Part shown: positions 1 to 64,000 of the stretch, piece after piece
Position numbering within the stretch: position 1 is the first letter of the stretch
How the letters are laid out: the number at the start of each line of letters is the position of its first letter
DNA from: Arthrobacter sp. PGP41
Lineage (GTDB): Bacteria; Actinomycetota; Actinomycetes; Actinomycetales; Micrococcaceae
NCBI RefSeq assembly: GCF_002953935.1
Contig: NZ_CP026514.1
Coordinates: 3,844,001-3,908,000 of the forward strand
Direction: 5' to 3'
Length of the DNA: 64,000 nucleotides
The notes under the pieces: model-generated
Seen by the model: the letters and a program-made list of their open reading frames with translations, nothing else
Told to the model about the DNA's origin: nothing
Databases searched by the model: none
Made by a program: the position numbers and the translations under genes

Positions 1-1593
1 CTCGAGGTTCAACAAGGCCTTGGGGTGGATGCCGATCTGGCGGTTGATGATGAATTCGAGGCGGGCAAGGCCCACGCCGTGGTTGGGCAGCTGGGCAAAG
101 GTAAACGCCTGCTCCGGCGTTCCCACATTCATCATCACCTTCACCGGCGCCTCGGGCAGCTGGGTGATTCCCGTTTCCTCAACGCTGAAGTCCAGCAGCC
201 CTTGGTAGATGACCCCAGTCTCGCCGTCGGCACAGGACACGGTGACCTCGACGCCGTCTGCCAGCGCATCGGTGGCGTGCCCGGTTCCCACAACCGCGGG
301 GATCCCGAGCTCGCGGGCGATGATGGCCGCGTGGCAGGTCCGTCCGCCGCGGTTTGTGACGATGGCGGAGGCACGCTTCATGATCGGTTCCCAGTCGGGA
401 TCGGTCATGTCCGCGACGAGGACGTCACCCGTCTGGAACGCGGCCATTTGGTCGATGGCGGTGAGGATGCGGACGCTGCCGGCGCCGATGCGCTGGCCGA
501 TGGCGCGGCCTTCGGCGAGCACCGGACCGGTCTCGTTGAGGCGGAACCGGGTCTGGCTGCCGGGCGCACGGCGGGACTGCACGGTCTCCGGGCGTGCCTG
601 CAGGATGTACAGGCCGCCGTCAATGCCGTCCTTGCCCCACTCAATGTCCATGGGCCGGCCGTAATGCTTCTCAATGGCGACGGCGTGCCGGGCGAGCTGC
701 TCGACGTCGTCGTCCGTGAGGCTGAAACGGTTCCGCAGCGCAGCCTCAACCGGGACGAAGTCAATGGTGCGGCCGACTTCCTGGCTGTTCGTGTACGTCA
801 TCTGGAGGGCTTTCTCGCCCAGGCCGCGCTTGAGGATTGCGGGGCGGCCCGCTGCCAGGGCGGGCTTGTACACGTAGAACTCGTCCGGGTTCACGGCGCC
901 CTGGACGACGGCTTCGCCCAGGCCGTAGGAGGAGGTGACAAAAACGGCGTCCTGGAAGCCCGATTCGGTGTCCATGGTGAACATGACGCCGGAGGATCCG
1001 ACGTCTGAGCGCACCATCCGCTGGATGCCGGCCGAAAGTGCCACGTCGGCGTGCTCGAACTTGTGGTGCACGCGGTAGGCAATGGCCCGGTCGTTGTACA
1101 GGGAGGCGAAGACGTCCTTGATGGCCTGCAGGATGTTCTCGATGCCGCGGACGTTCAGGAAGGTTTCCTGCTGCCCGGCGAAGGAGGCGTCCGGGAGATC
1201 TTCAGCGGTGGCACTGGACCGCACCGCCCAGGAGAGGTCGGCGGAGCCGCCGTGCTTCTCGACCAGCTGCTGGTAGGAGTTCCGGATCTGTTCTTCGAAG
1301 TCCGGGAGGAAAGGCGTCCCGCGCACCAGGGACCGGATCTCCTGGCCGGCTGCGGCCAAGGCCGTCACATCGTCAGTGTCCAGGCCTACCAGCCTGTCCG
1401 CGATCTTCTGGTCCAGGCCTGAGTCGGCCAGGAAGCGGCGGTAGGCATCAGCGGTGGTGGCAAAACCGTCCGGTACCTGTACGCCGGCAGAGGTCAGGTT
1501 CTGCACCATTTCGCCCAGGGAGGCGTTTTTCCCGCCCACCCGGTCCAGGTCCTTGAGCCCGAGTTCGGAGAACCACAGGATGTCTGTTGTCAT
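1..1593 (-). CDS. ppsA: Phosphoenolpyruvate synthase (pyruvate, water dikinase), 3' part cut off by window edge
   Basis: Makes PEP from pyruvate, ATP and water, a gluconeogenic cytosolic reaction. 531 codons are visible from the ATG at 1593; the C-terminal PEP/pyruvate TIM barrel runs off the left edge. The N-terminal nucleotide-binding domain (about residues 15-340) starts with the family motif [11 protein letters not shown] and has [17 protein letters not shown]. The swivelling phosphohistidine domain has [18 protein letters not shown], with the catalytic histidine at residue 421, the number used for E. coli PpsA. The gene lies downstream of ppsR on the same strand, 150 bp away, so they form a regulator-enzyme pair. 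The truncation comes only from the window. Identification is firm. Confidence 0.95.
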
Positions 1594-1680
1594 AGTTGCT
1601 GCTCCTTTGCAGAGGGTCGCGCGTGGCACCCGCATCCGCGCATGGCGGAAGCGGGCAGATGCGCACAGTTCCTGTCAACA

Positions 1681-1707
1681 GTGGCAGGTCTCTAAAAGTC
1701 CTGCCAC
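1681..1707. promoter_or_regulatory. 8-bp inverted repeat between ppsR and ppsA
   Basis: GTGGCAGG and CCTGCCAC flank an 11-nt A/T-richer loop in the 150-bp ppsR-ppsA gap. There is no clean T-run, so it may be a weak terminator, an operator or an mRNA processing hairpin. Function is a guess. Confidence 0.4.
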
Positions 1708-1743
1708 ATGACGTGCGCCACACTCGGATTGTGAAACTTTTCC

Positions 1744-2562
1744 CTAATGTTTGAGGTTCATTTTCTGGAGGATGGTCGCCGCCATTTCCTCAACGGACAC
1801 GCTGGCCGAGTTCAGGTACGGAATCCCGTAGGACTCATACAAGCGCTCCGCGCTGCGCAGCTCGAACCCGCATTGCCGCAGGGAAGCATAGGGGGAGCCG
1901 CGCCGCCGTTCGGTGCGGACCTGGCTGAGCCGCAGCGGATTGGTGGTCAGGCCGAAACACTTCGAAACAAAAGGCCTGAGCGGTCTCGGCAGTCCTTCCC
2001 GTTCAAAGTCCTCGTCCACCAAGGGAAAGTTGGCGGCGAAGATCCCGTGCTGCAGTGCCAGGTACATGGTGGTGGGCGTCTTGCCGCACCGGGAGGGGGC
2101 CACCAGGATGACCTGTGCCTTCTCCAATGCGCGCAGGCTCTGGCCGTCGTCGTGCTCCATGGCGTACTCGACCGCGGCCATCCTTGACTGGTAACGGGCA
2201 GCGTTCCCCAGCCCGTGCGCCCTGCCCGGTTCCCCGCTGGCCAGCGTGCCGAGCCCCTTTTCCAGGACGCCAATATGGGTCCCGATGAGGTCCACGACGA
2301 TTCCCTGGCACGTGCCAAGGATCTGCCGTATTTCGCTGTTGACGGCCGTGGAAAAGACAATGGGCTGGAGGCCCTTGGCAGCGAAGCCGTCGATAGTCTC
2401 GACGACGGAACGCGCCTGCCCCGCACTGGTGATGAACGGGATTGTTATGCGGTCGAAATTGTTCACGGGGAACTGCGTCAGCAGTGTATTGCCGAGCGTT
2501 TCCGCAGTGATGCCGGTACTGTCCGAGAGAAAGTAGACGGGACGGAGATCGCCGCTGGTCAT
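1744..2562 (-). CDS. ppsR: PEP synthase regulatory protein (bifunctional kinase/pyrophosphorylase, DUF299)
   Basis: 272 residues, the usual length for the family that inactivates PEP synthase by ADP-dependent threonine phosphorylation and reactivates it by Pi-dependent dephosphorylation. The N-terminus has the typical YFLSDSTGITAETLG segment (10-24) and a P-loop-like VAPSRCGKTPT lies at 154-164. ATG start at 2562. It is immediately upstream of its presumed target ppsA on the same strand. The enzymology is known for the family; assignment here rests on motif and context. Confidence 0.93.
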   Translation of the reverse strand: MTSGDLRPVYFLSDSTGITAETLGNTLLTQFPVNNFDRITIPFITSAGQARSVVETIDGFAAKGLQPIVFSTAVNSEIRQILGTCQGIVVDLIGTHIGVLEKGLGTLASGEPGRAHGLGNAARYQSRMAAVEYAMEHDDGQSLRALEKAQVILVAPSRCGKTPTTMYLALQHGIFAANFPLVDEDFEREGLPRPLRPFVSKCFGLTTNPLRLSQVRTERRRGSPYASLRQCGFELRSAERLYESYGIPYLNSASVSVEEMAATILQKMNLKH

Positions 2563-2808
2563 GTTGCTTTTCGGACTTCCACGGGGGTGCCGGGAAGGTT
2601 GAGCCGCGGGTCATGGCGGTAGGACGTCATGGGATGCCTTTCGTTCAGCGACGGTGGGGAACGGGTCCGGGCGGTATGACATCGAGTTTACGGAACAGGA
2701 AAGACCCGCCCAGAATTGATGGGATCTTGAGTTAAACCTTGCTGGCCGTTGAAGTTTCAGGTCCACGCTGGAGCCATAGCATCAAACAGTCTGTGGGGAG
2801 AAGGAGCT

Positions 2809-3285
2809 ATGAGTGACCAGACAGCTTTTTACGGCGACGTCATCGCCGTAGGAGGTGTCCTGACGGATCAGCATCCGGTCGACTTCCACACGTTGGGGCT
2901 TGCCGGTTGCATTGACCGGCTCACCGGGCCCCTCCGCCAGCACGGGACCGCAGTCCACTGGGATACTCCGCACTGGGGCATCGAGATCCCGGCGGACTGC
3001 GCGTCCCTCCTCTACCAGTCGGCACGCGAGGCTCTAAGCAATGCCTACAAGTACGCCGATGCCTCCCGCCTGACCGTCCAGCTCGCCGCCGTGGACCATG
3101 GAATCCGCCTGGTAGTGGCCGACGACGGCGCGGGCTTTGACAGGGAGCACGCCTCCTTCGGGCGGCACCACGGCTACGGCCTGCGGCTCATGGCTGTGGC
3201 CGTGCGGGGAGCAGGCGGCACGCTGGACATCAGCTCCAGCCCGGGGCACGGTACCAGCGTCACGGTGACGCTGCCGCTCGACTAA
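2809..3285 (+). CDS. Orphan histidine-kinase-like ATPase domain protein
   Basis: 158 residues that are almost only a HATPase_c fold of the kind found in NarL-partner sensor kinases: N-box REALSNAYKYADA at 73-85, G1 DDGAGF at 105-110, G2 GYGLRLM at 122-128, and GHGTSV at 146-151. I see no membrane segment, sensor domain or phospho-accepting histidine box, and no response regulator next to it. The ATG at 2809 is chosen for the AAGGAG six bases before it; an upstream in-frame start at 2749 lacks this. It diverges from ppsR. It may be an anti-sigma/phospho-relay ATPase or a truncated kinase that is still expressed; the strong ribosome site and following hairpin suggest a functional gene. Confidence 0.8.
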   Translation: MSDQTAFYGDVIAVGGVLTDQHPVDFHTLGLAGCIDRLTGPLRQHGTAVHWDTPHWGIEIPADCASLLYQSAREALSNAYKYADASRLTVQLAAVDHGIRLVVADDGAGFDREHASFGRHHGYGLRLMAVAVRGAGGTLDISSSPGHGTSVTVTLPLD

Positions 3286-3290
3286 AGACT

Positions 3291-3324
3291 CGGATGCCCG
3301 CCGTACTGGGACAGCGGGCATCCG
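3291..3324 (+). terminator. Hairpin terminator after the HATPase gene
   Basis: Perfect 11-bp stem (CGGATGCCCGC / GCGGGCATCCG) with a 12-nt loop, 5 bases after the stop codon and between convergent genes. No T-run follows, common in high-GC actinobacteria. Confidence 0.75.
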
Positions 3325-3358
3325 TAATCACTAGCGCATCAATATCGCGGGAGCCCGC

Positions 3359-3970
3359 CTACCTGGTGAGCTTCCCTTCGTCCAGTTCAAGGTCGCCGAT
3401 GTGGCCGGGCGCGTTCGCGGCCAGGACCCGGGCAACGAACGCGCTGTACTCGTCCATGTAGTGGCGCAGGAACTTGGCGGTCCCCTCGTCCTTGACCTCG
3501 CCGCCCTCACCGAACACGGCAGCGCTGTAGTGGATATAGGCTTCCGGGGCGTTCAACTGCGGGGCGTCCAGGAAGCTAAGGACGCTGCGGAAAGAGGACT
3601 GCATCACCGCCGTCCCGATGCTGCCCACGGACGCTCCAATAATGCCGGTGGGCTTGCGGGCGAATGAGTTGCTCCCCCAAGGCCGGGAGCCCCAGTCGAT
3701 GGCGTTCTTGAGGGCGCCGGGAATGGAACGGTTGTATTCGGGGGATACAAACAGGATTCCGTCCGAAGCCTCGATGGACTCTTTGAGGGCGCGGCCTTCC
3801 GGCGGAAAGTCGGCGTCGTAGTCGTAGCTGTACAGGGGTAGGTCCTTGATGGGAATCTCAGTGAATTCCAGGTCCTCCGGAGCCAGTTTGATCAAAGCCT
3901 GGGAGAGGACCCGGTTGATTGAGCCGGTGGCCAGGCTCCCCACGAAGTACCCGATCTTGAACGGTGCCAT
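3359..3970 (-). CDS. NADPH-dependent FMN reductase family protein
   Basis: 203-residue flavodoxin-like protein. The N-terminal phosphate-binding stretch (about residues 8-20, with GSLATGSINR) and the SPEYNRSIPGALKNAIDW segment typical of NAD(P)H:FMN reductase/quinone reductase relatives are present. Such cytosolic enzymes reduce FMN, quinones or azo dyes; the substrate cannot be read. The ATG at 3970 has a GGAAGGAA Shine-Dalgarno; longer in-frame starts run into an arginine-rich stretch unlike the family. Convergent with the HATPase gene. Confidence 0.9.
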   Translation of the reverse strand: MAPFKIGYFVGSLATGSINRVLSQALIKLAPEDLEFTEIPIKDLPLYSYDYDADFPPEGRALKESIEASDGILFVSPEYNRSIPGALKNAIDWGSRPWGSNSFARKPTGIIGASVGSIGTAVMQSSFRSVLSFLDAPQLNAPEAYIHYSAAVFGEGGEVKDEGTAKFLRHYMDEYSAFVARVLAANAPGHIGDLELDEGKLTR

Positions 3971-4177
3971 GAGTGTTCCTTCCAAGGGCCGGCGGCGCCG
4001 GCCGTCCATGTTTGTTTGGAAAAGGTGCCGCCGCGAATGGACGGCGCTTGATGCCCGCTGCCCCACCAGTCCAGCACAGAAGTCCGGGTGCTGCCAGAGC
4101 GAGGAAGTACGTCCTTGACACGCCGCACGGGGGAGCGCTGAATGATCTGTAGCGAAGTCCCCCGGTCAGGAGCAGCC

Positions 4178-4327
4178 ATGAGCGAGAATCCATTGCAGGA
4201 CGAGCGGGTCCACGCGGAGGCACCCGCCGAGGGCGATCCGGACGCGGATATCACTGAAATCCGGGCCCACTCACAGGAGCCTGCCGAGGGACCGGACACA
4301 GACGAAGCCGCCCGGAAGGGCAAGTAG
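4178..4327 (+). CDS. Small acidic hypothetical protein (49 aa)
   Basis: ATG at 4178 after an AGGAG-like site, giving 49 residues rich in Asp, Glu, Ala and Pro and ending in KGK. No membrane segment or cysteine; it looks intrinsically disordered. It diverges from the FMN reductase. Not recognised; function unknown. Confidence 0.55.
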   Translation: MSENPLQDERVHAEAPAEGDPDADITEIRAHSQEPAEGPDTDEAARKGK

Positions 4328-4458
4328 CAGCGCGCTTAATGAAGGGCATTCCGCCACCCGCGTCGCCATTCCACCATTCCGTCGTTCCCGGCTGCGCTCC
4401 GGATGATGGGTACCCCTTGCGGTCCCGCCGGTTTCGGGTCTACTTTTGAAACGAATCA

Positions 4459-4470
4459 GAAAACGGTTTC
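4459..4470. promoter_or_regulatory. LacI-family-like operator before the lyase gene
   Basis: GAAAACGGTTTC is a near-palindrome (10 of 12 positions symmetric) with the central CG and GAAA/TTTC arms typical of LacI/GalR operators. It lies 33 bases before the likely start of the lyase gene, so repression by a LacI-type regulator encoded elsewhere is plausible. Confidence 0.5.
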
Positions 4471-4502
4471 CCAACGCACCATGAGTCGACGAAGTGGATA
4501 AC

Positions 4503-7151
4503 ATGACGGACAGCACCCTCCTCAGATGGCTCGACGGCGAGGCGCCTGCGCAGATCAGCGGCGGAACCACCTGGGGAATGCCCTTTGCCCGCGGCTCCGT
4601 CCCTTCAGCCCGGGCCCTTTCGGTCTCGGACGCCAGCGGATCCCCGGTTGCCGCCCAGGCCTGGCCCCTGGCCACGTGGCCCGACGGTTCCCTCAAATGG
4701 GCGGGCATCGCGCTTCCCGCCACGGACTCGCCGTCGGAGGGTTACCTCGTAAGGTCCGACGGCGGCGCGTCACCCCGCGAAGGCAATCTCCCGCCGTCGG
4801 GCGCCACCGACGTCACCGTCACGGAAACCGCTGACACCCTCACAGTGGACACCGGCGCCCTCCAGATGGTGCTCAACCGCGGCGGCTCTACCCTGTTCAG
4901 CAGCCTCACCCGCAACGGCACGGAAGTGGCACGGGACGCCCGCCTCGCCAGCCTCCTGCAGGACGGAATATCCGAGGGCCCCGGCACCTTTAGCCGCGAG
5001 GCCTTCACCGGCGAGGTCACCGCCGTCACGCTTGAACAAAGCGGACCCGTTCGCGCCGTGGTGCGGCTGGAGGGGCGGCACCGGCCGGACGCTCCCGGAA
5101 GCAGCCGCCGGGACTGGCTCCCGTTCGTGGTCCGGTTCTACTTCTACGCCAACGCCCGCAGTGTCCGGATGGTCCACTCCTTTATCTGGGACGGCGACGC
5201 GGAGCTGGATTTCCTCGCCGGTCTTGGCGTCCGGTTCAGCGTGCCGCTGGCGTCCGAACTCCATGACCGCCACGTCCGCATTGCAGGGGCCGACGGCGGC
5301 TTCCTCACCGAAGGGGTCCGCGGCCTGACCGGCCTGCGGCGGGACCCCGGCACGGACGTCCGCCGGGCGCAGGTGGAGGGCAGGCCCACCCCGCCGCCCG
5401 CGGCATGGAACCCGGAGGTGTCGGAGCGGCTGCATTTGATCCCGGCGTGGAACGACTTTACGCTCAGCCAGCTCAGCGCCGACGGCTTCGAGCTGCGCAA
5501 GCGCACCGCGCCCGGCCACGCCTGGGTGGGGATCTCCGGCGGGACAAGGTCGGCCGGCTTCTGCTCGCTAAGCGATGCCCGGGGCGGTTTTGGTGTTGGC
5601 ATCAAGGACTTCTGGCAGTCGCACCCCGGCCAACTGGACATCCGGAACGCTGCGACTGATGAAGCGGCCCTGACCGCGTGGCTGTACTCCCCCGAGGCCC
5701 AGCCGATGGACCTGCGCTTCTACCACGACGGCTTGGGCCAGGACACCTTCGAGGAACAGCTCGAGGGGCTCGAAATCACGTACGAGGATTACGAACCGGG
5801 ATTCGGCAATCCCACCGGAATTGCCCGCACGCATGAGTTAACCCTGTTCGCGTACGAGGGCACGCCGTCAACGGAAAGCCTGGCGGCCGATGCCCTGGCC
5901 GTTTCCACCCCCGCCCTGCTCCAGGCCGCCCCGGAGTACCTGCACTCCGTGGGCGTCTTCGGCGACTGGGCTCCCGTGGACCGCAGCACGCCTGCCCGCG
6001 CGGAGCTTGAGGACCACCTGGACTTCCTCTTCGATTTCTACGCCGGCCAGGTGGAGCAGCGCCGCTGGTACGGGTTCTGGAACTACGGCGACGTGATGCA
6101 CACCTACGACCTTGACCGGCACGTATGGCGGTATGACGTGGGCGGCTACGCATGGGACAACTCCGAGCTCTCCCCCGACCTGTGGCTCTGGTACTCGTAC
6201 CTGCGCTCCGGCCGGGCGGACATCTTCCGGTTCGCCGAGGCAATGACCCGGCACACCGGGGAAGTGGACGTCTACCACCTGGGAGCCTGGCGCGGCCTCG
6301 GCTCCCGGCACAACGTCCAGCACTGGGGCTGCAGCGCCAAGCAGCTCCGCATCAGCACGCCCGCCTACCGCCGCTTCTACTACTACCTCACAGCGGACGA
6401 ACGGACCGGGGACCTGCTCACCGAACTGGTGGACAGCGACCAGAACTTCCTGGGCCTGGATCCCGTGCGCAAGGTCCGGCCCGACGCCGACACATACCGG
6501 CCGGACCGCGGCGCCCTGGGGGTGGGTCTCGGCACGGACTGGGGTTCGCTCGCAGCCACCTGGCTTACGGACTGGGAACGCACGGGCAACCCCCGGTCCC
6601 GGGACCGCCTCCTGGGCACCATGGCAGACATTGGCGCCCTCAAGTACGGCTTCCTCACCGGCGAGGCGCTGTACGACCTGGACAAGGGCCGGTTCGACAC
6701 CGGCCGCGAGCTGCTCCAGGTCTCCCACCTCAGTGCAGTGTTCGGGCTGGTGGAGATCTGCAGCGAACTGGTGGACCTGGTCCCCGATCCGGACTTTGAG
6801 CGGGCGTGGCTGCAATACTGCCGGCTCTTCCTGGCCACGAAGGAGGAACAGATGGACGCCGTGGGCCAGCCGCTTGAGGGCATCCACCTCACGCAGGCGC
6901 ACAGCCGGCTGACCGCCTATGCTGCGGCCCGGCTGGATGACCCCGAACTCGCTGCCCGGGCCTGGGCGGGCTTTGCCGAAGGAGGCGAACACCTCAATCA
7001 CGGGTCGGCGTTCACGCTCCGGGAGATCGAGCCGCCGCACGTGCTGCTGCGCGTGCACGAGGCACCCACCGTCTCCACCAACGACACCTCCCAGTTCGGC
7101 CTGGCGGTGATCCAGAACCTGGCGCTGATCGGCAAGCACCTCCCCGGCTGA
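4503..7151 (+). CDS. PcRGLX/YetA-like exo-rhamnogalacturonan lyase family protein
   Basis: 882 residues from the ATG at 4503; a GTG three codons upstream (4494) is an alternative. The protein matches in length and organisation the family of Penicillium exo-rhamnogalacturonan lyase and Bacillus YetA: an N-terminal RIFT-barrel-type domain (TTWGMPFARG followed by WPDGSLKWAGI), a central region with the GFWNYGDVMHTYD segment and a C-terminal alpha-helical region. I see no signal peptide, so it probably acts in the cytosol on short oligosaccharides. A LacI-like operator stands upstream and no transporter is adjacent. The family is recognised from memory of its motifs; the exact substrate is inferred. 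Confidence 0.75.
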   Translation: MTDSTLLRWLDGEAPAQISGGTTWGMPFARGSVPSARALSVSDASGSPVAAQAWPLATWPDGSLKWAGIALPATDSPSEGYLVRSDGGASPREGNLPPSGATDVTVTETADTLTVDTGALQMVLNRGGSTLFSSLTRNGTEVARDARLASLLQDGISEGPGTFSREAFTGEVTAVTLEQSGPVRAVVRLEGRHRPDAPGSSRRDWLPFVVRFYFYANARSVRMVHSFIWDGDAELDFLAGLGVRFSVPLASELHDRHVRIAGADGGFLTEGVRGLTGLRRDPGTDVRRAQVEGRPTPPPAAWNPEVSERLHLIPAWNDFTLSQLSADGFELRKRTAPGHAWVGISGGTRSAGFCSLSDARGGFGVGIKDFWQSHPGQLDIRNAATDEAALTAWLYSPEAQPMDLRFYHDGLGQDTFEEQLEGLEITYEDYEPGFGNPTGIARTHELTLFAYEGTPSTESLAADALAVSTPALLQAAPEYLHSVGVFGDWAPVDRSTPARAELEDHLDFLFDFYAGQVEQRRWYGFWNYGDVMHTYDLDRHVWRYDVGGYAWDNSELSPDLWLWYSYLRSGRADIFRFAEAMTRHTGEVDVYHLGAWRGLGSRHNVQHWGCSAKQLRISTPAYRRFYYYLTADERTGDLLTELVDSDQNFLGLDPVRKVRPDADTYRPDRGALGVGLGTDWGSLAATWLTDWERTGNPRSRDRLLGTMADIGALKYGFLTGEALYDLDKGRFDTGRELLQVSHLSAVFGLVEICSELVDLVPDPDFERAWLQYCRLFLATKEEQMDAVGQPLEGIHLTQAHSRLTAYAAARLDDPELAARAWAGFAEGGEHLNHGSAFTLREIEPPHVLLRVHEAPTVSTNDTSQFGLAVIQNLALIGKHLPG

Positions 7152-7259
7152 CCGTCCCCTGCGTTACTGAAGGGGTGGTGGGGAGTGTCCGGACGGAGCA
7201 AACTTAAGCTACTGATGACCAGCTTTCTCATCGGTTTCGGTTCAGTCAAAGGAGACGTC

Positions 7260-7925
7260 ATGAGCACGAAAGTGGAGAAACGGATTGTGGTCGATGTACC
7301 GGTCAGCACCGCCTACACCCAGTGGACCCAGTTCGAGGAGTTTCCGCGCTTCATGGGCGGCGTGGAGAGCGTGACCCGCCTCAGCGATGACCGCCTCAAG
7401 TGGATGGCCCATATTGGCGGGGTGCGGCGGCAGTGGGAAGCCAAGATTCTTGAGCAGCTTCCCGGCCGGCGGGTGGCCTGGGCCGCGGTTGAAGGCGTCA
7501 CCAACTCCGGCGCGGTCGATTTCAGGGACGCCGGCAATAACCGGACCGAGCTCACCCTGACCCTGGAGTACAAGCCCGCCGGGGTAGTGGAAAGGGTGGG
7601 CAGCCTGCTGCATGTGGTGGGCCGCCAGGCGGAACACGACCTCAAGAAGTTCAAGGATTTCATCGAACACCGGGGCCCTGCCGCCCAGGCCGAAGCCACC
7701 GCGCCCGCCGGAGCGACCGCGCCGGCCGGAGCGACGGTGGCGGCGGCCGAGCAGCCGACCTACAACCGCTTCGCGCACCCGTTCGACCAGACCGGCGGCA
7801 TGGTGGATTTCGAGGGCGAGTCGGACGAGACGGCCGAGGGCGAAAGCTACAGTTCCGCCGAACGCCGGACCCGCCGCAGCGGGGGTAACCTCCCACCGAT
7901 CGACGGCAGCCTGGGCCAGCACTGA
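7260..7925 (+). CDS. SRPBCC (START/polyketide-cyclase-like) protein, first tandem copy
   Basis: 221 residues. Residues 1-140 are an SRPBCC helix-grip domain (MSTKVEKRIVVDVPVSTAY, then FMGGVESVTRL and RRQWEAKILEQ). An Ala/Pro-rich linker follows, and a C-terminal tail with HPFDQTGGMVDFEGESDET and a final LPPIDGSLGQH. The ATG at 7260 has an AAAGGAG site; earlier in-frame starts lack one. The next gene is a paralogue with the same tail. These domains bind hydrophobic ligands; the role here is unknown, possibly stress related. Confidence 0.85.
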   Translation: MSTKVEKRIVVDVPVSTAYTQWTQFEEFPRFMGGVESVTRLSDDRLKWMAHIGGVRRQWEAKILEQLPGRRVAWAAVEGVTNSGAVDFRDAGNNRTELTLTLEYKPAGVVERVGSLLHVVGRQAEHDLKKFKDFIEHRGPAAQAEATAPAGATAPAGATVAAAEQPTYNRFAHPFDQTGGMVDFEGESDETAEGESYSSAERRTRRSGGNLPPIDGSLGQH

Positions 7926-7987
7926 ACGCGTTCCTTCCCGGCTGCGGGTGTTGCTCTGGAAACCAGCCCGCCCAAAAGGTATGTTGG

Positions 7988-7999
7988 TAAGCATGCTGA
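7988..7999. promoter_or_regulatory. TAAGCATGCTGA palindrome-like site before second SRPBCC gene
   Basis: A 12-mer related to the TAAGCATGCTTA palindrome found in the promoters at 47.8 and 48.7 kb and near the lipoprotein gene at 15.8 kb. It lies 50 bases before the start codon. A diverged relative (TTAAGCTACTGATGA) stands in the equivalent place before the first SRPBCC gene. Confidence 0.4.
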
Positions 8000-8048
8000 T
8001 GATTTTTACCGACTTGTCAGCTTCCGGTAACACAGCGAAGGAGACGTT

Positions 8049-8954
8049 ATGAGCACGAAGGTGGAAAAACGCATTCTGGTGAACGTACCGGTAAGCACCG
8101 CTTACAACCAGTGGACGCAGTTCGAGGAATTCCCGCACTTCATGGGCGGCGTCAAGAGCGTGACGCAGCTCAGTGACGACCGGCTCGAGTGGGTGGCCGA
8201 GATCGGCGGCATCCGCCGGCAGTGGGAAGCCAGGATCCTGGAGCAGGTCCCGGACCGCAAGGTCGCCTGGGCAGCTACCGAAGGTGCCACGAACGCCGGG
8301 GCAGTCGAGTTCGAGGACGTCGGCGGCGGCCAGACCTCCCTGCAGCTGACGCTCGAATACGAGCCCGAAGGAATCATCGAAAAAGTGGGCGACAAGCTCA
8401 ACGTTGTGGACCGCCAGGCCGAGGCAGACCTCAAGCGGTTCAAGGAATTCATCGAGGATGAGGGCTACGCCAGCGGTGCCTGGCGCGGCAGCGTAAGCTC
8501 CGGGGCGCCAGTCGGCACTCCGGGCGTGGAAGACGCCGCGGGATCGCGTGGCGATTCCGGCAAGGCCGGCGTGTCCGGCAAGGTGGCCGCCGGCGTGGGC
8601 GTAGCAGCGGCAGCAGGCGCAGCAGCCGCAATGGCCGGTTCAAAGCAGGACACGGCCGAGGCCGCGGATGTAACGGTCACTCCAGCGAACCCCTCGGAAC
8701 CCGTCACCGTCACGCCGATTCCGGCGGACACTACGGGCACGACGGCGGCAGCCGGCTCCACCGGTTCGGTCGCCGACCTGGGCGATGACAGGATCGGCCA
8801 CGCCTTCGACCAGACCAACGGCCTCGTGGACACCACCGGGGAGTCGGACGAGACGGTTGAGGGCGAGAACCTGAGCGCGGGCGAACGGCGCGAAGATGAG
8901 CGCCGGCCCGATGGCGGCCTGCCGCCCGTTGGCGGCAACCTCGGCCAGCACTAA
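8049..8954 (+). CDS. SRPBCC protein with long Ala/Thr linker, second tandem copy
   Basis: 301 residues with an N-terminal SRPBCC domain nearly collinear with the gene before it (MSTKVEKRILVNVPVSTAY). A Gly/Ala/Ser/Thr-rich linker at about 140-240 includes an Ala-rich stretch that might be a single membrane segment. The C-terminal tail again carries HAFDQTNGLVDTTGESDET and a final LPPVGGNLGQH. Start ATG at 8049 with GAAGGAG. The pair arose by tandem duplication. A strong terminator follows. Confidence 0.85.
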   Translation: MSTKVEKRILVNVPVSTAYNQWTQFEEFPHFMGGVKSVTQLSDDRLEWVAEIGGIRRQWEARILEQVPDRKVAWAATEGATNAGAVEFEDVGGGQTSLQLTLEYEPEGIIEKVGDKLNVVDRQAEADLKRFKEFIEDEGYASGAWRGSVSSGAPVGTPGVEDAAGSRGDSGKAGVSGKVAAGVGVAAAAGAAAAMAGSKQDTAEAADVTVTPANPSEPVTVTPIPADTTGTTAAAGSTGSVADLGDDRIGHAFDQTNGLVDTTGESDETVEGENLSAGERREDERRPDGGLPPVGGNLGQH

Positions 8955-8979
8955 CAGGATGTAGCCGCAGCGCAACAGA

Positions 8980-9021
8980 AAGCGCCGTCCACCTCCTTTC
9001 CGGAGGCGGACGGCGCTTTTT
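8980..9021 (+). terminator. Rho-independent terminator after SRPBCC pair
   Basis: GC-rich stem AGCGCCGTCC-(A)-CCTCC pairing with GGAGG-(C)-GGACGGCGCT, followed by TTTTT; 25 bases after the stop codon of the second SRPBCC gene. Confidence 0.9.
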
Positions 9022-9174
9022 CGGTTGCCGTAGCCGTCGCCCCACGCGGCTACGCTGCCACGCGGCGGATCGTAGGGAACCGTGTCCATGATTGTGCCGC
9101 TGGCGCCGTTGAACGCGGTGAGGAATTCCGGCCTGGACTGAACGCTACGGAACAATATCTCCCGTTTGGTCCCG

Positions 9175-9708
9175 TCAAAGCCTCGCGGCTGCGTCGCCGC
9201 GCGGCCGGCCCGCTGCCGCCTGCAGGAGCGGCAGCGTCCTCGCGGGCATGACCTCCACCAGGGACATGGCCGTGCTGGTTCGTACGACGCCGGCGATCGC
9301 CAGCATGCTGCGGGTGACCCTATGGAGATCGGCGGGGTCCTTCGCGGCGACTTTCGCGAGCAGGTCCGCGTCGCCGGTGGTGGCGTGCATCTCGATGATT
9401 TCCGGAATGGTGCGCAGTGCCGCCATGGCCTCATCGCTGGCGGACTGGCTGATGGAGATCGAGATGAAGGCGATCAGCGGCAGGCCGAGGGCGTCTGTGC
9501 GGACGCGCTGGCTGAACGGGGCCAGGCTGCCGTCGTTGACCAGGCGCCGGAGCCGCGCGTGCACCGTGTTGCGGGCCACGCCCAACGTCCGCGACAGGGA
9601 CAGGACCGTGGCCTGCGGATCCGCGTCCATGGCCAAGAGGATTTCGGCGTCCAAGGCATCGATGAGGTGCATAGTGAGCATTTTGTCATGTTGCCGGGCC
9701 TTCTCCAC
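9175..9708 (-). CDS. Lrp/AsnC family transcriptional regulator
   Basis: 177 residues from the GTG at 9708; ATG codons at 9681 and 9672 would give 168 or 165 residues, nearer the family norm, but lack a ribosome site. The HTH is at about 18-65 (LDAEILLAMDADP, LSRTLGVARNTVHARLRRL), followed by a RAM/AsnC ligand-binding domain with the IEMHATTGDADLLAKV segment. It diverges from an aminotransferase gene and probably controls it in response to an amino acid; this is inferred from context. Confidence 0.92.
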   Translation of the reverse strand: MEKARQHDKMLTMHLIDALDAEILLAMDADPQATVLSLSRTLGVARNTVHARLRRLVNDGSLAPFSQRVRTDALGLPLIAFISISISQSASDEAMAALRTIPEIIEMHATTGDADLLAKVAAKDPADLHRVTRSMLAIAGVVRTSTAMSLVEVMPARTLPLLQAAAGRPRGDAAARL

Positions 9709-9773
9709 CCTGATCTGTCCTGCCTGATTTGCTCGTGTTGCGCAGATGCTCCGCGCTGCCCCACGATGCCTTC

Positions 9774-10868
9774 ATGGCCACCATCCTTCCCCAGGCACCG
9801 GCACCCGAGGTGCGTTCCGCCGTCGCAAACCTCCCCGCTTACATTGCCGGGAGGAGCGCGGAAACGGCCCTGACTGCCGCCCTCGCCTCGAACGAGAGCC
9901 ACTTCGATCCCCTGCCCTCGGTCATCGACGTGATCTCTGCCGAGACGCGCAGGATCCACCGGTACCCAAGCATGGGCGCCGTGGACGTCCGGGACGCGAT
10001 CGCACGCCACCTCTCGGTGTCCGCGGATGAGGTTGCTGCCGGGCCGGGAAGTTCCGGGGTGCTGCAGCAGATCATTTCCGCGGTATGTAACCACGGCGAC
10101 GAGGTGGTTTTCGCGTGGCGTTCCTTTGAGGCCTACCCCATCCTGGTGACGGTGGCCGGCGCCGTGCCTGTCCCCGTCCCGCTCCGCGACGACGAGCACC
10201 ACGACCTTCCTGCCATGGCCGCTGCCGTCACCGGGCGGACGCGGCTGGTAATCCTCTGCTCTCCCAACAACCCCACCGGCGTGTCCATCCCGGCGGACGC
10301 GCTGGAGGAATTCCTCGGAGCCGTGCCGCCGCAGGTCCTGGTGGTGCTGGACGAGGCCTACATCGAATTCCAGCGGGGCCCGGGTTTGGATTCCCTGGAA
10401 CTCTACCGCCGGCACCAGAACCTGTGTGTCCTGCGGACCTTCTCGAAGGCCTACGGGCTGGCCGGGCTGCGGATCGGCTACGCCATCGCCCGCCCGGCCG
10501 TGGCTGAGGGGCTGCGGCGCACCGCCATTCCATTCGGCGTCAACCGCATGGCGCAGGCGGCCGCGGCGGCGTCACTGGACGCGCAGGTTGAGATCCGGGA
10601 ACGGACCGATGCGGTGGCGGAGGAGCGCACCCGCGTTGTTTCCTCCTTGCGCCAGTCCGGCTGGACTGTCCCGGACAGCCAGGCCAATTTCTACTGGCTG
10701 CGGGCATCTGACGGGCTGCGGGAACAGATCCTTGCAGCGCTTTCCGACGCCGACATCCTTGCACGGGGATACGCGGGCGACGGCGTCCGGGTCACCTTGG
10801 CGGACAGGGAAACGAACAACCGGGTGCTCGCCGTGCTCGCGGACCGCGGGCGGTTTGCCGCCCAGTGA
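9774..10868 (+). CDS. Class I/II PLP aminotransferase (histidinol-phosphate / aromatic aminotransferase-like)
   Basis: 364 residues of fold-type I aminotransferase resembling HisC and its Pat (phenylalanine aminotransferase) relatives. Visible are PNNPTG at 164-169, DEAY at 193-196 and RTFSKAYGLAGLRIGY with the PLP lysine at 225. ATG at 9774 has no clear Shine-Dalgarno, so the transcript may be leaderless. There is no other his gene around and an Lrp regulator is divergent, which favours an amino-acid aminotransferase role over histidine biosynthesis. The stop overlaps the next start by 4 bases. Confidence 0.85.
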   Translation: MATILPQAPAPEVRSAVANLPAYIAGRSAETALTAALASNESHFDPLPSVIDVISAETRRIHRYPSMGAVDVRDAIARHLSVSADEVAAGPGSSGVLQQIISAVCNHGDEVVFAWRSFEAYPILVTVAGAVPVPVPLRDDEHHDLPAMAAAVTGRTRLVILCSPNNPTGVSIPADALEEFLGAVPPQVLVVLDEAYIEFQRGPGLDSLELYRRHQNLCVLRTFSKAYGLAGLRIGYAIARPAVAEGLRRTAIPFGVNRMAQAAAAASLDAQVEIRERTDAVAEERTRVVSSLRQSGWTVPDSQANFYWLRASDGLREQILAALSDADILARGYAGDGVRVTLADRETNNRVLAVLADRGRFAAQ

Positions 10869-11548
10869 GCACGCCAACCGCGTCACCCGAAACCACCGCC
10901 GCCCCAACCACGCCGGACCTGGGACCGGCGGCACCAGGCCGCGTGCCGCCGTCGGCCGTCCGCCATTCCGCCATCGAAGATGTCCTAGGGATCCTCACGG
11001 GCGCCTTCACCGCCTCACTGGGCCTGTTCCTGCTCAAGTCCAGCCAGGCTGTCACGGGCGGAACGGCGGGCCTGGCGCTGCTGCTCAGCTACTCCCTCCC
11101 GGTTTCTTTCGGCGTTATCTTCATGGCGGTGAACGCGCCTTTCTTTGCCCTGGCGGTCTGGAAGAAGGGCTGGAACTTTGCCCTCCGGACGGGGGCCGCC
11201 ATCGGTCTGGTTTCGGCCATGTCCGGCCTGCACCCCTGGGCACTTGGCGCCCTGCACATCGACCCGGTGTACGGCGTGCTGGGCGGCAACCTGCTCGCCG
11301 GCGTCGGCTTGCTGATCCTATTCCGGCACCAGTCCAGCCTGGGCGGCTTCAGCATCCTTGCCCTACTGCTGCAGGAGAAGTTGAAGTGGCGCGCCGGGTA
11401 CGTCCAGATGGTGCTGGACGTGGCGATCGTCCTGGCGGCGCTGGCCGTGGTGGCTCCCCTGATGGTGCTGCTCGCCGCCGCCGGAGCCGTCCTCCTGAAC
11501 TTCATCCTGGCCCTGAACCATCGCCCGGGACGCTACCTGGGAAAGTGA
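10865..11548 (+). CDS. YitT-family membrane protein
   Basis: 227 residues with a Pro/Thr-rich N-terminus and about five to six membrane segments, matching the YitT/DUF161 family: GILTGAFTASLGLFLL, then GGTAGLALLLSYSLP, and GGNLLAGVGLLILFRHQSSLGG. GTG start at 10865 overlapping the aminotransferase stop (GTGA) suggests coupled translation, so it may export or import the amino acid handled by the aminotransferase. Function is unproven for the family. Confidence 0.85.
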   Translation: MSTPTASPETTAAPTTPDLGPAAPGRVPPSAVRHSAIEDVLGILTGAFTASLGLFLLKSSQAVTGGTAGLALLLSYSLPVSFGVIFMAVNAPFFALAVWKKGWNFALRTGAAIGLVSAMSGLHPWALGALHIDPVYGVLGGNLLAGVGLLILFRHQSSLGGFSILALLLQEKLKWRAGYVQMVLDVAIVLAALAVVAPLMVLLAAAGAVLLNFILALNHRPGRYLGK

Positions 11549-11618
11549 CCGCCGGCGCGCGGATTTATTCCCCGGCCCGCCCTGAAATATCTTTGCCCGG
11601 GTCGCTGTTGCCGGGGAC

Positions 11619-12260
11619 ATGACAACAATCGGAATCATTGGTGCAGGACATATTGGAAGCCAGATTGCCCGGAAGGCAGTGGAGTTGGGCTACGACGTAG
11701 CCATCAGCAACTCCCGCGGCCCTGAAACGCTGGCCGGGCTGGTGGCGGAACTCGGCCCGAACGCCCGGGCCGCAACTCCTGCGGAGGCAGCGGCGGCCGG
11801 TGATTTCGCCGTCGTCGCCGTTCCGCTGAAGAACTACAGGGACGTCCCGGTTGAGCCGCTGGCCGGCAAGGTGGTGATTGACGCCAACAACTACTACTGG
11901 GAACGGGACGGCCGCATCCCTGCCCTGAACAATGGCGAGGCCACCACGTCCGGGCTGCTTCAGGAACACCTGCGCGACTCGAAGGTGGCCAAGGGCTTCA
12001 ACCACATTATGGCCGCCGAGATCACCACGGACGGGAAGCCTTCCGTAGCCGGGGACCGGCGGGCCCTGGCAACGGCCAGCGACTATCCGGAGGCCGCCGA
12101 ACTGGTCACCCGCCTTTATGACGAATTCGGCTTCGATACCGTGAACATCGGCCTGCTGGAGGACAGCTGGCGCGTGGAGCGGGACCGCCCGGCGTACGTT
12201 GTCCAGCAGGACGCCGCCGAGCTCAAGGAAAACCTGGGCAAGGCGACCCGGACCCCCTGA
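11619..12260 (+). CDS. NADPH-dependent F420 reductase-like / NADP oxidoreductase
   Basis: 213 residues with a Rossmann nucleotide site at the very start (TIGIIGAGHIGSQIARKA) and the downstream pattern of the F420_oxidored family, including VVIDANNYYWERDG and VAKGFNHIMAAEI. Such enzymes move hydride between NADP(H) and F420 or a small substrate in the cytosol. Specificity cannot be read. It stands alone with its own upstream region. Confidence 0.85.
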   Translation: MTTIGIIGAGHIGSQIARKAVELGYDVAISNSRGPETLAGLVAELGPNARAATPAEAAAAGDFAVVAVPLKNYRDVPVEPLAGKVVIDANNYYWERDGRIPALNNGEATTSGLLQEHLRDSKVAKGFNHIMAAEITTDGKPSVAGDRRALATASDYPEAAELVTRLYDEFGFDTVNIGLLEDSWRVERDRPAYVVQQDAAELKENLGKATRTP

Positions 12261-12445
12261 CGGCACGCCAACTGGCTGGCAGCAAACGTCGCGAAATCGT
12301 ATTTTGGAGACGTTAACTGCCGGCCCGGTCTGCGGCAGCTCCGCACGATGGTGTTGCCGGCACAGGCACCTGCAGGGTGCGCGCCAAGACATCGGGGGCC
12401 CCGTTCTGCTTACAATCGAAACCTCAAACAACTACTGAGGGACCC

Positions 12446-12784
12446 ATGAAGAAATTCGCCACAGCCCTGATCGCCGCCGGACTCGTTGTCTCCGCAACTG
12501 CCTGCACTGCCTCGAACCAGCTCACCACCGCGGAAACCTGCGAGCGGATCCAGTCCGTCGTGTCCAACCCGGCCAACAACGCCGGCAAGACCGGCATGAA
12601 CCGCCTGGCCAACCAGATCCGTCCCATTCACGCCGTCGCCTCAGACGACCTCAAGGGTGCCCTTGCATCGATCCTTGAGTACACGGACGAGCAGGCCAAG
12701 GAAACGCCGGACGAGGCCAAGCTCGGCGAGCTCCAGTCCGGCTATGAGAAAGCCGGCGCCACGTACAGCCAGTTCTGCAGCTGA
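12446..12784 (+). CDS. Small secreted lipoprotein, function unknown
   Basis: 112 residues: KK at the N-terminus, a hydrophobic core and a lipobox-like VSATAC with the cysteine at 20, so membrane anchored after signal peptidase II cleavage. The mature part has two more cysteines (one near residue 30 in ETCERIQ and one near the C-terminus) that may form a disulphide, and is helical and hydrophilic. Not recognised. It converges on the dehydratase gene and shares a bidirectional terminator with it. Confidence 0.8.
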   Translation: MKKFATALIAAGLVVSATACTASNQLTTAETCERIQSVVSNPANNAGKTGMNRLANQIRPIHAVASDDLKGALASILEYTDEQAKETPDEAKLGELQSGYEKAGATYSQFCS

Positions 12785-12829
12785 TTTCCGGCTGACTCCG
12801 GCTGCAGGCGGCGCGCTGCGCTGCCGTGG

Positions 12830-12859
12830 GGATCCGGTCACCCAAGGGTGGCCGGATCC
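12830..12859. terminator. Bidirectional hairpin between lipoprotein and dehydratase genes
   Basis: A near-perfect inverted repeat (GGATCCGGTCACCC with GGGTGGCCGGATCC, one mismatch, 2-nt loop) between two convergent genes, overlapping the last codons of the dehydratase gene. Confidence 0.7.
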
Positions 12860-13773
12860 GTGTTTGCTCCGCACAGGACTACCGCCACTCGCTCACCGAC
12901 GCCCGGGACGAAGGCGCCGGAAGTAAGCGCGGCATAAGCGGCAGCGGCGCCGTGTTCCACGATGATCTTGTAGTCATCCCACAGCTTCCGGCGGGCTTCG
13001 ATGATGTCGCCATCGGACACCAGGACGCTTGCGACACCGGCGCGGACCGCCACAGAGAAGCCGATGTCACCGATGCGGCGGGCACCGAGGGAGTCCGCCG
13101 CTATGCCCGATACGGGGACGTCAACCGGCGCTCCGGCGGCCAGCGCTGCGTGCAGCGTCGGTGCCGTTTCCGGCTCTACCGCCACCACTTTGGCCCGGCC
13201 CTCGACGGCCGCCGCGATTCCTGCCATCAGCCCTCCCCCGCCCACGGCAACCAGGATGGTGTCCACACCGCCCAGCTGGTCGAGCAGCTCGAGCCCTACC
13301 GTTCCGGCACCAGCGGCAATTTCGGGCTGGTCGTAGGCGTGGCAATAGACCGCCCCGGTTTCGCCGGCATGCCTGACGGCCGCCTGGTAGGCCTCCGCGT
13401 ACTCGGCCCCGCCCTGCACCACTGCTGCTCCGATGGCCTTCAGCTTTCCTACCTTGACGGCGGGCGCGGCGGCGGGGACGAACACGGTTGCGGGGACGCC
13501 CAGCTGTGCGGCTGCGTAGGCGTTGGCCAGTCCGGCGTTGCCGCCGGAGGCCACCACGACGCCGACATCCGGCTTCAGCTCCCCGCGTTCCTTGGCAGCA
13601 AGAACCCGGTTGAGGGCTCCGCGGGCCTTGAACGTTCCGGTGTGCTGCATGAATTCGCATTTGAACCACACCGGGCCGGGGAAGGCTTCCGGGTCGCCTT
13701 CGAGGACAGGCGTTACACGGGTGAGGCCAGCGGTCCTTCGCGCTGCCAGTTCCACGTCGGCGCGGGTGATCAT
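12838..13773 (-). CDS. Threonine/serine dehydratase (fold-type II PLP enzyme)
   Basis: 311 residues. The PLP lysine lies in TGTFKARGALNR (about residue 50), the substrate-binding SGGNAGLA loop follows, and the glycine-rich VAVGGGGLMAGIA loop binds the PLP phosphate. It has no C-terminal ACT-like regulatory domain, so it resembles catabolic or serine/threonine ammonia-lyases rather than IlvA. ATG at 13773 is chosen because the longer frame reads through the small gene upstream. That gene ends 7 bases before, so the two are probably cotranscribed. Confidence 0.9.
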   Translation of the reverse strand: MITRADVELAARRTAGLTRVTPVLEGDPEAFPGPVWFKCEFMQHTGTFKARGALNRVLAAKERGELKPDVGVVVASGGNAGLANAYAAAQLGVPATVFVPAAAPAVKVGKLKAIGAAVVQGGAEYAEAYQAAVRHAGETGAVYCHAYDQPEIAAGAGTVGLELLDQLGGVDTILVAVGGGGLMAGIAAAVEGRAKVVAVEPETAPTLHAALAAGAPVDVPVSGIAADSLGARRIGDIGFSVAVRAGVASVLVSDGDIIEARRKLWDDYKIIVEHGAAAAYAALTSGAFVPGVGERVAVVLCGANTDPATLG

Positions 13774-13780
13774 TGCTGCG

Positions 13781-14050
13781 CTAGACCTCGTCGTCCCAGG
13801 TTCCCGGCTCCTGCAGCGTTTCCTCGGGCTTGTGTTCCCGGGGCGGTTCGCCGCTGCCCGTGTAGGATGCCGGAACGGTTCCTGCAGCATGCGCCTGCTG
13901 CTCTTCCCGGATGTTGCCGGCACCGGGCAGTTCCGGGTGCTGGCCGCTCTGCGGGGCCTGCTTGGCTTCGTTGGATTCCCCGGCTTCGTCCGGATCTCCG
14001 GGGCCGCGAAGGTCTGCGGTGTTCTTGGGCTCGTCATTGCCAGCGGTCAT
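13781..14050 (-). CDS. Small hydrophilic hypothetical protein (89 aa)
   Basis: 89 residues, rich in Gly, Pro, Glu, Asp and Asn, without hydrophobic segments; probably disordered. ATG at 14050 has an AAAGGCAGG ribosome site. It precedes the dehydratase by 7 bases on the same strand. Not recognised; a general stress or solvation protein is possible but unsupported. Confidence 0.65.
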   Translation of the reverse strand: MTAGNDEPKNTADLRGPGDPDEAGESNEAKQAPQSGQHPELPGAGNIREEQQAHAAGTVPASYTGSGEPPREHKPEETLQEPGTWDDEV

Positions 14051-14236
14051 GGTCCTGCCTTTCGCTTGGGAACTGCGGTGTCCGGCGGGGTTTGCACGGT
14101 ACCGTTCTCCACCCTACGGGCTGACCTCGTCCGGCAGCCGGAACCTGGCAAATGCGGCCCGGCACCTGTGAATTGCGACTCAGCCGGGACTTCCGGAGCG
14201 TACGCTGCGTTAAACCCAATGGCGAAAGGAGGCCAC

Positions 14237-14845
14237 ATGATCATTGTCCTGACCGGGATTGACGGTTCGGGAAAGTCCTCGGCCGCCCGCGCCCTGGTAT
14301 CTGCCGTTGAAGCCGAAGGCGGCCATGCACTGCTGCTGAACAACCATGCCGGCCGGCGAAGCATGTCCGTCCTATGCGCGAAGCTGGGGATTCGCCTGCC
14401 TGGCAGCGCTGCGGACGCCTTGGAGACCACGTTCCGGATGTGGAACGTGCTGGTAAACCACCTCCGTGCCAGCCGTTTCGACGGCCTGACAGTGATGGAC
14501 CGGCACCTGTACTGCCAGCTGGCGCTCCGGAAAACAAGAGGCTTGGGGCGCGGCCGCCTGCTCCCGTGGCTGCTGAACGTGCTTCCGGCCCCTGACGCCG
14601 TCGTGCACCTCGAGGTGGACCCTGAGGTGGCCCACCACCGCATTGTCGAGCGCGGCACGGACGCCGAGACCTTGGAGGACCTGGTTGCCTTCGCGGACGC
14701 GTACCGTGCCCTGCCGGAATTCAGCGGCTTTCTGAAGGTTGACGCCTCGGTGCCTGTCCCGGAGATGGCGCAGCGCCTGGCGTGCGTCATCCGCCAACTG
14801 GCGCCTCCGACGACGGCACCACAGCCCGCGCCGCACGGTGACTAA
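14237..14845 (+). CDS. Thymidylate-kinase-like P-loop nucleotide kinase
   Basis: 202 residues. Walker A GIDGSGKSS at about 7-15, a DRHLYCQLAL segment with the DR(H/Y/S) element of dTMP kinases and an HLEVDPEVAHHRIVERG lid region. The start at 14237 has a GAAAGGAGG site; an ATG at 14220 is in frame but sits before it. A housekeeping tmk is normally near holB, so this is likely a second nucleoside/nucleotide kinase or a related small-molecule kinase. Divergent from the 89-residue protein gene. Confidence 0.75.
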   Translation: MIIVLTGIDGSGKSSAARALVSAVEAEGGHALLLNNHAGRRSMSVLCAKLGIRLPGSAADALETTFRMWNVLVNHLRASRFDGLTVMDRHLYCQLALRKTRGLGRGRLLPWLLNVLPAPDAVVHLEVDPEVAHHRIVERGTDAETLEDLVAFADAYRALPEFSGFLKVDASVPVPEMAQRLACVIRQLAPPTTAPQPAPHGD

Positions 14846-14940
14846 GCGCCGCACGGACACAGGACGGGCGGACAAGGGCGGGCGGACCCACAGTCAGCCC
14901 GCCCTCCCCAAGAGGCGTGAAGCCCCAGCGCGATGAAACC

Positions 14941-15795
14941 CTAGCGCGATGCCGTTGGCGAAGCCGAGGACGTCGCGGTGCCCGTCGACGCGCTCTCCGT
15001 TGCCGTAGGTGAAGCTGAACCGCCCGGCGAGGACGTGCCGGTGGAGCGGGACGTGCTGGTGGACGTCGGGCTGGAAGTCCCGCTGCCGCCGTCGGCCTTC
15101 TTCAGCACCTCGTTGATGAGGTCCTCAAGCTCCTTCTGGTCCGGGTCCCCGAGGTTGGCGCCGCTCTTGGTGGCAACCACCAGCAGCCGCCCCTGGGCAG
15201 CGGAAACCTGCATCAGCTTTTGCTGGTTTTCACCGCTGCGCGTGCTCAGGGTGGCGAAGGTCTTCTCGGCGTCAGTCTCCGCGTTCACCTCCTCGCTGGC
15301 GACCTCGTACTTTTGCCCCAGGGCCTCAACGGAGAACTTGGCACACTGGTCCATCTTGCCGCTGATGTCAGCCAGCACCTTCACTGCGTCCGGCCCCTCG
15401 CTGCCTGACTGGGCGGACAGGCTGCGGGGCTGGTCCCCCTCAGAAAGCGCCACGGCTACGTCGCCGCCTTCCACTTTGTCCAGCAGCCCGGCCGTGGCGA
15501 TGTCCTTGCAGTCTGCAGGATCCACGGTTGCGGCGCTCAGGAGCAGGTTGGCGATGTTTCCGCCCTGGTCCACCTGCTCCTTGGAATACAGCTTCAATTC
15601 ATTGCCGTCGTCATCAGACATGCCGGAGATCAGCTCGCGCAGCTCATCCTCGCTGTAAACCTTCGCCTCAGCTGTAGCGGAAGCCGACGCTGTCGCCGAA
15701 GCCGAAGGGCTGGCAGTTCCACCACCGCCGCCCGTACAGCCGGCCAGCGCAATCATCGCTGCTGCCAATACTCCAAGCGCAGGTACTCTTCGCAT
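14941..15795 (-). CDS. Secreted lipoprotein with Ser/Thr-rich tail
   Basis: 284 residues. Signal peptide MRRVPALGVLAAAMIALAGC with lipobox LAGC (Cys20), a Ser/Ala spacer, a globular part with two cysteines (in DPADCKD and DQCAKF) and about 45 C-terminal residues made of Ser, Thr, Gly and Pro. The tail is likely a glycosylated or flexible cell-wall-spanning stretch. ATG at 15795 has an AAGGGG site. Not assigned to a named family. A TAAGCATGCTT-type palindrome lies about 30 bases upstream. Confidence 0.8.
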   Translation of the reverse strand: MRRVPALGVLAAAMIALAGCTGGGGGTASPSASATASASATAEAKVYSEDELRELISGMSDDDGNELKLYSKEQVDQGGNIANLLLSAATVDPADCKDIATAGLLDKVEGGDVAVALSEGDQPRSLSAQSGSEGPDAVKVLADISGKMDQCAKFSVEALGQKYEVASEEVNAETDAEKTFATLSTRSGENQQKLMQVSAAQGRLLVVATKSGANLGDPDQKELEDLINEVLKKADGGSGTSSPTSTSTSRSTGTSSPGGSASPTATESASTGTATSSASPTASR

Positions 15796-15822
15796 CAGGT
15801 ACAACCCCTTACAAGAAATAGG

Positions 15823-15833
15823 AAGCATGCTTA
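15823..15833. promoter_or_regulatory. AAGCATGCTTA site upstream of the lipoprotein gene
   Basis: Shares AAGCATGCTTA with the promoter palindrome of the secreted-protein genes at 48.1 and 49.0 kb. It lies 28 bases upstream of the lipoprotein start on the minus strand, a reasonable operator position. Confidence 0.4.
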
Positions 15834-15947
15834 GTGTTCCTAGCCTAAGGGATGCAACCCTCCGCTGGAAATATGGTGCACAGCTCCGGGATGACGGCGG
15901 GCCGCAGGGATCCGCCAGCCCGGCGTCCATATGGAATAATCCGTTGC

Positions 15948-15968
15948 AGTGGTCCTTACCGGACCGCT
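15948..15968. promoter_or_regulatory. Candidate autoregulatory operator of the GntR gene
   Basis: AGTGGTCC-N5-GGACCGCT, an inverted repeat with one mismatch, 22 bases before the gntR start. The AGTGGTC arm matches a DasR/NagR dre half-site, but the spacing is wider than in the classic 16-bp dre, so this may be a variant. Confidence 0.45.
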
Positions 15969-15990
15969 CCACGGACCGGAGGGGGCACAC

Positions 15991-16749
15991 GTGCCAGCCA
16001 CAGCACCACCAGCGAGCAGCGCTCCGCCGTCCGGCCCCACCATCCACAACTCCCAGATCCCCAAGCATGAGCAGTTGCGGACCATCATCCTCAAGCTGGC
16101 CAGGGAAGAACTGGAGCCCGGCGCCAGGCTTCCCAGCGAGCGCACCCTCATGGATTCCTACGGCGTCAGCCGGATCACGGTCCGCGCCGCGATTGGACGC
16201 CTGGTCAACGAGGGCCACCTGGTCCGGGTTCCCGCCAAGGGCACCTTCGTGGCGGATTCCCCCGTGCAGTCCACGCTGCACCTCGCCTCCTTCACCCAGG
16301 AAATGGAGGCGATGGGACACGTTCCCAGCACCGTAGTACTGGTGGCGGAAACCGCCGCCGTCCCCGCGGACACTGCCGAAGCGCTGAGCCTTGCCCCTGG
16401 ATCTGAAGCGATTCATCTCAAGCGGCTCCGGCTGGCGGACGGCCGCCCGGTCAGCGTCGACGACGCCTGGTACAGCCCCGAGCACGCCCCGGGCCTGCTG
16501 GATATCGACCTGACCGGATCCGTGTACAAAGCACTGGCGGCGCAGTTTGGCCACCAGATTGACCGGGCGCGGCAAAGCGTCCGGTCCGAGGGCGCCCCCG
16601 CGGATGTGGGGGCACTCCTCGGAACCGGAACCGGGGCGCCGGTTTTGGCCTTCGACCGGGTGTCCTATTCAGGCCCCCTGGCCATCGAGCATTCGCGCTC
16701 CTGGTACCGCTCGGACCGCTACTCGCTCACCATGGAAGTCCGGCTCTAG
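15991..16749 (+). CDS. GntR/HutC-family regulator, DasR/NagR-like
   Basis: 252 residues. Winged HTH near residues 25-90 (LPSERTLMDSYGVSRITVRAAI) and a C-terminal UTRA effector domain (about 100-245) ending LTMEVRL. The GTG at 15991 has a GGAGGGGG site. The gene sits next to GlcNAc PTS genes, so it probably represses them and senses an amino-sugar phosphate, as known for NagR/DasR. It converges on the EIIA gene with only 15 bases between the stops. Confidence 0.88.
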   Translation: MPATAPPASSAPPSGPTIHNSQIPKHEQLRTIILKLAREELEPGARLPSERTLMDSYGVSRITVRAAIGRLVNEGHLVRVPAKGTFVADSPVQSTLHLASFTQEMEAMGHVPSTVVLVAETAAVPADTAEALSLAPGSEAIHLKRLRLADGRPVSVDDAWYSPEHAPGLLDIDLTGSVYKALAAQFGHQIDRARQSVRSEGAPADVGALLGTGTGAPVLAFDRVSYSGPLAIEHSRSWYRSDRYSLTMEVRL

Positions 16750-16764
16750 CCCCCTGCCAGCGTC

Positions 16765-17223
16765 TTAGTCCAGCGAAAACAGGCCTGCGCCGGCAGTCAC
16801 CGCACCCGTTGCCATGAGCGTTGCCGTGTCCGGCTTGGTATCGAGGACGACGACGGGACTCACCATTGAGTAACCGGCCGCCAGGGCGGCGGCGGGGTCC
16901 ACGTGCATCACGGATTCACCGGCGCCAACGGTGTCGCCCTGGGCAATCAGCAGCTTGAAGCCTTCGCCTTTGAGCTTGACCGTGTCGATGCCCACATGGG
17001 TGAGCACTCCCCGCCCGGCTGACTCCACCACCACAAAGGCGTGCGGCAGGAGCTTGACCACTTTTCCGGCGACGGGGGACACGACGTCGAACGACTCTCC
17101 TGCCGGCGGCTCAACGGCCGCGCCGGAACCCACCATCTGGCCTGCGAAGACGGGATCCGGAACGTCCGACAAAGGAACCACGCTGCCGCTGATGGGCGCG
17201 AGGACAACAAGCGTTTCCGGCAT
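16765..17223 (-). CDS. PTS system glucose/GlcNAc-type EIIA component
   Basis: 152 residues of Crr-type EIIA. The two active-site histidines are H61 (LLPHAFVVV) and H76 (LTHVGIDTVKL), 15 apart as in E. coli EIIA-Glc; phosphate passes from HPr to the second. Cytosolic and stand-alone. Start ATG at 17223 overlaps the EIIB stop by one base, giving tight translational coupling. Confidence 0.93.
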   Translation of the reverse strand: MPETLVVLAPISGSVVPLSDVPDPVFAGQMVGSGAAVEPPAGESFDVVSPVAGKVVKLLPHAFVVVESAGRGVLTHVGIDTVKLKGEGFKLLIAQGDTVGAGESVMHVDPAAALAAGYSMVSPVVVLDTKPDTATLMATGAVTAGAGLFSLD

Positions 17224-17453
17224 CAGAGCAGGTCCTCGATGTCTTCGGCCAGGTTGTCCGCCTCCGGGCCAACAATGACCTGGACTGCGGTGCCTGCTGC
17301 GAGGACGCCGTGGGCTCCGGCCGCTTTCAAAGTGGCTTCGTTGACTAGCGACCCGTCCTTCACCTCGGTGCGCAGGCGGGTGATGCAGGCCTCGACTTCC
17401 ACGATGTTGGCGGCTCCGCCAAGGCCCTCAATGATCTTTTCTGCTTTGGACAT
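17223..17453 (-). CDS. PTS system EIIB component, glucose/GlcNAc type
   Basis: 76 residues with the phosphocysteine C23 in EVEACITRLRTEV, as in EIIB domains of the glucose superfamily. It takes phosphate from EIIA and passes it to GlcNAc carried by EIIC. Separate EIIA and EIIB genes transcribed away from the EIIC gene replace the single fused NagE of enterobacteria. ATG at 17453. Confidence 0.93.
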   Translation of the reverse strand: MSKAEKIIEGLGGAANIVEVEACITRLRTEVKDGSLVNEATLKAAGAHGVLAAGTAVQVIVGPEADNLAEDIEDLL

Positions 17454-17608
17454 GGCTGCCCTTTCTGACGGTGCCCCGGGGAGCACTGCTTCAGCACCAG
17501 GACCGGCGGCCCAAGTGCGACCAATTATGTTCCCGTTCATCGGAACTGTCAGCGCCTGCCCCGTAGAAGTTCTACCTTGACATGCGCTCGTGGGATGAAT
17601 CACACTGA

Positions 17609-17624
17609 ACTGGTCATAACCAGA
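17609..17624. promoter_or_regulatory. dre-like GntR operator in the divergent PTS promoter
   Basis: ACTGGTCATAACCAGA matches the Streptomyces DasR consensus ACTGGTCTAGACCAGT at 12 of 16 positions, the four differences being three central bases and the last. It lies between the EIIB start (17453) and the EIIC start (17683), so one site could control both directions. Confidence 0.6.
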
Positions 17625-17682
17625 CAGTACCGGCTGGAACCGTTTCTTCACAAGCCCCCACCGATCCCGCAGAGGTGTAACC

Positions 17683-18933
17683 ATGTCAACGTCCGAGACC
17701 ACCGCCCTGGCTCCAGAGAAGAAGCCGAACAGGGCCTTCGCAACCCTCCAGCGGCTGGGCCGCTGCCTGATGCTGCCCATCGCCGTCCTCCCCGCCGCCG
17801 GCATCCTGCTTCGCATCGGGCAGGCAGACCTGTTGGGCGCGATCCCCGGCTTCGAAGGCGGCGCAGCCGTCATCTCCGCCGCGGGCAACGCCGTCTTCAC
17901 CTGGCTGCCGCTCATCTTCGCCGTCGGCATCGCCATCGGCTGGGCCAAGAAGGCCGACGGTTCCACCGCATTGGCAGCAGTGGTGGGATACATGGTGATT
18001 GACGGCGTCTTCAAGGCCATGTCCCCCCTGGTCCTGGCCGGCCAGGTTGACCCCGCCGGCAAGCCCGCCATGATCAACTACGGCGTCCTGGCCGGCATTG
18101 TGGTGGGCCTGCTGTCCGCCATGCTTTGGCAGCGGTTCTACCGCACCAAACTGCCGGACTTCCTGGGCTTCTTCAGCGGCCGCCGCCTGGTGCCCATCCT
18201 GACGTCCGTCACCAGCCTGGCAGCCGGCGTCGTCCTTGCCCTGTTCTACCCGCTCTTCAACGCCGGGCTCTCGGCAGTGGGCGAAGCCGTAGCCGGCAAC
18301 GCCGTGGCCGGTGGCGGCGTCTATGGTTTCGCCAACCGCATGCTCATCCCGGCCGGCCTGCACCACATCCTCAACTCCGCCGTGTGGTTCCTCATTGGCG
18401 ACTACACCGACGCCTCGGGACAGCTTGTCCGCGGCGACCTCAACCGCTTCTTCGCCGGCGACCCCAGCGCAGGCATCTTCATGACCGGATTCTTCCCCAT
18501 CATGATGTTCGGCCTGCCGGCAGCAGCCCTTGCCATCTGGCGCCACGCCAAGCCCTCGCAAAAGAAGATCGTGGGCGGCATCATGCTTTCCACCGCCCTC
18601 ACCGCCTTCTTCACCGGCATCACCGAACCGCTTGAGTACTCCTTCATGTTCGTCGCCTTCCCGCTCTACATCGTCCATGCAGTCCTCACCGGGACGTCCA
18701 TGGCCCTGGTCAATGCCCTGGACATCCACCATGGCTTCACGTTCTCTGCCGGGCTGATCGACTTCGTCCTCAACTTCGGTAAGTCGGAGAACGGCTGGCT
18801 GCTCATCCCCATCGGACTGGGCTACGCGGTGGTCTACTACTTCCTCTTCTCCATCGTCATCAAGCGCTGGAACCTGCGGACGCCCGGCCGCGAAGACGAC
18901 GAAGTCACTGTGGAGACAGACGCCGCCAAGTAG
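17683..18933 (+). CDS. PTS system N-acetylglucosamine-specific EIIC permease
   Basis: 416 residues, about ten membrane segments, of the PTS glucose-superfamily EIIC fold. Typical stretches are [20 protein letters not shown] near the N-terminus, [19 protein letters not shown], and the conserved [12 protein letters not shown] late in the protein. No EIIB or EIIA domain is attached; the C-terminal 20 residues are charged and cytosolic. It transports and phosphorylates the sugar with the divergent EIIB and EIIA; GlcNAc is inferred from nagB and nagA downstream. Confidence 0.9.
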
Positions 18934-19000
18934 CGGCATCCCCCTCCCCCGCCCACCCCGCCGCCAAGCAACGGCGCCAGCAACCGAAAGTATCTTCACC

Positions 19001-19780
19001 GTGGAAATCATCATCCTTCCCGCCCCTGCCGACGTAGCACGCACGGCCGCGGACGCCATCGAGGAACAGGTCCGCCGCGGCCCGTCCGTCCTGGGCCTCG
19101 CCACCGGGTCCACCCCGCTGGGCACCTACCAGGAGCTCATCGAACGGCACCGGACCGGCGGCCTGAGCTTTGCCGGGGCGCAAGCCTTCCTCCTCGATGA
19201 GTATGTTGGCCTGCCCAGCACGCACCCGCAGTCCTACCACTCGGTGATCCGGGACGAGTTCACGGCCAGCGTGGATTTCGATGCGGACGCGGTACATGGG
19301 CTGGACGGGATGGCGGAGGACCTGCGGGCCGAGGCGGAGCAGTACGAGGCGCGGATTGCAGCTGCGGGAGGGGTGGATATCCAGATCCTGGGCATCGGCA
19401 CGGACGGCCACGTGGGGTTCAACGAACCGATGTCGTCACTGGCCTCCCGGACCAGGATCAAGACCCTCACCCGGCAGACGCGGCAGGACAACGCCCGCTT
19501 CTTCGACCACGCGGACGACGTGCCGGACCATGTCCTGACGCAGGGGCTGGGCACCATCCGCGAGGCCCGGCACCTGCTGCTGCTCGCCATGGGCGAGGCC
19601 AAGGCGGAGGCCATCGCGGCCGCCGTCGAGGGCCCGGTCGCCGCCAACTGCCCCGCGTCCGCGCTCCAGCTGCATCCGCATGTCACGGTCCTGGTTGACG
19701 AGGCCGCGGCCTCGCTGCTGGCCCACCGGGCCTACTACCAGGACACGTTCGGACGGAAGCCGGCGTGGCAGGGGCTCTGA
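19001..19780 (+). CDS. nagB: Glucosamine-6-phosphate deaminase
   Basis: 259 residues, family length. [16 protein letters not shown] binds the phosphate, LLDEYVG holds the catalytic Asp (D66/67 region), and [13 protein letters not shown] (131-143) supplies the active-site His. Converts GlcN-6-P to fructose-6-phosphate and ammonia. GTG start at 19001. The allosteric C-terminus of E. coli NagB is not obvious. It overlaps the next gene by 16 bases. Confidence 0.95.
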
Positions 19781-20556
19781 GCACGGGCCAGGGTACGCCG
19801 GTGGCTGTCGTCAGCCGGCCGCAGCTGGAGCTTGCCGTGGAAAATGCCGACGGCGTGCGGCTGGCTGCCGCCGTCGGCGCGGCCCGCGTGGAGCTCTGCG
19901 CAGCCCTCGCCGAAACCGAGGGCATCACACCCAGCATCGGGATGACGGAACAGGCCTGCCGCGTCGGGCTGCCCGTCCACGTCCTGGTGCGGCCGCGCCC
20001 GGGCAACTTCGCCTACTCCGATGACGAACTCGACGTCATCGAGCGCGACGTGGCCGCCTCGCTGGCCGCCGGGGCCGCCGGTGTCGTGGTGGGGCTGCTC
20101 GGGGCCGACGGCGGGCCGGACGTTCCTGCCCTCCGCCGGATCGTTGAAGCGGCACGCCGGTCCAATCCGTCTGCGGAAATCACGTTCCACCGGGCGTTCG
20201 ATGCTGCCCTCGCGGCCGGCGCCGACCCTGCGGACGCGCTGGCCCGGCTCCAGCAGGCAGGCGTGGACCGCGTCCTGACGAGCGGCGGCAGTCCGGACTG
20301 CGGCTCAGGCCTCGCCATGCTGGGCGGCCTGGTCGGGCTGGGACGCACGCACGCTCCGACGGTCCAGATCATGGCCGGCGGAGGAGTGACGCTTGACCTG
20401 GTACCGTCACTGCTCGGCATCGGCGTCCACGCCGTGCACACCTCCGCCCGGCCACGCCTGAACGGCCGTTCCGGCACGGACCGCGCAGATGCCGCCGATC
20501 CTGACCTGGCAGCCCGGTTGGCGGCAGCACTGACGACGCGAGGACTGGAACCATGA
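19765..20556 (+). CDS. CutC family protein inside the nag operon
   Basis: 263 residues from the GTG at 19765; a GTG at 19801 would remove the overlap with nagB and give 251. Recognisable CutC pattern: [44 protein letters not shown] and VDRVLTSGG, a TIM-barrel fold. The family is named for copper homeostasis, but its biochemical role is unsettled. Position between nagB and nagA with overlaps on both sides argues for a part in amino-sugar metabolism; that is inference. Confidence 0.9.
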
Positions 20557-21770
20557 GCCCCGAACTGATTCTTCGTGGCCGCATTGTCACCGGAAGCATG
20601 GACGTCCCCGATGGTGTCGTGGCGGTCGACGGCGGCGTGATCACCTACGCGGGCCCGGCGTCGGGATTTTCCGTGCCGGACTCAGGCGGGGCCGAAGGTG
20701 CCGGGCCGGACGTTGCCGGACGTGTCCTTTTGCCCGGGCTGGTGGACCTGCATTGCCATGGGGCACTGGGCTCGGATTTCTCCGAAGGATCCGTCGAGGG
20801 TGCCCGGTCCGCGGCACAATACCTGCACAGCCGCGGAACCACCACGCTGCTGGGGAGCCTGGTGACGGGATCGCCGGAGCACCTGGTCCGGAACCTCAAA
20901 GCCCTGCGGGGCCTGGCGGATGAGGGGCTGATCGCCGGTTCCCATCTTGAGGGCCCCTTCCTCGCTTCGGCACAGTGCGGCGCACACGACCCCGCGCTGC
21001 TGCGCGAACCCGACGCCGGACTGGTGGCCGAGCTGCTTGAAGCGGCCGGCCCGTCCCTGGCCTCAATGACATTAGCAGCGGAACTTCCGGGCGCTGGAGC
21101 CCTTGCGGCCATGCTCACTGCGCGGGGGATCATTCCCTCCCTGGGCCACACTGCCGCAGACCCCAGCACCGCGGCAGCCTTCCTGGAACAGGCGGCCGCA
21201 GGACTCGCGGCCCCGGGCAGCCCCTCCGCCAGGACGCGCCCAACCGTCACGCACCTGTTCAATGCCATGCCCGGCCTGCACCACCGCTCCCCCGGACCGG
21301 TGTCATCCAGCCTCCGGGCTGCGCACGCAGGCAACGCCGTGGTGGAGCTGATCGCCGACGGCGTCCACCTTGCCCCGGAAACCGTCAAGATGGTGTTCGA
21401 GCTGGTGGGGGCAGAAAACATCGCACTGGTCACCGACTCGATGGCCGCCACCGGCCTTCACGACGGCCAGTACCGGCTGGGGACACTGGCTGTCACGGTG
21501 GACAGGGGCGTGGCCAGGGTGGACAACACCGGTGCCATCGCGGGTGGAACCGCTACCTTGCTGGACGTTGTGCGGACCACGGTTGCGGCAGGCGTCACCC
21601 TTCAGGCTGCGGTCCTCGCGGCAACGGCCGTACCTGCCTCCGTCCTGGGACTGTCCTTGCAGGTGGGAGACCTGCGCGCCGGCATGCGTGCCGACGTCGT
21701 CCTTGTTGACCGGGACCTGCGTCTTGGGGGAGTGCTGCGCCGGGGCGAGTGGGTCACGCCGCCGGGGTAG
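20553..21770 (+). CDS. nagA: N-acetylglucosamine-6-phosphate deacetylase
   Basis: 405 residues of the amidohydrolase superfamily. Metal-binding HCH in LVDLHCHGALGSDF (H67, H69), a GSHLEGPFLA loop, GHTAA, a THLFNAMPGLHHR segment and LVTDSMAATG with the catalytic Asp. Removes acetate from GlcNAc-6-P, giving the NagB substrate. ATG at 20553 overlaps the cutC stop by four bases. Confidence 0.95.
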   Translation: MSPELILRGRIVTGSMDVPDGVVAVDGGVITYAGPASGFSVPDSGGAEGAGPDVAGRVLLPGLVDLHCHGALGSDFSEGSVEGARSAAQYLHSRGTTTLLGSLVTGSPEHLVRNLKALRGLADEGLIAGSHLEGPFLASAQCGAHDPALLREPDAGLVAELLEAAGPSLASMTLAAELPGAGALAAMLTARGIIPSLGHTAADPSTAAAFLEQAAAGLAAPGSPSARTRPTVTHLFNAMPGLHHRSPGPVSSSLRAAHAGNAVVELIADGVHLAPETVKMVFELVGAENIALVTDSMAATGLHDGQYRLGTLAVTVDRGVARVDNTGAIAGGTATLLDVVRTTVAAGVTLQAAVLAATAVPASVLGLSLQVGDLRAGMRADVVLVDRDLRLGGVLRRGEWVTPPG

Positions 21771-21825
21771 CGGTGTTCCGTTGTCCGGACGTTGAATGTC
21801 AGACCCCACCGCCAAGATGGATTCA

Positions 21826-22899
21826 TGGACAGCAACCCGGTGGCGGAGGCGGATGCGGCAGTAGACGCACCTGTGGCTGCTTGTGAGGCGGTGCTCAGTG
21901 GCAGCGGTACCGCTCCTTCCCGTGCGCCTGGTTCCGGTCCTGCTGGCGGGCTTGTTGGCGGGGCTGATGACGATCCGTTGCAGCAGGTCGCTGATGGGGC
22001 TTCGGATGTTCTAGGCGGGCTGGCCCGGTCCGAGGCGAAGCTGGCGGCGTTGAGGGCGCACGCGGTTCAAGTGTTCGCTGCCGCCACGAGCGTGCTGAAC
22101 GCTCCGGCGTCCTCGCCGCATGAGGCAACGGCCCAGAACCGGAGCCTGGCGGCCGAAGTGGGGTGTGCGCTGGTGATCGGTGACCGGGCCGCCGGCGCCC
22201 TGCCGGCCGAGTCCTGCGCCCTGACCACGTCCCTGCCCGGACCCTTGCCGCGTTGGAGTCCGGGACGATTTCCTGGGCGCACGCTGGGGCAGCCGCCCTG
22301 GAGGCCCATTCCCTGGATCCGGATACACCAAAACCGGCCGGAGCGGCCACCATCGGGGAGATGCCGGCTTACCGGTTCAAGGCCAAGGCCAGAACTTGGC
22401 GGGAACGCCGCCACCCCGAATCGCTGGAGAAGCGCCACGCCAAGGGTGTGGCGGACCGGCGGGTGGAGTGCTGGCCGGACAGCGACGGGATGGCTTGGGT
22501 CGCCGCGCGCCTGCCCGCGGACCAGGCACTGGCGATCTGGAACCGGCTCAACGCACTCGCCCGGGGAACCGCCCTGCTCGGCCTGACTGATGAGCCGGCG
22601 ATGCTGGACGGGCACGGCCCGATCCCGGCGTCCATGGCCCGGGGCCTTGTGGCTAACGGGGCGGAGTCGTTCCACCGGGTCCTGGTCGATCCGAGGGGCG
22701 GGGCACCGCTGGAGATCGGCCGGCCAGCTACCGGGTCACCAAGGCGATGAGGAACTGGCTCAGGCTGCGGGACGGCAGCGGCTGGAAACCCACACCAGCC
22801 ACCAAGGACGAACCACCCGGCTGGATCTCACCCACTGGCCGCCCGGACTCACCCCTGCTAAAATGCCGGGGCTCCTGCCCGCGGGAAGGAGCACCCTAG
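21826..22899 (+). pseudogene. Degraded DUF222 / 13E12-type HNH endonuclease gene
   Basis: Reads as a DUF222 protein only if the frame is changed twice. Frame one runs from the ATG at 21826 to about 22235 (AAEVGCALVIGDRAAGALPAES). Frame two continues with ESGTISWAHAG through FHRVLVDPRGGAPLEIGR to about 22725. Frame three resumes with YRVTKAMRNWLRLRDG at 22729 and stops at TAG 22897. The HNH core that should follow LRLRDG is missing: the text jumps straight to GWKPTPATKDEPPGW, the region normally after the HNH. Other in-frame losses are likely too. The family is multi-copy in these genomes, so the loss is probably neutral. Confidence 0.85.
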
Positions 22900-22945
22900 A
22901 AGATGCGCTCCAGGACTTGATGTCAGGCTGAGGTAACCAAAAAGC

Positions 22946-23875
22946 TCAGCCGGCCCCCGGCAGGCAGACTTCCACGAGGCCGTCGCTCACACGGGTTTCG
23001 AACAGTGGCTGCCGTGCCGTTGCGGGGCCAGCCTGGACTTCCCCCGTACGGAGCGAGAAGGTGCTTCCGTGCCAGGGGCAGACGACGCACGGGTCGCCGC
23101 TGCCATCACCACCGCCAGAAGCCCCGCCAGCCCGAACCGCCCCGGCCTGAAGCCTTCCGCCCCTCAGCTTGCCTTCGTGCAGCGGCCCGGAGAGGTGGCT
23201 GCAGACATCGGACAGAACGCGCACGTCTTCTGCCTCCCGGTAGACAAGCAACGGGATTTCGGCAACAACAAGTTTGTGGAGCTTGCCGTCCGGCAGTTCC
23301 GCGAGCGGTGCCAGGGGCTGCCAGCCGCTCGGGAAGCGGTGCGGGATCTCCTCGCTGTGGTTCACGCCGGCCGCCTGCCGGTAGGTGAGGTGGCCGCCCA
23401 GGAAACCGCCAGCGCCCACTGCGGCAAGGCCAAGGTACGCAAGCGCCTTGCCGGCTGCCCGGCTTCCCTGGGCACGTGCAACCAGGGAGGCGGCGTAAAG
23501 GCTCGTGGCGGTGATGTTGGCAGCAGCGTGGACAAGTCCAACCCGCTGCTGCTGCGGGTGCAACTGGGTCCAGTCGGTAAAGCCGGCCACCGCGGTAGGC
23601 ACAGCGGCGCCGGTTCCCACTCCTATCAGCAGTGCGGCGGCCCGGTCGTTGCCGGGCAAGGCGTCAAGCACGGCGGCGGATATCCATGCACCCAACGGCA
23701 CCTGGACCGCCAGCGGGTGCACAGGGTGCCCGATCGGGACCCCGTGCAGGACGTCGCGCGCCCACTTGGGCCGGATGACGCGCTTCACCACTTTTCGGAC
23801 CTTCTTGGAAAGGGGATCCAGCCACTCGGCATCCTCCAGGCGGGTAACAAGTTCCAGTGCAGGCAGCGGTTTCAT
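22946..23875 (-). CDS. DUF2231 membrane domain fused to a Rieske [2Fe-2S] domain
   Basis: 309 residues. Residues about 40-175 form a DUF2231-type four-helix membrane unit (GHPVHPLAVQVPLGAWI, then GFTDWTQLH). Residues about 185-305 form a Rieske ferredoxin-like domain with both cluster boxes, CSHLSGPLHEG and CPWHGSTF. A Gly/Ala insertion of about 25 residues sits between the boxes. Probably a membrane-anchored electron-transfer subunit or sensor; no oxygenase partner is next to it. ATG at 23875. Confidence 0.85.
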   Translation of the reverse strand: MKPLPALELVTRLEDAEWLDPLSKKVRKVVKRVIRPKWARDVLHGVPIGHPVHPLAVQVPLGAWISAAVLDALPGNDRAAALLIGVGTGAAVPTAVAGFTDWTQLHPQQQRVGLVHAAANITATSLYAASLVARAQGSRAAGKALAYLGLAAVGAGGFLGGHLTYRQAAGVNHSEEIPHRFPSGWQPLAPLAELPDGKLHKLVVAEIPLLVYREAEDVRVLSDVCSHLSGPLHEGKLRGGRLQAGAVRAGGASGGGDGSGDPCVVCPWHGSTFSLRTGEVQAGPATARQPLFETRVSDGLVEVCLPGAG

Positions 23876-23965
23876 GCGTCTTCCTTACCCCTTTGCTCCG
23901 TGTAAGTCCGTCGCGTGAAGCTTACTTACCGGCAGGGTCAAAGCACAGGGCAACGGCGGTGAAAC

Positions 23966-24265
23966 CTAACGCAGCGGAGAGCCCAGGACCGTGAACTGAT
24001 GGCCGCCCATTTCACCGGACAGCAGGGGCATGGCCTCGGTTATGGCCTCCTGCACGCTGTCCAGTTCCAACGAAGCCCGGTGTGCCTCCGGTGATTCCCA
24101 CAGTTCACACACGAACACCGTATCCGGCGCGGCATCGTTGATGCCCACCTCGTAGAGCAGGCAGCCTGCCTCCTTCAGCCCGGCCATGGGCCGGACCAGG
24201 ATGGAAACTACGGCGTCGCGCTGGCCGGGCTTGGTCTCAAGGGTTCCCACATTCGCAAACGTCAT
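23966..24265 (-). CDS. Antibiotic biosynthesis monooxygenase (ABM) domain protein
   Basis: 99 residues with the dimeric ferredoxin-like ABM pattern: a VGTLETKPGQRDAVVSIL strand-helix, CLLYEVGINDA and FVCELWESPEAHRASLE. Members are small cytosolic quinol or haem oxygenases or proteins of unknown role. ATG at 24265. It lies downstream of Rieske-independent gene dctA's 3' end on the same strand. Confidence 0.85.
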   Translation of the reverse strand: MTFANVGTLETKPGQRDAVVSILVRPMAGLKEAGCLLYEVGINDAAPDTVFVCELWESPEAHRASLELDSVQEAITEAMPLLSGEMGGHQFTVLGSPLR

Positions 24266-24303
24266 AGGGACAGTGTGCAGGACGGGGACGGCAGGACGCG
24301 GCG

Positions 24304-25743
24304 CTACCGCGCCGTCGCAGGGGAAGTCTCCACGGCTGGGGCTTCCACCGGGTGGGACCGTTCGATTTCGGTCACCACTGCGGGGCCGCCCGGCACCTCG
24401 GTGCCGGGCGGGCCGGATGCCGCCTCCGCCGTCGTAATGTCACCGGCAAAGGCACGCAACATGGCGGCACGGTCGAACTGGCCCTCCCACTTGGCCACCA
24501 CAAAAGTGGCAACGCAGTTCCCCAGCAGGTTCACCACTACGCGCATGGAGTCCATCAGCCGGTCCGCGCCAAGGAGCAGCGCGACGCCGGCCACTGGGAA
24601 GATCCCCAGCGCACCCGCGGTGGCGGAGAGCGCCAGGAACGCCGAACCGGGTACGCCGGCCATTCCCTTGGAGGTGAGCATGAGGACCCCGAGGGCGGCA
24701 AGCTGCTGGCCCAGGTCCAGGTTGTAGCCAAAGGCCTGCGCCAGGAACAGCAGCGAGATGGAAAGGTACAGCGCGGCGCCGTCCAGGTTGAAGGAGTATC
24801 CGGTGGGGATCACCAGGCCGGTGGTGGCACGGGAACAGCCGGCGTTGGTCAGCTTGGTCATGATGCGTGGCAGCACAGACTCGGTGGACGCGGTGCCCAG
24901 TGCCAGGAGGAATTCCTCGCGGGTGTACTTCATGAACTGCCACAGCGGCACCCGCGGATATGCCCATGCCACAACGAACAGCAGACCGATGAACACTATT
25001 GCCGCGCCATAGCAGGCCGCGATCAGCAGCGCATAGGTGCCCAGCGAGCCCAGGCCGTACTGGCCGATGATGAAGGCCATGGCGCCAAAGGCTCCCACCG
25101 GAGCCACCCGCATGACCCAGCCCATGATCTTGAAGAACAGTTCGAGCACCGTTTCCATCAGGGTGATCACCGGCAGGCAGCGTTCACGGCCGACGACGAC
25201 GATCGCCGCACCGAAGAACACCGCGAAGCACAGGACCTGCAGCAGGCTGTTGCCGGCAAAGGCGCCCACCACGCTCGTGGGAATGATTCCCAGGATGAAG
25301 GCGCCGGCATCCTTGGGCGGGGCGGTTGCGGTTTTCGCATTGAGCGCGTCCTGGGAGAGCGACGCCGGATCGATGTTCAGTCCCGCGCCGGGCTGGACAA
25401 GGTTCCCCACAACGAGGCCGAAGACCAGGGCAAACAGGGTGGCCGCCGTGAAGTAGGTCAGCGCCTTGACGCCGGTGCGGCCCACGGCCTTGACGTCGCT
25501 GACCGCCGCGATGCCGGTGACGATCACCAGGAAAATCAGCGGTGCGATGATCATCTTGATCAGCTGGATGAAGCCGTCACCCAAGGGGCGAAGCGCTGCG
25601 CCGATGTTTGGCCAGAAGTGGCCGATCAGGATGCCTGCGACGACGGCAACCAGGATCTGGAAAAAGAGGGACTTGTAGAGCGGTTTCCTGGCTGCCCCGG
25701 TTGGTGATTGCGGGGAGGGTGCTGCGTCGGCGGTGAAGTTCAT
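24304..25743 (-). CDS. dctA: C4-dicarboxylate / amino acid:cation symporter (DAACS family)
   Basis: 479 residues with eight membrane helices and two re-entrant loops expected. Signature stretches: IKMIIAPLIFLVIVTGIA, the serine-rich motif LALGTASTESVLPRI, PTGYSFNLDGAALYLSI, and the late helix VVNLLGNCVATFVVAKWEG. This arrangement fits DctA more than GltP, so import of succinate, malate or fumarate is likely. The C-terminal 45 residues are Pro/Glu-rich. A TTCC-N7-GGA palindrome lies about 90 bases upstream. ATG at 25743. Confidence 0.9.
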   Translation of the reverse strand: MNFTADAAPSPQSPTGAARKPLYKSLFFQILVAVVAGILIGHFWPNIGAALRPLGDGFIQLIKMIIAPLIFLVIVTGIAAVSDVKAVGRTGVKALTYFTAATLFALVFGLVVGNLVQPGAGLNIDPASLSQDALNAKTATAPPKDAGAFILGIIPTSVVGAFAGNSLLQVLCFAVFFGAAIVVVGRERCLPVITLMETVLELFFKIMGWVMRVAPVGAFGAMAFIIGQYGLGSLGTYALLIAACYGAAIVFIGLLFVVAWAYPRVPLWQFMKYTREEFLLALGTASTESVLPRIMTKLTNAGCSRATTGLVIPTGYSFNLDGAALYLSISLLFLAQAFGYNLDLGQQLAALGVLMLTSKGMAGVPGSAFLALSATAGALGIFPVAGVALLLGADRLMDSMRVVVNLLGNCVATFVVAKWEGQFDRAAMLRAFAGDITTAEAASGPPGTEVPGGPAVVTEIERSHPVEAPAVETSPATAR

Positions 25744-25832
25744 TCCAGTACCTGTTCGTAAAGGACGGACGGCACACGGGATGCCGCAGGGTCACGAGCC
25801 ACGCTAGGGAACCCATGTTTCCGGAAAGATAA

Positions 25833-25847
25833 ATCCGTAATGCGGAA
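25833..25847 (-). promoter_or_regulatory. TTCC-N7-GGAT palindrome upstream of dctA
   Basis: On the minus strand TTCCGCATTACGGAT, the same architecture as the TTCC-N7-GGAA elements before hyi (32559) and uraD (43482). It sits 90 bases from the dctA start in AT-rich DNA that may include the promoter. Confidence 0.4.
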
Positions 25848-25991
25848 TTATTAAACCGAAACGGCCGGCTGCGCCCCGGCGGCGGGAAATGAGCCGGCAA
25901 CTTATGTGACATGACAGCGCCACAGGGGAGTGAAAGTATCCCCTTGTCTCAGCTGCACGGGCTGCACCCAGCCCCGAAGAAACGGAGCATC

Positions 25992-26297
25992 ATGCCCCTC
26001 ACTCCCCCCACCGACGCCGAACTGGACACCATGATCCGGGCCCGCCTCGCCTCGCTCGGCATCGACCTCACCCAGCTTCCCGCCGGAACCGCCAGCGACC
26101 CGGAAACCGGAAGCCCGGGCCAGGCGTCGGTCCTGGCCAGCCTGCGCTCCTTCATGCGCACCACAGTCGCTGAACTCAGCGCCTACCAACTGCCTTTCGC
26201 CGGCCCGGCAGGCAGTGCGGACCCTGCGCTCTTGTCACAGCAGGCAGTTCCTCCCGCCCTGTACCCCTCGATTGACACTGCACGGAGGACGGCATGA
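25992..26297 (+). CDS. Small protein preceding the amidase, possible AtzG/GatC-like partner
   Basis: 101 residues from the ATG at 25992 (ACGGAG-like site). Acidic, helical, no signal peptide; the C-terminal third (LPFAGPAG...PPALYPSID) is Pro-rich and may wrap a partner. The stop overlaps the amidase start by four bases (ATGA). A small protein coupled to an amidase recalls AtzG-AtzE and GatC-GatA, so a subunit role is a reasonable inference; no family match is claimed. Confidence 0.7.
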   Translation: MPLTPPTDAELDTMIRARLASLGIDLTQLPAGTASDPETGSPGQASVLASLRSFMRTTVAELSAYQLPFAGPAGSADPALLSQQAVPPALYPSIDTARRTA

Positions 26298-27991
26298 ACC
26301 CGGCGGAAAGCTCGAACAGCCAGCCCATGGACCGCAGCATCGACCGCCGGTCGTTCGTCAACAGGTTCACTGCGCTGGCTGCGGCCGCCTCGTTGGGGGC
26401 GGTGGCGCTTCCAGCAGTTGCCCACGCGGCGCCCTCGGCAGCAGTGCCCGCCGGCATCAACCCGGACGCCTATGGCGACGTCCGGCCCGAGGCCCTGGCC
26501 GACATCACCGAACTGACCATCGCGGAAGCAGCAAGCCTCATCCGGCAAGGCCGGCTCAGCGCAGAACTGCTGGTGGAGGCCTACCTTGACCGGATCGGCG
26601 CCTTTGATGCGGACTACCAGGCTTTCAACCTCGTCGCCGCCGACGACGCCCTTGCCAGCGCCCGCGCCCTGGCCGGCGCGGCGTACAAGGGTCCCCTGCA
26701 TGGCATTCCCCTGGCCATCAAGGACAACTACTACACCCGCGCCTATCCCACGACGGCCAATTCCCACATCTTCAAGGACTTCGTTCCGCCGTTTGACGCG
26801 ACGGCGGTCTCCAGGCTGGCGGGTGCCGGCGGCATCATCCTTGGCAAGACCCAGATGGGGCCGCTCGCCACCACCCGTGCCACCACGCCTGACGGCCGCA
26901 TCACCACCGTCAACGCATGGACGCCGGGGAATCCGCAGACCAACCCCGGCGGATCCTCGTCCGGCTCAGCCACGGCCGTGGCTGCCCGGATGGCAACCTC
27001 CAGCGTGGGAACCCAGACCGGCGGTTCCATCACCGCGCCCTCCAACGCCCAGAACCTCACCGGGCTCAAACCCACCATGGGCCGGGTTTCGCTGTACGGC
27101 ATCATCCCCTTGAGCTATACCCGCGACCACCCCGGCCCCCTCGCCAGGGATGCCAAGGACGCGGCAATCATGTTGAGCGCCATGGCCGGCGAGGATCCCA
27201 ACGATCCGCGGACACTGGGGCTTCCGCCGGTTCCGGACCTGATCCAGGCCGCCACCCCGGTGAAGCGCGGCAACAAGGTGGCCACGCGCTGGGGTACCCG
27301 CGTGGGCGTCATCCCGGACTTCACCGCGGGCTCATCGGAAACGGCGGCGGCACGGAAGGCGTTCCTGGACAAGCTCGCCGGGACTGAAGGCATCCAGGTG
27401 GTCAACGTTCGGTTGCCGGAGGACTGGGACACCCTCACCAGCACTGCATTCAACAACGTCCGGCTGCCGGAACGCAGCGAGCCCTTCCTGCCGGTGCTGC
27501 GCAAGGACCTGCGCAGCTTCGGGGTATCCGTGACCGGCTGGCTGCAGGGCTCCATGCTCGGCGCCAACGAGTATGTGCTGGGCCAGCGTGCCAAGGTCCT
27601 GCTGCTGGAACGCGTTCTGGACGACCTGTTCGAGCAGTGCGACGTGGTGCTGCAGACCAGCCCCAACCCGTTCGATGCCATCGGCCTGCCGGAACTCGCC
27701 CTGCCCATCGGCTTCGACTCCGCAGGCGTTCCCATCGGCACCATCCTCGGCGGCCAGCCCTTCGCCGAGGACCGGCTCCTTGCCGTGGCCGCGGCGTACC
27801 AGGCCGTGACGGACTGGCACCTGCGGCGACCCGCGAACCCTGCCGGCGAATCCCCCGAGCCAATCTCTGTTGATCCGCCCAACTCCCGGAAGCCCTTCGG
27901 CAAGAGCGCACGCGGCAAGGTTGCGGCCGCACCGGTTCCACCGGGCCGGGGCCGCCTTGAGGCGCATGAGGTGGCCGAGCTGTCCCAGTAG
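26294..27991 (+). CDS. Tat-exported amidase signature (GatA-like) hydrolase
   Basis: 565 residues. A twin-arginine signal (RRSFVNRF at 18-25, Ala-rich core, AHA-AP cleavage near 45) precedes an amidase-signature domain. The catalytic lysine is K143 (AIKDNYY), the cis-serine lies in GGSSSGSA (219-226) and the nucleophile serine is about S245 (GTQTGGSI). The C-terminal 50 residues are Pro/Ser-rich. Hydrolyses an amide outside the membrane; substrate unknown. Overlaps the small gene before it and ends at a terminator. Confidence 0.9.
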   Translation: MNPAESSNSQPMDRSIDRRSFVNRFTALAAAASLGAVALPAVAHAAPSAAVPAGINPDAYGDVRPEALADITELTIAEAASLIRQGRLSAELLVEAYLDRIGAFDADYQAFNLVAADDALASARALAGAAYKGPLHGIPLAIKDNYYTRAYPTTANSHIFKDFVPPFDATAVSRLAGAGGIILGKTQMGPLATTRATTPDGRITTVNAWTPGNPQTNPGGSSSGSATAVAARMATSSVGTQTGGSITAPSNAQNLTGLKPTMGRVSLYGIIPLSYTRDHPGPLARDAKDAAIMLSAMAGEDPNDPRTLGLPPVPDLIQAATPVKRGNKVATRWGTRVGVIPDFTAGSSETAAARKAFLDKLAGTEGIQVVNVRLPEDWDTLTSTAFNNVRLPERSEPFLPVLRKDLRSFGVSVTGWLQGSMLGANEYVLGQRAKVLLLERVLDDLFEQCDVVLQTSPNPFDAIGLPELALPIGFDSAGVPIGTILGGQPFAEDRLLAVAAAYQAVTDWHLRRPANPAGESPEPISVDPPNSRKPFGKSARGKVAAAPVPPGRGRLEAHEVAELSQ

Positions 27992-28004
27992 CAGCCCCAA
28001 AATC

Positions 28005-28038
28005 CCCGGCCCGCCCCCTTTCCGGGAGGCGGGCCGGG
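28005..28038 (+). terminator. Hairpin terminator between amidase and convergent regulator
   Basis: CCCGGCCCGCC pairs with GGCGGGCCGGG around a 12-nt loop, 14 bases after the amidase stop and before the convergent regulator's end. Confidence 0.8.
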
Positions 28039-28049
28039 ACGTCCACGGC

Positions 28050-29096
28050 TCACTCCGCAGCCGGCAGCCCTCCGGCCTCCACCACCACCGCGCCGCTCGA
28101 CGTCGTATCCTCCTTCAGCATCCAGCCGACCCGCTTGACGGTCCGCAGCATCACCACGCTCTCCACCAGTTCGATGTCCGGCACCTTCTGCTGTAGCGCC
28201 AGCTCGGCGTTCATCACGTCTGCCAGGGACTGCAGCCACATGATGATCACGAAATTGGTGGGGCCCGTGGTGGATGCGCTGAGCCGGACGTTGCTGATGG
28301 TGCGGATCTCGGCAGCGGCAGCTTCATGGCGGCCGGCCGGAACGTTCGCGAACCACTGGCAGGTCACCGGGAAGGAAGAGTAGGCCTGCGCAATCTCGCA
28401 CCGGAACAGCAGGATGCCGCTGGCCAGCACACGGTTCAGCTGCCGCTGCACCGTCGCCGGATGGCGCCCCAGCCCCCGCGCGATGTCCGCCGCGGTGGCG
28501 CGTCCGTCCCGTGCGAGGTAAGGCAACAGGTCCAGGTGGCTTGCCGGCAGTTCGCCCTGCGGGTCCGGCCCCCGCGTCCGCGCACCGGCCGAAGCACCCA
28601 GCGTCCTCAGGGTCGCCAGCTGGGTCCGGTCCAGGACGTTCAGGCGCCACTCGTCCGCGCTGGTGTGAAGCCGCGTGCACAGCGCCGTCTGGTACTTGGT
28701 GAGCCCCTCGATGGCCTTCAGCCGGGAAACAACCCGGCTGCTGAACTCGTCCAGTGATTTCGTGATGACGGTCAGCATCAGGTCCCGGTTGCTGGCCGCC
28801 TCCTCGACGGTGACGATCTCCGGCACGGCCGCCAGTTGCGCCGTGACGCTGTCGCGTTGGTGCATCTCGCAGTCCACCGCAACAAACGCCAGGAGCATCT
28901 GCTGGGGATCCCCCACCAGGTGGGCAGTGACCCACGCTGCCCCGCTTGATGCCAGCCGCTCCCACCGGGCCGCAAGCGTGGTGGCGTGGACGCCCAGCAC
29001 CTTTGACGCATCCGCCCAGCCGAGCCGCGGAGAGGACTGCAGTACCTGGATGAGTGCCAGGTCGTCTTCGCTGAGTTCCACGGGCAGCCCCTTCAT
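28050..29096 (-). CDS. Double-module Lrp/AsnC-type regulator
   Basis: 348 residues holding two consecutive AsnC units: HTH 1 near 8-50 (LIQVLQSSPRLGWADASKVLGV) with a ligand domain to about 150, then HTH 2 near 190-230 (ATAADIARGLGRHPATVQRQL) with a second ligand domain. It is thus twice the normal Lrp length. The ATG at 29096 is preferred; a GTG at 29132 would add 12 residues. It diverges from an M20 hydrolase and MHS transporter that it probably controls. Confidence 0.85.
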   Translation of the reverse strand: MKGLPVELSEDDLALIQVLQSSPRLGWADASKVLGVHATTLAARWERLASSGAAWVTAHLVGDPQQMLLAFVAVDCEMHQRDSVTAQLAAVPEIVTVEEAASNRDLMLTVITKSLDEFSSRVVSRLKAIEGLTKYQTALCTRLHTSADEWRLNVLDRTQLATLRTLGASAGARTRGPDPQGELPASHLDLLPYLARDGRATAADIARGLGRHPATVQRQLNRVLASGILLFRCEIAQAYSSFPVTCQWFANVPAGRHEAAAAEIRTISNVRLSASTTGPTNFVIIMWLQSLADVMNAELALQQKVPDIELVESVVMLRTVKRVGWMLKEDTTSSGAVVVEAGGLPAAE

Positions 29097-29163
29097 TTGC
29101 CTGCACGAATCCTGTGCATAGACCACGCCCACAGAATAATTCCAGCGCTTTCAAAGAATGTGA

Positions 29164-29174
29164 AGTGGGCCACT
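29164..29174. promoter_or_regulatory. AGTGGGCCACT palindrome in the regulator/M20 divergent promoter
   Basis: Perfect 11-base palindrome centred between the double Lrp regulator (start 29096) and the M20 hydrolase (start 29220). Position makes it a candidate operator. Confidence 0.4.
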
Positions 29175-29219
29175 CCAGAATAGTCCACAGACCCGGAACG
29201 CCAATGCGAGGAGTGACAA

Positions 29220-30452
29220 GTGCCCGTAACCGAAGATGCGCAGGAACTGCAGGGGGACCTCATCCACCTCCGCCACGACCTGCACAGGCACCCGGAAATC
29301 GGGCTCCACCTTCCGCGGACCCAGGAGAAGGTCCTCCAGGCGCTGGACGGACTTCCCTTCGAGATCACCCTGGGCAAAGACACCACCTCCGTCACCGCGG
29401 TGCTCCGCGGCGGCGGCAGCATCGATGCGTCGGGAAGCACAACGGACCGGCCCGCCGTCCTCCTCCGCGCGGACATGGACGGCCTCCCGGTGCAGGAAAA
29501 GACCGGCGTCGAATTCTCATCCCAGGCAGATGGCGCCATGCACGCCTGCGGCCACGACCTGCACACCTCGATGCTCGCCGGAGCCGCCACGCTCCTCGCC
29601 GAGAAGCAGCACCAGCTGCAGGGCGACGTCGTCCTCATGTTCCAGCCCGGGGAAGAAGGCTGCGACGGCGCCAGCTACATGATCCGCGAAGGCGTCCTGG
29701 ACGCCGCCGGCACCCGCGTCCAGGCGGCCTACGGGATGCACGTGTTTTCCTCCCTGGAGCCCCACGGCACCTTTTGCACAAAGCCCGGCGTGATGCTCAG
29801 CGCCTCGGACGGGCTTGAGGTCACGGTGCTCGGCGCCGGCGGCCACGGCTCGGCCCCGCACTCCGCGAAGGATCCCGTCACCGTGGCGGCCGAAATGGTC
29901 ACGGCCCTCCAGGTCATGGTGACCCGGCAGTTCAACATGTTCGATCCCGTGGTGCTCTCGGTGGGGGTGCTCCATGCCGGCACCAAGCGGAACGTCATTC
30001 CCGAAACGGCGCGCATCGAGGCGACGGTCCGGACCTTCTCCGAGGAATCCCGCCTGAAGATGAAGGAGGCCGCGCCGCGCCTCCTGCAAGGAATCGCTGC
30101 CGCGCACGGGGTGGAAGTCCACGTCGACTACCAGGAGGAATACCCCCTCACCATCACCAACGAGGACGAGACCCACACGGCGGAAAAAGTCATTGCAGGG
30201 CTCTTCGGCGAGCGCCGCCTCTCCCGCTGGGCCACTCCCCTGAGCGGCTCCGAGGACTTCTCCCGGGTGCTGGCCGAGGTGCCGGGCACCTTCGTCGGCC
30301 TCAGCGCCGTCGCCCCTGGCGGCAATCCGGCCACCTCACCGTTCAACCACTCGCCTTACGCAACGTTCGACGACGGCGTGCTGGCTGACGGGGCAGCGCT
30401 GTACACCGAGCTCGCCACCTCGCGACTGGCGGCGCTTGCGGCGGCGTCCTAG
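29220..30452 (+). CDS. M20 family amidohydrolase (hippurate hydrolase / N-acyl amino acid amidohydrolase type)
   Basis: 410 residues. The metal and catalytic motifs are DLHRHPEIGLH near the N-terminus, RADMDGLPVQE (83-93), HACGHDLHTSML (108-119) and PGEEGCDG with the general-base Glu pair at 145-146. The dimerisation insert with GAGGHGSAPHSAKDP follows and SGSEDFS supplies the last metal ligand. Cleaves N-acyl or aromatic acyl amino acids in the cytosol. GTG start at 29220 with GAGGAG. It is followed by an MHS transporter and is likely cotranscribed with it. Confidence 0.9.
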   Translation: MPVTEDAQELQGDLIHLRHDLHRHPEIGLHLPRTQEKVLQALDGLPFEITLGKDTTSVTAVLRGGGSIDASGSTTDRPAVLLRADMDGLPVQEKTGVEFSSQADGAMHACGHDLHTSMLAGAATLLAEKQHQLQGDVVLMFQPGEEGCDGASYMIREGVLDAAGTRVQAAYGMHVFSSLEPHGTFCTKPGVMLSASDGLEVTVLGAGGHGSAPHSAKDPVTVAAEMVTALQVMVTRQFNMFDPVVLSVGVLHAGTKRNVIPETARIEATVRTFSEESRLKMKEAAPRLLQGIAAAHGVEVHVDYQEEYPLTITNEDETHTAEKVIAGLFGERRLSRWATPLSGSEDFSRVLAEVPGTFVGLSAVAPGGNPATSPFNHSPYATFDDGVLADGAALYTELATSRLAALAAAS

Positions 30453-30505
30453 CCGCCTTCACCATCCCCCACCATCCTCTTCACCACGATCCTGAGGAAG
30501 TAACC

Positions 30506-31795
30506 ATGTCCATCGCAGTAACCAAGCAGCAGACTGGACGCGTGTCCACCGCTAAAACCATCGTCGGGACCGGCATCGGCAATGCCGTGGAATGGTACGA
30601 CTGGGCCATTTACGCGACGTTCACGCCCTTCATTGCCAGCCAGCTGTTCAGCAAAGCCGACCCCGCATCGGCTGTCCTGTCCACGCTGGCGATCTTCGCC
30701 GTCGGCTTCGTGGCCCGGCCCTTCGGCGGCTTCCTCTTCGGCTGGATCGGCGACAGGGTGGGCCGAAAAACGTCCATGACGCTCGCCGTCGGACTCGCTT
30801 CATTGGGCAGCCTGATGATCGGCATCGCGCCCACGTTCGCGAGCATCGGTGCCTGGGCCTCGCTCATGCTGCTGGTGGCCCGCCTGGTCCAGGGCCTGGC
30901 GCACGGCGGCGAGCTGCCGTCGTCGCAAACCTACCTCTCGGAAATGGCACCCAAGGAGCACCGCGGGTTCTGGGCGACCCTGATCTACACCTCCGGCACC
31001 ATGGGCATCCTGTTCGGAACACTGCTGGGGGCAGTCCTGAACATGACGCTGACCGCCGAGGCCATGAACGCCTGGGGCTGGCGGATTCCGTTCCTCCTAG
31101 GCGCGGCGATGGGCCTGTACGCGCTGATCATGCGCTCGCGGCTGCACGAGACCGACGCCTTCGAAGGCGAGTCCGTGGCCGAAAAGCGCGCTCCCATCTG
31201 GCCGCAGATCGTCCGCCACCGCAAGCAGGCGCTGCAGGTCATCGGACTCACGGTGGGCCTCACGGTGATCTACTACATCTGGGGCGTCGTGGCGCCGAGC
31301 TACGCCACCACCGCCTTGAAGATCGACCGCGGCGAGGCGCTGTGGGCCGGCGTAATCGCCAACATCGTGTTCATCGCCGCACTGCCGGTGTGGGGCAAGC
31401 TGTCTGACCGCATCGGCCGCAAGAAAGTCCTGTGGTCCGGCGCGATCGGCTCAGCAGTCATGCATTTCCCCATGACCTGGCTCCTCAAGGACTCCGCATG
31501 GCAGTTGGCTGTCGGCATGTCCGTGATGCTGGTCTTCATCGCCGCGAGCGCCGCCATTGTCCCGGCCGTCTACGCCGAGCTGTTCCCGACGTCGATCCGC
31601 ACCGTGGGCGTCGGCGTCCCGTACTCCATCTGCGTGGCAGCCTTCGGCGGAACGGCCCCGTACCTGCAGCAGTGGCTGGGAACCACCATGGGCGTTCCGC
31701 AGGTGTTCAACGTGTACGCGGTGGTCCTCCTGGCCATCAGCGCCGCGTTCGTCTTCACCATTCCCGAGACGAAGGGCAAGGACCTGACCCACTAG
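30506..31795 (+). CDS. MFS transporter, metabolite:H+ symporter (MHS) family
   Basis: 429 residues, twelve membrane segments expected. MHS hallmarks: GTGIGNAVEWYDWAIYATF in helix 1, GWIGDRVGRKTSM in loop 2-3, and the long GELPSSQTYLSEMAPKEHRG region after helix 4. Takes up a carboxylate or amide, probably the substrate of the M20 hydrolase 53 bases upstream. ATG at 30506 with GAGGAAG. Confidence 0.9.
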   Translation: MSIAVTKQQTGRVSTAKTIVGTGIGNAVEWYDWAIYATFTPFIASQLFSKADPASAVLSTLAIFAVGFVARPFGGFLFGWIGDRVGRKTSMTLAVGLASLGSLMIGIAPTFASIGAWASLMLLVARLVQGLAHGGELPSSQTYLSEMAPKEHRGFWATLIYTSGTMGILFGTLLGAVLNMTLTAEAMNAWGWRIPFLLGAAMGLYALIMRSRLHETDAFEGESVAEKRAPIWPQIVRHRKQALQVIGLTVGLTVIYYIWGVVAPSYATTALKIDRGEALWAGVIANIVFIAALPVWGKLSDRIGRKKVLWSGAIGSAVMHFPMTWLLKDSAWQLAVGMSVMLVFIAASAAIVPAVYAELFPTSIRTVGVGVPYSICVAAFGGTAPYLQQWLGTTMGVPQVFNVYAVVLLAISAAFVFTIPETKGKDLTH

Positions 31796-31841
31796 GAAGC
31801 CGGGCCCTAGGAAGCCGGGCCGCCCGCCCCGGCGCAGCACC

Positions 31842-31879
31842 AGTCCCCTGCCGCTCGCAAGAGCGGCAGGGGACTTTTT
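31842..31879 (+). terminator. Strong rho-independent terminator after the MHS transporter
   Basis: Perfect 15-bp stem AGTCCCCTGCCGCTC / GAGCGGCAGGGGACT, GCAA tetraloop, then a T-run; between convergent genes. Confidence 0.95.
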
Positions 31880-31888
31880 GGTGCTGTG

Positions 31889-32287
31889 CTAGATCCGGGC
31901 GTGCATCCCGAAGCTGCGGGGGCGGCCGAACGAGGCCGCACCCAGGAATTCGACGGCGACGAACGGCTCGTCGCCCACCACCCATTCATCGTGCCCGGGA
32001 GGCAGCGCATAGGTGTCATGGGCGTGAATCGTTGACCGTCCGCCGTCGGCCGTTTCCACCTCCAGTTGCCCCGATATGCAATAGCCGAGGTGGTGGTGCT
32101 CGCAGTAGGGGGTCAACTCGGAGGGCCTTGCAGAGTCCGACCACCGCCAGCCCGGCGCGAGGATCAGGCGCGCCACGGAGTAGTCGTCAACGGTGACAAG
32201 GTCGAATTCCGCCTTGTCCGGGCAACGCTTCGAGTCCGGTGAATCCAGGGACTTGACTGCCAGTTCCCTGATGAAGTTTGCCGTCAT
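31889..32287 (-). CDS. Cupin domain protein
   Basis: 132 residues with a single cupin barrel: HHHLGYCISGQLEVE is the first metal motif, and PPGHDEWVVGDEPFVAVE the second, with a histidine in each. Could be a small dioxygenase/isomerase or sugar-binding protein. ATG at 32287. It diverges from the glyoxylate operon across a 346-bp region, so it may be co-regulated. Confidence 0.85.
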   Translation of the reverse strand: MTANFIRELAVKSLDSPDSKRCPDKAEFDLVTVDDYSVARLILAPGWRWSDSARPSELTPYCEHHHLGYCISGQLEVETADGGRSTIHAHDTYALPPGHDEWVVGDEPFVAVEFLGAASFGRPRSFGMHARI

Positions 32288-32633
32288 GAGGTCACAGCCT
32301 AGGAGTGGTGTGGAAAACGCCCGGCGCGGACCAGGCGATGGAATGGATACCGACGAGCGGCGAAGTTGTGTCGAGACCATGTAGCGGCGTGCGCCCCTGC
32401 CCCGGCGCACACCCATCCACCGGACCATGCCGATGTATCTCTAACCGTAGCCCTGCAGCCCCTGAAGTCAATGGGAAATCTCCTCCCGGCTCCCCGACCG
32501 GTCCGTCTTGACTCGGGCACCCATCCTTCCCTAGACTTTTCATAAAGCAGAATCTAAATTCCACAAGGCGGAAAGAAGCAAATAGGCCGCCGCAAGGGAA
32601 GATAGATCAAAGCCCTCCTTGGAAGGACCTACG
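32288..32633. other. Divergent promoter region between cupin gene and hyi
   Basis: 346 bases without a convincing gene. The right-hand part (from about 32530) is AT-rich compared with its surroundings and carries the TTCC-N7-GGAA element at 32559. It should hold the promoters of the cupin gene (leftward) and the glyoxylate operon (rightward). I see no hairpin in it. Confidence 0.6.
32559..32573. promoter_or_regulatory. TTCC-N7-GGAA operator candidate before hyi
   Basis: TTCCACAAGGCGGAA, 60 bases before the hyi start. The palindromic TTCC/GGAA arms are typical of IclR-type operators (for example AllR-like regulators of glyoxylate/allantoin genes). The same element appears before uraD. Confidence 0.5.
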
Positions 32634-33434
32634 ATGACGTACACAGTGAACTGCTCCATCCTCCTTACTGAACTGCCCCTGCTCGAGCGCCCCGCGGCAG
32701 CCAAGGCAGCCGGTTTTGATGCTGTCGAGTTCTGGTGGCCCTTCGAGTCCTCAGTCCCCTCCGACGCCCAGGTCACCGAATTCGAGAACGCCATCAAGGA
32801 CGCCGGCGTCCAGCTCACCGGCCTGAACTTCAACGCCGGCAACATGCCGGGCGGGGACCGCGGCCTGGTGTCCTGGACGGGACGCGAGTCAGAGTTCAAG
32901 GACAACATCGAGGTTGTTGCCGGCATTGGCGCGCGCCTGGGCTGCAAGGCCTTCAACGCCCTTTACGGCAACCGGCAGGACGGCTCCACCCCCGAGGAGC
33001 AGGACGAACTCGCGGTCAGGAACCTGGCCGCGGCAGCGGAAGGCGTCGCCCGCATCGGCGGCACCGTCCTCCTGGAACCCGTCAGCGGCGCACCCAAATA
33101 CCCGCTCCTCACCGCTGATGACGCACTCAAGGTCATCGCCCGCGTGAAGGCGGAGGCCGGCGTCGAAAACATCAAGCTCCTCGCCGACTTCTACCACCTG
33201 TCCGTCAACGGGGACGACGTCGAATCCGTCATCGAAAACCATGCCAAGGACTTCGGCCACATCCAGATTGCCGACAACCCCGGCCGCGGCGCCCCGGGCA
33301 CGGGCACGCTCCCGCTGGGCCAATGGATCGCCCGCAGCCGCGAACTCGGCTACAACGGCTACATCGGACTCGAATACAAGGAACCGCAGGAAACAGCCTT
33401 CAGCTGGGCCATCCGCGAACACGCCTCCCGCTAG
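32634..33434 (+). CDS. hyi: Hydroxypyruvate isomerase
   Basis: 266 residues, the size of E. coli Hyi, with a xylose-isomerase-like TIM barrel. Recognisable parts are FDAVEFWWPF near the N-terminus, FNALYGNRQDG, LLEPVSG with a metal-binding Glu, LLADFYHLSVNG and HIQIADNPGRGAPGTG. Interconverts hydroxypyruvate and tartronate semialdehyde. ATG at 32634 with GGAAGGA. First gene of the glyoxylate-to-glycerate operon. Confidence 0.93.
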   Translation: MTYTVNCSILLTELPLLERPAAAKAAGFDAVEFWWPFESSVPSDAQVTEFENAIKDAGVQLTGLNFNAGNMPGGDRGLVSWTGRESEFKDNIEVVAGIGARLGCKAFNALYGNRQDGSTPEEQDELAVRNLAAAAEGVARIGGTVLLEPVSGAPKYPLLTADDALKVIARVKAEAGVENIKLLADFYHLSVNGDDVESVIENHAKDFGHIQIADNPGRGAPGTGTLPLGQWIARSRELGYNGYIGLEYKEPQETAFSWAIREHASR

Positions 33435-33447
33435 TCCACCCGCCCCG

Positions 33448-33513
33448 CCCAACTGAGTAGCGCTAAGTGTCGTTTAGAGCCCTCAAAACGACACTTAGCG
33501 CTACCTAGTTGGG
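33448..33513. repeat. Large near-perfect inverted repeat inside the operon
   Basis: Arms of about 28 bases begin CCCAACT and contain GTAGCGCTAAGTGTCGTTT on the left and its exact complement on the right; only two adjacent positions mismatch and the loop is about 9 bases. It lies between hyi and glxR without a T-run. It looks like a dispersed intergenic palindrome (REP/BIME-like) that could also stabilise or attenuate the mRNA. Confidence 0.85.
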
Positions 33514-33578
33514 CCGGGCATCCCCACCGGCACCTCCGGCACCACCACAGACTTCAGATTTCAGAAAAGAGAAACCTC

Positions 33579-34457
33579 ATGAGCAACGTTGCAGTCATCG
33601 GACTCGGAATCATGGGCCTGCCCATGGCCATCAACCTCGTCAAGGCCGGCCACACCGTCACCGGCTTCAACCGCAGCCAGGACAAGATCGAGAAGCTGGT
33701 TTCGGAAGGCGGCAAGGGTGCCACGAGCATCGCCGACGCCGTCAGGGATGCCGACGTCGTCATCACCATGGTGCCGGACTCCCCCGATGTTGAGGGCGTG
33801 GTCAGCGGCAAGGACGGCGTCTTCGCCAACGCCAGGCAGGGCACGCTGTGGATCGACGCATCCAGCATCCGCCCGGATGTGGCCAAGCGCCTCGCGGACG
33901 AAGCCCGCGACGCCGGCATCCGCCCCCTCGACGCCCCGGTTTCCGGCGGCGAGCAGGGCGCCATCGACGCCGTCCTCTCCATCATGGCGGGCGGCGACAA
34001 GGAAGACTTCGACGACGCCCAGGATGTCCTGAACGCCGTCGGCAAGACCATCGTCCACGTGGGCCCCTCCGGCTCCGGCCAGACCGTCAAGGCTGCAAAC
34101 CAGCTGATCGTCGCCGTCAACATCGAAGTCCTCGGCGAAGCCATTGCCTTCCTGGAGGCCTACGGCGTGGACACCGACGCCGCCCTCAAGGTCCTCGGCG
34201 GCGGCCTGGCCGGCTCCAAAGTCCTGGACCAGAAGGGCCAGAAGATGCTGGACCGCAACTTCGACCCCGGCTTCCGCCTCGCCCTGCACCACAAGGACCT
34301 GGGCATCGTCACCTCCGCCGCCCGCGAGGCCAACGTCGCCATCCCGCTCGGCGCCATCGCAGCACAGCTCGTCGCCGCCACCGTCAACCAGGGCGACGGC
34401 GGCCTCGACCACTCCGGACTCTTCAAGCAGGTCCTCCAGCTCAGCGGCCGCGAGTAA
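33579..34457 (+). CDS. glxR: 2-hydroxy-3-oxopropionate (tartronate semialdehyde) reductase
   Basis: 292 residues of the beta-hydroxyacid dehydrogenase family. N-terminal NAD(P) site VIGLGIMGLPMAINL, substrate loop DAPVSGGEQGA, catalytic lysine in GQTVKAANQLIVAVN and a C-terminal all-helix dimer domain. Reduces tartronate semialdehyde to D-glycerate. ATG at 33579. Order hyi-glxR-gcl-glycerate kinase supports GlxR over other family members. Confidence 0.92.
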   Translation: MSNVAVIGLGIMGLPMAINLVKAGHTVTGFNRSQDKIEKLVSEGGKGATSIADAVRDADVVITMVPDSPDVEGVVSGKDGVFANARQGTLWIDASSIRPDVAKRLADEARDAGIRPLDAPVSGGEQGAIDAVLSIMAGGDKEDFDDAQDVLNAVGKTIVHVGPSGSGQTVKAANQLIVAVNIEVLGEAIAFLEAYGVDTDAALKVLGGGLAGSKVLDQKGQKMLDRNFDPGFRLALHHKDLGIVTSAAREANVAIPLGAIAAQLVAATVNQGDGGLDHSGLFKQVLQLSGRE

Positions 34458-34584
34458 CGCACCCGCGCCAGAGGCGCGGTAACCAGCGCAACGGGAGCAC
34501 CGCGGCCGTACCTCGCGACGGCGGCTCCTCCACCACACCCAAAAACAGCCTGCAAAGGCCCCAAAGTTTCCCTAGGAGCACCCC

Positions 34585-36375
<1,791 letters not shown>

Positions 36376-36377
36376 CC

Positions 36378-37586
36378 ATGCGGATCGTCATTGCCCCGGA
36401 CAAGTTTAAAGGATCCCTGTCCGCCCCCGAAGTGTGCAGCTACCTGGAAAAGGGGCTGCGGCGAGGGGCCGGCCCGGAACGCATCGGCAACCTCGATGTG
36501 GTCCGGATTCCGGTAGCCGACGGCGGTGAGGGCACCCTCGACGCCGCCGTCGGCTCCGGCTTCGCCCGCCGCAGCGCGGTGGTGGCCGGACCAACAGGGG
36601 AACCGGTCACGGCCGAGTTCGCGGTCCGGGGCAACGAGGCAGTCATCGAGATGGCGGCTGCCTCGGGCCTGGCCCTGCTCCCCGCCGGGGCGCTGGCTGG
36701 GGGGCGGCCAGGCTCGACGGCGGCACGCACCGCCACGAGCCTGGGCACCGGCCAGCTCATCACCGCTGCCTTGGACGCCGGCTGCAGCCGCATCATCCTT
36801 GGGGTGGGCGGCAGCGCCAGCACGGACGGCGGCGCCGGAGTCCTGCAGGGCCTCGGCGCCAGGTTCCTGGACAACGAGGCCAACGAACTTCCACCCGGCG
36901 GCGCCGCCCTCGCCCGCCTGGACCGGATCGATTTCAGCGGGTTCGACCCCCGGCTGAAGGACACGCGCTTTGTGCTGGCGTCCGACGTCGACAATCCCCT
37001 GCTGGGCGCCCAGGGCGCCGCGGCGATTTTCGGCCCGCAGAAGGGCGCCACGCAACAAGACGTCGGCATGCTCGACGCCGCCCTGGCCAGGTTTGTCGAA
37101 GTCCTGGCCAGGGAAATCGGATTCCGCGCTGTTAAGGCTGCCGAGGCTCCGGGAGCCGGGGCAGCCGGCGGCGCAGGCTACACCGCCATCGCCGTCCTCG
37201 CCGCAACGCGGCGGCCAGGGATCGACGTGGTCCTGGAGTTCACGGAACTGGAGCAGCGCCTGGCCGGCGCCGACCTGGTGATCACCGGCGAAGGCAGCCT
37301 GGATGAGCAGAGCCTGCTGGGCAAGACCCCCATGGGCGTTGCCAGGGCAGCGGCGGCGCAGGGTACTCCCGTCATTGCCGTCTGCGGCCGTACCACCCTT
37401 ACGGACGGCCAGGCCGCCGCCGCAGGATTCGTGGATGTCTACGCTTTGACGGCGCTCGAAACCGATGTAAACAGGTGCATAGCAGAGGCAGGGCCGTTGC
37501 TGGAGCAGCTGGGCACCCAGATCGGTGCGGGGCTGGCAACCAACGGGCCTGCCGCCGCAAGTACCAAGGAGGACCTCCGTGTCTGA
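36378..37586 (+). CDS. glxK: Glycerate kinase (GlxK/GarK type)
   Basis: 402 residues beginning [16 protein letters not shown], the family signature, with [20 protein letters not shown] and [16 protein letters not shown] further on. This family phosphorylates glycerate, giving 2-phosphoglycerate for glycolysis. Start ATG at 36378, two bases after gcl. The last 8 bases overlap the allantoinase gene, and the allantoinase ribosome site lies inside this frame. Confidence 0.93.
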
Positions 37587-38922
37587 AGAACGTTTTGACC
37601 TCGTCATCCGGGGGCGGCGCATCCTGACCACCGCCGGCATCGCGCCGCGCGAGGTGGGCGTCCGCAACGGGAAGATCGTGGCCCTTGAGCCGCTGGGCAA
37701 CAGCCTGGCAGGCGCCGAAGTCATCGATCTTGCCGACGATGAGACGCTGCTCCCGGGCCTGGTGGACACCCACGTCCACGTCAATGAGCCCGGCCGCACC
37801 GAGTGGGAGGGCTTCGCCTCCGCCACCCGCGCCGCAGCAGCCGGCGGCGTCACCACCATCATCGACATGCCGCTGAACTCCGTTCCGCCCACCACGACGG
37901 TGGAGAACCTCAAGCTCAAGCGCGAGGTGGCCGAGGACCAGGCGTTCATCGACGTCGGGTTCTGGGGCGGCGCCATCCCCGGCAACAAGGCCGATCTCCG
38001 CCCCCTGCACGACGAGGGCGTATTCGGTTTCAAGTGCTTCCTCCTGCACTCGGGCGTGGACGAGTTCCCGCACCTGGACGCGGACGAGATGGAGGAGGAC
38101 ATGGCCGAGCTCAAGTCCTTCGACTCGCTCATGATCGTCCACGCCGAAGACTCGCACGCCATTGACCGCGCCCCGCACCCCGGCGGCGACCACTACTCCA
38201 CCTTCCTGGCCTCGCGGCCCCGCGGCGCCGAGAACAAGGCCATTGCCGAGGTCATCGAACGGGCCCGCTGGACCGGTGCGCGTGCGCACATCCTGCACCT
38301 GTCGTCGTCGGACGCGCTGCCCATGATCGCCAGTGCAAAGCGCGACGGCGTCAAGCTCACCGTGGAGACGTGCCCGCACTACCTCACGCTCATGGCGGAG
38401 GAGATCCCGGACGGTGCCACCGCCTACAAGTGCTGCCCGCCCATCCGCGAAGCCTCCAACCGGGAGCTGCTGTGGCAGGGCCTCCTGGACGGCACCATCG
38501 ACTGCATCGTCTCGGACCACTCCCCCTCCACGCTGGACCTGAAGGACCTGGAGAACGGCGACTTCGCCGTGGCCTGGGGCGGTGTCTCGTCGCTGCAGCT
38601 GGGCCTGTCCCTGATCTGGACCGAGGCGCGGCACCGCGGCATCCCGCTGGAACAGGTGGTGTCCTGGATGGCGGAGAAGCCAGCCGGCCTGGCCCGGCTG
38701 ACCAACAAGGGACAGCTGGCGCTGGGCTACGACGCCGACTTCGCCGTCTTTGCGCCCGACGAGGCGTTCGTGGTGGACGTGTCCAAGCTCAAGCACAAGA
38801 ACCCCATCACCCCGTACGACGGCAAGGCACTGTCCGGGGTGGTCCGCAGGACCTTCCTGCGCGGCGCCGTGGTGGACGGCCAGACCCCCACGGGCAAGCT
38901 GATCCGCCGCGGCGGAGTCTAA
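37579..38922 (+). CDS. allB: Allantoinase
   Basis: 447 residues of the cyclic amidohydrolase family. Metal ligands H65/H67 in [17 protein letters not shown], carboxylated lysine K152 in [11 protein letters not shown], further His in HAEDSHAI and [12 protein letters not shown], and Asp in VSDHSPS. Opens allantoin to allantoate. GTG start at 37579 behind AAGGAGG. Its place at the end of the glyoxylate operon matches the known flow allantoin to glyoxylate to glycerate. Confidence 0.94.
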
Positions 38923-38931
38923 GGACGCGCC

Positions 38932-39609
38932 ATGGCAGTGGAAGCACACCAGCCAAGGGCGGGGGCGCGGCACGGGTTTCCGGTGAAAGGGGCGGCAGCA
39001 CACGGCGCGGCTGCACGTGGCCTGGCCCTGTGGGTAGTCCCCGCGGAAGGCACCAGCCCCGACCTCCTGGCCCGGGCCGCCCAGCTGGTCCTTGCACGGG
39101 CCCTCCAGACTGCTCCGGAGGCGGAAGTCCACTGGCCTGCCGCCGGAGCACCCACGTCAGGGTCCTCCGCTGATACGGGGGGAGCCGCAGGCGACTCCCC
39201 TCCGGCTCCCCCCGCGGCGGAGGCAGCCAACCCGGCACTTTCAAAGGACGACGGCGGCACGCGCCTGCCGCCGTCGGCCGGCCCTGTCAGCCGGGTGGCC
39301 GTGGACCTGGCGGCGGACATCGTCCTGCTGGACGGCAGCCCGGTGCCGCTGACCGGCGTCGAGTCCAAGGTGCTCAGGTACCTGGTGACCCACCTGTCCC
39401 GGCCCGTGGACAGGGAGGAACTGCAGGAGTTCCTGGAGTCGCTGCAGTTCCCCGGCGCGTCAGCCCGCGCCATCGATGTGTATGTGGGCCGGATACGCGG
39501 GAAACTCGGGAATGCGCGCCATGCCGTGGCCACCGTCCGGGGCGGCGGATACCAGTTTGTGCCCGGTCCCTGCGCCACCGTTCGCGGCCCGGCGGAATAC
39601 TGCATATGA
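38932..39609 (+). CDS. Winged-helix (OmpR/PhoB C-terminal type) protein without receiver domain
   Basis: 225 residues. The last about 100 form a trans_reg_C winged helix: a short strand VAVDLAADIVLLDG, GVESKVLRYLVTHL, SARAIDVYVGRIRGKLG and the wing VRGGGYQFV. The first 120 residues are Ala/Gly/Pro-rich with no aspartate-pocket receiver. A transcription regulator of the operon it closes is likely but unproven. ATG at 38932, 9 bases after allB. Confidence 0.75.
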   Translation: MAVEAHQPRAGARHGFPVKGAAAHGAAARGLALWVVPAEGTSPDLLARAAQLVLARALQTAPEAEVHWPAAGAPTSGSSADTGGAAGDSPPAPPAAEAANPALSKDDGGTRLPPSAGPVSRVAVDLAADIVLLDGSPVPLTGVESKVLRYLVTHLSRPVDREELQEFLESLQFPGASARAIDVYVGRIRGKLGNARHAVATVRGGGYQFVPGPCATVRGPAEYCI

Positions 39610-39690
39610 CGCCGGAGTTGTACCACTCAGCGGAAACCCGCTTCACTTGATGTTTTGCCATTACCTGACAAAGACTTCCAAAGGAATGCC

Positions 39691-40170
39691 ATGAGCCAGA
39701 CTTTGACCACCAAGCTTCAGCCCGGAACCCAGGCCCCGGATTTCACCCTTCAGGACGCCCAGGGCCGCCAGACTGCCTTGGCCGACTACCGTGGCAAGAA
39801 CGTCATTGTGTACTTCTACCCCAAGGCCGCCACCCCCGGCTGCACCACCGAGGCCTGCGATTTCCGTGACAGCCTGGCCTCACTGCAGGGCAAGGGCTAC
39901 GAGGTCATCGGCATCTCTCCTGACGCCCCGGAGGCCTTGGCCGGCTTCACGGGCGACTTCTCCCTGACCTTCCCGCTGCTCTCCGACCCCGACCACGCCG
40001 TCGCCCTCGCCTACGGCGCCTGGGGTGAAAAGCTCGTCAACGGCGAAATCGTCGAGGGCATCGTCCGTTCCACCGTAGTGGTGGACCCCGAAGGCAATGT
40101 CACGCTTGCCCAGTACCAGGTGAAGGCCGACGGCCACGTCGCGGCCCTGAAGGAAGCCCTGGGGATCTAA
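39691..40170 (+). CDS. bcp: Thioredoxin-dependent thiol peroxidase (Bcp/PrxQ)
   Basis: 159 residues. APDFTLQDAQGRQTALADYRG, then FYPKAATPGCTTEACDFRD with the peroxidatic Cys51 and the resolving Cys56 five residues later, as in E. coli Bcp. Detoxifies hydroperoxides in the cytosol. ATG at 39691 with AAAGGAA. Followed by short repeats and a terminator. Confidence 0.93.
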   Translation: MSQTLTTKLQPGTQAPDFTLQDAQGRQTALADYRGKNVIVYFYPKAATPGCTTEACDFRDSLASLQGKGYEVIGISPDAPEALAGFTGDFSLTFPLLSDPDHAVALAYGAWGEKLVNGEIVEGIVRSTVVVDPEGNVTLAQYQVKADGHVAALKEALGI

Positions 40171-40247
40171 CGCTCTCGCAGTTAACGCGGCTTTCCCTCC
40201 AACGCTCTCGCAGTTAACGCGGCTTTCCCCCGGACGCTCTCGCAGTT
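40169..40247. repeat. Short tandem repeats after bcp
   Basis: Two exact 29-bp copies starting AACGCTCTCGCAGTTAACG at 40169 and 40201 (period 32), and a third partial copy of ACGCTCTCGCAGTT at 40234. The third forms the left arm of the hairpin that follows. They begin on the bcp stop codon. Confidence 0.85.
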
Positions 40248-40262
40248 CATTAACTGCGGGAG
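40234..40262. terminator. Hairpin between bcp and MFS genes
   Basis: GCTCTCGCAGTT pairs with AACTGCGGGAGC (one G-U) around a CAT loop; located between convergent genes. Confidence 0.65.
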
Positions 40263-40271
40263 CGCAAGGCC

Positions 40272-41768
40272 TCAAAAGCCTTTGGCCGGCGCTGTCGCCT
40301 CGGCCGCTGCCGCCTGGGCATAGGACGCAGAGATCCGTCGATAGACGGGCGTCAGGAAGGCCAGTAGCGCGGCCACAACCATGATGCTCCCCGCAACCAG
40401 GAACACCAGGGCGATCCCGCGGGAGGTGCCTTCGCCCAGGAGCGGGGCCAGCTGGGCGGCGCCGTCGGCGGACCGAGCGTAGGGGATGATCCAGAACTGG
40501 GCGATCGGCGCAATGAGGAATGCCGTAACCGGCGAAGCAGCGGACTCGAACGCCATGGCAAACCCGAACACCCGGCCCTGCCGCTGCAAAGGCACTACCT
40601 GCTGGATGACCGTCTGTTCGGCCGCTTCCACAAAAGGCACCAGGACCAGGTACCCCCAGATGCCGGCGATGTAGAGCCAGGCCCACTCCCGCAGCGTAAA
40701 CACCCCGCCGAGGACGCCCATCAGGACCACGGCGGCGAGGAGGGTGCGCAGCGGATTGGCCCCGAGCCCGAACTTTCCGATCAATGCCCCGCCCACCAGG
40801 ATCCCGGTGAAGCCGACAGCGGAGAAGATCCCCCACAGTTCAACGGGGAACATCTCCAGGCCATACGGGTCCATCAACGCCATGTAGACCCCGCCGATGA
40901 AATTGTTGAACGTGGAGAAGAGGATCAGCGCGAACAGCCCCGAAATGGCCAGCACTGCGGCGAGGGAGCCGCGCAGGTCGAACCCGCCGTGCGCATCCGT
41001 TGCGGCGGCACGCACCTCTTCAGGCATGCGCAGGGTGAGCAGGTGCGCGAACGCCAGCGCGGTCAGCACCAGGGCAGCACCGATGGTCCAGCCCATGCCC
41101 AGCAGTCCCACCGAGAGCCCGGAAAGCACCGAGGTGACAATGAACATCAGTCCCTGCACCATGCCCACCAGCCCGTTGGCGTTTGCCCGCCGGTCCGGCT
41201 CGATGAGGATGGTGACGGTGGTGGAGAGGGCGATGTTCCGCATGTTTTCCACCACGGCGCCAATCAGGATGACCATGACGAAAACCCAGAACCACGGCCG
41301 GGCCAGGTCCAGCAGCGACGACGTGGGGGTCAGCAGGAACATGACCCCGGACAGCACGAACATCACCAGGGTGAAGGCAGCTGCGAAGCGCATCACGGCC
41401 AGTTTGCGGTAGCGGTCCACGAAGGTGCCGAAGCTGATGCTGGACAGTGCGATCAGCAGCATGTAGGCACCGCCCACCACGCCGGTTGCTATGACGTTGC
41501 GCGTTTCCAGGTACACCCAGAAAGTCAGCGCAAACCAGAGGTAGCTGGTGGTGACGTTGGCGAGGGCGGTGTTCACCAGGATCCCGGTGAAAGTGCGGGA
41601 GCGCTGGGCCGGAGTGCGCAGGGAAGTGTCGACGGCGTCCGGATCAGTAAGGTGCGGAGCCTCCCCTACCTCCACCGGGACGGACGTGTCCGCCATGTCC
41701 CTGCTGGGTCTTTTCCCGCCGTCGTCTGCTGAAGCGGCGCGCGGCCGGACCGGTTCCTGCTCGGTCAT
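40272..41768 (-). CDS. MFS efflux-type transporter
   Basis: 498 residues: about 55 hydrophilic N-terminal residues and twelve membrane segments. The first loop has ISFGTFVDRYRKLAVMR, the second half GALIGKFGLGANPLRTL and QQVVPLQRQGRVFGFAMAFESAASP, resembling the MFS_3 group of drug/siderophore exporters. Substrate unknown. ATG at 41768. Confidence 0.85.
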   Translation of the reverse strand: MTEQEPVRPRAASADDGGKRPSRDMADTSVPVEVGEAPHLTDPDAVDTSLRTPAQRSRTFTGILVNTALANVTTSYLWFALTFWVYLETRNVIATGVVGGAYMLLIALSSISFGTFVDRYRKLAVMRFAAAFTLVMFVLSGVMFLLTPTSSLLDLARPWFWVFVMVILIGAVVENMRNIALSTTVTILIEPDRRANANGLVGMVQGLMFIVTSVLSGLSVGLLGMGWTIGAALVLTALAFAHLLTLRMPEEVRAAATDAHGGFDLRGSLAAVLAISGLFALILFSTFNNFIGGVYMALMDPYGLEMFPVELWGIFSAVGFTGILVGGALIGKFGLGANPLRTLLAAVVLMGVLGGVFTLREWAWLYIAGIWGYLVLVPFVEAAEQTVIQQVVPLQRQGRVFGFAMAFESAASPVTAFLIAPIAQFWIIPYARSADGAAQLAPLLGEGTSRGIALVFLVAGSIMVVAALLAFLTPVYRRISASYAQAAAAEATAPAKGF

Positions 41769-41815
41769 GCGTCCCAGTGTAGTGACATCCCACACTCACG
41801 GACACGGCCAGCGAG

Positions 41816-42031
41816 TCAGCGCTTGTCGCGGTCGTTGAATTCAACGTCCAGTTCGTAGTGGCGGAATTCCGTTTCACGGTCCGATTCGCCGTCTATCACC
41901 ATTTCGTGGTCGAGCTGGCGCTGGATGCGGCTGTCCAGGACCTGCAATTCGTTATCCGATACCTTTTGGAGGTCCTCGGGGAACTGGTCGTCCGGAGTGA
42001 GATGCAGATTATCGTTCATTGTGCCCGCCAT
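41816..42031 (-). CDS. Small acidic hypothetical protein (71 aa)
   Basis: From the ATG at 42031 (weak AGAAG site) or 42019, a very charged protein of 71 or 67 residues, dominated by Asp, Glu and Arg (for example HEMVIDGESDRETEFRHYE). Predicted helical and soluble. Divergent from the GNAT gene. Not recognised. Confidence 0.55.
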   Translation of the reverse strand: MAGTMNDNLHLTPDDQFPEDLQKVSDNELQVLDSRIQRQLDHEMVIDGESDRETEFRHYELDVEFNDRDKR

Positions 42032-42165
42032 GTCTTCTGCCGTTGCCTGGCTGCCCAGTCTAACGCTGCCCGGTCCGAGTGTCCCCCTTCTGTGGCACGG
42101 CAATGCCCTACGGAGGCCTCGAGAGTGCTGTTGCCGGAGCCCCTGCCCGGTGACAGGATTGCCGC

Positions 42166-42744
42166 ATGGCCATCCAGGTCCGGCCCGCAACACAGTTCGA
42201 GGACGTCAAAACCATAGTTGGGCCCAAGCGGCCGGACGCCAACGTGTGCTGGTGCCTGAGCTACCGCATCCCGTCCAAACTGAACCAGGCGCTGCGCGGG
42301 ACCGAGCGCGGAGAGCTGGTCAGGCAGTTGGTCGCGGAGGATCCACCGGCGGGGGTTTTGGCGTACGACGGCGGCGAGCCAGTTGGGTGGGCAGCGGTCC
42401 ACCCCCGCGCGGATACCAGTTTCGCCCGCAACCGGAAGATCCCCCATGTGGACGATGCGGATGTGTGGTCGGTCTGGTGCATCAGGGTGCGGCCTGGATA
42501 CCGCGGCAGGGGCATTTCGCACCATTTGCTGGCAGGGGCCGTGGACCTGGCCCGGAGTTATGGCGCCCCGGCCATCGAGGGGTATCCGGTGGACAACAGC
42601 GGCAGGAAAGTGGACCTCACCATGGCCTATGTGGGCACGCGGAAACTGTTTGAGGACGCGGGTTTCACCAAGGCCGCGGACACGGAGTCAGTCCTTAATG
42701 GCTTCCCTCGGGTGCTGATGCGCCTGGAGTTGCGGCCGAGCTAA
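42166..42744 (+). CDS. GNAT family N-acetyltransferase
   Basis: 192 residues. The acetyl-CoA loop is VWCIRVRPGYRGRGISHHLLAGA; VGTRKLFEDAGFTKAAD follows as in GNAT folds. CWCLSYRIP near residue 30 is typical of a subgroup of unknown substrate. ATG at 42166. Confidence 0.88.
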   Translation: MAIQVRPATQFEDVKTIVGPKRPDANVCWCLSYRIPSKLNQALRGTERGELVRQLVAEDPPAGVLAYDGGEPVGWAAVHPRADTSFARNRKIPHVDDADVWSVWCIRVRPGYRGRGISHHLLAGAVDLARSYGAPAIEGYPVDNSGRKVDLTMAYVGTRKLFEDAGFTKAADTESVLNGFPRVLMRLELRPS

Positions 42745-42759
42745 GGGCGCCCCGGCGCG

Positions 42760-42879
42760 TCAGGGCTTTTTCCACCAGCTCCCGGGCCAGCCCTCGTCAA
42801 TTGCCCACAGCGCCAGCAGCAGCGCATCGGCTGTCATGAGCCCAGCAATAAGGTACGCCCACCCTGTAAACCAACTCAT
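42760..42879 (-). CDS. 39-residue single-span membrane protein
   Basis: ATG at 42879 preceded by CAGGAGATTGCT, a very good ribosome site. The peptide has one hydrophobic helix (about residues 4-26) and a Trp- and Lys-rich end (PGSWWKKP). Too short for normal gene finding. It converges on the GNAT gene. Function unknown. Confidence 0.6.
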   Translation of the reverse strand: MSWFTGWAYLIAGLMTADALLLALWAIDEGWPGSWWKKP

Positions 42880-42935
42880 AGCAATCTCCTGACCCGGTAA
42901 ACCCCCAGCCACTCGATTGCTCATAAGTGTGGCAC

Positions 42936-43262
42936 TTAAAGCGCCAGTACGGAACGGCCCCCGGCCGCAGTCCTGAAAAGCGTCTCCAGCCTGTGGTGCG
43001 CTTCGGTTTCCAACTTGAGCCGGCGGGTCAGCTGCTCCACCTGCTGGGACATCTCGGCGCCTAGCGGAAGCCTGTCCCCCGGCCAACTCCAGACCTCCCT
43101 CGATTCCGCCAGGGCTTCGGCCAACGCACTGGCTGCTGCCCGGACCTTCCGCCTGTGAAAGTAGACGCGCATCAAAGCGCGGCTCTTCTCCAGGCCCTTG
43201 TCCAGGGCCGCGGCGGCAGCCGAACCGACCGCCGTATGGTCTGTGATCTTGACTTGTCCCAT
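42936..43262 (-). CDS. Helical hypothetical protein (108 aa)
   Basis: 108 residues from the ATG at 43262 with a GGAGAAGG site. Mostly alpha-helical with many Ala, Arg, Glu and Leu; the second half (EMSQQVEQLTRRLKLETEAH) may be a coiled coil. Not recognised. Divergent from uraD. Confidence 0.6.
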   Translation of the reverse strand: MGQVKITDHTAVGSAAAAALDKGLEKSRALMRVYFHRRKVRAAASALAEALAESREVWSWPGDRLPLGAEMSQQVEQLTRRLKLETEAHHRLETLFRTAAGGRSVLAL

Positions 43263-43430
43263 GGGCTGCACCTTCTCCGAGCCGTTCAACCTCCCCGGCG
43301 GGTCGTCTTTGACCCTTGTCCGATGGAAGCTGCTGCCTGTCTTCGAGTGTCCCGCCCGCACCTCAATGTCCGGGCAAGCCGGTCCAAGGATTTCCGCAAG
43401 ATCGGGCAACACCGTTTCTGTTGTAACCTC

Positions 43431-43459
43431 TTGACACCACAGCGCGGCTGCTCTTGAAT
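43431..43459 (+). promoter_or_regulatory. Candidate sigma-70 promoter of uraD
   Basis: TTGACA at 43431-43436 and TTGAAT at 43454-43459 with a 17-bp spacer, pointing to uraD. The region is markedly more AT-rich than its flanks. Confidence 0.55.
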
Positions 43460-43481
43460 ATTACGTATGCTGAAATAACAG

Positions 43482-43496
43482 TTCCATGATGTGGAA
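43482..43496. promoter_or_regulatory. TTCC-N7-GGAA operator candidate before uraD
   Basis: TTCCATGATGTGGAA; outer five bases on each side are fully symmetric (TTCCA/TGGAA). It begins 23 bases after the proposed -10, a usual repressor position, and matches the element before hyi. Confidence 0.55.
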
Positions 43497-43590
43497 GCCG
43501 CGCGACAGCCAGTTGCCGGCGCCGGAAAGTCCGGCCTCCGCATAGCCGTCACCATGGATGCCAGCAGATCGCCACCTAGGAACAGCCAGC

Positions 43591-44088
43591 ATGAAGCTTG
43601 CCGAATTCAACAGCGCGGACCCTGCCCGGGCCGCAGAAACACTGAGGCCCTGCATCGACGTCACGCGATGGGTGGATGCCGTCACGGCGGGCCGCCCGTT
43701 CACCACCAAGGCTTCCCTGCTCACCTACGCATCGCAGTCAGCCAGCCCCTTTACCCCTGCCGAGGTGGAGTCCGCCATGGCGCACCATCCGCGCATTGGG
43801 GAACGTCCGACGGCGGCCACCACCGAGGCGTCCATGTCCCGTTCCGAGCAGGCCGGGGTGGATCCTGCAGACACGGCCCTCACGGAAGCCCTGGCCCGAG
43901 GCAACAGGGATTACGAGGAGAAGTTCGGAAGGGTCTTCCTGATCCGCGCCGCCGGCCGCACCGCCCCGGAAATCCTGCAGGCCCTGAATGAACGGCTCGC
44001 AAACTCCCCGGCCGAAGAAGACACGATCGTGGCCCAGCAGCTGCGCGAAATTGCCGTGCTCCGGCTTGAAGGACTGATCACCGAATGA
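43591..44088 (+). CDS. uraD: OHCU decarboxylase (2-oxo-4-hydroxy-4-carboxy-5-ureidoimidazoline decarboxylase)
   Basis: 165 residues. The signature HHPRIGE (65-71) carries the catalytic histidine, with EQAGVD and NRDYEEKFGRVFLIRAAGR downstream. Third step of uric acid breakdown, giving S-allantoin. ATG at 43591 after TAGGAAC. The stop overlaps the next start (ATGA). Confidence 0.94.
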   Translation: MKLAEFNSADPARAAETLRPCIDVTRWVDAVTAGRPFTTKASLLTYASQSASPFTPAEVESAMAHHPRIGERPTAATTEASMSRSEQAGVDPADTALTEALARGNRDYEEKFGRVFLIRAAGRTAPEILQALNERLANSPAEEDTIVAQQLREIAVLRLEGLITE

Positions 44089-44423
44089 GCGTCTCCCACG
44101 TCACTACGCACATCCTGGACACCGGTGCCGGACGCCCGGCCGCGGGAGTCGCCGTCGTCCTCTACCGGAACGACGGCGGCACTTGGCGCCACGTGGCAGA
44201 TTCCACCACCGACGCCGACGGCCGCGCCAAGGACCTCGGTCCGGAGCGGCTGGAGGCCGGGCACTACAAGCTGAACTTCGCCACCGGGGACTACTACGCA
44301 GGCCTGCAGACAGCCACGTTCTTCCCGGAAGTGGACCTGGTGTTCGAGGTGACCGGCCCGGAGCACTACCACGTCCCCCTCCTCCTGAGCCCGTTCGCCT
44401 ACTCCACCTACCGCGGCAGCTGA
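44085..44423 (+). CDS. uraH: 5-hydroxyisourate hydrolase (transthyretin-like)
   Basis: 112 residues: N-terminal HVTTHILDTGAGRPAAGV and the C-terminal YSTYRGS signature, plus EVTGPEHYHVPLLLSPFAY. Hydrolyses 5-hydroxyisourate to OHCU, the UraD substrate. Coupled to uraD by a 4-base overlap. The uricase gene that often follows is not here. Confidence 0.95.
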   Translation: MSVSHVTTHILDTGAGRPAAGVAVVLYRNDGGTWRHVADSTTDADGRAKDLGPERLEAGHYKLNFATGDYYAGLQTATFFPEVDLVFEVTGPEHYHVPLLLSPFAYSTYRGS

Positions 44424-44449
44424 AGCTTCGAAAAATGTAGGCTTGATGC

Positions 44450-44764
44450 ATGCCTTCTGAACAACCCCCTGCCGAGCAGCGCGAAGTTACCGTCCGCCGC
44501 GCGCCCAAGTATGTGCCCTTCCTCATCCTCGGCGCACTGGCGGGCATCGCGGCTGCAGCGGTGGTGGCGTATGCCGTTCCGGCGAACCCCAGCTTCGACG
44601 CCGGCGCTGTCTTTGGGTTCTTCATGGTGCTGTTCGCGGGCGGCGGCGCCATCCTTGGGGCCGTGCTGGCGCTGATCCTGGACCGCCGCAGTGTCAGGCG
44701 GCAGCAGCGGGCCGTGGTGGAAGCCGTGCCGGACTCCGAGCCGGACACGGATCCCCAGCCGTAG
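44450..44764 (+). CDS. Small two-span membrane protein upstream of purF
   Basis: 104 residues: a charged N-terminus, two membrane helices (about 22-43 and 51-77) and an Arg/Gln then Asp/Pro-rich tail. Not assigned a function; it resembles the uncharacterised membrane proteins that commonly precede purF in this group. ATG at 44450. Confidence 0.75.
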   Translation: MPSEQPPAEQREVTVRRAPKYVPFLILGALAGIAAAAVVAYAVPANPSFDAGAVFGFFMVLFAGGGAILGAVLALILDRRSVRRQQRAVVEAVPDSEPDTDPQP

Positions 44765-44839
44765 CCCCGGTTACAGCGCGCCCCGGTCACAAACGGGCGC
44801 CCGGAAAAGTCCTACCGCATGTCGTGAGATAATCGACCA

Positions 44840-46510
44840 GTGGCACGCGGCGATGGAAAACTTTCCCATGATCTTCTCCCTGGCGAAAAAGGCCCGCAGG
44901 ACGCTTGTGGCGTCTTCGGAGTCTGGGCACCAGGTGAAGAGGTAGCAAAACTTACCTATTACGGGCTGTATGCACTACAGCACCGCGGTCAGGAGTCGGC
45001 TGGTATTGCCACCAGCGACGGCAAGCGGATCAACGTCTACAAGGACATGGGACTCGTCTCCCAGGTCTTCGACGAGACCACGCTGAACACCCTGACCGGG
45101 CACCTGGCGGTGGGACACTGCCGCTACTCCACCACCGGCGCAAGCCACTGGGCCAACGCGCAGCCCACCCTCGGCGCCACCAGCACCGGCACCGTCGCCC
45201 TGGCACACAACGGCAACCTGACCAACACGGCCGAGCTGAACGCCATGATCCAGGAGCGCCACGGCGACCAGCTCACCGGCGAAATGAAGCAGGGCAACAC
45301 CTCGGACACCGCCCTGGTCACCGCCCTGCTGGAGGGCGAGCCGGGGAAGAGCCTCGAAGAGACGGCCATCGAGCTCCTGCCCAAGATCAAGGGCGGCTTC
45401 TGTTTCGTCTTCATGGACGAAGGCACGCTGTACGCCGCCAGGGACACCTACGGCATCCGCCCGCTGGTCCTGGGCCGGCTGGAACGCGGCTGGGTTGTGG
45501 CCTCCGAGCAGTCCGGCCTCGCCACCGTGGGCGCCAGCTTTATCCGCGAAATCGAGCCCGGTGAGTTCATCGCCATCGACGAGCAGGGCGTACGTTCCCA
45601 GCGCTTTGCAGAGGCGACGCCGGCCGGCTGCGTTTTCGAGTACGTCTACCTTGCGCGTCCGGACGCCGCCATTGCCGGCCGCTCCGTCTATGAGTCCCGC
45701 GTGGAGATGGGCCGCCAGCTGGCCCGCGAAAACACGCAGGTGGCGGACATCGTCATCCCGGTACCGGAGTCCGGCACGCCGGCGGCCGTGGGCTACGCCG
45801 AGGAATCCGGGATTCCCTTTGCACACGGCTTCGTCAAGAACTCCTACGTGGGCCGCACGTTCATCCAGCCCTCGCAGACCCTCCGCCAGCTGGGCATCCG
45901 GCTCAAGCTCAACGCCCTCGAGTCCGTGATCCGCGGCAAGCGCGTTGTGGTGGTGGACGATTCCATCGTCCGCGGGAACACCCAGCGGGCCATTGTCCGC
46001 ATGCTCCGCGAGGCCGGGGCCGCCGCCGTCCACGTCAAAATTTCCTCCCCGCCCGTGCAGTGGCCGTGCTTCTATGGCATCGACTTCGCCTCACGGGCCG
46101 AGCTGATTGCCAACGGCGCCACCATCGACGAGATCTCGCAGGCCATCGGGGCGGACTCGCTGGCCTACATCTCCGAGGACGGGATGATCGGCGCCACCCG
46201 GCAGCCGCGGGAGCGGCTCTGCACTGCCTGCTTCACCGGCAAGTACCCCATCGAGCTTCCGGGTGCGGACAAGCTGGGCAAGAACCTGCTGGAGCGGACG
46301 GACCTCGGCGGCCTCAAGCCCTCGCCGTCGGCCCTTCCGGGCGCAACAGCGGCCCTCTCCGTCGATTCCCAGGAAGATCCTGCGGAGAAGTCCGGCGCCA
46401 CCGGTTGCGATCCTGGACCGGACTCCGAGTTTGAAAACCTGCTGACCGACGCCGACCTCGTGCCGGACGCACACGCCGCCACCGGCGCTGACAAGAAAGA
46501 GTCCGTATGA
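44840..46510 (+). CDS. purF: Amidophosphoribosyltransferase
   Basis: 556 residues. A 22-residue propeptide precedes the Ntn nucleophile Cys23 (DACGVFG). Glutaminase motifs ALQHRGQESAGIA and GHCRYSTTGA follow, and the PRPP loop VVVVDDSIVRGNT. Cysteines in WPCFYGID and LCTACFTG suggest the Fe-S-bearing Bacillus type. About 60 extra residues at the C-terminus are acidic and low in complexity. Catalyses the first step of purine synthesis. GTG start at 44840; overlaps purM by 4 bases. Confidence 0.96.
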   Translation: MARGDGKLSHDLLPGEKGPQDACGVFGVWAPGEEVAKLTYYGLYALQHRGQESAGIATSDGKRINVYKDMGLVSQVFDETTLNTLTGHLAVGHCRYSTTGASHWANAQPTLGATSTGTVALAHNGNLTNTAELNAMIQERHGDQLTGEMKQGNTSDTALVTALLEGEPGKSLEETAIELLPKIKGGFCFVFMDEGTLYAARDTYGIRPLVLGRLERGWVVASEQSGLATVGASFIREIEPGEFIAIDEQGVRSQRFAEATPAGCVFEYVYLARPDAAIAGRSVYESRVEMGRQLARENTQVADIVIPVPESGTPAAVGYAEESGIPFAHGFVKNSYVGRTFIQPSQTLRQLGIRLKLNALESVIRGKRVVVVDDSIVRGNTQRAIVRMLREAGAAAVHVKISSPPVQWPCFYGIDFASRAELIANGATIDEISQAIGADSLAYISEDGMIGATRQPRERLCTACFTGKYPIELPGADKLGKNLLERTDLGGLKPSPSALPGATAALSVDSQEDPAEKSGATGCDPGPDSEFENLLTDADLVPDAHAATGADKKESV

Positions 46511-47667
46511 CTTCCGCTGCCCCCGCCCCTGGCAACACCCCCGGTAACGCCGCCGGCATCACCTACGCCTCAGCCGGCGTTGACGTTGAAGCCGGGGACC
46601 GCGCCGTCGAGCTGATGAAGGGGGCCGTCAAGGCCACCCACAACTCCTCGGTGATCGGCGGGGTGGGCGGGTTCGCCGGGCTCTACGACGTCTCCCGTCT
46701 CCTGACCTTCAAGAGGCCGCTGCTGGCCACGTCCACCGACGGCGTGGGCACCAAGGTTGCCATCGCCCAGGCCATGGACATCCACGACACCATCGGCTTC
46801 GACCTCGTCGGCATGGTGGTGGATGACATCGTCGTGGTTGGCGCTGAGCCGCTGTACATGACCGACTACATCGCCTGCGGCAAGGTGGTGCCGGAGCGCA
46901 TCGCCGATATTGTCCGCGGCATCGCAGCAGCATGCTCCGTGGCCGGAACGGCCCTGGTGGGCGGTGAAACCGCCGAACACCCCGGCCTGCTGGGCGAGCA
47001 CGAGTACGACGTCGCAGGCGCGGCCACCGGCGTGGTTGAAGCCGACCAGCTCCTGGGTCCGGACCGCGTGCGCGCCGGTGACGTGGTCATCGGCATGGCC
47101 TCCTCCGGCTTGCACTCCAACGGCTATTCCCTGGTCCGCCGCGTGATCAACCACGCCGGCTGGGCACTGGACCGCCAGGTCTCCGAACTGGGCCGCACCC
47201 TGGGCGAGGAACTTCTCGAGCCCACCCGCGTCTACGCTGCCGACTGCCTGGACCTGGCCCGCGCCTTCCCTGTCACGGGCTCGTCTGCCGTGCACGGCTT
47301 CAGCCACGTCACCGGCGGAGGCCTCGCCGCCAACCTGGCCCGCGTGCTCCCCCAGGGCCTCGTGGCCACCGTGGACCGCAACACCTGGGAGCTGCCTGCC
47401 ATCTTCAAGCTGGTGTCCGAACTGGGCAACGTGCCGCTGGCGGACCTGGAACGCACCCTGAACCTGGGTGTGGGCATGGTGGCCATCGTGTCCGCCGAAG
47501 CCGCGGACGCTGCAGTGGCCCGCCTCAACGACCGCGGCCTGCTGTCCTGGGTCATGGGCACCGTCACCGAGGATTCGGATGCAATCCTCAAGACCGGGCC
47601 GGACTACGTCCAGGGCGCCAAGGGCGTAAACGGCGGCGCGGTTCGCCTGGTCAACACCTACGCCTAA
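46507..47667 (+). CDS. purM: Phosphoribosylformylglycinamidine cyclo-ligase
   Basis: 386 residues. Typical parts: TYASAGVDVEAGDRAVELMK, VIGGVGGFAGLYD, LLATSTDGVGTKV, GETAEHPG, SSGLHSNGYSLVR and HVTGGGLAANLARVLP. ATP-dependent ring closure to AIR. ATG at 46507 overlaps purF. Its last 30 codons are repeated in decayed form at 48.5 kb. Confidence 0.96.
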   Translation: MTSAAPAPGNTPGNAAGITYASAGVDVEAGDRAVELMKGAVKATHNSSVIGGVGGFAGLYDVSRLLTFKRPLLATSTDGVGTKVAIAQAMDIHDTIGFDLVGMVVDDIVVVGAEPLYMTDYIACGKVVPERIADIVRGIAAACSVAGTALVGGETAEHPGLLGEHEYDVAGAATGVVEADQLLGPDRVRAGDVVIGMASSGLHSNGYSLVRRVINHAGWALDRQVSELGRTLGEELLEPTRVYAADCLDLARAFPVTGSSAVHGFSHVTGGGLAANLARVLPQGLVATVDRNTWELPAIFKLVSELGNVPLADLERTLNLGVGMVAIVSAEAADAAVARLNDRGLLSWVMGTVTEDSDAILKTGPDYVQGAKGVNGGAVRLVNTYA

Positions 47668-47674
47668 ATACTCC

Positions 47675-47734
47675 ATCGAGTGCTCCGTACCGGCCGCTTT
47701 GCCCCGTCAAAGCGGCAGATAAGGAGCACTCGAT
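47675..47734 (+). terminator. Two-tier stem-loop after purM
   Basis: Outer stem ATCGAGTGCTCC / GGAGCACTCGAT and inner stem GCCGCTTTG / CAAAGCGGC, followed by TTGCTTT. Starts 8 bases after the purM stop. A diverged copy follows the purM fragment at 48606. Confidence 0.85.
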
Positions 47735-47797
47735 TGCTTTAACCGGCGCCGGGGAATGCCCCCAAAACCGGTTATCTGAGATAAAACACTCAGTCCC

Positions 47798-47827
47798 TTG
47801 ACTGCTAAGCATGCTTACCTTTAGGCT
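47798..47827 (+). promoter_or_regulatory. Promoter with TAAGCATGCTTA operator, first copy
   Basis: TTGACT (47798), 18-bp spacer, TAGGCT (47822). The spacer contains the perfect palindrome TAAGCATGCTTA (47806-47817), placed where a bound repressor would block polymerase or a MerR-type activator would remodel the spacer. Confidence 0.6.
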
Positions 47828-48081
47828 TTTAAATGGAAGTGCAGCACAGAAGGTCAACGCGGGGTTTTCGAGAGCGTAATGCCCGCCCCGCCCGAGTCCG
47901 GCGGCAAGTGCCCGCTCGGTTGGACCGCCTTCCCCCGCCGATCCGGCGGATGCCAAGAAGCAACCATAAAGACGTCCGGTACCTGCGCCGTGCAGCAGCA
48001 CGGCATCAGGCAGTCAACATGCCCAATTGCGGGCGGACTGCCCACAGGGGCACCGGGGCAGATATCAAGGGAGCGAAAATT
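47828..48081 (+). other. Long 5' leader of the first secreted-protein gene
   Basis: About 250 transcribed but apparently untranslated bases between promoter and start codon, GC-rich with several possible hairpins (for example CGCCGATCCGGCG). A stretch near 47951 resembles one near 48885 in the second copy (CCAAGAAGCAACCA and CCAAGAATGCAACCA). No known riboswitch recognised. Confidence 0.45.
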
Positions 48082-48387
48082 ATGTCAGTTCTGAAGAAAA
48101 CCACCGCCGCAGCCGCTGGAAGCCTGTTCTTGCTGGGCGCCGTCGCCGGCCCTTCACACGCAGCGAACAACAATACGTTGAATGACGGCCTTGTAAATGT
48201 CACGGTCGGCGACATCACTGTCGAGGATGCCGTGGACGTGAATGTTGCAGCCAGTGTCGCAGCAACCCTCTGCGATGTCGCCGACATCGGATCGGTCGCA
48301 GTTCTTGGCGAAGCAGTAGACGCCACCGGCACCGAACAGACCGTCTGCGATACCGCCACCGGCCCGGTGCGCATCGTGAATAACTAG
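48082..48387 (+). CDS. Small secreted two-cysteine protein, copy 1
   Basis: 101 residues: a Sec signal peptide (MSVLKKTTAAAAGSLFLLGA, cleavage after SHA at about 27) and a 74-residue mature part of short Val-rich strands, LVNVTVGDITVEDAVDVNV, with two cysteines (in ATLCDVAD and QTVCDTAT) that should pair. Start ATG at 48082 behind AAGGGAG. Shares its signal peptide, strand pattern and cysteines with the gene at 49003. No family recognised; secreted beta-structure or surface protein is all that can be said. Confidence 0.8.
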   Translation: MSVLKKTTAAAAGSLFLLGAVAGPSHAANNNTLNDGLVNVTVGDITVEDAVDVNVAASVAATLCDVADIGSVAVLGEAVDATGTEQTVCDTATGPVRIVNN

Positions 48388-48460
48388 CAGTTCAGCAGGC
48401 TCCACGGGGGACATGCCACACAGCGCATGGCGCAGCGTCCCGCAATTCCAAGCCTTGCCC

Positions 48461-48489
48461 AAGGGCCCCAGCCACCGGCTGGGGCCCTT
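48461..48489 (+). terminator. Rho-independent-like terminator after copy 1
   Basis: Perfect 13-bp stem AAGGGCCCCAGCC / GGCTGGGGCCCTT with an ACC loop, then TCTG. Confidence 0.85.
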
Positions 48490-48507
48490 CTGTGCGCAAG
48501 CCAACCC

Positions 48508-48597
48508 CGGGGTCCACCCTCAAATCCGCCCCTGATACATGCCGGGCGCCAAGGCGTGGACGACGGCGCGGTTAGCCTGGTCAATACCTACGCCTGA
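48508..48597 (+). pseudogene. Duplicated 3' fragment of purM
   Basis: About 90 bases that align with the end of purM (47579-47667): GGCGCCAAG, GGCGCGGTT, GCCTGGTCAA and ACCTACGCCT occur in the same order and spacing. A missing base shifts the frame once; the tail then reads DDGAVSLVNTYA and a stop, against NGGAVRLVNTYA in purM. It has no start and is a relic of the tandem duplication. Confidence 0.85.
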
Positions 48598-48605
48598 CAA
48601 CTCCG

Positions 48606-48663
48606 TCGGGTGCTCCGTGCCGGCCCTGTTGATCCATCAAAGCGGGAGGTACGGAGCACCCGA
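48606..48663 (+). repeat. Second copy of the post-purM stem-loop
   Basis: TCGGGTGCTCCGT pairs with ACGGAGCACCCGA over 13 bases. The sequence around it (TGCTCCGTGCCGGCC, ATCAAAGCGG) parallels the stem-loop at 47675, with compensating changes that keep the outer stem paired. Confidence 0.8.
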
Positions 48664-48730
48664 TGCGCTTTAGGGCCAGCGGGACACGCTAGCCGTCCTG
48701 CAAGAAAGTGATTGGCGGCACTCTTTTCCC

Positions 48731-48760
48731 TTGACTACTAAGCATACTTAGCATTAGGGT
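48731..48760 (+). promoter_or_regulatory. Promoter with TAAGCATACTTA operator, second copy
   Basis: TTGACT (48731), 18-bp spacer, TAGGGT (48755). TAAGCATACTTA (48739-48750) differs by one base from the palindrome in copy 1 and has the same phasing. Confidence 0.6.
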
Positions 48761-49002
48761 CGAAGCATGGAAGGCAGCCAGGAAATGCTGGGGGACACTT
48801 CTTCCGGGCTCAGTGCTTGAGCCCAGAGCCTGACTCGGAGTTACCCTCAGGCGGACTGACTTTCACCGCACATTTGCGGAACCAAGAATGCAACCACAGA
48901 GACGCTTGTTCCCTGCGCGATACAGCGCGGCCTAATTCAACCCACGAGTCGCATTACGGGTTGCATGAGGCCGGGACCAGGCTCGAATTAAGGGAGCGAA
49001 AA
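48761..49002 (+). other. Long 5' leader of the second secreted-protein gene
   Basis: About 240 bases with no convincing gene, less GC-rich than the first leader and only partly similar to it. It ends in AAGGGAGCGAAAA, the same ribosome site as copy 1. Confidence 0.45.
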
Positions 49003-49302
49003 ATGTCAGTACTGAAGAAAGTTACCGCAGCAGCAGCAGGATCACTGCTTATGGTCGGAGCAATGTCCATGCCCGCACAGGCGGCATCGCCGATTCAGGT
49101 CCAGGACGGCCTGGTGAACGTTGCTGTGGGCGATGTAAACGTCTTGAACAACGTCGACATAGGCGTCGCCGCTCAGGTCGCCGCTGAGATCTGCGGGGTC
49201 AAAGTAGGCCCAGTTGCAGTTCTCGGCAAGGCAGTCGATCGTTCCGGCGAGACGCGGACCGTTTGCGAATCCTCTCAGGGTCCCGTCACCATATCCAACT
49301 AG
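49003..49302 (+). CDS. Small secreted two-cysteine protein, copy 2
   Basis: 99 residues. Signal peptide MSVLKKVTAAAAGSLLMVGA with cleavage after AQA (about 27). The mature part has DGLVNVAVGDVNVLNNVDIG, then AAEICGVKVGPVAVLGKAVD and RTVCESSQGPVTI, so both cysteines of copy 1 are kept in register. Start ATG at 49003. The signal peptide and the first Val-rich segment are the most alike. Secreted; function unknown. Confidence 0.8.
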   Translation: MSVLKKVTAAAAGSLLMVGAMSMPAQAASPIQVQDGLVNVAVGDVNVLNNVDIGVAAQVAAEICGVKVGPVAVLGKAVDRSGETRTVCESSQGPVTISN

Positions 49303-49311
49303 CTCGTCAAG

Positions 49312-49338
49312 AAATGCGCTCCCGCTGGGGGCGCATTT
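49312..49338 (+). terminator. Terminator after copy 2
   Basis: AAATGCGC / GCGCATTT stem extended by CCC/GGG around GCT, followed by CTTTGCTTT; 9 bases after the stop. Confidence 0.85.
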
Positions 49339-49433
49339 CTTTGCTTTAACGCGGACAAACTACACTAGTGCGAATGATTCTTGACTGAATGTGTCTCTAC
49401 CATTGGTGACCCTGCCAAAGAATTGACATTCCC

Positions 49434-50290
49434 ATGCCTGCGTCAGCCCTGTCCGTGACAAACCTTTCACTCTCCATCGGCGGGCGGCGATTAGTGCATC
49501 CGGCGACCCTTTTTCCGTGGAGGACAGCGGGAAGATCTCCTATACCGGACAGCTGCAGCGCGTCTGCATTGCCCTTGCCCTAGCCTGCGGCGCCTCCGTG
49601 TTGGTGGCTGGCGAACCCGCCACCGCCCTTGACGCCGTCACCCAACTGAAAGTACTGGCAACCCTTCGCACCTGGGCGGCCGAGGGCCGCAGCCTGCTCT
49701 TGATTACCTACGACCCCACTGCAGCGGCTGCGCTGTGCACGCGCGCCATCGTGATGGAAGCGGCCGGATCGTGGAGCAGGCATCCATGGCTGAGTTGCTC
49801 CAAGACCCGCAACACCCCTACACGCCCCGCCTGGTAACGGCGGGCTCAGCATGATGGGGCCGCTCCCTGCCAACAACATCTCCTTCGCCTACCCCAGGCC
49901 CGGTTTCCGCCAGAAGAGGCCGGCAGGGGCACTCCACAACATCAGGCTGCAGCTTTCACCGGGCACCAGCACGGCCCTGGTGGGGAGCTCCAGCTCCGGG
50001 AAGTCCACCCTGGTGCGGATCCTGCCTGCCCTGGCAAAGCCCGACGCCGGCGGTCACCCTCGGTAGCCGCGCGGTAAGGCCCGGACCTGTCCGGTCCCTG
50101 CGCTGGCACCGGCAGGCGGTGCAGTACATTCCGCAGAACCCGGCCGGAAGCCTCAACCCCGGATGTCTGTTACGCAGCTCCTGGAAGAGCCGCTGCGGCA
50201 GCTAAGGGGCGCCGACGCCAGCGCCCGGAACCGCACTCGCGCTCGCCGCTCTCGGTTCCTGGGGCCGGGCCCGCAGCAGCCCTCGCCGGG
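49434..50290 (+). pseudogene. Remains of a two-domain oligopeptide ABC-transporter ATPase
   Basis: Pieces in different frames: ALSVTNLSLSIGGRRLVH at the ATG 49434 (start of domain 1, Walker A lost); from 49545 GQLQRVCIALALACGASVLVAGEPATALD (signature and Walker B, its Asp now Gly); from 49864 LPANNISFAYPRPGF and a Walker A ALVGSSSSGKSTLVRILPAL (domain 2); then, after a frameshift near 50052, QAVQYIPQNPAGSLNP and, after another near 50162, MSVTQLLEEPLRQLRG. Domain 2 lacks a signature motif and Walker B. The order matches fused Dpp/Opp/Ddp-type ATPases. Clearly inactive. Confidence 0.8.
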
Positions 50291-50609
50291 TGTGGACTCA
50301 TCCTGGCTGAGGGCATGGGCCATGTTGAGCGCACCTCGCGGGGAGTCCTGGCACCCGCCTCCGCACTGGTCCTGGCGTCCGTAGGGGCCGTGGGACTGGC
50401 TGGCGCGGGGCAACAGAAAGCCCGCCGCCCGCACCGTTGAGGTGCGGGCAGCGGGCCCAATAACTGAAGTCGGCATCTTGGAACCCACCAGGATCCAAGG
50501 GCCGAAAAAGAAGCGCCGCACCGGTCCCGGGACCAGGATCCATCGCTGGATCCGTTAGTGCTGCGGCGTCACAGGGCTGCCCGGTAACGGCAACAGCACC
50601 TTGCGACAA
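50291..50609. other. Region without a supported gene
   Basis: 319 bases between the ABC relic and DUF3073. It holds one strong hairpin (50420) and otherwise nothing recognisable; it may be the decayed end of the ABC gene. Confidence 0.5.
50420..50456. terminator. Orphan GC-rich hairpin
   Basis: 16-bp stem GCCCGCCGCCCGCACC / GGTGCGGGCAGCGGGC with one mismatch and a GTTGA loop. Probably the old terminator of the decayed ABC gene or the terminator of DUF3073 from the other side. Confidence 0.7.
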
Positions 50610-50843
50610 CTAGCCGATCCGACGGGTGTCTACCTCGTCGTCGTCTTCTTCCAAATCATCCGCGTACTTATCCACATATGCCGAATAGTCCGGCTCAACC
50701 GGCTCATTCGCGTAATGGCTCGTGGCACGACTGCTTGGACCCGTCAGCTCACGCTGAAGTGCCGAGTAGTCAGTGTTCGGGGAGTAGTACTTGATATCCC
50801 GAGCCTGCTTGGTAGCTTTTGCCTTTTGACGGCCGCGCCCCAT
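50610..50843 (-). CDS. DUF3073 family protein
   Basis: 77 residues beginning MGRGRQKAKATKQARDIKYY, the DUF3073 signature; an acidic C-terminus (ADDLEEDDDEVDTRRIG). Actinobacterial, cytosolic, function unknown; the basic start suggests nucleic-acid contact. ATG at 50843 with AAGGGGG. Confidence 0.93.
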   Translation of the reverse strand: MGRGRQKAKATKQARDIKYYSPNTDYSALQRELTGPSSRATSHYANEPVEPDYSAYVDKYADDLEEDDDEVDTRRIG

Positions 50844-51117
50844 GGCGTGACCCCCTTTTGTACTTGGACCGGAGGTGGTCACCTTGGCTATCGGTGAGGC
50901 CCCGGAATGTTTGGTCAATTTGTCGTACACCTAGATTACATGCTTTCGACTGCCCCCGCTCGCCACGGACGGCCCCCGAAGGTGGTTTGGGTTACCATTC
51001 ACGGCCCCGATCCGCAGGTTTACGGCTTTTTTCTTCGGTAGAGTCACTTGGACAACTGCTGATACAGGCCGCAGACCGGCTGCCCGCCGCGGATAGAACG
51101 CAGGAGGATCCATACCC

Positions 51118-51783
51118 GTGAACCACCAGGACGTCCCGCCGAAACCCTCCTCGCCCCCCACCGCCGGGCTGCCGCGCGTGCCCGCCCCTGCTGCCCGGCC
51201 GGTCCTGCACCCGCATATGGAACCGCAGGACGGTGCGGCGCCGAGATCCGGGCGGGTGAAGCGGCCGACCCTGTGGATAGCGTTCTTTGTGGCAGTCCTG
51301 CTGGCCGTTATCGGCTCGCTGGCGTGGCTCGCCCTGTGGCTGAACTCCAACCCGGACAGCAGCACTTCACGGGGCCAGGTTCCGGGGGTGGTGGAAACCA
51401 CGGTCACGCCACCCGCAACGCCGCTGCCACTGCCACGCGAGGGGGTCCAGCCCGCCGACTATGCGCTGGGCGACTGCTTCAAGGACTTCGACCCCGAGTC
51501 ACTGTCCTCCACCGTGGTGCCGTGCGATACCGGGCACTCCGCCCAACTCGTGGCGTTGTTCCGCTACCCGGAGGGCGGATCCTATCCCGGCGCCGAGGCA
51601 CTGAAGGCGAAGGCCCTGGAAGCGTGCCAGGCAGCAAGGCTGGGCCCGGCCGCCAACGACTACGACCTGAACTTCGAGCGCAGCTTCCCCAGCACCACCA
51701 GCTGGGAATCCGGCGACCGCAGGGTGGACTGCTATGTAGTTGCCCCCGGCGGCAACGTGATCAATGCAAGCGTGCTGCCCTAG
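51118..51783 (+). CDS. Septum-formation-family membrane protein
   Basis: 221 residues: a Pro-rich cytosolic N-terminus (1-50), one membrane helix (about 53-75) and an extracellular domain with YALGDCFKDFD, VPCDTGHSAQLVALF, LEACQAARLG and DRRVDCYVV, four cysteines in the arrangement of the septum-formation (PF13845-like) family. GTG at 51118 after AGGAGG. Role in division is suggested only by the family name. Confidence 0.8.
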   Translation: MNHQDVPPKPSSPPTAGLPRVPAPAARPVLHPHMEPQDGAAPRSGRVKRPTLWIAFFVAVLLAVIGSLAWLALWLNSNPDSSTSRGQVPGVVETTVTPPATPLPLPREGVQPADYALGDCFKDFDPESLSSTVVPCDTGHSAQLVALFRYPEGGSYPGAEALKAKALEACQAARLGPAANDYDLNFERSFPSTTSWESGDRRVDCYVVAPGGNVINASVLP

Positions 51784-51830
51784 CAGCCAGGCCGCCCGGG
51801 CAGCACGCCTGGCATCCATAGCCCCTGGCT

Positions 51831-54476
<2,646 letters not shown>

Positions 54477-54507
54477 AGAGAGCTCCTTCCGGGGGCAGTT
54501 TTCCTAA

Positions 54508-54528
54508 GTTGAGTGTACTACGCTCAAC
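54508..54528. promoter_or_regulatory. HAIR operator (HspR site) of clpB
   Basis: GTTGAGT-N7-GCTCAAC, close to the HspR consensus CTTGAGT-N7-ACTCAAG with the same seven-base spacing. It overlaps the likely clpB promoter. Confidence 0.85.
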
Positions 54529-54711
54529 TTTCATTTGGGGATTCTTTCCGGGACTGTTTGCCTACAGCGAAACAGCTCACCGACGGCGGCGTAAGGGGCA
54601 ATGGGCCCTATCTGCGTCCATCCCTGCTGTTCACATCCGCCGCCGCGCACTCTACTATCGGCCTGTGGCCTGGGGCAGCGTGCCGCCGGCGCAATCAAGA
54701 GGGGACAATCC

Positions 54712-55047
54712 GTGAAAAAGTTCGTGGTTCTTTACGTCGCACAGCAGTCAGCCCAGGCCCAGATGGCGGAAAGCTCGCCGGAAGCCGCGCAGGAGGGCAT
54801 GAAAGCCTGGATGGAATGGGCCGGGCGCGCCGGTGACGGCATCGTGGACATGGGGAGTCCGCTGGGTGCCGGAACGGAAATCACCGCTGCAGGGGCCTCT
54901 GAAGCCCCTGCAGGGGTGGCAGGTTACGGGATCATCCAGGCCGATGATCTTGCCGGTGCACAGGCGCTGCTGGACGGCCACCCCCACCTGATGATGCCCG
55001 GGGCCAGCATCCAGGTCTACGAAACTTTGGACCTGCCCGGCATGTAG
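54712..55047 (+). CDS. YciI/DGPF-like small protein
   Basis: 111 residues from the GTG at 54712 with AGAGGGGA before it. KKFVVLYVAQQS, then MKAWMEWAGRAGDGIVDMGSP and GYGIIQADDLAGAQALLDGHPH follow the ferredoxin-like YCII pattern. Cytosolic, function unknown. Confidence 0.75.
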   Translation: MKKFVVLYVAQQSAQAQMAESSPEAAQEGMKAWMEWAGRAGDGIVDMGSPLGAGTEITAAGASEAPAGVAGYGIIQADDLAGAQALLDGHPHLMMPGASIQVYETLDLPGM

Positions 55048-55064
55048 GGCGGGGCACGGTCCTC

Positions 55065-56114
55065 CTATAACGGGTAGACCGACACCGCTGTCGCCTTCAC
55101 CACGAAGTGCACCGCCAACCCGGGAACCAGGCCGAGGTCCGCCGAAGCCGCAGGAGTGATGTCCGCCGCCAGGCTTCCTGCCCTGACGCGGACGAAGTCG
55201 CCATGCGGTTCAAGATCGGTGATGGCCGCCCCGAAGGAATTACGCGGGCTTCCGTGGGCATCGGTGAGGAAGACGGAAACGGACGACGGCGGGAACACGG
55301 CCACCGCCGCCCGTCCCGGGGGAATAGGGTCCTCGCTGTGTCCGGCTATGTGCTGGCCCCGGCTGGTCAGGATGCCGTCCCCGGCGAGCGTCCCGGGAAC
55401 GAAATTGAGCCCTGCCAGCCCGGCCGCGAAGGCGCTGCGGGGCCGTTGCAGCACCTGCCGCGTGGGGCCCTCCTCTGTGATGCCCCCGTTTTCAAGGATC
55501 ACCACCCGGTCCGCCAGCATCAGCGCGTCCAGGACATCGTGGGTGATGATGATGGCCGGCCGGTCTGCGAGGACGTGTTTGAGCAGCCGCCGGAGCAGCG
55601 GGGCCGAGTGGATGTCCAGCGCGGCCATCGGTTCATCGAGGAGGAGGAGGCCTGGATCCGCGGCGAGCGCCCGGGCCACGGCAACGCGCTGGGCCTGCCC
55701 GCCCGAAAGCTCCCCGGGACGGTGTGCTGCAAGGCCTTCAGCTTCCACCTGTGCCAGCCACTGCAACGCCCTGGCCCTGGCCAGCAGCTTGGACGCGCCC
55801 GCGCTGCGTGGGCCGAAGGCCACGTTGTCCGCGGCGTTGAGATGCGGGAAAAGCAGCGGTTCCTGCGCAAGCAGGGCCGTCCCCCGGCGGTGGGGCGGGG
55901 TCCACTGGTTCCGCCCGCCGCCCACATCGAACAGGGTCCGGCCGTTCAGCTCGGCCCGTCCGCTGTCCGGCCGCAGCAGCCCCGCAATGACGGAGAACAG
56001 CGTCGACTTGCCGGCGCCGTTGGGTCCCATCACTGCAACGGTTTCAGCGGGCCCCACGGAGAAGGCGACGTCGAAACCGCGCTCCGCCACGGCTGCCTGG
56101 AACGAGAAAGTCAC
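55065..56114 (-). CDS. modC: Molybdate ABC transporter ATP-binding protein
   Basis: 349 residues. Walker [10 protein letters not shown] (30-38), Q-loop [10 protein letters not shown], signature [16 protein letters not shown], Walker [13 protein letters not shown] and H-loop ITHD; a C-terminal TOBE/Mop domain (about 285-349) binds molybdate. GTG start at 56114 overlaps modB by four bases. Confidence 0.93.
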
Positions 56115-56971
56115 GGAACATCCCCGCCCGCCGCGGGAGCCGGCGTCGTCCGCTGTCCGGACAGGCGGAGGCCGGGCGTCCTGCCCGCGGGGCGCCGGTA
56201 CGCAAGTGCCACCACGGCCACTGCCACGGCCACCAGCACCAGGGATAGCGCGACGGCGGCGTCGGGGTCGGTCTCCCGCTGCAAGTAGATTTCCAGCGGC
56301 AGCGTCCGGGTGACCCCCTGCAGGCTGCCCGCGAACGTGAGGGTGGCGCCGAATTCGCCCAGGCTCCTGGCGAAGGCAAGGACCGCCCCTGATGCCAGGC
56401 CGGGCAGGACGAGCGGCAGCGTGACGCGGCGGAAGACGGTTCCGGGCGATGCGCCGAGCGTCGCTGCCACCGCCTCGTACCTGTGTCCGCCGGTGCGCAG
56501 CGCACCTTCCAGGCTGACCACCAGGAACGGCAGGGCCACGAATGTCTGGGCCAGGACCACGGCGGTGGTGGAAAACGCAATCTGCAGCCCCAGCACCTCA
56601 ATCGTCCTGCCCAGGAGGCCCTGCCGGCCGAAGGTGTACAGGAGGGCGATGCCGCCCACCACGGGCGGCAGCACCAGCGGGAGCAGCACCAGCGAGCGCA
56701 GGAGCCCCAGCAGCGGGAGCGCGCCGCGGGCAAGGACCACCGCCAGCGGAACGCCGAGCACGACGCACAGGGCAGTGCTGGCCGCCGATGTCCGCAGGCT
56801 CAGCCCCAGCGCCGCAAGGGCTGACTCTGACGTGACCAGCGGAAGGAAGTTGGCCCAGTTGACCCGTGCCACCATGGCGACGAGCGGAAGGACCACCATC
56901 GTGGCGGCAAGGACTGCGAGCGCGTAGAGCCACCGGGGAATGCCCGTATACGCCTGCTGCCCGCCGGTCAC
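56111..56971 (-). CDS. modB: Molybdate ABC transporter permease
   Basis: 286 residues, five to six membrane helices. [22 protein letters not shown] and the EAA loop [26 protein letters not shown] are typical of ModB, as is [19 protein letters not shown] at 56971, 10 bases after modA; the longer frame starts inside modA. Confidence 0.92.
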
Positions 56972-56981
56972 GTGCAGCCCA

Positions 56982-57788
56982 TCATCTGCTGCCCACCGGC
57001 CCAAACCCGGCGGCCGCCAGGACTTCCCCGCCTTCGGGGCCTGCCACCAGCTCCAGGAACTTTGCGGCAGCGGTCTTGTTGCGGCTGCCGGCAAGCGTTG
57101 CGATGGGGTACGTGTTCACCGCTGCGGCCGACTCCGGAAAGGGAACGCTTTCCACCTTGCCGACGGCTGCCCGGAGATCGGTGACATAGACGAGTCCGGC
57201 GTCAGCCTCTCCCGAGCTGACTTTCCCCAGGACATCAGCCACCGAGTTTTCCTCGCTGACCGGGCTGAGGTCCGTTCCAGTCTGCTGTTCGACGGCGGCC
57301 GCGGCGGCCCCGCAGGGCACCTGGCGGGCGCACATCACGAGCTTCGTTCCGCTCCTGGCCAGGTCCGCGAAGGATCCGATTCCTGCCGGGTTCCCTGCCG
57401 GGACGGCGATGGCCAGGGTATTGGTGGCAAAGTCCCGCGGCTGGCCGTCCACCAGGCCGGCATCCTGCAGCCTGGCCATGTTGCTGGTGTCCGCCGAGGC
57501 GAACACGTCCGCGGGAGCGCCCTGGCTGACCTGGGTGGCCAGGTCCGACGACCCGGCAAAGCTAAGGGTGACGACGGTTCCGGGATTCTCCTTTTCGAAC
57601 CGTTCCGCGAGCTCGGTGAAACTGGCCTTAAGGGACGCCGCGGCGAAAACAGTCAGTGTTCCCTGGCCGGCTCCCTGGGCGGTGTTGCCCGAAGCGCCGG
57701 CGCCGGCGCCGCTGCCCGCACAACCGGCCAGCAGGGCCGCCAGCAGGATTGCCGCCAGCAGGGCTGCGGCCCGCCGGACCAGCGTCAC
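56982..57788 (-). CDS. modA: Molybdate-binding lipoprotein
   Basis: 268 residues: signal with lipobox LLAGC (Cys about 21), then [44 protein letters not shown] and [11 protein letters not shown], the ModA pattern for molybdate/tungstate binding. GTG at 57788 overlaps the regulator's stop (GTGA). Confidence 0.94.
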
Positions 57789-58195
57789 GCGGTTCCCTTT
57801 CCCTGCGGGGTTTCGATGATCACGGTGGTGGCCTTGACCACGGCCGTGGCCACGGAGCCGAGTTCCAGTCCCAGTTCCTTGACGGCCTCGCTGCTCATCA
57901 GGGACACCACGCGGAAGGGGCCGCACTGCAGCTCCACCTGAGCCATCACATTGTCAGCCTTGATGCCGGTGACGAGGCCCACGAAGCGGTTGCGGGCCGA
58001 GCTGCCTGCACGGTGCGGATCGGCCGGAAGCTGCGCCAGTTTTTGTGCGTGCCTGGCCAGTTCCAGGCCGTCAACGGCGAGCCGGCCGGCGTCGTCCTTC
58101 CGCGGCGTGAGGCTCCCGTTCTCGGTCCAGCGCCGGACGGTATCGTCACTGACGCCCAGGAAACGGGCGGCCTCGGAGACGCGGATAGTTGGCAT
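57785..58195 (-). CDS. HTH-TOBE molybdate-responsive regulator
   Basis: 136 residues. An N-terminal excisionase/MerR-like HTH (VSEAARFLGVSDDTVRRWTE, about 6-25) and a C-terminal Mop/TOBE domain (about 67-130; FVGLVTGIKADNVMAQVEL). Smaller than ModE of E. coli and with one Mop unit, it probably senses molybdate and represses the modABC operon it heads. ATG at 58195. Confidence 0.9.
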   Translation of the reverse strand: MPTIRVSEAARFLGVSDDTVRRWTENGSLTPRKDDAGRLAVDGLELARHAQKLAQLPADPHRAGSSARNRFVGLVTGIKADNVMAQVELQCGPFRVVSLMSSEAVKELGLELGSVATAVVKATTVIIETPQGKGTA

Positions 58196-58313
58196 AGAGC
58201 CACTCTAGTACGCATTTGCGGCCTAATGACAGCGACAGGACCGCATTTCAGGGCTCCTGTGCTGCCGGAAGGCGCATCCGGGACCCGCGGCGGCGCAGCA
58301 CTAGACTTCCTCC

Positions 58314-59183
58314 ATGGTCCTCTACATCGACCCGCCCCTCTGGCCCGCGCACGGAACGCACTTCTCGCACCTCATTTCCGACGAATCGCTGGCGGAATTG
58401 CACGCCTTCGCGGCGGCGGCGGGTGTCCCCGAACGGGCCTTTGACGGGGACCACTACGACGTTCCGGAGCGCCGCTTCGACGACCTCGTGGCGGCCGGCG
58501 CCGTTCCCGTCGAAGGGCGGATCCTGGTCCGCAGGCTCATTGCCAGCGGCCTGCGCATTCCTGCCCGGCAACGGAACAAGTCGCTCAAGGTCCCGCTGCT
58601 GAACCGCTGGAACTCGATCATGCCAGGCCACGACGCCCTCTTCCTGGACCTCCTGGACCGGTGGAGCGAGGACCACCGCCACTATCACGGCTGCACGCAC
58701 CTGCTGGCAGTACTCGAAGCCCTCGACCTGCTCACCGATCCCGCCGACCCGCCGCGGACAGTCCTGCTGGCGGCCTGGTTCCACGACGCCGTCTACCGCG
58801 GCATAGCCGGCCAGGATGAGGAGGAGTCCGCGCGCCTGGCCGAGGAGCGCCTGCACGGCGCCGGCCTTCCGGAGGCGGAGGCGGCCGAGGTGGCACGGCT
58901 GGTCCGGCTGACATCCGACCACCGCCCGGAACAGGGGGACGACGACGGCGCCCTCCTCTGCGACGCCGACCTGTCCGTCCTGGGCGGGGATCCGGAGGAA
59001 TACGCCAGGTACGTTGCTGCCGTCCGCAAGGATTACGCGCACATCGGCGACGCCGACTTCGCAGCCGGGCGCGCCGCCGTCGTGCGCCACCTGCTGGAAC
59101 TGGAGCCGCTGTTCCACAGCGGCAGGGCAAGGGAACTGTGGCAGGCCGCGGCGCACCGCAATTTGAAGGGCGAACTGGCGTGA
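58314..59183 (+). CDS. DUF4031 domain fused to an HD-type hydrolase domain
   Basis: 289 residues. Residues 1-90 are DUF4031 (VLYIDPPLWPAHGTHFSHLISD, FDGDHYDVPERRFDDLV). Residues about 95-285 form an HD hydrolase: YHGCTHLLAVLEAL, the HD pair at 157-158 in AAWFHDAVY, and LLCDADLSVLGG with the last metal Asp. HD proteins cleave nucleotide phosphoesters; the substrate is unknown. Overlaps comB by four bases. Confidence 0.88.
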   Translation: MVLYIDPPLWPAHGTHFSHLISDESLAELHAFAAAAGVPERAFDGDHYDVPERRFDDLVAAGAVPVEGRILVRRLIASGLRIPARQRNKSLKVPLLNRWNSIMPGHDALFLDLLDRWSEDHRHYHGCTHLLAVLEALDLLTDPADPPRTVLLAAWFHDAVYRGIAGQDEEESARLAEERLHGAGLPEAEAAEVARLVRLTSDHRPEQGDDDGALLCDADLSVLGGDPEEYARYVAAVRKDYAHIGDADFAAGRAAVVRHLLELEPLFHSGRARELWQAAAHRNLKGELA

Positions 59184-59989
59184 ACGCACCCACCTCGAAT
59201 TCCCGCCACACGTTCACTGCCAGTGCCGCGCACCGGCAACTGCCCTACGCGGTCCGGGTTGAGTGGGGGCGCGACGGCGGGAGCACGGTAACGTCCGGCG
59301 CGGACCTTGCCGTGGTGGTTGACGTCCTCTCCTTCAGTACCTGCGTGAGCGTCGCCCTGGACCGGGGCGCCGCGGTTTTTCCTTTCCCGTGGAAGGACAC
59401 CGGCGCGGAGGATTTCGCTGCCCGCCACCGCGCCCTGCTGGCCGGTCCCAGGGACGGGGGCGGGCTCAGCCTCTCCCCGGCGAGCCTTAGGGCCGCCGAT
59501 TCCCTTGAGCGCGTGGTCCTGCCGTCACCCAACGGTTCCGCGCTCTGCCACGAACTGGCGCGCAGGGTTCCGTTGCTGGCCACCGTGTGCCTCAGGAATG
59601 CCGCAGCCACCGCGGACTGGGTGGCTGCCAACCTCCCTGAAGATGCAGTGATCGCCGTGGTTGCTGCCGGCGAACGCTGGCCGGACGGCACCCTCCGGCC
59701 CGCCGTGGAGGACCAGATTGGGGCAGGGGCGTTCATCGCAGGCCTGGTGGCTGCGGGCAAGGGCGGTTACGAGGCCGAAGACGGCAGGCACGGATACTCG
59801 CCGGAAGCTGTGGCTGCGATGGCCGTTTTCGAGGCCGCCGAGCCGCGGCTCCGGGAGACGCTGCACGGCTGTTCGAGCGGCCGTGAGCTGACCGGGGCGG
59901 GCTACGGTGCCGACGTCGATGTCGCCGCGGAACTGGACGACAGCGACGCCGTAGCCATCATGGCGAACGGGGCGTTCAGCCCCCGCTGA
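59180..59989 (+). CDS. 2-phosphosulfolactate phosphatase family (ComB-like)
   Basis: 269 residues. The family marks are VVVDVLSFSTCVSVAL with the acidic Mg site, LPSPNGSALC and NAAATADWVA, then AAGERWPDGTLRPAVEDQIGAGAFI. Named for coenzyme M synthesis in archaea, but bacterial members likely act on other phosphoesters. GTG at 59180 coupled to the HD gene. Confidence 0.88.
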   Translation: MNAPTSNSRHTFTASAAHRQLPYAVRVEWGRDGGSTVTSGADLAVVVDVLSFSTCVSVALDRGAAVFPFPWKDTGAEDFAARHRALLAGPRDGGGLSLSPASLRAADSLERVVLPSPNGSALCHELARRVPLLATVCLRNAAATADWVAANLPEDAVIAVVAAGERWPDGTLRPAVEDQIGAGAFIAGLVAAGKGGYEAEDGRHGYSPEAVAAMAVFEAAEPRLRETLHGCSSGRELTGAGYGADVDVAAELDDSDAVAIMANGAFSPR

Positions 59990-60023
59990 GGTGGCACTGT
60001 TCCGCGGCGTTCCGTCTGGCGTT

Positions 60024-60425
60024 TTATCGGTAGGCGGATACGAACGGCTGGCTGGTGGGCACAATCTGCTTGCCCAGCGGCATCAGGGAGACCGGGATGA
60101 GCTTCAGGTTGGCGATGGCCAGCGGGATGCCAATGATGGTCACTGCCATGGCAAAGGCTGTGACCACGTGTCCGATGGCGATCCAGATGCCTGCCACCAG
60201 CAGCCAGATGACGTTGCCCAGCAGGGAGAACACGCCCGCACCGCCGGGCTTGTCCACCACCGTCCGGCCAAACGGCCAGAGCGTATACGCAGCGATCCGG
60301 AACGAGGCGATGCCCCAGGGAATGGTGACAACCAGCAGGCAGCAGATCACCCCCGCGAAGAAATAGCCCAGCGCGAGCCAGAAACCGCCGAAAACCAGCC
60401 AGATGATGTTGAGCAGTGCCTTCAT
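60024..60425 (-). CDS. YccF domain membrane protein
   Basis: 133 residues with two YccF repeats: LNIIWLVFGGFWLALGYFFAG...IPWGIASFRIA and the later LGNVIWLLVAGIWIAIGH...IGIPLAIANLKL. Four membrane helices expected; function unknown. ATG at 60425. Confidence 0.9.
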   Translation of the reverse strand: MKALLNIIWLVFGGFWLALGYFFAGVICCLLVVTIPWGIASFRIAAYTLWPFGRTVVDKPGGAGVFSLLGNVIWLLVAGIWIAIGHVVTAFAMAVTIIGIPLAIANLKLIPVSLMPLGKQIVPTSQPFVSAYR

Positions 60426-60495
60426 CCCTCCATTGTGCCCCGGGGGCCATGGCAGCGGGATGGGGGCCTCCCCTTACGGTCCCCTGAATCAGCGG

Positions 60496-61110
60496 CTAGA
60501 CCGGGGTAGGAACACCCTTGGCCGCCTGCACGAAGGCGCTGACCTTGGCCAGGTCCTTAACGCCGCGGGACGACTCAACACCGGAGGAAACATCGACGCC
60601 CCAGGCGTGCGCCGCCGTGGAGGCCTGCGCAACATTGGCGGCGTCCAGGCCGCCTGCCAGCAGCCATTTACGTTCCTGCAGCACGGGGAGTTTGGCCACG
60701 GACGCATAGTCCCAGGCCTCGCCGGAGCCGGGGACGGCGGCGTCGATCAGGAGCAGGTCCTCCCCCCAGTCCTCCAGGTCCTCGGCAGCGGCACCCATGG
60801 TGACGGCCCTGACCAGCTTCATGCCGGCGTCGTGCACCGTGGCGACGTCCCCGCGCGAGCGCCGGCCGTGCAGCTGGATCCACTCCAGCCCGGCGGCACG
60901 GGCGATGGCCACGGCGTCGGCAGCCGGCTCGTCACGGAACACGCCGACAGGCGTTACCCCCTTCGGCACTTCGGCCAGCAGCGCGGAGGCCTGGGACGGC
61001 GAGACCACGCGGGGACTCGCCGTGAGGACGAAACCCACTGCGTCGGCCCCTGCCTCCACCGCAGCGCGGACGGATTCCGGCGTGCTGAGACCACACACTT
61101 TGACGAACAT
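60496..61110 (-). CDS. trpF: Phosphoribosylanthranilate isomerase
   Basis: 204 residues, TIM barrel. KVCGLSTPESVRAAVEAGAD with the catalytic cysteine, VGVFRDEP, IQLHG, and the C-terminal phosphate site LLAGGLDAANV and GVDVSSGVESSRGVKD. Third step of tryptophan synthesis; no other trp gene is adjacent. ATG at 61110 with AAGGAG; a longer frame lacks a site. Confidence 0.94.
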   Translation of the reverse strand: MFVKVCGLSTPESVRAAVEAGADAVGFVLTASPRVVSPSQASALLAEVPKGVTPVGVFRDEPAADAVAIARAAGLEWIQLHGRRSRGDVATVHDAGMKLVRAVTMGAAAEDLEDWGEDLLLIDAAVPGSGEAWDYASVAKLPVLQERKWLLAGGLDAANVAQASTAAHAWGVDVSSGVESSRGVKDLAKVSAFVQAAKGVPTPV

Positions 61111-61213
61111 TCCCGGCTCCTTCAGGCTGTTTTCGTGTTGTCCCCCCGCAGGAGAGTAGCAGGGAACCGGGGCTGCCGATACGGGCAAGCAGCGGGCCAA
61201 CTAGGCTGGGCGG

Positions 61214-61789
61214 ATGGAGATCATCCGCTTCGCAGACCGCAAGCCCCAGCCCTGGCGCAACGGCGGCGGGGTCACGCGCCAGATTGCCGGCCATCCCGAC
61301 GCCGCCTCCCTCCAGGACGGCGGGTGGGACTGGCGGGTCAGCATCGCCGAAATCACCAAAGCCGGGGACTTCTCACCGTTTCCTGGCATGGAGCGGGTGC
61401 TGACGGTGGTGGAGGGCGAACTCCTGCTCCTGACCGTGGACGGCGCTGAACATCCCCTGGAGAAGTACCGTGCGTTCCGGTTTCCCGGCGGGGCCGCCAC
61501 TTCCTGCGCACTTCCCACGGGAGATGTCCGGAACCTCAACGTCATCACCCGGGCCGGCAGCTTCAAGGGGTTCACGTCCATCGTTGAGATTTCAAAGAAA
61601 CGCGCCCACCAGCTGTTTGCCGGCCAGTTGGGGATCCTGCTGCAGGGCCAGGCCACAGCCTCCGACGGACGCCGTGAACCCGAGGCCCTGGGCCGCTACG
61701 ACGCCGTGGTGGGCTCGGACAGCGCCTCCCCTGAGGTCCTGGGCCGCGGCTTCCTTGCCGTCGTGTCCATCGACCAGGTCACTGGCTAA
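61214..61789 (+). CDS. HutD/Ves family cupin protein
   Basis: 191 residues starting RFADRKPQPWRNGGGVTRQIA, the HutD signature, then WRVSIAEITKAGDFSPFPGMER and LEKYRAFRFPGG. Double-stranded beta helix; in histidine-utilisation clusters HutD is thought to tune the pathway, but none is near. ATG at 61214. The last 11 bases overlap the convergent oxidoreductase gene. Confidence 0.9.
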   Translation: MEIIRFADRKPQPWRNGGGVTRQIAGHPDAASLQDGGWDWRVSIAEITKAGDFSPFPGMERVLTVVEGELLLLTVDGAEHPLEKYRAFRFPGGAATSCALPTGDVRNLNVITRAGSFKGFTSIVEISKKRAHQLFAGQLGILLQGQATASDGRREPEALGRYDAVVGSDSASPEVLGRGFLAVVSIDQVTG

Positions 61790-63083
61790 GACTGAACGAG
61801 CCAACCTCAACCACAGCACTGCTCCGGCGGGCCTCCTCTGCGGCGAAAACGGCTGCATGGCTGACCAGGGACTCCTCCAGTCCAGACACCACCGCCGACC
61901 AGTCACCGGTGGCCAGCGCAGCCACCCAGGCCTGCACCAGGCCGCGGTCGCCGCCCTCGTGCTTTTCCCCCTGGACCCGCGGCGCGGCAGCGGGGACCGG
62001 GTGGACAGTGGTTATTCCGGTCAGGAAATCGAAGACCGAGATGGCTTCGGCTTCCACGTCGATCTCCCCGTGGCTGCCGAAGATCCGGGTGCGCCGCGGG
62101 CCGGCGGCGGTGAAGGCCGTGGCGGTGAAGGCGGCAGTTGTGCCGTTTTCGTATTCAATATTCACTACCTGGTGGTCCACGACGTCATTGTCGGAGAAAT
62201 AGACGCAGCGGCCATAGGGGCCGGTTGCCAGGGCGTGCAGCAGCGACTCTGGCGTGCCGCCCGGATCCACCACGTCCGCGAAATACGCCTTGGCTGGATC
62301 AGCCTTAGCTCCGTCCACGGGCCGGCCCGCACCATAGATTTTCAGCGCGGAATAGGGGCAGCGGGGCTCCGCAGGGCAGTCTATGCAGCGCCGGGCGGCA
62401 CCCTCCGGCGCCCCTTCGGGGCGGAAATGGGCCAGCGTTCCGAACGACGACACCTTCAGTGGCCTGCTCCCGATGATGTAGGAAAGCCAGTCGACGTCGT
62501 GCGTGCACTTGGCAAGGAGGAACGGGCTCGCGCTTTCCTCCTTGCGCCAGTTCCCGCGGACGTACGAGTGCGCGAAATGCCAGAAGCCCACTGGCTCCAG
62601 GTGCTGGACGGAGATGATCCGGCCCACCGCCCCGTCCAACAGGATCTGCCTGAGGAGCGCTGTCAGCGGGGTGTAGCGCAACACATGGCAGACAGTCGCG
62701 CCGGCGGCGCTTTCACGGCCCAGGCGTTCCAGTTCTGCGCAGCCGGCGGGGTCGACGGCGACAGGCTTCTCCAGGAGGATCGGGTAGCCGTGGGCTGCGG
62801 CTGCCGCGAAAGGACCTCCATGCTCACGGTCAGGGGTGGCGATGATGATGCCGTCGGCCGGCAGGCGGTTTTTGAGCATTGCCTGCCAGTCCTCGAACAC
62901 GCCCTCCGCCGGCACATTCAACTCGGCCGCCAGGCCGTTGCGCAGCACCGGGCGCGGCTCAGCCACGCCCGCAACGACCGCCTGGCCGGTGGCAACGGCG
63001 AGCCGGGCATAGGCTGCGCCCCTCGCCCCTGCACCTGCGATGAGGAGCCGCACCGGATGCCGTTGCGCCGGCCCGGCATCCAC
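61779..63083 (-). CDS. Gfo/Idh/MocA family oxidoreductase
   Basis: 434 residues. N-terminal Rossmann site LLIAGAGARGAAYARLA, the EKPVA motif (ILLEKPVAVDP), H in THDVDWLSYI and a C-terminal dimer domain. The insertion CIDCPAEPRCPYSA has three cysteines and may hold a metal. A sugar or cyclitol dehydrogenase is likely. GTG at 63083, three bases after the glycosidase gene, so one operon. Confidence 0.88.
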   Translation of the reverse strand: MDAGPAQRHPVRLLIAGAGARGAAYARLAVATGQAVVAGVAEPRPVLRNGLAAELNVPAEGVFEDWQAMLKNRLPADGIIIATPDREHGGPFAAAAAHGYPILLEKPVAVDPAGCAELERLGRESAAGATVCHVLRYTPLTALLRQILLDGAVGRIISVQHLEPVGFWHFAHSYVRGNWRKEESASPFLLAKCTHDVDWLSYIIGSRPLKVSSFGTLAHFRPEGAPEGAARRCIDCPAEPRCPYSALKIYGAGRPVDGAKADPAKAYFADVVDPGGTPESLLHALATGPYGRCVYFSDNDVVDHQVVNIEYENGTTAAFTATAFTAAGPRRTRIFGSHGEIDVEAEAISVFDFLTGITTVHPVPAAAPRVQGEKHEGGDRGLVQAWVAALATGDWSAVVSGLEESLVSHAAVFAAEEARRSSAVVEVGSFSLSQ

Positions 63084-63086
63084 TGG

Positions 63087-64000
63087 TCAGCCGTTCTCAG
63101 GATCGGCAAGCCATTCCAGCGCCACGGCCGCTGTCCACGACTGGTCCATGCTGCCCAGCGGTTCGCCGGTGAAGGGCTCGTAGTACTCACCGAAATGGCC
63201 CTCCATCAGCTGGGCGAGGGAGGCCTCCCGCAGCCGGCGGTAGCGCTTCTCGTCCCCGCGCCTGCGCAGGCAGTGGGCCAGGTACCAGTTCATCACCGGC
63301 CACACGGGTCCGCGCCAGTACTGGCGCGGCTTCAGCCCTTTATAGGTGGTGGACGTGGAAGCCGGCAGCGGGAAGGCCAGGCGGGGATCGCCCGTCCAGT
63401 CCGGCCCTTCGAAGACTTCCAGTTGCCGGTCAAGGAGGGCCTGGTCATTGGTGGAAATGAGGGGCGCGAATCCGGCCATGGTGGGCGGTCCGATCCACTC
63501 CCCCGTCAGCACATCCCGGTCGCGTGCGAGTCCGGTCCTGCCATCCACCGTCGCGTCAACGCCGTCGCGGAATTCCCTGGCCCATTCCCGCAACCGGGGC
63601 GCCTCCTCCGGCAGTCCGAACTGTTCCGCCAGCACGGCCAGGTCCTCATTGGCCGCGGCGTAGATCGCGGACATGAAGACGTCCTTGACCTGGAAGGCCA
63701 TCACCCGGGGCAACCGCTCGTCGTCGAACCTCACGTCCGCCATCTGTTGCACCAGCCAAAGGTAGCGGCTGTACTCCTCGTCGCTGGGGCGCTGGCTGTG
63801 GTCCTTGACCTTCTGCGTGTCCGTGCGGACGAACGGCTCCATCTTCCCCGGGTTGACCCTGGAATACGGGCCGTCAAAGCGCGGGGAGTTGTCCATCCCG
63901 GATTCCCAGCCGTGGTAAATGGTCAGCAGGCCCGAGCCGTCCCCGCCGCGGGCCCTCCGCAGCCAGGCGTGCCAGTCGATCCATCCCGGCAGCGTCCGGC
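63087..64000 (-). CDS. MGH1-like glycoside hydrolase, N-terminal part beyond the window
   Basis: The frame is open to the right edge. About 304 codons are visible, starting RTLPGWIDWHAWLRR and including TIYHGWESGMDNSPRFD, a mark of the mannosylglycerate/glucosylglycerate hydrolase-like (alpha,alpha)6 barrel family, then YWRGPVWPVMNWYL and FGEYYEPFTGEPLGSMDQSWTAA near the end. Hydrolyses an alpha-glycoside, perhaps of a compatible solute or oligosaccharide. Truncated only by the window. Confidence 0.8.
   Translation of the reverse strand, partial: RTLPGWIDWHAWLRRARGGDGSGLLTIYHGWESGMDNSPRFDGPYSRVNPGKMEPFVRTDTQKVKDHSQRPSDEEYSRYLWLVQQMADVRFDDERLPRVMAFQVKDVFMSAIYAAANEDLAVLAEQFGLPEEAPRLREWAREFRDGVDATVDGRTGLARDRDVLTGEWIGPPTMAGFAPLISTNDQALLDRQLEVFEGPDWTGDPRLAFPLPASTSTTYKGLKPRQYWRGPVWPVMNWYLAHCLRRRGDEKRYRRLREASLAQLMEGHFGEYYEPFTGEPLGSMDQSWTAAVALEWLADPENG

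Follow-up and report, generated by a model that had tools for sequence, protein, structure and literature searches.

Tandem duplications that leave a truncated copy of a flanking gene at the join are a general phenomenon in bacteria. Other described systems close to the locus reported here are mosaic paralogs, which arise when the members of a duplicated pair recombine or undergo gene conversion, the dispersed hairpins at 3' ends (intrinsic terminators without a T-run, REP-like palindromes), and the regulons of MarR-family proteins. The locus lies in a window (the whole stretch of DNA that was analysed, 64,000 nucleotides) of the genome of a soil actinobacterium, 4.27 Mb in one contig. In this window the order purM, hairpin, promoter, leader and small secreted protein is present twice, about 930 bp apart (923-933 bp in the repeat listing). 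The original prediction regarded this as a tandem duplication that carried the purM tail along. The parts of both units are given below, with the evidence for each in brackets; G416 and G429b refer to relatives.

46507..47667, forward strand: purM, 386 aa, ending in VNTYA (Pfam AIRS and AIRS_C)
47675..47734, forward strand: stem-loop 1, a 60-nt hairpin starting 7 nt past the purM stop (repeat listing, pairing alignment, match to the hairpin model)
47798..47827, forward strand: promoter 1, TTGACT, 18 nt, TAGGCT (sequence; conserved in relatives; consensus scan without report)
47805-47817: palindrome CTAAGCATGCTTA in the spacer of promoter 1 (palindrome search)
47831..48080, forward strand: leader 1 (sequence, conservation, leader model)
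47958-47974: conserved AAGCAACCATAAAGACG within leader 1
48082..48387, forward strand: secreted protein 1, 101 aa, with a signal peptide recognised by eye (homologs; without Pfam or NCBIfam match)
48461..48489, forward strand: terminator-like hairpin 1, AAGGGCCCCAGCC ... GGCTGGGGCCCTT (sequence; similar hairpins in relatives by eye; scan without report)
48518..48597, forward strand: second purM tail, a fragment with single-base gaps and the stop TGA (alignment; counterpart fragment in G416)
48605..48664, forward strand: stem-loop 2 (repeat listing, hairpin comparison, match to the hairpin model)
48731..48760, forward strand: promoter 2, TTGACT, 18 nt, TAGGGT (sequence; consensus scan without report)
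48738-48751: palindrome CTAAGCATACTTAG in promoter 2 (palindrome search)
48765..49002, forward strand: leader 2 (sister to leader 2 of G416, support 100/100)
49003..49302, forward strand: secreted protein 2, 99 aa, with a mature part of the widespread branch (homologs, protein tree, AU tests, identity profile)
49312..49338, forward strand: terminator-like hairpin 2, by eye nearer to the hairpin of the G429b gene than to hairpin 1

Alignment of the two units

The two units were aligned pairwise, segment by segment, with 300 dinucleotide shuffles of each segment as control. From the purM tail through the coding region the similarity is well above the shuffles. The local score reaches 46 for the purM tails (best shuffle 13; 69 of 86 positions identical), 40 for the stem-loops (best shuffle 14; 60/71), 24 for the promoters (best shuffle 11; 29/40), 28 for the leaders (best shuffle 16; 146/208) and 57 for the coding regions (best shuffle 18). 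The window thus holds adjacent direct copies of one segment above chance. The ribosome-site segment, only 17-19 nt in length, does not exceed its shuffles (14 against 15), nor do the spacer upstream of the promoter (4 against 11) and the stretch past the stop codon (8 against 12). As this last stretch stays below its best shuffle, the terminators are unlike in sequence. The original observation is otherwise confirmed.

The second purM tail had been described as a frameshifted fragment with its own stop. The alignment indeed places single-base gaps near 48535 and 48553, and the fragment ends in VNTYA followed by a stop codon at 48595-48597, but it starts near 48518 and not at 48508. It was further argued that the stem-loop is under selection while the purM fragment decays. 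This argument is not borne out, because tail and hairpin differ about equally between the units of the window; the tail is a poor clock, and selection on the one during the decay of the other is not established. In G416, nevertheless, decay has visibly gone further in the second purM tail than in its hairpin.

The duplication in related genomes

A search with protein 1 gave matches in 25 of 206 genomes of the genus and in 9 of a sample of 295 from the family; both counts include the genome of the window. Where records encoding close relatives of protein 1 carry a name, it is Pseudarthrobacter or Arthrobacter. Stretches from the 25 genus genomes were inspected for the neighbourhood of purM. A single copy with promoter and leader of the unit-1 type follows purM in G419, G389, G420, G375, G417, G385, G383 and G311, and a more distant family member follows it in G307, G338 and G470. 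The gene lies 6.7 kb past purM in G326 and 2.9 kb past it in G445, while G379 retains a 3' remnant of the gene joined to the hairpin. No purM was present in the inspected stretch of G456, G319, G397, G395, G433, G244, G123, G429 and G432. The tandem pair occurs in two of the 206 genus genomes, that of the window and G416 (one of the 205 others). Among the relatives examined we saw no case of this pair set apart without a purM fragment, the arrangement which the original prediction had named as contrary to it.

In G416 a second purM tail and stem-loop lie past the terminator of the first gene and align with those of the window. The stretch from terminator 1 to the purM fragment aligns between the two genomes with a score of 88 (best of 500 shuffles 49.5); this alignment is partly purM-derived, and the preceding letters (GCCAACCCC) match too. 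A single common junction in related genomes with both copies was accordingly found, in this one other genome only. The second leaders of both genomes are identical at 203 of 236 positions (86%) and group together in the leader tree with support 100/100; compared with the remaining 16 leaders, both show 64-74% identity. The unit-1 leaders form a clade of their own (support 95/98, 12 rows), so that the duplication looks older than the radiation of unit 1. The predicted duplication carrying the purM tail is thus borne out by the segment alignment together with the junction and leader 2 of G416; judged by these sequences, it is real and old.

The unit-1 leaders do not place the window's genome (G000) and G416 as sisters. 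In the 11 other genomes examined that have a protein-1-type gene (eight at purM, one remnant, two elsewhere), the 1500 nt downstream of the gene gave no unit-2 trace that passed the test. Taken together this calls for several losses or a transfer, and unit 2 looks to have been later lost in, or moved between, lineages. Unit 2 could in particular have come whole by horizontal transfer from a strain already bearing it, recombining at the purM tail. The occurrence of the pair in two genomes that are not sisters on the unit-1 leaders would be explained in this way. That such units move is indicated by G456, where a unit away from purM has a decayed purM tail upstream (score 56.5; best of 500 shuffles 52). 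A junction-like stretch past the terminator of the G456 gene (50.5 against 37, partly from the terminator itself) may be a unit-2 trace. Upstream of the unit in G319 there is no purM tail (score 20; 417 of 500 shuffles as high). Against a transfer of the whole unit, the letters that mark the window's tail 2 and stem-loop 2 recur in the purM of the window itself and in G419 and G420 rather than in G416; these are few letters, compared by eye. On balance we consider such a transfer unlikely.

The second tails of the window and of G416 both carry GACGAC, which is absent from 45 of 45 purM rows examined (every one of the 45 gave a match; three come from a genome already counted, namely G329, G346 and G319, leaving 42 genomes). 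The C-terminal end of purM reads VNAYA in 43 rows and VNGYA in one (L036), and the window's own tail reads VNTYA. This VNTYA is common to tail 2 and the window's own purM and is not found in tail 2 of G416, a pattern that needs conversion or coincidence and counts against the explanation preferred below. Apart from VNTYA, tail 2 and hairpin 2 of the window resemble their own lineage in TGACAAC, as in G419, and in CCGGCC, as in G419 and G420. The two hairpins of G416 are alike at 55 of 61 positions, and either of them agrees with the window's hairpins at 48-51 of 60-61. The two observations hint weakly at gene conversion.

Origin of the second gene

Database searches returned 45 homologs for protein 1 and 1024 for protein 2, of which 120 were listed; among those listed, two are named as Nocardioidaceae and Gaiellaceae. 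A protein tree of 41 rows places protein 2 among homologs of the widespread actinobacterial branch and the unit-2 protein of G416 with protein 1. Support is below 80 for 22 of the 38 inner branches of this tree, which count as open, and its bootstrap is not settled. A tree constrained to join the two unit-2 proteins is worse by 73.7 log-likelihood units (AU test, p 2.9e-5); with protein 2 constrained to the protein-1 group the loss is 28.7 units (p 0.027, a moderate value). The groups for both tests were named post hoc, with the tree already seen. The mature part of protein 2 is identical to that of G429b at 52 of 71 residues, to protein 1 at 38 of 71 and to the unit-2 protein of G416 at 31 of 71. 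The signal peptide is identical to that of protein 1 at 19 of 28 residues, and over all eleven genes compared 14-20 of 27-28 residues are alike.

Through most of the promoter and leader, unit 2 of the window agrees in nucleotide sequence with that of G416 at 47-57 of 57-60 positions (at 48819, 38/49), and at 48970 the value is 50/60; this becomes 38/60 at 49010 and 30/52 at 49050, so that the similarity to G416 falls within the signal-peptide codons. The metagenome protein P0031 starts with a translated leader-2-type sequence, followed by a protein-1-like gene; its leader part scores 241 and 205 to the two second leaders and at most 43 to five other leaders tried.

The original prediction took gene 2 as a local duplicate. 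This applies to the upstream part of the unit. For the coding part, the nearest relative is neither in unit 1 nor in unit 2 of G416, and neither the descent of gene 2 nor its dating by the second purM tail is as claimed. One could still propose a plain local tandem duplication after which gene 2 merely diverged fast, as the similarity between the units continues into the coding region and the signal peptides are alike. The AU tests reject both placements of protein 2 that such a history would lead to, its mature part is nearest to other actinobacterial members, and the terminators are unlike; we regard fast divergence as a rather improbable account. From the tree, the AU tests, the mature identity, the drop in identity and P0031 we infer an exchange of the unit-2 coding part. 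Gene 2 is probably not a plain duplicate of gene 1, and the unit pair is probably a patchwork. The reverse direction, with unit 2 of G416 as the replaced one, is less likely, as P0031 and the unit-1 genes speak against it.

Neither secreted protein has a match in Pfam, and NCBIfam gave nothing near the cut-off for them. Protein 2 alone was compared with PDB sequences (best E 0.83, no match), and no match to it was found in plasmid and phage records. The AlphaFold model of protein 2, built with 50 sequences, has a mean pLDDT of 50 and a pTM of 0.22.

Stem-loop, promoter and leader

According to the original prediction the outer stem is kept despite changes in both arms. Between the two hairpins of the window the outer stem shows one two-sided change from A-U to G-C (alignment columns 6 and 57) and one change from A-U to G-U; the inner part of each hairpin has mismatches. 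Pairing was also assessed in an alignment of 19 hairpins. Fifteen of them come immediately after purM, that of the window among them, two belong to unit 2 and two are dispersed copies; the hairpins of the purM loci L036, L041, L050 and L054 and of the broken L049 and L059 were left out. In this alignment, where the kinship of the sequences is only partly controlled, 89.5% of the cells pair compared to 85.6% in shuffles (0 of 500 as high). Two-sided changes occur in 11 of 27 pairs (1/500) and in 24 cells (0/500), with 24 further pair types (5/500). Pairing is thus conserved, with compensatory changes, over hairpins from relatives and dispersed copies.

The hairpin is present after purM in 11 of 30 purM loci of the genus by BLAST, two of them partial (L049, L059); purM loci were obtained for 30 of 61 genomes. 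In the window's genome the hairpin model gave 109 matches with E up to 0.1 among the 150 of 1561 candidates scored, many being one site on both strands. Among these scored candidates 17 distinct sites reach E below 1e-7, four of which are in the model itself; many dispersed palindromes of one family, as expected of a REP element, are thus present. Twelve of the 17 overlap the end of an open frame of 110 codons or more, or lie at most 15 nt from it, compared to 900 of 6800 (13%) random positions in the same stretches; frames of this kind are not established as genes. The stem-loop has no T-run, the terminator scan gave no report, and the sites are near stop codons; it fits a dispersed terminator-like or REP-like element, as far as can be judged from sequence. 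That the hairpin is a mobile repeat which brought flanking DNA along is very unlikely: its dispersal over 17 sites and composite inserts in some copies would agree with mobility, but positions adjacent to stop codons fit terminators, and as the leader model has strong matches in the window's genome only at the two units, the other hairpins do not carry the unit.

The promoters were recognised by conservation only. The wider form of their palindrome, CTAAGNNNNCTTA, matched 13 times, but the reversed control already gave 6 matches, and for this reason the narrower CTAAGNATNCTTA was used, which gave 9 matches at 7 sites and none in the reversed control. The five sites outside the units precede genes with Pfam matches to MarR, LapA (on the opposite strand), a ferritin-like domain (by eye of the Dps type), DUF4383 and PRC/DUF2382. 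The palindrome is a candidate operator of the MarR-family protein, whose gene lies at 83506-84036 of contig C1 of the window's genome and which would control a stress regulon.

The leader contains a conserved GCAACC motif. For a hairpin before this motif, one of 5 pairs shows a two-sided change over 14 sequences (149 of 500 shuffles as high), which is not significant. Rfam gave three matches with E 0.07-0.65, far below the gathering scores and none of them in a leader. A model of the leader core (R2) was built from 14 of 23 leaders, leaving out G397, G395, G433, G244, G123, G470, G326, G311 and G319, and the 206 genus genomes were scanned with it, stricter filters being used above 40 genomes. 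It lists 32 matches. Sixteen are strong and all precede the secreted-protein family, 14 of them being the model's own sequences and G311 and G319 the only independent ones. The other 16 have E from 3.5e-4 to 0.0083, and two of these (G470, G326) also precede family members. The five leaders of the G397 type were not recovered. With 14 of 16 strong matches from the model and this type missed, occurrence only before this family is a weak test.

Proposed history and its meaning

We favor, as the probable history, a duplication followed by replacement of the coding part in unit 2, the control regions remaining similar. In a first step, which the alignments show, a segment that starts within the 3' end of purM and stops shortly after the terminator of gene 1 was duplicated in tandem, so that purM, hairpin, promoter, leader and gene 1 are followed by a purM fragment and then by a second hairpin, promoter and leader before gene 2. 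G416 has this arrangement too, and the leader tree makes it older than the divergence of the unit-1 leaders. Later, in the lineage of the window, recombination would have entered in the signal-peptide codons (about 49010-49050) and left past the stop codon, replacing the mature coding region and probably the terminator too with those of a putative divergent family member. The outcome would be two different secreted proteins behind similar control regions, each with a sigma-A-like promoter holding a palindrome in its spacer and a long leader with a conserved motif. The palindrome could be the site of a MarR-type regulator that governs Dps-like, DUF4383, PRC/DUF2382 and LapA genes as well as its own gene, and the hairpins might end transcription or protect 3' ends. 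As a more speculative and rather unlikely extension, the unit might represent a small cassette site next to purM: a promoter of the stress type, a leader and the start of the signal peptide would stay fixed and have been duplicated there, and recombination through this common upstream sequence would bring in different mature domains from a secreted family that changes fast.

A gene fragment at a join can hence record a duplication and yet mislead about the adjoining gene. The locus is a case of ordinary duplication and recombination with a mildly interesting outcome. It points to an uncharacterised family of secreted proteins of about 100 residues with many metagenome homologs, which in part of one genus is preceded by a leader with a conserved motif and is possibly under a stress regulon. 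A literature search over titles and the openings of abstracts gave no description of the locus, the operator or the hairpin there, and a search of the same kind joining Pseudarthrobacter with purM found nothing.

Comparison with known systems

As in other tandem duplications with a truncated flanking gene at the join, the copy starts inside the upstream gene, its tail is left as a scar and the junction is seen in two species; here the coding part of the second copy appears to come from another branch of the family. With mosaic paralogs the locus has in common that upstream and coding parts apparently have different histories, whereas here the direction is inferred only and the donor is a putative divergent family member. 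The 60-nt palindrome with many copies and stop codons as neighbours resembles dispersed 3'-end hairpins and differs from them by a two-tier stem with a strongly conserved outer arm. Finally, the position of the palindrome ahead of a MarR-family gene and several genes of the stress type is reminiscent of MarR-family regulons; what differs is that the palindrome of both units, a candidate site from sequence, is placed between the -35 and -10 elements.

Leader and palindrome

The leader of each unit is approximately 240-250 nt long and contains a highly conserved GCAACC motif. The two leaders are located in the window as follows:

47831-48080, leader
48765-49002, leader

If the model of the leader core is searched in 206 genomes of the genus, its strong matches all precede genes of the secreted-protein family, with 14 of the 16 matches being the model's own input sequences.

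The palindrome regarded as candidate operator in the promoter spacer, CTAAGNATNCTTA, occurs at the following extracted loci:

L013, 1501-1513
L014, L015, L017 and L018

The genes 3' of it at these loci are MarR, LapA, ferritin-like (Dps-type), DUF4383 and PRC/DUF2382.

Hairpins and rearranged copies

Some of the hairpins contain an extra GC-rich insert (L029, 1501-1620; L049 and L059, both 3' of purM). L029 and L049 have CCCTGGCCGAGCTTGCGAGGCGAGGG in common and L059 a related stretch, a picture suggestive of one repeat inserted into another.

In L103 (genome G456) a decayed purM tail, directly 5' of an ectopic copy of the unit, seems to form the end of a reading frame judged amidase-like by eye (about 4700-4812). 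In L115 (genome G379) the purM hairpin abuts the 3' part of a secreted-protein gene (4817-5016), a fusion which seems to be the product of a deletion.

Downstream of gene 2, short fragments at 49434-50066 of the window resemble, by eye, a broken ABC-transporter region. Relatives, G419 and G311 among them, possess what looks like a transporter start 3' of gene 1, at the position equivalent to these fragments.
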